A DNA stretch of 20,324 bases, from the IMG/VR virus record IMGVR_UViG_3300013133_000088, positions 1-20,324 of that record; one strand, given 5' to 3'. Made by a program: the position numbers and the translations under genes. The notes beneath the pieces are model-generated. The model was given only the letters and a program-made list of their open reading frames with translations. It did not search any database and had not been told where the DNA came from. Source of the DNA: a virus. Positions 1-20,324 of this stretch are shown one piece after another (within the stretch, counting starts at the first letter, position 1; every line of letters begins with the position of its first letter).

Positions 1-494
1 CCCGATGTTCCTGGTACTGGTTGAGGTCCAGTGGCTCCGGACGCGACTGGACCTGTAGCACCTGTTGCTCCGGTCGAACCTTGAGATGCTGGTGCGGATC
101 CTGGCGTTCCAGTACCTTGATTATTTTGAGTTGATGTTGCTTTTTGTGTCTCTTGTTCTTGCTTTTTTAAATCAGAGGCTTTAAACCTAGTTGATCTTTC
201 ATCGCTATTTGCATTAAATGCTACGTTGCCTGCTTGACTTGCTAGATTATCAGCTCTGTTGGATGAGGTTAGACACCTTGCCTCTAAGGCTTTATACTTA
301 ATGTCTACTAGGCGATCTTTGACTCTAGTCGCATCACTACCTATACTTCCAAACTGACTCGCAAGTGCGTTAGCGGCATCTGAGGCTGTTAGAGAAGATT
401 TTTGTCCAACCGCGGTGTCATAGTCGCTTCTTAATCTATTTAAAATAGATAGTTCTTGATCTATTTGAGCGTCAAAACTGCTACAATCTGCCAT
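1..494 (-). CDS. Coiled N-terminus with collagen-like tail, putative virion protein (partial)
   Basis: An open frame runs from ATG at 494 to the left edge with no stop, so only the first 164 codons are visible. Residues 1 to about 115 are polar and look helical (starting MADCSSFDAQIDQELSILNR), with regular Ala, Ser, Asp and Leu spacing as in a coiled coil. A Gln/Thr/Asn-rich linker follows. From about residue 130 the chain becomes Gly-X-Y-like, with GSTGATGATGP and SGATGP. Phage fibres and head-decoration proteins often carry collagen-like segments of this kind, which trimerise. Two cysteines lie in the N-terminal part (C4 and one near residue 74). The ribosome binding site is weak (AGAG about 8 nt upstream). 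A GATAAATA octamer on the minus strand lies 52 nt upstream. The gene is divergent from the gp55-like gene. A structural role is inferred from composition; no specific family was recognised. Confidence 0.7.
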   Translation of the reverse strand, partial: MADCSSFDAQIDQELSILNRLRSDYDTAVGQKSSLTASDAANALASQFGSIGSDATRVKDRLVDIKYKALEARCLTSSNRADNLASQAGNVAFNANSDERSTRFKASDLKKQEQETQKATSTQNNQGTGTPGSAPASQGSTGATGATGPVASGATGPQPVPGTS

Positions 495-524
495 TATTAT
501 TCTCTAGTTCAGGGTTCACATGCG

Positions 525-532
525 TATAAATA
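525..532 (+). promoter_or_regulatory. T4-type late promoter octamer TATAAATA
   Basis: This is an exact match to the T4 late promoter -10 element recognised by gp55-bearing RNA polymerase. It points toward the gp55-like gene. It faces the minus-strand octamer at 547-554 with 14 nt between them. Confidence 0.6.
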
Positions 533-546
533 GCATGTCTGTGTAT

Positions 547-554
547 TATTTATC
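547..554 (-). promoter_or_regulatory. Late promoter octamer GATAAATA
   Basis: The minus strand reads GATAAATA and points toward the collagen-like gene, 52 nt before its ATG. The same octamer precedes three plus-strand genes in this window (12564, 17265, 18998), which supports NATAAATA as this phage's late motif. Confidence 0.55.
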
Positions 555-586
555 GCCCTAAAAATCACCAATATTGTATTCTAGGC

Positions 587-615
587 TTGACATTTTATGT
601 CAAGTCGTGTATCAT
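587..615 (+). promoter_or_regulatory. Sigma70-type promoter with palindrome over the -35 box
   Basis: TTGACA at 587-592 is followed by a 17-nt spacer and TATCAT at 610-615, a near-consensus host sigma70 promoter. Transcription would start near 622, just upstream of the AGAGG ribosome binding site at 633-637 and ATG 642. The -35 box lies in a perfect inverted repeat, CTTGACAT (586-593), TTT, ATGTCAAG (597-604). That arrangement could be an operator. It also places TTGACA on the minus strand, but the only minus -10 candidates there have poor spacing (14 or 19 nt). The promoter overlaps the earlier in-frame ATG at 597, which argues against that start. Confidence 0.65.
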
Positions 616-641
616 TTTTACAACAAATAACAAGAGGTATT

Positions 642-1538
642 ATGTCTACAGCGAAGAAACCTGTCAACTATCTAAACAATAAAGATATTTTAAAAGAGAT
701 TCATGCAAGCAAAACTAGTTATTGCTGCTATAGCCGACAAGAATATCATCAATATGATCTAATCATCGACATGCCGCAGAGCCCATTAGAAAAGTCGTTA
801 GATCAACTAATAAGACCGAAAAATATCAAAGCTGCTAGAGAAGCAAGAGCAGCAAGAATACTAAACCAGACCGGACAAGAAGTAAAGCTAAAAGATATAC
901 CTGTCACTGATCTAGTGTTTCGTGTCATGACTTGGGATCATATTCCAGTCAGTCCTAAACAACCACGAAAGGTTGTAAAGAAAAAGACAGCAAAAGACAT
1001 ATTAGAGTTTGAAGATTTAGATAGTGAAAATCTTTTCGAAGATTTAGAACTAGAAGATACCAAAGATGAAGTAGATGACATGGTTCATGTCAAGGTCAAC
1101 TTTCCTCCGTTCCAGCATTACAAAATAGATGACAAAAATAGCGCAGTATGCGTGGGTAAAAGTCATTGGAAGGGTGGTGTCAAGACTGGTGAGTTCAGTA
1201 AAGATCACGGTAAGATCACTGATAAGTTAGCAAAAATGTTCATCATGCTTTGTGAAAAATATGCCATGAAGTTCAACTGGCGTGGTTACACTTACAACGA
1301 TGAGATGCGTAACAGTGCTATACTTCAACTCACTTATGTTGGACTACGTTTCAATGAGGCTAAATCAGCAAACCCGTTCGCATACTATACGGCTGCTATC
1401 ACAAATAGTTTCTGCCGTGTATTGAATACTGAAAAGCGTAATCAAAATATTCGTGATGACATTCTTGAAATGAATGGATTGAACCCAAGTTATACTCGTC
1501 AAATGAGTAACACAAAGTTCAATGTTTACGAAGAATAA
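642..1538 (+). CDS. 55: Late-transcription sigma factor, T4 gp55-like
   Basis: Predicted 298-residue protein. In T4, gp55 is a small sigma factor that directs host RNA polymerase to TATAAATA late promoters together with the sliding clamp and gp33. The recognisable part is C-terminal: a helical block containing FNWRGYTYNDEM (about 212-222) and NPFAYYTAAITNSFCRVL (about 244-261), resembling the gp55 core that matches sigma70 region 2. Between them and the N-terminus lies a Lys-rich stretch followed by a very acidic one (about 118-146), so the protein is much longer than T4 gp55 (185 residues). ATG 642 is chosen over the in-frame ATG 597 because 597 lies inside a good sigma70 promoter while 642 has AGAGG at 633-637. 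The many NATAAATA octamers in the window fit the assignment. A different sigma-like function cannot be excluded. Confidence 0.75.
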   Translation: MSTAKKPVNYLNNKDILKEIHASKTSYCCYSRQEYHQYDLIIDMPQSPLEKSLDQLIRPKNIKAAREARAARILNQTGQEVKLKDIPVTDLVFRVMTWDHIPVSPKQPRKVVKKKTAKDILEFEDLDSENLFEDLELEDTKDEVDDMVHVKVNFPPFQHYKIDDKNSAVCVGKSHWKGGVKTGEFSKDHGKITDKLAKMFIMLCEKYAMKFNWRGYTYNDEMRNSAILQLTYVGLRFNEAKSANPFAYYTAAITNSFCRVLNTEKRNQNIRDDILEMNGLNPSYTRQMSNTKFNVYEE

Positions 1539-1582
1539 CCAAAAAACTTTATATAAATCAAGAACTTAGATAAACTATATTG

Positions 1583-2602
1583 ATGTCTAACTTATTTAAA
1601 AAGGCAGCAGTTTTCACAGACATACATTTCGGCTTGAAGTCAAACAGTCTTGAACATAATCAAGACTGTGCCGATTTTGTTGATTGGTTCATACAAACTG
1701 CTAAACAAGAAGGTTGCGAGTCTTGCTTTTTCTTAGGTGATTATAATCATCATCGTGCAAGTATCAATATTCACACTATGCAATATGGATTACGTGCATT
1801 GGAAAAATTGAATGACAATTTTGATAAAGTTTATTTCATTCCAGGCAATCACGATCTTTATTATCGTGATCGCAGGGATATACACAGTGTTGAGTGGGCA
1901 AGGCATTTGCCAAACGTTCATATCATCAATGACTGGTTTGCCGAAGGTGATGTAACTATCGCGCCATGGTTAGTAGGAGATGAATACAAGAAACTGCTCA
2001 AGATCAAATCAACGAAATATTTGTTTTCGCATCTTGAACTGCCACGCTTCTACATGAATGCTATGGTTGAGATGCCAGATCATGGTGAGATTAGCGATGA
2101 ACATGTAGGTGGATTTGAACAAGTATACTCAGGACACTTCCATAAACGACAGTCACGTAAAAACATCTGGTACATGGGCAATGCTTTCCCGCACAACTAT
2201 GCTGATGCGGGTGATGATGCACGTGGCATGATGATATTAGAATGGGGAGTTGATCCCGTATTCAAATCATGGCCTAATCAACCCACATTTCGTGTTTATA
2301 AGTTGAGCGATATATTAGAAAATCCAGACGGATATCTATTACCTCGCAGTAGCATACGTGTACATCTTGACATTGATATCAGCTATGAAGAAGCAAACTA
2401 TATAAAAGAAACATTAGTACCTAAACATCAACTACGTGAGATGGCATTGATACCTATGAAACTTGATCAACATGCTATTGATCTTGCCCCAGGTGAGTTG
2501 AAGTTTGAATCAGTTGATAAGATAATATTAGATCAAATAAGCAATATTGAAAGTCAGTTTTATGATCAAAAACTATTGCTAGAGATTTACCGCAATCTAT
2601 GA
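1583..2602 (+). CDS. 47: Recombination endonuclease subunit gp47 (SbcD/Mre11-like)
   Basis: Predicted 339-residue metallophosphoesterase, the same length as T4 gp47. It pairs with gp46 in a nuclease complex that resects DNA ends for recombination-dependent replication. The Mre11-type metal-binding motifs are present in order: FTDIHFG (D13, H15), FFLGDYNHH (D53), PGNHDLYY (N89, H90, D91), SHLE near residue 150 and YSGHFHKRQ near 183-191. A TTG lies directly before the ATG, but ATG 1583 is preferred because it gives the standard length. No strong ribosome binding site is seen. The gene follows the gp55-like gene by 44 nt, and its stop overlaps the gp46 start as ATGA, which indicates translational coupling. 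Confidence 0.96.
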   Translation: MSNLFKKAAVFTDIHFGLKSNSLEHNQDCADFVDWFIQTAKQEGCESCFFLGDYNHHRASINIHTMQYGLRALEKLNDNFDKVYFIPGNHDLYYRDRRDIHSVEWARHLPNVHIINDWFAEGDVTIAPWLVGDEYKKLLKIKSTKYLFSHLELPRFYMNAMVEMPDHGEISDEHVGGFEQVYSGHFHKRQSRKNIWYMGNAFPHNYADAGDDARGMMILEWGVDPVFKSWPNQPTFRVYKLSDILENPDGYLLPRSSIRVHLDIDISYEEANYIKETLVPKHQLREMALIPMKLDQHAIDLAPGELKFESVDKIILDQISNIESQFYDQKLLLEIYRNL

Positions 2603-4362
2603 TTACATTAAAAAATATAACATTACGTAACTTTTTAAGTATCGGTCAGGTCACACAGGCCGTGAACTTTGATAATAAAGAGCTTACATTGATCTTGGGT
2701 GAGAATCTTGATTTAGGGGGAGATGGTGCTAGAAATGGTACTGGTAAAACTACCCTCATCCAAGGTCTTAGTTATGTACTCTTTGGTACTCCGATCAATC
2801 AGATACGCAAAGACAATCTAATCAATCGTACTAATGCTAAGGGCATGATGGTTACACTAGAGTTCCATTGCAATGGGGTAGACTATAAGATTGAGCGTGG
2901 ACGTAAGCCAAACGTTCTTAAGTTTTATATTGACAATAAGGAAGAAGAATGCACTAATGATGCTCAGGGTGAAAACAAAGAAACACAAGAGCATATTGAA
3001 CGTGCTATAGGTATGACTCCTGATATGTTTAAGCATATCGTGGCACTAAATACTTATAGCGAGCCGTTCTTAGCTATGAAGGCTAACGATCAGCGTAATA
3101 TCATTGAACAGTTGCTTGGCATCACATTGTTGAGTGAAAAAGCAGAACTAATAAAAGAACAAATCAAAACAACTAAAGACAAGATAACGGAAGAAGAGTA
3201 CAAAGTAAAAGCAATCGAAGAAGCAAATAGACGTATACAAGAGCAAATAGAAAACTTAAAACGAAGAGCTAAACTTTGGGATGCCAAGCACAATGAAGAT
3301 TTAAAGAAGCTCAAAGATGACCTTGAAGAGTTACGGAAGCTTGATATTGATAAAGAGCTTCAAGGTCATAAGGATTTAGCTTTATATAATCAAAAGAAAA
3401 AGGATTTAGCCGATCTTGAAAAGATGGTCAGTAGAACAGAAACTGACATCGAACGTGAAGGAAAGGCACTAAAAAAAGCTGAAAAAGAGTTAAAGTCATT
3501 GCAAGATCACAAGTGCCATACTTGCGGTCAGGACATACATGATGATCAACATAGCAAATTATTAAAAGAACGCGAAAAATTCGTAAAAGCCACTACAGAC
3601 ACACTTGAGACATTAAATATTGAAATGGCTCAACTAGATAAGGCCAAGAAAGACCTTGGCTCTGTCGGTAAACAACCAAAACTATATTACGACACAGAAC
3701 AAGAAGCGTTCCAACATCGTAGTCTAGTTGATACCCTCATCACAAAGATTGATGAGAAAGATAAAGATATCAATCCATATACTGATCAGATCGGTGAGAT
3801 GGAGAATCAGGCACTACAGGTTGTTGACTTCAATACTATCAACACATACAATAGAGTTCTTGAACATCAAAAGTTTTTGTTAGACCTTTTGACAAGTAAA
3901 GATAGTTTTGTACGTAAAAAGATTATCGATCAAAATCTCAGTTATCTCAACGCAAGGCTCACACACTACCTTGATAGAATCGGATTGCCTCATCAAGTAA
4001 TATTTTTAAACGATCTATCTGTTGAGATAACTGAGTATGGGCGTGAGCTTGATTTCGACAATCTAAGCCGCGGTGAACGTAATAGATTAATACTCGGCTT
4101 AAGCTTTGCTTTCCGTGATGTATGGGAAAGCTTATATTATCCAATCAATACATTATTCATTGATGAGTTGATCGACAGCGGTATGGATAGTATCGGTGTA
4201 GAGAACAGCATGGCTATCTTGAAAGATATGTCACGCAATCGCAGTAAATCAGTATGGCTAGTCTCACACCGTGAAGAACTAGCAGGCCGTGTCCCTAGCG
4301 TATTGCATGTAGTAAAAGAAAATGGATTTACTACGTATAATACTACTAGAGATTTGATATAA
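2599..4362 (+). CDS. 46: Recombination endonuclease subunit gp46 (SbcC/Rad50-like ATPase)
   Basis: Predicted 587-residue SMC-family ATPase (T4 gp46 is 560). Residues 31-52 contain the P-loop ending NGTGKTT (K50, T51). A long coiled coil follows (about 165-440), interrupted by the zinc-hook CHTCGQ near residues 304-309, where two subunits join through Zn. The C-terminal head holds the ABC signature LSRGERNR near 488 and the Walker B segment LFIDELIDSG near 517. With gp47 it forms the end-processing nuclease of the phage recombination pathway. The gene starts inside the gp47 stop (ATGA). Its last codons contain the -35 box of the next gene's promoter. Confidence 0.97.
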   Translation: MITLKNITLRNFLSIGQVTQAVNFDNKELTLILGENLDLGGDGARNGTGKTTLIQGLSYVLFGTPINQIRKDNLINRTNAKGMMVTLEFHCNGVDYKIERGRKPNVLKFYIDNKEEECTNDAQGENKETQEHIERAIGMTPDMFKHIVALNTYSEPFLAMKANDQRNIIEQLLGITLLSEKAELIKEQIKTTKDKITEEEYKVKAIEEANRRIQEQIENLKRRAKLWDAKHNEDLKKLKDDLEELRKLDIDKELQGHKDLALYNQKKKDLADLEKMVSRTETDIEREGKALKKAEKELKSLQDHKCHTCGQDIHDDQHSKLLKEREKFVKATTDTLETLNIEMAQLDKAKKDLGSVGKQPKLYYDTEQEAFQHRSLVDTLITKIDEKDKDINPYTDQIGEMENQALQVVDFNTINTYNRVLEHQKFLLDLLTSKDSFVRKKIIDQNLSYLNARLTHYLDRIGLPHQVIFLNDLSVEITEYGRELDFDNLSRGERNRLILGLSFAFRDVWESLYYPINTLFIDELIDSGMDSIGVENSMAILKDMSRNRSKSVWLVSHREELAGRVPSVLHVVKENGFTTYNTTRDLI

Positions 4363-4382
4363 ATTTTTCATTCACATATAAT
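4354..4382 (+). promoter_or_regulatory. Sigma70-type promoter for the PD-(D/E)XK nuclease gene
   Basis: TTGATA at 4354-4359 is followed by 17 nt and a perfect TATAAT at 4377-4382. The -35 box overlaps the last codons of gp46. Transcription should start around 4388-4390, leaving a leader of only about 10 nt before ATG 4399. No Shine-Dalgarno sequence is visible. Confidence 0.7.
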
Positions 4383-4398
4383 AAAGATAAAATATAGC

Positions 4399-4980
4399 AT
4401 GCCTAATCCACAGAAACAAAAAGGTTCAAGCTTCGAGAGAGAAGTAGCACGATATCTAAGCGCGTTATATAACGAGAGTTTTATTCGTGCGCCCGGATCA
4501 GGTGCATATGTGGGTGGTAAAAATCAAGCACGTACACAAATATTGCATGAGGGACAGATACGAAGTTTCAAGGGTGACATTGTTCCAGGACAAAGTTTCG
4601 TGAAATTCAATGCAGAATGCAAAAGTTATGCTGATTTTCCCTTTAATCTAGTGCTAGCAGGAGAATGCAAGGTATTAGACGGATGGTTAGATCAGATGAT
4701 GGAAGTTGCAGATCCTAGTGATATAAACATATTGTTTATGAAGTTTAATAGGAAGGGTCGCTTTGTCGCTGTACAATCATCATTAACTTGGATCACAGAT
4801 CATTTTTTATACTACACATCAACTAAACATAAAGACTGGCTTATTCTAGAGTTTGATAACTTTTTTAAGCATAATGCAGATTTATTAAAAAGATATTGTT
4901 CAGGCACAGCAGACACAAAGTCACCTCCTCCTCAAGAAAGCATACAGCTAATCACAACTCCCGTTTATATTCAAAACTAG
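4399..4980 (+). CDS. PD-(D/E)XK family nuclease, possible Holliday-junction resolvase
   Basis: Predicted 193-residue protein. The N-terminal 80 residues match the core of a PD-(D/E)XK nuclease: KGSSFEREVARYL (acidic residues E13, E15), RAPGSGA, then FKGDIVPG (D60) and FNAECKSY (E73, K75), which form the D...ExK metal-binding site. The G-S-FEREV start and the GSG motif are typical of archaeal Hjc/RecU-like resolvases and some type II restriction enzymes. The rest is mixed alpha/beta with a Pro-rich C-terminal tail. It sits 36 nt after gp46 with its own sigma70-type promoter, which suggests early expression and a role in recombination or branched-DNA processing. No endonuclease VII (gp49) is visible in the window, so a resolvase role is attractive but inferred. 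Degradation of host DNA is an alternative. Confidence 0.75.
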   Translation: MPNPQKQKGSSFEREVARYLSALYNESFIRAPGSGAYVGGKNQARTQILHEGQIRSFKGDIVPGQSFVKFNAECKSYADFPFNLVLAGECKVLDGWLDQMMEVADPSDINILFMKFNRKGRFVAVQSSLTWITDHFLYYTSTKHKDWLILEFDNFFKHNADLLKRYCSGTADTKSPPPQESIQLITTPVYIQN

Positions 4981-5279
4981 TTTGATAGGGAATGCCCTAT
5001 CCTCCTTGAGCAAGTCTAGTTTACTAGTCACCTGCGGATCTGGAGTAAAGATACTTAATTAAAGTATCGTATACCGAGAGGGCAATCGACAGGTTTGCGA
5101 ACCCTCAATGAGTATATACCTTATTTCGTTTTGCGGGTATATAACATGCGTTATAGTAGATGAGAGTCTACAACTACAGTCCATAAACTTTACAGTATAA
5201 CCGGTAGCGTATAACATCACAAAAGGGTAGTTATACGGGAACAAACGACATGGCGGATGGGCAGGCAAGTCCAACGTTT

Positions 5280-5302
5280 GGTAGTGCTGTGATAGCACTA
5301 CC
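5280..5302. repeat. Perfect 9-bp stem-loop
   Basis: GGTAGTGCT (5280-5288) and AGCACTACC (5294-5302) are perfect complements around a 5-nt loop, GTGAT. There is no T-run on either side, so it is not a standard rho-independent terminator. It is the strongest stem in the gap. Confidence 0.7.
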
Positions 5303-5374
5303 ATGGCTTCAAAGCGGCAAGTAATATAAATCCATATAATATAAAAATACTGAGTGAGCGATAGCGAACGAAGT

Positions 5375-5393
5375 AGTTGTCCGAAGGACAACT
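5375..5393 (-). terminator. Stem-loop at the 3' end of the minus-strand baseplate unit
   Basis: AGTTGTCC (5375-5382) and GGACAACT (5386-5393) form an 8-bp stem with a 3-nt loop, directly after the stop codon of the 74-residue gene at 5394. On the minus strand the stem is followed by ACTTCGTTCGC and not by a T-run. Its position suggests a 3'-end or stability element rather than a canonical terminator. Confidence 0.45.
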
Positions 5394-5618
5394 TTAAAAG
5401 AATGGTAGTTGAGTCTTTTTGGTAGTTTCCAGATTTTGTTCTATTATAGTATTAATATGTTTCCTTTCTTCTAGGCTCATATTAAGTACATCAGTATAGG
5501 AAACGGATCCGCGCATATACCATGCCATTTGTAATGCATTTCTTTTTATATCTGTAACTTCGTTCTCGTAACCTGTTATAAGCTTCTGTAATCTATCGGG
5601 CGGTAGATTAAGAAGCAT
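5394..5618 (-). CDS. Small protein coupled to the gp26-like baseplate gene
   Basis: Predicted 74-residue, mostly helical protein. The C-terminal half (MAWYMRGSVSYTDVLNMSLEERKH, then NLETTKKTQLPFF) has a YMRG...LSxEER...ETTKKTxLPFF pattern that I associate with short proteins encoded next to gp26-type baseplate genes in T4-like phages. The family name is not certain. The start codon shares one base with the stop of the upstream gene (TAATG), so translation is probably coupled and the two proteins may act together, for example as hub assembly factors. No membrane segment or signal peptide is seen. The stop lies next to an 8-bp stem-loop. T4 gp51, the hub assembly catalyst, is much larger, so equivalence to gp51 is not claimed. 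Confidence 0.7.
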   Translation of the reverse strand: MLLNLPPDRLQKLITGYENEVTDIKRNALQMAWYMRGSVSYTDVLNMSLEERKHINTIIEQNLETTKKTQLPFF

Positions 5619-6442
5619 TACCCGAAAAAATCGGTAGGATTTAAAGTGTAAGGTTGTTTATATTGATGTGAGCATTCACTACAAGTTATCTCTAATGGCT
5701 TTAGTTCAGTAGCCGTTTTGAGTTCGGTATTGTAATCTCGCACTGCATTATATGTCTGTTTGTCGCAGTTTTGCAGGAAATCTGCTATGTAATCTTTATT
5801 ATCGACTACGGTGTTCGGTGTCTTAACATATTCTATGGCTTGTGTCAAAATCTCCATAGTTAGTTCCGTGACTTTACGAAGTGCTTCTTCTGTGATTTTG
5901 TTTTTCTGATCTATATCTTTGGTATTTTCTACTTGCTGGAAAAGCTTCTGTAGCTCAAACTGCCCGATGCTAGCTGCGTTCATCTCTTTATATGATAAAG
6001 GTCTGATTTTAATAGCTAAGTCACCTAGTTCAAGTTCTTTAGAATAATCTCCTGATTTCAATGTAGCTAATACAGCCACAAGATTTACGCCATATGTTCC
6101 TTCTGCATTACATTTTGGACATTTGCTTTCTATCTCTAGATTGCTGTTTCCACCTGCAGCCTTTATAGCGATCAATATGCTGTCAAGGTCTACACTACTT
6201 AGTTGCCATGGGTCTTTTATTGACGGCACACAGCTTTTGATAAGCTCAGTCACTGCTGTGCCGTTGTATAATGCATCCGGTGTCTTTGCAGTAATCTCGT
6301 CTATAGCGGTCATGGGGTAGACAGGTAGTTCTCCGGTTTCAGGCATGTCAACTACCCCCGGCGGATATCCATGACCACCGCTAGGTAGTTTTAGATATAC
6401 TGCAGGTCTACGGAAATACTGTTTCAATGGATTATCATTCAT
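5618..6442 (-). CDS. 26: Baseplate hub protein, T4 gp26-like
   Basis: Predicted 274-residue protein of the T4 baseplate gp26 family. The N-terminus is characteristic: NPLKQYFRRPAVYLKLPSGG, then VDMPETGELPVYPMTAIDEI (32-50), TPDALYNGTA and a segment around CVPSIKDPWQ. Two CxxC pairs, C108/C111 and C254/C257, probably form one zinc site joining the middle and the C-terminus. T4 gp26 is 208 residues, so this version is longer. In T4 the protein is needed for baseplate hub assembly. The start at 6442 has GAGG at 6448-6451, 5 nt upstream on the minus strand. An AATAAATA late-like octamer lies 50 nt upstream. The gene is divergent from the tape-measure gene and overlaps its downstream partner by one base. 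Confidence 0.85.
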   Translation of the reverse strand: MNDNPLKQYFRRPAVYLKLPSGGHGYPPGVVDMPETGELPVYPMTAIDEITAKTPDALYNGTAVTELIKSCVPSIKDPWQLSSVDLDSILIAIKAAGGNSNLEIESKCPKCNAEGTYGVNLVAVLATLKSGDYSKELELGDLAIKIRPLSYKEMNAASIGQFELQKLFQQVENTKDIDQKNKITEEALRKVTELTMEILTQAIEYVKTPNTVVDNKDYIADFLQNCDKQTYNAVRDYNTELKTATELKPLEITCSECSHQYKQPYTLNPTDFFG

Positions 6443-6470
6443 AAAGGCCTCATTATGGTATTTTTATAAC

Positions 6471-6478
6471 TATAAATA
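6471..6478 (+). promoter_or_regulatory. T4-type late promoter octamer TATAAATA
   Basis: This exact consensus octamer ends 47 nt before the ATG of the tape-measure-like gene. It faces the minus-strand octamer at 6493-6500 with 14 nt between, the same geometry as at 525-554. Confidence 0.7.
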
Positions 6479-6492
6479 CTTTAAAGTAAGTA

Positions 6493-6500
6493 TATTTATT
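6493..6500 (-). promoter_or_regulatory. Late-like octamer AATAAATA
   Basis: The minus strand reads AATAAATA, 50 nt upstream of the gp26-like start. It differs from the T4 consensus only at the first, least conserved base. Confidence 0.45.
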
Positions 6501-6525
6501 GGGTCCTAAAATAGCGTAAAATAAT

Positions 6526-9500
6526 ATGACACCTGAAGAACTCGCCCAGCTGACTGATAGCATTGCTAGACTTGAAGTCACTGTAAACAATCTAGCAACC
6601 GGTATAGAGACACTAAATGTCTTGACCCCTAGATTCGGCGGATCCATGCGAGGAGCTAACATAGACCTCGACAAAATGCGAGAGATGGCTCGCAAAACAG
6701 GTGAGACACTAGAAGAATATACAGCTAGGTTAGAAGAAGTAACAGCCTTACAAATAGCTCAAGCCAAAGCTGAAGAGCAAGCAGCACAAGCCACAGAAAA
6801 TGTAAAAGATGCTATGTATTCTTTGAAGACTGGCATGAACCAGTTCAAAGAAGCAATATTAAGCACAGAAAGAACTTTAGGCAAATATAGCGGTACGCTT
6901 GATAATGCCGGTGATGCTGCTATTGATTTAGGTAAAAACTTTGGATTGGCTGGCGTAGCCGCCGGCGTTGCTATTAAAGGTTTCACGACATTAGCTAGCG
7001 CAGGACTTAAACAAGCAGATGCGCAACTTAAAGCTACAGATGCATTAGCCAAAGTAGGTGCTACGGGAACGTTGACCACAGATCAAGTCCTAGATATGGG
7101 ACATGCTGCAGGTCTTACTAGCAAAAATCTAGAACTATTCACGAAACCTTTACAATCAATGGGAACATCATTGATTACCTTGGGAGGAACAACTAGAGAG
7201 GCTGTAAAAGAATTTGCTAACATGACTGCTATACGAAAGGAAGAAAGACAAGCCTTTCAACGTTTAGGTATCAGTCAAGAAGAGTTAATACAAAATCAAG
7301 CAGATTATGTAAAACTTCAACAAGCTAGTGGTGTACAGATTACCGATAGCATGAAGAAAAACGGCAGGCTTCAAGCTGCAAGCTTAGAGTATACAGAAAA
7401 TCTATTAAAGCTAAGTGCTATAACCGGTAAAAATGTAGATGAAGTTAAGAAAGATCAAGAGATTGCAAGAGCCGGTTATGCAACATTGATACAAACTAAT
7501 AAGCTAAATCGCCAAATTAATGAAGCGGAAGCATTAGGATTAACAGATAGAGCTAATGCATTAAGAGCAGAACGTGATGCAAGAAACAAACTATTAGATA
7601 CGATACAGTCTCAGGTTGGCGATCCTGCTCTATTAGCAGGTGTTCAAGAGTTTTTAGCTACTGGTGCGATAACCGAATTATCACAAAGCTTATTACAGCT
7701 TAACATTCCTATACAACAGTTTAGCCAAAGAATAAAGAACGGTGAAGATGTCACTGCTGACTTTATGGAGTCGCTAAAGAAAGGTGTTGACGCCCGAGAA
7801 GAACAAATGGGCTTCTCTCTAGCACTGTCTGAACAGACAGGAAAAATAATGGGCGTAACTACTGAGACATTGCTCGCCCGCGCAAGAATGGGCGAGCGAG
7901 ACGAGAAAGACATACGCCAGAGAACAGCAGCAGAAATCGCAGCAGGTAAAAAAGAAGGTCTTGACGGTATAAAAGACGCTAGAGCTACGATGACTGAGGC
8001 AGAAATCGTACTACAAAAAGGCATAGACAACATAGTACAAACATTGAACCCATTACAAATGGGTTTTGGATTTGCTGCTGCAGCAGCAGGCGCATTAGCA
8101 ATGGCTGCATATGCTGCAACTGCAGCATTAACACGTATGTCTACGGCAAGCGTTGCAGGTGATGTAATCGATGGAGCTTCAGGAAGAGGCGGATTAGGTA
8201 AGCTAGGTAGTTTAGTCAAGGGTGGAACAACACTTGCCAAATTTGGTGGATTAGCGGCAGGGGTAGTGTCAGTAGGCAGCGGTATAATGACTGCTATGGA
8301 TGGTTCTAAGGCAGCAGACCAAGCAGTTGCCGAAGGCACCATGACTAAAGTTCAAGGTGAACAAGCCAAAGAAGAAGCAAAATACACTGGTGGCGGTGAA
8401 GCAGTAGGCGGTGTGATTGGTGGTGCGTTAGGAATGCTAGCTGGTCCATTAGGCGCAGCAATAGGCGGCACTATTGGAAGCAAGTTAGGTGGATTTATAG
8501 GTGGTTGGGTAGCACGTAGAGATGACGAAGAAAAACTAGCGGAAGATAAAGAGGTAGCACTGACCGCAGAAGCTACACCTGCTGGTCCTCCACCTACACT
8601 TGCTGACCTTAGAGATGCTCAAAGATTAGCGACAGAACAAAAAGATCAGACAGCAGCCCTTAAAGCATTTAATGAAAGATTGAAAAATGTTCAAGCATCA
8701 GGAACAGTATTAAATCAAGCAGTAGATTCCGGACAACAAGCACAGCCGGTGCTGCCAAACGTTGCTTCTGAACTTGGAGTAGATTCCGGACAACAAGCAC
8801 AGCCGGTGGTGCCGAGCATTGCTCCTGCACTTGAAACAGCATTACCTGTAGCGGCAGCATCGCAAACTACGGCTGCATTACAAGGATTCAATGCTAACGA
8901 TTATCCTGAACAACTTCAAAAATATATCAATGAAGAGATGGAAAAATCAGGTTTTGATGACGCTAGAGCAAGAGCAAAAGCCAAAACAATAGCAGAGTTA
9001 AGACTTCAACAAGACGTAGCATCAGGTGTGGTAACTCCGGCGGGGACAACAACAATAAAAGATGCGGTACCTACTGTAAAACCTGCTGAAACTCCTGAAT
9101 ATAAGTTTGATGAGCTTACTTCAAACGAGATAGAAAAAGCAGCACGTATATACAAGTCAATGGGTATGAACCCAGAAAATATACTGACTAGCAGCTACTT
9201 TGATAGAGCGTCATTAGAAACTAGAAAAGAACTTTTTGATACTTTAAGGAAAGATCAAGGTTACACTACTAAAGCAGCAGATTCTATCCAACAAATAGAA
9301 ACACCTAATGCAGAAGATCAAAAACAAAAATCATGGTTTGAAAGAAATAAAAACACAATAAGTGGAATGGCATTAGGTATATTGGGTGGACCATTAGGAA
9401 TAATGGCAGGTGGATTGATAGGTCGAACACTTGATACTAAACTAGAAGAAAAACAAGAAGATATAAAACCTGCAGATGCTTTGAAACAAGATAAAGATGA

Positions 9501-10746
9501 GAAGTTATCAGACGAATCATCTAGATTATCAACCAATTTTAGAAACTTATCAACCTCATTAGATATATTCTCTAGAAATGTAACTACCCTAGACAAAAAC
9601 TTTGATGAGATTAATTTTGGATTAGAAGAGATGGTAGGTGATCTAACCGGAGAAGGTGATATTCGCAGTCCCGCTGAGACTATGGCAAATGATTTTAAAA
9701 ATAATCTCGCTGTAGCTATGATTGATTTGCGAAGATTAGCTAATAGAGCAGTGGTATCTAGCGGGGATACACAGAGCAAAGAACCTTCTGGTACAAGCGC
9801 ACAGACGGGACCGGGAGCAGCACCATCTACAGCTACCCCCGCTGCTACTGCAGAACCAAATCTAGCAAGTGCTGCGCCGACTACTAGAGGAATGAGTGCA
9901 TCCGGCACAGAACCCGGTGGAAGCTCTGCCGAATCGGGAGTTTCAATACCTGATTTTGCTCAAGGAAAACCGGGTGCTGAAAAACCTATAGCAAAAGTAG
10001 TAGATGCAGGACCGGGCTTCACTACCGTGCAAACAGAAGACGGATCTGTACAAAAACGTGAAGGCGTTAGAAACTGGAGAAATAATAACCCAGGCAATCT
10101 TGAGTTTGGTAGATATGCAAAAAGTAAAGATGCAGTAGGTACTGATGGAAGATTTGCAGTATTTCCAACTCTTGAAGATGGAATGGAAGCTAAACGCGAT
10201 CTAATATTTGGTAACCGTTATATTGATCTAAGCATAGCTCAGGCAATAAGCAAATATGCTCCTCCCCATGAAAACGATACTAACATGTATATTCGTCAGA
10301 TCATGGAAGCTACAGGTGCAAATAGCCAGACACTATTAAAAGAATTAAGTGGGTCTCAACGCGAATCTATGCTCAGTGCCATAAATCGTGTAGAAGGGTT
10401 TAAACCAGGCAAGATTATAGAAGGGTCTATGGGAGGTATAGCATCTGGTCCTAAATCAGGTTACCCTGCATTGCTGCATGGAAGAGAAGCTATAGTTCCA
10501 CTAGCAACAAATAGTTTACTAGAAAAAATGGCAAAAACTCCAGAGACTCAGCCTATTCAAACTGCAGCAACTATAACAACTACACAGACGGTAGATAGCC
10601 CTGCTCTTAACAAATCGGTACAAGATTTAGTAGCATTAAATGCAGATATGATGTCTATGATGCAAGAAAAGTTGGATGAGATGATAGACAAGCTAGGAGC
10701 CGGTAACGACATCAATAAGAAAATATACAAAACTGCGCTAGCATAA
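6526..10746 (+). CDS. Tape-measure-like tail protein with peptidoglycan-lytic-type domain
   Basis: Predicted 1406 residues, the largest gene here. Residues 1-110 are helical and charged, with coiled coils continuing to about 480. Hydrophobic Ala/Gly-rich segments lie near 512-540, 575-595, 625-665 (a GGVIGGALGMLAGPLGAAIGG-type glycine zipper, quoted in part) and 945-970, as in tape-measure proteins that enter the host membrane. A low-complexity linker near 731-760 carries a 19-residue tandem repeat (VDSGQQAQPV). Residues about 1180-1290 contain WRNNNPGNLEFG, then DGRFAVFPT and AISKYAPPHENDT, a domain seen in phage lytic structural proteins. Residues about 1303-1326 contain GGIASGPKSGYPALLHGREA, a motif common near tape-measure C-termini. 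It lies directly upstream of the portal gene. No strong Shine-Dalgarno sequence is visible. Tape-measure identity is inferred from these features; other tail-associated lysins are possible. Confidence 0.8.
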   Translation: MTPEELAQLTDSIARLEVTVNNLATGIETLNVLTPRFGGSMRGANIDLDKMREMARKTGETLEEYTARLEEVTALQIAQAKAEEQAAQATENVKDAMYSLKTGMNQFKEAILSTERTLGKYSGTLDNAGDAAIDLGKNFGLAGVAAGVAIKGFTTLASAGLKQADAQLKATDALAKVGATGTLTTDQVLDMGHAAGLTSKNLELFTKPLQSMGTSLITLGGTTREAVKEFANMTAIRKEERQAFQRLGISQEELIQNQADYVKLQQASGVQITDSMKKNGRLQAASLEYTENLLKLSAITGKNVDEVKKDQEIARAGYATLIQTNKLNRQINEAEALGLTDRANALRAERDARNKLLDTIQSQVGDPALLAGVQEFLATGAITELSQSLLQLNIPIQQFSQRIKNGEDVTADFMESLKKGVDAREEQMGFSLALSEQTGKIMGVTTETLLARARMGERDEKDIRQRTAAEIAAGKKEGLDGIKDARATMTEAEIVLQKGIDNIVQTLNPLQMGFGFAAAAAGALAMAAYAATAALTRMSTASVAGDVIDGASGRGGLGKLGSLVKGGTTLAKFGGLAAGVVSVGSGIMTAMDGSKAADQAVAEGTMTKVQGEQAKEEAKYTGGGEAVGGVIGGALGMLAGPLGAAIGGTIGSKLGGFIGGWVARRDDEEKLAEDKEVALTAEATPAGPPPTLADLRDAQRLATEQKDQTAALKAFNERLKNVQASGTVLNQAVDSGQQAQPVLPNVASELGVDSGQQAQPVVPSIAPALETALPVAAASQTTAALQGFNANDYPEQLQKYINEEMEKSGFDDARARAKAKTIAELRLQQDVASGVVTPAGTTTIKDAVPTVKPAETPEYKFDELTSNEIEKAARIYKSMGMNPENILTSSYFDRASLETRKELFDTLRKDQGYTTKAADSIQQIETPNAEDQKQKSWFERNKNTISGMALGILGGPLGIMAGGLIGRTLDTKLEEKQEDIKPADALKQDKDEKLSDESSRLSTNFRNLSTSLDIFSRNVTTLDKNFDEINFGLEEMVGDLTGEGDIRSPAETMANDFKNNLAVAMIDLRRLANRAVVSSGDTQSKEPSGTSAQTGPGAAPSTATPAATAEPNLASAAPTTRGMSASGTEPGGSSAESGVSIPDFAQGKPGAEKPIAKVVDAGPGFTTVQTEDGSVQKREGVRNWRNNNPGNLEFGRYAKSKDAVGTDGRFAVFPTLEDGMEAKRDLIFGNRYIDLSIAQAISKYAPPHENDTNMYIRQIMEATGANSQTLLKELSGSQRESMLSAINRVEGFKPGKIIEGSMGGIASGPKSGYPALLHGREAIVPLATNSLLEKMAKTPETQPIQTAATITTTQTVDSPALNKSVQDLVALNADMMSMMQEKLDEMIDKLGAGNDINKKIYKTALA
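8721..8808 (+). repeat. Exact 31-bp direct repeat in the tape-measure gene
   Basis: The same 31 bases occur at 8721-8751 and 8778-8808, a 57-bp period. They encode two copies of VDSGQQAQPV in a proline-rich linker. The period is a multiple of three, so copy-number change would keep the frame. Confidence 0.9.
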
Positions 10747-10754
10747 CATAAATA
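10747..10754 (+). promoter_or_regulatory. Late promoter octamer CATAAATA at the portal gene
   Basis: The octamer ends exactly 5 nt before ATG 10760. With T4-like start-site spacing the mRNA would begin at or next to the A of the start codon. No Shine-Dalgarno sequence exists in this 13-nt intergenic gap. Confidence 0.5.
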
Positions 10755-10759
10755 TAATA

Positions 10760-12550
10760 ATGCCATATAAAAGAAAGTTTTTAAACAAGTCTGGTTTTAC
10801 CAGCCCGATATCCGGTGCCAACAGCAATAACGGAGCTTGGAACGGAAGTCCGGGTCAAAATGGCAGCCAAACTGGTGGCTGGAACAATGATCAGTTTGGC
10901 TATCGTAACTACATGAGTAGACTTCCAGAAGTCTATACAGGGCATCCTAATCGTATCGAACGTTATAATCAATACGAAATGATGGATGTTGATGCTGAAA
11001 TCAATGCTTGCTTAGATATTATATCTGAGTTCAGCACGCAGAAAAACGAACATAATCAAACACCATTCAGCCTTAATTTTAAAGAAGAACCTACACATCA
11101 TGAAGTGCAGTTGCTTAAGACACAGCTACAGCAATGGTGTAAACTCAATGAGTTTGATGTAAGAATATTCAAAATATTCCGTAATGTCATCAAATACGGT
11201 GATCAAGTATTTGTGCGTGATCCAGAAAACTTTAAGTTATATTGGGTGGACATGGTTAAGGTTATCAAAGTCATCGTCAATGAAAGCGAAGGCAAGAAAC
11301 CAGAACAGTACGTACTAAAAGATTTAAACATTAATCTACAAAATTTATCAGTTGCACAAAAAACTAACACAGATTTTGCCGCTAATCCAGCAACAGGATT
11401 AGGTGGTACAGGCGGTGGAACTAATACACCATATACAGTTCCAGCAATGCCATATAATACGTCCGGTAGCAGATTCACATTAGGCCAAAGTGAAAGTGCT
11501 ATTGACGCGAAACATATAGTACATTTAAGTTTAACAGAAGGACTAGATCGTTTTTGGCCTTTTGGTCAATCAATATTAGAAAACATCTTTAAAGTTTACA
11601 AACAAAAAGAACTATTAGAAGATGCAGTTTTAATCTATCGTGTACAACGTGCACCAGAACGTAGATTGTTTAAAATAGACGTTGGGAACATGCCAAGTCA
11701 TATGGCTATGGCATTCGTAGAACGTATCAAAAACGAGATACACCAACGTAGAATTCCTAGTGTTTATGGTGGAGCATCAATAGTTGACGCTACATATAAT
11801 CCACTGTCAATGAATGAAGATTACTTCTTTCCAGTCACCGCAGACGGTCGCGGATCATCAGTAGAAGTTATGCCAGGTGGACAAAATCTAGGCGAGATCG
11901 ACGATCTACGTTATTTCAACAATAGATTAGCACGTGGATTACGTGTACCAAGTTCATACTTACCAACTGGTCCTGATGACAGCGACAGACCATTAAGCGA
12001 TGGTCGCGTTGGTACAGCATTGATACAAGAATATCGCTTCAATCAATATTGCGAAAGATTGCAAAACTATATCTCTCAAAAACTAGATGAAGAGTTTAAG
12101 CTTTTCTTGCGTTGGAGAGGATTTAATATTGATGCAGGATTATTCACAACGGAGTTTAATCCGCCTCAAAATTTTGCTGCTTATCGTCAAAGTGAGCTAG
12201 ACACTGCTAGAGTGCAGACATTTACATCTATGGAACAGTTGCCCTATATAAGCAAACGCTTTGCACTAGAAAGATTTTTAGGATTAACTGAAGAAGAAAT
12301 AGCTAAAAACGAAAAACTATGGCGTGAAGAGAATGACAAGGCGGAAGTAGAAGATCCTAAGGGCACTGACTTACGTAGCATAGGTGTATCTACTAGCGAT
12401 ATTGAAAGTGATGAACAGACTAGCGACAACCTAGAAACTCCGCCTGAAGGCGAACCGTTAGCCCCGGATAGTGTAGCAGGTCCAGTAGCAGGACCCGGGC
12501 AAGGCATGCCAGCTCCGGGCCCGGCAACACCCGGCAGTCCGCCAGCTTAA
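10760..12550 (+). CDS. 20: Portal vertex protein, T4 gp20-like
   Basis: Predicted 596 residues (T4 gp20 is 524). It forms the dodecameric ring at the unique head vertex, which nucleates the core and threads DNA. T4-type gp20 motifs are clear: DAVLIYRVQRAPERRLFKID near 290-310, NEDYFFPVTADGRGSSVEVM near 352-372, and GGQNLGEIDDLRYFNNRLAR near 374-393. An insertion rich in Gly, Thr and Asn lies near 205-235, and the last 40 residues are Pro/Gly-rich, probably disordered. It starts 13 nt after the tape-measure stop, with a CATAAATA octamer in between and no ribosome binding site. In T4 the portal gene follows the tail tube gene 19, so the upstream neighbour is different here. Confidence 0.96.
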   Translation: MPYKRKFLNKSGFTSPISGANSNNGAWNGSPGQNGSQTGGWNNDQFGYRNYMSRLPEVYTGHPNRIERYNQYEMMDVDAEINACLDIISEFSTQKNEHNQTPFSLNFKEEPTHHEVQLLKTQLQQWCKLNEFDVRIFKIFRNVIKYGDQVFVRDPENFKLYWVDMVKVIKVIVNESEGKKPEQYVLKDLNINLQNLSVAQKTNTDFAANPATGLGGTGGGTNTPYTVPAMPYNTSGSRFTLGQSESAIDAKHIVHLSLTEGLDRFWPFGQSILENIFKVYKQKELLEDAVLIYRVQRAPERRLFKIDVGNMPSHMAMAFVERIKNEIHQRRIPSVYGGASIVDATYNPLSMNEDYFFPVTADGRGSSVEVMPGGQNLGEIDDLRYFNNRLARGLRVPSSYLPTGPDDSDRPLSDGRVGTALIQEYRFNQYCERLQNYISQKLDEEFKLFLRWRGFNIDAGLFTTEFNPPQNFAAYRQSELDTARVQTFTSMEQLPYISKRFALERFLGLTEEEIAKNEKLWREENDKAEVEDPKGTDLRSIGVSTSDIESDEQTSDNLETPPEGEPLAPDSVAGPVAGPGQGMPAPGPATPGSPPA

Positions 12551-12558
12551 GATAAATA
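12551..12558 (+). promoter_or_regulatory. Late promoter octamer GATAAATA
   Basis: The octamer starts right after the portal stop codon and ends exactly 5 nt before ATG 12564, the same spacing as at the portal gene. The 13-nt gap has no Shine-Dalgarno sequence. Confidence 0.5.
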
Positions 12559-12563
12559 ACATT

Positions 12564-12794
12564 ATGAAACTGTTAGAAATGTTTGACCCACCTGTAGCAG
12601 GCTATCAGGATACAAACTCTGATAATAGCAAACCTGTATGGCGAACTAGCAGAAAAACTAAGCTTACGCTTAAACAAATACGTAAACTAAGACGTATGTT
12701 AGATGTTAGAAACTATGAAAAGAAACAATATCTATCTAAAATAAGAGATCAATACAGCGCAGCAAATCAGCAGCAACAAACTCCAAGTCTGTAA
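12564..12794 (+). CDS. Small basic protein between portal and prohead core genes
   Basis: Predicted 76-residue protein. It has an N-terminal MKLLEMFDPP, a polar middle and a strongly basic helix (RKTKLTLKQIRKLRRMLDVRNYEKKQY, quoted here only to show its KLTLKQIRKLR core) followed by a Gln-rich tail. Its place between portal and prohead core matches where T4 has genes 67 and 68, and similar small Lys/Arg-rich proteins occur there in marine T4-like phages, as far as I recall. The basic helix could bind DNA or the very acidic product of the next gene; that is inference. It starts 13 nt after the portal stop with a late octamer 5 nt before the ATG and no ribosome binding site. A stem-loop region follows it. 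Confidence 0.75.
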   Translation: MKLLEMFDPPVAGYQDTNSDNSKPVWRTSRKTKLTLKQIRKLRRMLDVRNYEKKQYLSKIRDQYSAANQQQQTPSL

Positions 12795-12828
12795 AATCGA
12801 CAATAAATCATTAAAAACGTAAAAAAAT

Positions 12829-12862
12829 AGCACTTATTGAGTGCTTTTAATAAGTGCGCACT
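12829..12862 (+). terminator. Alternative stem-loops (terminator- or attenuator-like) before the gp67-like gene
   Basis: Four related arms lie in a row: GCACTTATT (12830-12838), AGTGC (12840-12844, followed by TTTT), AATAAGTGC (12849-12857) and GCACT (12858-12862). Arm 1 with arm 2 gives a short terminator-like hairpin with a T-run. Arm 1 with arm 3 gives a perfect 9-bp stem that would exclude it. Partial read-through control between the portal unit and the core genes is possible. Confidence 0.45.
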
Positions 12863-12867
12863 AAATA
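12860..12867 (+). promoter_or_regulatory. Degenerate late octamer ACTAAATA
   Basis: The octamer differs from NATAAATA at one internal base (C for A at position 2). It ends 35 nt before ATG 12903 and would give a leader carrying the AGGAG ribosome binding site. Confidence 0.3.
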
Positions 12868-12902
12868 TTTCTACAAAGCCATTTCTAACCAGGAGATTTA
12901 TA

Positions 12903-13751
12903 ATGGAAAACAAAAAGTTTGAGCAACTCATTGAGCTTATAATCAATGAGAACGAAGATAAAGCCCGCGAACTATTCCACGAAATCGTAGTAGAAAAGTC
13001 ACGCGAAATCTATGAGTCAATCATGGATGAAGAGATGATGGAAGCTAAAGATGATGAAGAAGAGGCTGTAGAAGAATCTGCAGACTCAGAAGAAGATTCT
13101 TTAGAAGAATCAATGGATGACACGGACGAAGGAATGGGCGGACAAGTAGGCGACCTACTTGACGAAATTAACTCAGAAGAAGCCGGTGGCATGACCGAAG
13201 ATGATGAAGCAGACATTGAGTTTGATGACGAAGCTGAAGAAGCAGGTGACGATTTAACAGGGGATCTAGAAGCAGCACATGACGGCGAAGAGCATGAAGG
13301 TGATCTAGAAGACCGCGTAGTTCAAATCGAAGATAAGCTAGACGAATTAATGGCTGAGTTTGAATCAATCATGGGCGGCAGTGATGACGCAGGCATGGGA
13401 GACGAAGGTGGCGAAGAAGAAATGGATGCAGTTATGGAAGCAACACAGCTTCAAAAAGTAGCAGCTCCAAGTCACGGTGATGACGGCGCACAGAAAAAGA
13501 GCCCAGTACCACAGAACTCAGGCAAAGCAGGTATGGACAGCAAGCCTGTGAAGTTCGCAGGTAGCTCAGAGACTGTACCAAACGGTCCTAAAGCTCCAAG
13601 CAATGCATATACAAAGGGCGAGAAAGATTTACCAGGAGCTGGTAAGTTCAAGAACGTCCCAGGCGGAAAGGCTAAGGTCGATCTAAGTGCTGCACCAAAA
13701 CCCGTAACAAAGGATGGTTCATCAGGCACTAAGAGTCCGGTAGCCAAGTAA
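12903..13751 (+). CDS. 67: Acidic prohead core protein, T4 gp67-like but much enlarged
   Basis: Predicted 282 residues. The N-terminal 50 residues (KFEQLIELIINENEDKARELF, quoted in part, then EKSREIYESIMDEE) match the helical start of gp67-type prohead core proteins. They are followed by a long Asp/Glu-rich region (about 50-195) and a Lys/Pro/Gly/Ser-rich tail. T4 gp67 is about 80 residues, so the acidic part is greatly extended here. In T4 the protein is part of the internal core and is degraded by the gp21 protease. ATG 12903 is chosen because AGGAG sits at 12891-12895; a TTG at 12837 in the same frame would translate the hairpin region and has no ribosome binding site. The gene is followed after 19 nt by the protease gene. 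Confidence 0.8.
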   Translation: MENKKFEQLIELIINENEDKARELFHEIVVEKSREIYESIMDEEMMEAKDDEEEAVEESADSEEDSLEESMDDTDEGMGGQVGDLLDEINSEEAGGMTEDDEADIEFDDEAEEAGDDLTGDLEAAHDGEEHEGDLEDRVVQIEDKLDELMAEFESIMGGSDDAGMGDEGGEEEMDAVMEATQLQKVAAPSHGDDGAQKKSPVPQNSGKAGMDSKPVKFAGSSETVPNGPKAPSNAYTKGEKDLPGAGKFKNVPGGKAKVDLSAAPKPVTKDGSSGTKSPVAK

Positions 13752-13770
13752 GTTAAAGTAACTGGAGACA

Positions 13771-14412
13771 ATGGCTTTGTATCTCAAGGAACATTTAACT
13801 TTTGATAGAGCAAATATGGTCGTTGAGTCTGTTGCAGAACAGGGAAACGATCTGAAGACCCTCTACATGAAGGGCATCTTCATTCAGGGCGGGGTAAAGA
13901 ATGCGAACGAGCGTGTTTACCCCGTTTCCGAAATAGAAACTGCTGTAGGCACTCTCAATAATCAAATACAAGAGGGTTACAGCGTATTGGGTGAAGTCGA
14001 TCATCCAGATGATTTAAAAATCAACCTAGACCGCGTCAGCCATATGATCACAAGTATGTGGATGGATGGCGCAAACGGTTTCGGTAAACTAAAGATTTTA
14101 CCAACTCCAATGGGTCAACTTGTAAAGACTATGTTGGAGAGTGGTGTAAAACTAGGCGTTTCAAGTCGTGGATCAGGTAATGTAAACGACATGGACGGCA
14201 AGGTAAGTGATTTCGAAATAATCACTGTTGATATCGTCGCACAACCAAGCGCACCTAACGCATATCCTAAAGCAATATACGAAAGCCTCATGAATATGAA
14301 GCATGGTCATAAAGTTTTAGATATCGCTAGGGATGTAAGGGGCGACAAGAAGGTACAAAGTTACTTGGGTGAGGAAGTAAAACGCCTCATCAAGGAACTT
14401 AAAATAAAATAA
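13771..14412 (+). CDS. 21: Prohead maturation protease, T4 gp21-like
   Basis: Predicted 213-residue serine protease, the same length class as T4 gp21 (212). The herpesvirus-assemblin-like fold is indicated by FIQGGVKNANERVYP, GEVDHPDD (H78), GVSSRGSG (S131 or S132) and a following FEIITVDIVAQPSAPNAYP segment. H78 and S131/S132 are the likely catalytic residues, with a third residue not assigned. It cleaves core, scaffold and shell proteins after a consensus (I/L)-X-E. GGAG at 13764-13767 precedes the ATG by 3 nt. The gene lies in a tight run, 8 to 14 nt before the scaffold gene depending on its start. Confidence 0.95.
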   Translation: MALYLKEHLTFDRANMVVESVAEQGNDLKTLYMKGIFIQGGVKNANERVYPVSEIETAVGTLNNQIQEGYSVLGEVDHPDDLKINLDRVSHMITSMWMDGANGFGKLKILPTPMGQLVKTMLESGVKLGVSSRGSGNVNDMDGKVSDFEIITVDIVAQPSAPNAYPKAIYESLMNMKHGHKVLDIARDVRGDKKVQSYLGEEVKRLIKELKIK

Positions 14413-14426
14413 TAGGGGATATGAGC

Positions 14427-15533
14427 ATGTTAGATGCTATCAAACCATTACTTGATTCTGGTTTAATCAATGAAGATGTTTCCAAGTCTCTTAACGAAGC
14501 TTGGGAAACTAAATTGAATGAAGCTAAGGAACAAGTACGTGCAGAACTCCGCGAAGAGTATGCACAAAAATACGAGCATGATCGTAGTGTGATGGTTGAA
14601 GCCCTAGACAAGATGATTACAGAAAGCTTGTCCGAAGAGATTGCAGAATTTCACGAAGAAAAGAAAGCAATCAATGAGGATCGTGTAGCAGCCAAGGTAA
14701 AGCTACAAGAAAGCGCAGCCAAGTTCAATGATTTCATGGTTAAGAAGTTAGCCGAAGAAATCCGTGAACTACGCAACGACCGTAAAGTACAAATGGAAAA
14801 TCAGCAAAAGCTTGAAAAGTTCATTGTACACGCACTTGCCCGTGAAATCAAAGAGTTCTCACAGGACAAGAAGGCAGTTGTAGAAGCCCGCGTCAAGCTA
14901 GTCACAGAAGGAAAGAAGCAGTTGGAGGCACTCAAGAACAAGTTTGTTAGTGAAAGCGCCAAACGCATCAATATTGCTGTGACAGGTCATTTAAAAGGTG
15001 AGCTATCACAACTTAAAGAAGACATCAAATCAGCCCGTGAAAATAACTTTGGACGCAAGTTGTTTGAAGCATTCGCTAGCGAATACTCTGTAACTTATCT
15101 AAATGATAAGGCAGAAGCTCGCAAGCTAATGACAGCAATCGAAGCCAAAGAAAAGGCACTAGCTGAAGCTACAGCAAAAGCTGAAGAAGCTGAAAAGCTA
15201 GTAGAATCAAAGGATCGTGAGGTTCGCATTATCAAGGAATCAACTCAGCGTGAAAAGACACTAGGAGAACTTCTAGCGCCTCTAAACAAAGAGAAATCTG
15301 AAGTAATGAGAAGCTTACTAGAAAGCGTTCAGACACCAAAACTGAAGTCAGCTTTCGACAAATATTTACCAGCAGTTCTAAACACAACATCTGAAAAGAC
15401 TGGCGCTAAAACAGCCTTGACAGAAAGTGTTATTAAAGAAGTGACTGGTGATAAAGAAACTGCCAAAAATGAAGTTGACACAAGTGACAGAGATAATGTC
15501 ATTGATATCAAGCGTCTGGCAGGGCTTAAGTAA
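14427..15533 (+). CDS. 22: Prohead scaffold (core) protein, T4 gp22-like
   Basis: Predicted 368 residues, almost entirely charged alpha-helix and coiled coil, as expected for the main core protein around which gp23 assembles (T4 gp22 is 269). It starts LDAIKPLLDSGLINEDVSK, a pattern typical of gp22 proteins in aquatic T4-like phages. Repeats of EEIAEF/EEIREL/REIKEF near 72, 112 and 142 suggest internal helical repeats. Possible protease sites of the (L/I)-X-E type are present, for example LAE near 112. AGGGG at 14414-14418 is 8 nt before ATG 14427 but only 2 nt before ATG 14421, so the second ATG is preferred. The gene sits between protease and major capsid protein, as in T4. Confidence 0.9.
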   Translation: MLDAIKPLLDSGLINEDVSKSLNEAWETKLNEAKEQVRAELREEYAQKYEHDRSVMVEALDKMITESLSEEIAEFHEEKKAINEDRVAAKVKLQESAAKFNDFMVKKLAEEIRELRNDRKVQMENQQKLEKFIVHALAREIKEFSQDKKAVVEARVKLVTEGKKQLEALKNKFVSESAKRINIAVTGHLKGELSQLKEDIKSARENNFGRKLFEAFASEYSVTYLNDKAEARKLMTAIEAKEKALAEATAKAEEAEKLVESKDREVRIIKESTQREKTLGELLAPLNKEKSEVMRSLLESVQTPKLKSAFDKYLPAVLNTTSEKTGAKTALTESVIKEVTGDKETAKNEVDTSDRDNVIDIKRLAGLK

Positions 15534-15551
15534 GACATATATTAGGAGATA

Positions 15552-16754
15552 ATGAAAATGTCAAAAGTACTCTTAGAAAGCCGTTGGGACGAGACCAAGG
15601 AAGCCCTACTAGAAGGCTTGAAAGGAACTCGCCGTTCAACAATGGGTGTTGTATTAGAAAACACTCGCAAGCAGTTGCTAGCTGAATCTTCAGCAGGCAC
15701 AACTACTGCTGGTAATATCGCAACATTAAATCGCGTTATTCTTCCAGTAATCCGTCGTGTTATGCCAACTGTTATCGCTAACGAGCTAGTCGGCGTTCAG
15801 CCAATGACTGGTCCAGTTGGTCAGATCCACACATTACGTGTACGCTACGCTCAGTCATTGACTGACAACTCAGCAGCACAGACATCTGTAACTGCTGGTG
15901 AAGAAGCATTGAGCCCATTCAAAATTGCTCAGGCATATTCACGTTCACCACAAAATGCAACAACATCAAGCTATTACAGTGCAAATGATACTGCTGCATT
16001 AGAAGGTAACGGTGGTAAGTTAATCAGCGTACAAATCTTACGTCAGGCTGTTGAAGCCAAATCACGTAAGTTGCAAGCACGTTGGACGTTCGAAGCTGCA
16101 CAAGATGCGCAGTCACAACATGGTATTGACGTTGAAGCAGAAATCATGGCAGCACTTGCCCAAGAAATCACTGCTGAAATCGATCAGGAAATCTTGTTGT
16201 CACTAGCAACTCTAGCTGCAACAGAATTCACATACAACCAAGCAACAGTATCAGGTACTGCTACATACGTTGGTGACGAACACGCTGCTCTAGCTGTTCT
16301 AATCAATCGTGTTGCAAACTTGATTGCACAGCGCACTCGTCGCGGTGCAGGTAACTGGGCAGTTGTAAGTCCAGCATCATTGACTGTTCTACAGTCAGCA
16401 ACAACTTCAGCATTCGCAAGAACAACTGAAGGCACATTCGAAGCACCAACTAACACTAAGTTTGTTGGTACATTGAACGGTGCAATGCGTGTATTCGTCA
16501 ACTCATATGCTCCAGATACTCAGCCAGTATTGGTTGGTTATAAGGGATCAAGTGAGACAGACGCAGCAGCATTCTACTGCCCATACATCCCATTGATGTC
16601 AAGCGGCGTTGTTCTAGATCCATCAACATTCGAACCAGTCGTGTCATTTATGACTCGTTATGGTTATATCGAATTGACTAACACTGCAAGCAGCTTCGGC
16701 AACGCAGCAGACTACGTTGGTGAGATCGCTGTACAGAATTTGACTTTCCAATAA
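15552..16754 (+). CDS. 23: Major capsid protein, T4 gp23-like
   Basis: Predicted 400 residues with the HK97 fold expected for gp23, and clearly shorter than T4 gp23 (521). Signature segments include NRVILPVIRRVMPTVIANELVGVQPM (quoted in short as RRVMPTVIANELVGVQPM), RKLQARWTFEAAQDA and the C-terminal RYGYIELTN. A probable maturation site is LLAE/SSAG after E45, matching the (I/L)-X-E rule. The removed peptide would be about 45 residues, against 65 in T4. AGGAG at 15544-15548 lies 3 nt before this ATG and 9 nt before a second ATG at 15558 (MSKVLLE), so the true start could be either. A strong terminator follows the stop. The protein builds the head shell and must match the portal and scaffold upstream. 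Confidence 0.97.
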   Translation: MKMSKVLLESRWDETKEALLEGLKGTRRSTMGVVLENTRKQLLAESSAGTTTAGNIATLNRVILPVIRRVMPTVIANELVGVQPMTGPVGQIHTLRVRYAQSLTDNSAAQTSVTAGEEALSPFKIAQAYSRSPQNATTSSYYSANDTAALEGNGGKLISVQILRQAVEAKSRKLQARWTFEAAQDAQSQHGIDVEAEIMAALAQEITAEIDQEILLSLATLAATEFTYNQATVSGTATYVGDEHAALAVLINRVANLIAQRTRRGAGNWAVVSPASLTVLQSATTSAFARTTEGTFEAPTNTKFVGTLNGAMRVFVNSYAPDTQPVLVGYKGSSETDAAAFYCPYIPLMSSGVVLDPSTFEPVVSFMTRYGYIELTNTASSFGNAADYVGEIAVQNLTFQ

Positions 16755-16782
16755 TAGTTGGATCGATCAGTTCGAAAAGATT

Positions 16783-16808
16783 GGGCGCATATGCGCCCTT
16801 TCTTTTTT
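16783..16808 (+). terminator. Rho-independent terminator after gp23
   Basis: GGGCGCAT (16783-16790) and ATGCGCCC (16791-16798) form a perfect GC-rich hairpin, followed by TTTCTTTTTT. It ends the capsid transcription unit. On the minus strand it lies just after the HNH-like gene's stop but lacks an equally good T-run. Confidence 0.93.
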
Positions 16809-17175
16809 ATGATATACGTATATCACTATCAACTGTCATATTCATAACAGATTTACGGCCCTTCTTCAATCGTTTTTGATATAATCTGCTACAGTTGGCG
16901 CATAATGTTTTTAGATTACTTTCTTTTTTGTTCTTTTTATTACCGTCTTTAAAAACTAAATCCATTTGACATTTATCTTGTGCTTTGAAATTACAAAACT
17001 CACACTTGATTTCTTTATGTTGCAGGTGCTTATGCTTATCGCTATAAAGCATCTTGCTACAATCGACACAATATTTGTGCCATTTTTTATAACCTAGTTT
17101 ACTTTTTCCATTATATTTTGCTGGGACTATTCCGCAATGGCTACAAACAGGTCTAGATTTTTGTTTTGTTAGCAT
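16807..17175 (-). CDS. HNH-family zinc protein with altered catalytic site
   Basis: Predicted 122 residues, very rich in Lys and Cys. Zinc-type CxxC pairs occur at CSHCG near the N-terminus, CVDC, CEFC and LCANC. The segment CQMDLVFKDGNKKNKKESNLKTLCANC (quoted in parts: CQMDLVFKDGN, then NLKTLCANC) lines up with the HNH motif C-x-x-D-x-D-H-I-D-G-N...NL..LC..C, but the expected D-H-I is V-F-K, so the catalytic histidine is missing. The frame is open upstream to ATG 17217 (136 residues). ATG 17175 is preferred because the minus-strand TCTAAATA, a near-match to the late octamer, ends 5 nt before it, as at the portal gene. It lies antisense between gp23 and the fibre genes, a typical spot for a mobile endonuclease. 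A non-catalytic DNA-binding role is possible. Confidence 0.65.
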   Translation of the reverse strand: MLTKQKSRPVCSHCGIVPAKYNGKSKLGYKKWHKYCVDCSKMLYSDKHKHLQHKEIKCEFCNFKAQDKCQMDLVFKDGNKKNKKESNLKTLCANCSRLYQKRLKKGRKSVMNMTVDSDIRIS

Positions 17176-17180
17176 GATTA

Positions 17181-17188
17181 TATTTAGA
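17181..17188 (-). promoter_or_regulatory. Near-match late octamer TCTAAATA at the HNH-like gene
   Basis: The minus strand reads TCTAAATA, then TAATC, then ATG 17175. The portal gene has CATAAATA, TAATA, ATG. The shared layout is the reason to propose a start at 17175 and late transcription of this gene. Confidence 0.35.
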
Positions 17189-17237
17189 AAAAAGTTCTCC
17201 ATGGGTCTTTTTTCCATACCTTAGATTTTGCATATTT

Positions 17238-17245
17238 GATAAATA
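17238..17245 (+). promoter_or_regulatory. Late promoter octamer GATAAATA
   Basis: The octamer ends 19 nt before ATG 17265 and leaves a leader that contains the AGAGGA ribosome binding site at 17253-17258. Confidence 0.6.
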
Positions 17246-17264
17246 TTAAAATAGAGGATCGTTG

Positions 17265-18962
17265 ATGGCTGCTGAACCATTTAATTCGTTAGGCGGATAT
17301 ACAGTAGGAATACCGCCGGTATCAATCGTTGATAGTAACGGTAACATAACTACCAATGTAAACGCGCCAGCGGCTAATGTTACAGCTAACAGAATATTTG
17401 CTAATGCATACCTATATGCTAACGGCATATCTATAATAACAAATGCTGCCGGCACAAATACCCAAGTACAATATAATAATGCTGGTAACTTTGGGGCTAG
17501 CTCTGCATTTGTTTTCAATAGCGCTAGCAACTTACTAACAGTACAGAATATAGCTGTTTCAAATATCTCTAACTTAGGAAACGTTGAAAATGTAAGAATA
17601 TTTGGTGGTATAAACGGATACTTCCTACAGACTGACGGTGATGGAAATCTAACTTGGGCAGCCGGTGGTAATGGGGGCGGCGGTAATGGCAGTCCCGGCG
17701 GCGCCAATATGCAAGTTCAGTACAATGATGCTGGCGAATTTGGCGGCGATGCAGGTTTTATATACGATAAAGACACTAATGTTTTAACTGTAAAAGACAT
17801 CAATGTAGGTAATATATCAGCAAACTATATCGTTAGTAACTGGGATGTCAATGCTAATGTAGTAGTTGCTAACTACCTATACGGAGACGGATCTAATATA
17901 TCTAATGTCACTGCCGCACATGCAACGACTGCGGACACAGTAGTAGATAACGCACAACCCAATATCACTAGTTTAGGAACATTAACAGAACTTAACTTAT
18001 CCGGTAACATCAATAATGCCAACTGGATATATTCTAACTACTTTGCAGGTAACGGTAATCCGTTATTTGGTATAGCTGCAGCAAATATAGTAGGTACAAT
18101 AGCTAACGCTAACTTTGCAAGTTATGCCGGCAATGTGACTAATGCTGCTCAACCTAATATTACAAGTGTAGGAACATTAACAAGTTTATCTGTAGCTGGT
18201 AATATTAGCGGCAGTAATGCATCGCTCAGTGGTTCTTTATCTGTCACTAATATAACTATAAGCGGTAACGCAAACACTAGTCCCGGATCTACTTTACGAG
18301 CTTTCGGGGATGTAAACTTTACACAATCAGCTAATGTATCCTTAGGTGCTATAACAAACGTACATATATCCGGCGGTGTAAATGGATATGTGATTGCTAC
18401 TGATGGTGCAGGTAACTTATATTGGACTGCAGGGGGCGGAGGGGGCAACGGCACTCCTGGTGGAAGCAACACGCAAATACAGTACAATGATGCAGGATCA
18501 TTTGGCGGTAGTGCATTCTTTACATTCAATGAGAATACAAACAACGTACAGATCGCAGGAAACCTAATAGCTAATGGTATCACAGTAGGTTCAGGTATAT
18601 ACCAATTTAGTTATAGCAATGTATATTTTGCAACTACTAACAGCACGTCACCTAACCAAGTATTACTTGCTATTGAAGCAGATAACGGTGTAGGTGGTGG
18701 CAATATAGCAGCAGTCGATTACACTATTATTTCTACAGACGATATTATTAGAAATTTCATAAAGATTTCATGTGTACGTATGAACTCTACTATCAACTAT
18801 GTAGAATACAGCACGCTACCAATAAACGGATATACAGGTGATTTTCAGGTACAATATAGCGCAGGAAATGTTATTACACCTGCAACAATTCAACTGGTTT
18901 TGACACCTCAAAGTGGCAATTTAATGACACATAAAATGATGATAACGGCTTATTATGATTGA
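17265..18962 (+). CDS. Modular tail-fibre or adhesin protein
   Basis: Predicted 565 residues rich in Asn, Gly, Ser, Thr and Ala. The N-terminus (MAAEPFNSLGGYTVGIPPVS) resembles that of the next gene (PLNSVGGFSVGEIP), suggesting a shared virion anchor. The body repeats three beta-rich modules with TQVQYNNAGNFG, MQVQYNDAGEFGG and TQIQYNDAGSFGG near residues 66, 148 and 402. Two of these follow glycine loops (GGNGGGGNGSPGG and GGGGGNGTPGG). AQPNITSLGTLTEL and AQPNITSVGTLTSL form another repeat pair. The last 120 residues are unlike the repeats and could be a receptor-binding or trimerisation tip. ATG 17265 has AGAGGA at 17253-17258; the TTG just before it is rejected. It has its own GATAAATA promoter. 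Fibre function is inferred from architecture. Confidence 0.75.
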   Translation: MAAEPFNSLGGYTVGIPPVSIVDSNGNITTNVNAPAANVTANRIFANAYLYANGISIITNAAGTNTQVQYNNAGNFGASSAFVFNSASNLLTVQNIAVSNISNLGNVENVRIFGGINGYFLQTDGDGNLTWAAGGNGGGGNGSPGGANMQVQYNDAGEFGGDAGFIYDKDTNVLTVKDINVGNISANYIVSNWDVNANVVVANYLYGDGSNISNVTAAHATTADTVVDNAQPNITSLGTLTELNLSGNINNANWIYSNYFAGNGNPLFGIAAANIVGTIANANFASYAGNVTNAAQPNITSVGTLTSLSVAGNISGSNASLSGSLSVTNITISGNANTSPGSTLRAFGDVNFTQSANVSLGAITNVHISGGVNGYVIATDGAGNLYWTAGGGGGNGTPGGSNTQIQYNDAGSFGGSAFFTFNENTNNVQIAGNLIANGITVGSGIYQFSYSNVYFATTNSTSPNQVLLAIEADNGVGGGNIAAVDYTIISTDDIIRNFIKISCVRMNSTINYVEYSTLPINGYTGDFQVQYSAGNVITPATIQLVLTPQSGNLMTHKMMITAYYD

Positions 18963-18966
18963 TTTT

Positions 18967-18974
18967 GATAAATA
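18967..18974 (+). promoter_or_regulatory. Late promoter octamer GATAAATA
   Basis: The octamer lies just after the stop of the first fibre gene. It ends 23 nt before ATG 18998, with the ribosome binding site ACGGAG in the leader. Confidence 0.6.
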
Positions 18975-18997
18975 TAGTATAACGGAGATTAGCAACC

Positions 18998-20324
18998 ATG
19001 GCACTTAGACCACTCAATTCCGTCGGCGGCTTTAGCGTCGGCGAGATACCACAAACAATCATCGACGGTAATGGTAACGTTACTGCAAATTTTGCTACAT
19101 TTAGTGGCAACTTACTTATTTCAAACGCGAACGCTAGCTGGGGCGTTCTTACAGACAACTTATATTATAGCAACGGTCAGCCATGGGACTTACAAGAAGC
19201 TGCAGGTAGCAATAATCAAATACAGTTCAACACAAATAGTAACTTTGCAGCAAGCGCAAATCTAACATTTGACCCATCTACTAATCTTTTAACAGTAATC
19301 GGCAATGCTCAGTTTAATAATGCTAATCTTGGAAACTTAGCTATTGCTAATTTTGTAAATGTTGCATCTAATCTTGTTACAAATAATCTCTCAGTTAATA
19401 GCGAAATTTCAGGCAATACAGCTAACTTTAGTGGTAACGTTACTGTACCTAACCTAACCGTTAACCTAGCAGTATCTGGAAATACTGCAAACTTTACAGG
19501 CAATATTTCTGCAGGTAATGCAAATCTTGGTAACCTAGCAACTGCTAGCTTTGTAAATGTATCAAGCAACCTAAATGTTACGGATACTGCTAACGTAGGT
19601 AACTTACGCACTAATAATCTATTGTATGCTAACGGTCAACCTTGGGACTTGCAAGAAGCAGCAGGTAGCAACACACAAATACAATACAATGACGGTAACA
19701 GTAATTTTGGTGCAAGCGCAAACTTTACATTCAATGATACAACAAATGTATTGACTGTAAACGGTAATGCAAACGTAACCAATACACTAATAACACCAAA
19801 TGTAAACAGTGGTAGTGGTAATCTAACACTAACATCAAATGGTTTCAGCACTGTTTATGATAACACAGGAAATGTTACATTCCCAGCAGGCGGTACAGTA
19901 ACAGTTGGTACACTTGTAGGTAACGTACAAGCCAACATCAACATCACTGCTCCAAATACTACTATACTATTCTCAGACGCCGGTCTTGTAGATGGTAGTA
20001 ATGCATTCACATTCGATAAGTTAGCAAATAGCGTAACACTAACTGGTAACATACAAGTTGATAATGCAAATCTTGGTAATCTTGCTTATGCAAACTATAT
20101 CAATGTTGCAAGCAATCTCGTATCAAACAACGTAACTGTAAATCTTGAACTTGCAGGTAATACTGCAAACTTCAGTGGTAATGTCATATTACCTAACTTG
20201 ACAGTCAACACTGAACTAAGTGGTAATACTGCAAACTTCAGTGGTAATGTCATATTACCTAACTTGACAGTCAACACTGAACTAAGTGGTAACACTGCAA
20301 ACTTCAGTGGTAATGTCATATTAC
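18998..20324 (+). CDS. Modular tail-fibre or adhesin protein (partial, runs off right edge)
   Basis: The first 442 codons are visible with no stop. The start MALRPLNSVGGFSVGEIP matches the anchor-like N-terminus of the gene before it. The body is built from Asn/Gly/Thr/Leu/Val-rich repeats: NGQPWDLQEAAGSN at about residues 60 and 213, IQ(F/Y)N...NF(A/G)ASAN after each, NANLGN followed by A(N/S)(F/Y) and NVASNL several times, and a 22-residue unit NTANFSGN...LPNLTVN...SG that becomes an exact DNA repeat at the right edge. Such short beta-repeats suggest a long trimeric fibre. ACGGAG lies at 18983-18988 and the ATG at 18998. The C-terminal tip, which would reveal receptor binding, is outside the window. 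Function is inferred from architecture only. Confidence 0.75.
   Translation, partial: MALRPLNSVGGFSVGEIPQTIIDGNGNVTANFATFSGNLLISNANASWGVLTDNLYYSNGQPWDLQEAAGSNNQIQFNTNSNFAASANLTFDPSTNLLTVIGNAQFNNANLGNLAIANFVNVASNLVTNNLSVNSEISGNTANFSGNVTVPNLTVNLAVSGNTANFTGNISAGNANLGNLATASFVNVSSNLNVTDTANVGNLRTNNLLYANGQPWDLQEAAGSNTQIQYNDGNSNFGASANFTFNDTTNVLTVNGNANVTNTLITPNVNSGSGNLTLTSNGFSTVYDNTGNVTFPAGGTVTVGTLVGNVQANINITAPNTTILFSDAGLVDGSNAFTFDKLANSVTLTGNIQVDNANLGNLAYANYINVASNLVSNNVTVNLELAGNTANFSGNVILPNLTVNTELSGNTANFSGNVILPNLTVNTELSGNTANFSGNVIL
20161..20324 (+). repeat. 66-bp tandem repeat in the second fibre gene
   Basis: The unit beginning TACTGCAAACTTCAGTGG recurs at 20161, 20227 and 20293 (as CACTGC in the last), with one silent T-to-C change seen. 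It encodes 22 residues (NTANFSGN through NTELSG). About 2.5 copies are visible and the array continues past the window edge. Confidence 0.92.

Follow-up and report, generated by a model that had tools for sequence, protein, structure and literature searches.

Covariation Points to a Large Structured Non-Coding RNA with Two Pseudoknots in T4-Related Jumbo Phages

Results

The window considered here, i.e. the whole stretch of DNA that was analysed (20,324 nucleotides), is a 20-kb virus record and represents only a fragment of a genome. The contigs of its relatives reach 524 kb, and the phage can therefore be placed among the T4-related jumbo phages. Its genes include a late sigma factor, SbcCD (gp46/47-like), a T4-type portal and the Gp23 capsid protein (Pfam, PHROG). 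The present work is concerned with a gap of 413 nt, delimited by ORF ends, in the following setting:

4399–4980, + strand (that of the RNA): RusA-like/PDDEXK resolvase gene (Pfam PF24608, 82 bits; PHROG 244)
4912–4922, + strand: motif GACACNNNGTC within the resolvase gene, a motif that precedes the RNA at the majority of type I loci
4981–5393, + strand: whole predicted structured non-coding RNA (type I), ca 400–410 nt, from homologues and covariation, with presumed ends
5394–5618, − strand: small facing ORF, without Pfam or PHROG match
5618–6442, − strand: facing T4 gp26-like baseplate hub gene (Pfam T4_baseplate, 62 bits; PHROG 150)

The other intergenic gaps of the window, also measured between ORF ends, span only about 8–105 nt. 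The original prediction, of a gene-free gap far larger than the others and lying between converging genes (4399–4980 on the + strand, 5394–5618 on the − strand), is thus borne out. No long conserved reading frame was seen across the gap among relatives. A − strand ORF at 5059–5391 with a TTG start was considered as a real gene and rejected, because neither the length nor the strand of the open stretches is constant from one relative to another. The gap had also been described as free of T-runs. No intrinsic-terminator-like site was found in 4981–5393, nor is there a GC-skew switch at the gap. The window contains no tRNA or tmRNA according to ARAGORN, and Rfam likewise gave no such match. Elsewhere in the window, an HNH endonuclease-like ORF (16807–17217, − strand, weak PHROG match) is oriented opposite to its neighbours; it separates the capsid gene from the repetitive ORFs next to it.

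The + strand of the gap folds better than all 100 dinucleotide shuffles, with a z-score of −4.67 (−3.54 for the − strand), and the fold is therefore more than chance. Since folding of a single sequence is weak evidence, relatives were sought. We gathered 100 IMG/VR loci by means of the resolvase and hub proteins, and an iterated profile of the gap located the element in 89 of 101 loci. Pattern scans for two internal motifs, which are independent of these proteins, added further loci. The RNA, called type I in the following, is carried by at least 270 IMG/VR-derived loci of uncultured giant phages, a total that is a lower bound, and a few of these have split or short extra matches. At two loci (L158 and L263) the profile matches the 5′ domain and the core separately, which suggests inserts or long H3 arms.

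The genomic place of the type I RNA is fixed. In nearly all loci where flanking sequence is present, the resolvase lies upstream on the same strand, 15–184 nt away, the exceptions being L257 and L263, in which no resolvase was detected. The hub gene faces the RNA where that flank is present. Each of 15 large contigs (up to 524 kb) carries a single copy.

The covariation analysis was based on an alignment of 97 type I sequences below 90% identity, with a mean identity of 57.5%. In an APC-corrected G-test against a null that was simulated along a FastTree tree, 12 column pairs reached E < 0.05, and all 12 are pairs of the structure model. The stated structure, which consists of 60 pairs in 10 helices, was then counted on 44 diverse sequences. 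Paired cells amount to 96.8% compared to 82.5% for shuffled alignments, 40 of the 60 pairs show double changes (25.8 shuffled), and the covariation score is 0.437 (0.158 shuffled). None of 500 shuffles reaches the observed pairing, double-change or covariation values, and slid controls pair at most 42.5%. The absence of compensatory changes in relatives had been named beforehand as what would refute the prediction; the count is 417 doubly changed cells, against 118 for the shuffled alignments. It should be pointed out that the slid control is partly favourable, because the structure was read from the same alignments, but the double changes are not accounted for by this.

In the type I alignment there are 99 G-U pairs and 16 A-C mismatches, and it follows that the conserved molecule is the + strand RNA. 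Two of the covarying helices are pseudoknots, which are missed by plain folding. Judged from these alignments, the gap almost certainly encodes a conserved structured RNA. Covariation demonstrates the fold of the RNA and not its function. The parts of the RNA are as follows:

4984–5001, + strand: H0, 5′ hairpin, 7 bp in the window; covaries among relatives (z −4.3)
5002–5045, + strand: H1, 5002–5005 with 5042–5045; 100% paired in the 44 sequences, nearly invariant
about 5014–5031, + strand: H2, variable hairpin enclosed by H1, identified by eye from the alignment
5050–5068, + strand: H3, variable hairpin from the predicted fold, with variable complementary arms in relatives
5072–5206, + strand: H8, 5072–5076 with 5202–5206, closing the four-way junction; 99.1% paired, three pairs with double changes
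5078–5106, + strand: H4, 5078–5082/5102–5106 and 5086–5088/5098–5100; 100% paired, five double-change pairs, two at E < 0.05
5108–5147, + strand: H5, 5108–5110/5145–5147 and 5113–5119/5137–5143; 99.5% paired, nine double-change pairs; its loop takes part in pseudoknot 2
5126–5248, + strand: pseudoknot 2, 5126–5131 with 5243–5248; 99.6% paired, five of six pairs double-changed, three at E < 0.05
5150–5201, + strand: H6, 5150–5155 with 5196–5201; 96.6% paired, three double-change pairs
5180–5240, + strand: pseudoknot 1, 5180–5182 with 5238–5240; 100% paired, three of three pairs double-changed, E < 0.05
5209–5236, + strand: H7, long variable hairpin; 86.1% paired, ten of ten pairs double-changed
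5259–5270, + strand: short direct repeat R1, before H9 (permutation test)
5279–5303, + strand: H9, nearly invariant hairpin; 97.4% paired, little variation (z −5.4)
5314–5322, + strand: short direct repeat R2, after H9 (permutation test)
5350–5373, + strand: H10, weaker 3′ hairpin from the predicted fold, with similar hairpins in relatives
5375–5393, + strand: H11, 3′-terminal hairpin without T-run; in 94 of 97 loci, covarying stem (z −4.3)

Five stem-loops had been predicted. The region is indeed rich in hairpins, but this count is too low, as the relatives support 10 core helices (two of them pseudoknots) together with the 5′ hairpin and the 3′ hairpins. The predicted perfect 9-bp stem at 5280–5302 is found in H9 (5280–5288/5294–5302) and extends to at least 10 pairs, 5279–5303. 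The loop of H11 is GAA in 62 of the 97 loci examined, and this hairpin may mark the 3′ end of the RNA. In many relatives (e.g. L136 and L178), a further hairpin comes after H11; its loop is similar to AAATGAATA, and by eye this hairpin resembles a two-way terminator.

More distant contigs, from sister jumbo-phage clades, retain the resolvase, the gap and the hub, and many of them carry an RNA with a different core, called type II. Its marker, GGGGUACAGGNNNACCGCCYC, gave at least 120 matches. The resolvase is close upstream on the same strand in 64 of 148 type II loci and the hub faces the RNA in most, while 32 of the 148 show neither gene. The two types never occur in one locus. A profile of the type I 5′ domain gave 64 matches to type II loci, 62 of them at the expected place (best E 5e-11). 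On the basis of this homologous 5′ domain, present in a large subset of type II, and of the shared locus, we assign the two types to one superfamily. The model of the type I core (model R1) gave no match in type II, where an H6-like helix beside an ACAG..ACCG motif covaries. By eye, the 3′ hairpins of type II resemble those of type I.

In both types, short direct repeats flank a 3′ hairpin. Those of type II co-vary letter for letter under the tree-aware null; they have the form CUC-X-A and UCU-X-A with a variable centre of 4–6 nt (e.g. L336, L353, L402 and L406). For type I, the two repeats of a given RNA resemble each other more closely than swapped repeats do (0 of 1000 permutations, in a test that ignores relatedness), and the column test was not significant (E about 3). 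A search by eye for a sequence in the molecule with which the direct repeats could pair found none.

We now turn to the upstream motif. Of 97 type I loci, 85 have GACACNNNGTC ahead of the RNA; elsewhere in 757 kb the motif occurs only six times, which makes it nearly unique per contig. Most type I loci have it in frame 0 of the resolvase gene, whereas in the type II loci that have it (21 of 89) it is mostly in frame 1 or 2. Because the reading frame differs between the types, the motif is taken to be kept as a nucleotide sequence. Its distance to the RNA varies, and it may be a site at which the RNA is controlled or processed. No promoter was recognised for the type I RNA, although an AT-rich stretch immediately before H0 is conserved.

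A comparison with Rfam had also been suggested in the original prediction. It was performed with Rfam 15 and gave no match for the RNA, either in the window or at 20 further loci, and nothing credible at relaxed thresholds. The GOLLD, ROOL, RNase P RNA, group I intron and group II intron models did not match the type I RNA either. Two other Rfam families match some type II contigs but, above the gathering score, neither the window nor the three type I contigs tested. Polynucleobacter-1 (RF01718) matches three type II contigs (L411:643–787, L386 and L382) just upstream of the type II core, occupying the expected 5′-domain position in the contigs that have it, and cow-rumen-2 (RF02947) matches one (L469:1308–1413), across the core. 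The former is recorded for Burkholderiales and for fresh water/estuary (PMC2864571), and the latter appears in an Rfam table (PMC11701678), its only mention in the literature searched. Both appear to be pieces of larger phage-contig RNAs, and the connection of the two to one phage locus appears to be new within the literature searched. The two families could be extended and joined.

The hairpin pattern had no match in bacterial and archaeal genomes. The sole bacterial-contig match of the core pattern (L287) was dismissed as chance-like: it is a 20-mer inside an ORF, and by our own estimate about so many are expected by chance. A blastn search of the type I RNA against phage records returned no real relative, and further searches turned up nothing beyond short chance-like matches. 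Models R1 and R2, which represent two sub-domains, found nothing convincing in the cultured phages PA5oct, Phosso, SCTP-2 and Atu_ph07 or in more distant contigs. In two of these cultured jumbo phages, Phosso (L284, 2259–3274) and PA5oct (L283, 3017–3681), a long unannotated gap separates the resolvase from the hub. In a sister clade (L081:3597–4107 and L080), a gap of ca 500 nt at the same locus is matched by neither RNA model; in L081 it ends in an H11-like hairpin, and this gap is perhaps a third RNA type.

Discussion

The type I RNA falls into a known kind, namely the large structured phage RNAs, although the family itself is absent from Rfam and no description of it was found in the literature searched. 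GOLLD and ROOL are large pseudoknotted RNAs of phages and prophages with unknown function (PMC12286853). The type I RNA shares their large size, pseudoknots and phage-borne nature, but it is smaller and has no Rfam match, and while GOLLD and ROOL are often located near tRNA genes, the window has none. RNA-seq has also revealed long non-coding RNAs in two phages, ICP1 (about 800 nt) and K (PMC7567579, PMC9241854). These transcripts too come from gaps without ORFs and have no known function. They are encoded at other loci, those of phage K near tRNA genes, and blastn found no relative of the type I RNA in the phage records searched.

Homologues, a covarying fold, a defined strand, a single copy per contig and a fixed place are established for the type I RNA, which in our assessment is more likely than not made or processed separately to act in trans. 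In the mechanism that we propose, 4981–5393 would be the gene of a non-coding RNA in a T4-related phage akin to the jumbo phages. Transcription of its + strand would begin at a promoter of its own, or else the transcript of the recombination genes would read through it and be processed, to yield an RNA of ca 410 nt, the ends of which we infer to be capped by H0 (5′) and H11 (3′). The core would be a four-way junction locked by two pseudoknots, and therefore a compact body is expected. The 3′ arm would present the nearly invariant H9 between two similar short repeats, and it is on this arm that a protein or a second nucleic acid would most likely dock. During infection the role would most likely be exerted in trans, as a structural RNA or as the RNA component of an RNP.

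In the main rival the RNA would act in cis, as a 3′ UTR element that stabilises the transcript of the resolvase (and of the gp46/47-like genes), blocks exonucleases or regulates the preceding gene. The RNA is indeed on the resolvase strand, 15–184 nt downstream where the flank is present and strictly placed behind this one gene, and has strong hairpins at both ends. However, such a size and a pair of pseudoknots would be unusual in a bacterial 3′ UTR element, the RNA carries a conserved hairpin and leader of its own at the 5′ end, and the locus-specific upstream motif suggests separate control. We thus regard the cis-acting element as possible but rather unlikely. A packaging or virion RNA, similar in role to the phi29 pRNA and forming a structural part of the motor or particle, would fit the adjoining head, tail and portal genes, the single copy and the conserved exposed hairpin arm. 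The type I RNA is, on the other hand, larger than pRNA and has no sequence or Rfam link to it, and T4-type packaging motors are not known to require an RNA; such a role is quite improbable.

Readings at the DNA level or without any functional RNA, both of which had originally been offered beside the structured RNA, fare worse, while the structured RNA itself is strongly supported. An origin, recombination or packaging site, with hairpins acting as single-stranded DNA, could be argued from the neighbouring recombination genes, the unique site per genome and the locus-specific DNA motif nearby. It accounts neither for the tolerance of G-U, as opposed to A-C, in the pairing (99 vs 16) nor for the pseudoknots, the gap shows no GC-skew switch, and we consider it very improbable. 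That the gap is mere space between two facing transcripts with terminator hairpins can be given hardly any probability at all. The genes do face each other, and the extra hairpin past H11 in some relatives looks, by eye, like a two-way terminator, but two transcript ends would need no conserved 400-nt fold, the gap contains no terminator-like site, and this reading is already contradicted by the covariation of a 60-pair structure that spans the gap.

Returning to the trans-acting RNA, we have also considered a more far-reaching and speculative proposal, to which we assign a low probability. The RNA would be one branch of a modular superfamily at a fixed T4-related jumbo-phage locus, with clade-specific 5′ and core modules and a retained 3′ arm in which a hairpin stands between two short direct repeats that co-vary. 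These repeats would serve as a variable recognition code for a partner in trans, which would make the RNA a guide-like or partner-specific machine of an undescribed kind.

Conclusion

The present results add a large phage RNA family, strongly supported and doubly pseudoknotted, and they tie two unexplained Rfam motifs to one jumbo-phage locus. That the RNA has a fixed place, and is present in essentially every clade member examined, suggests that its role in the phage cycle is a core one. Its binding partner would therefore bear directly on what large phage RNAs do, a question that has been open since GOLLD and ROOL.
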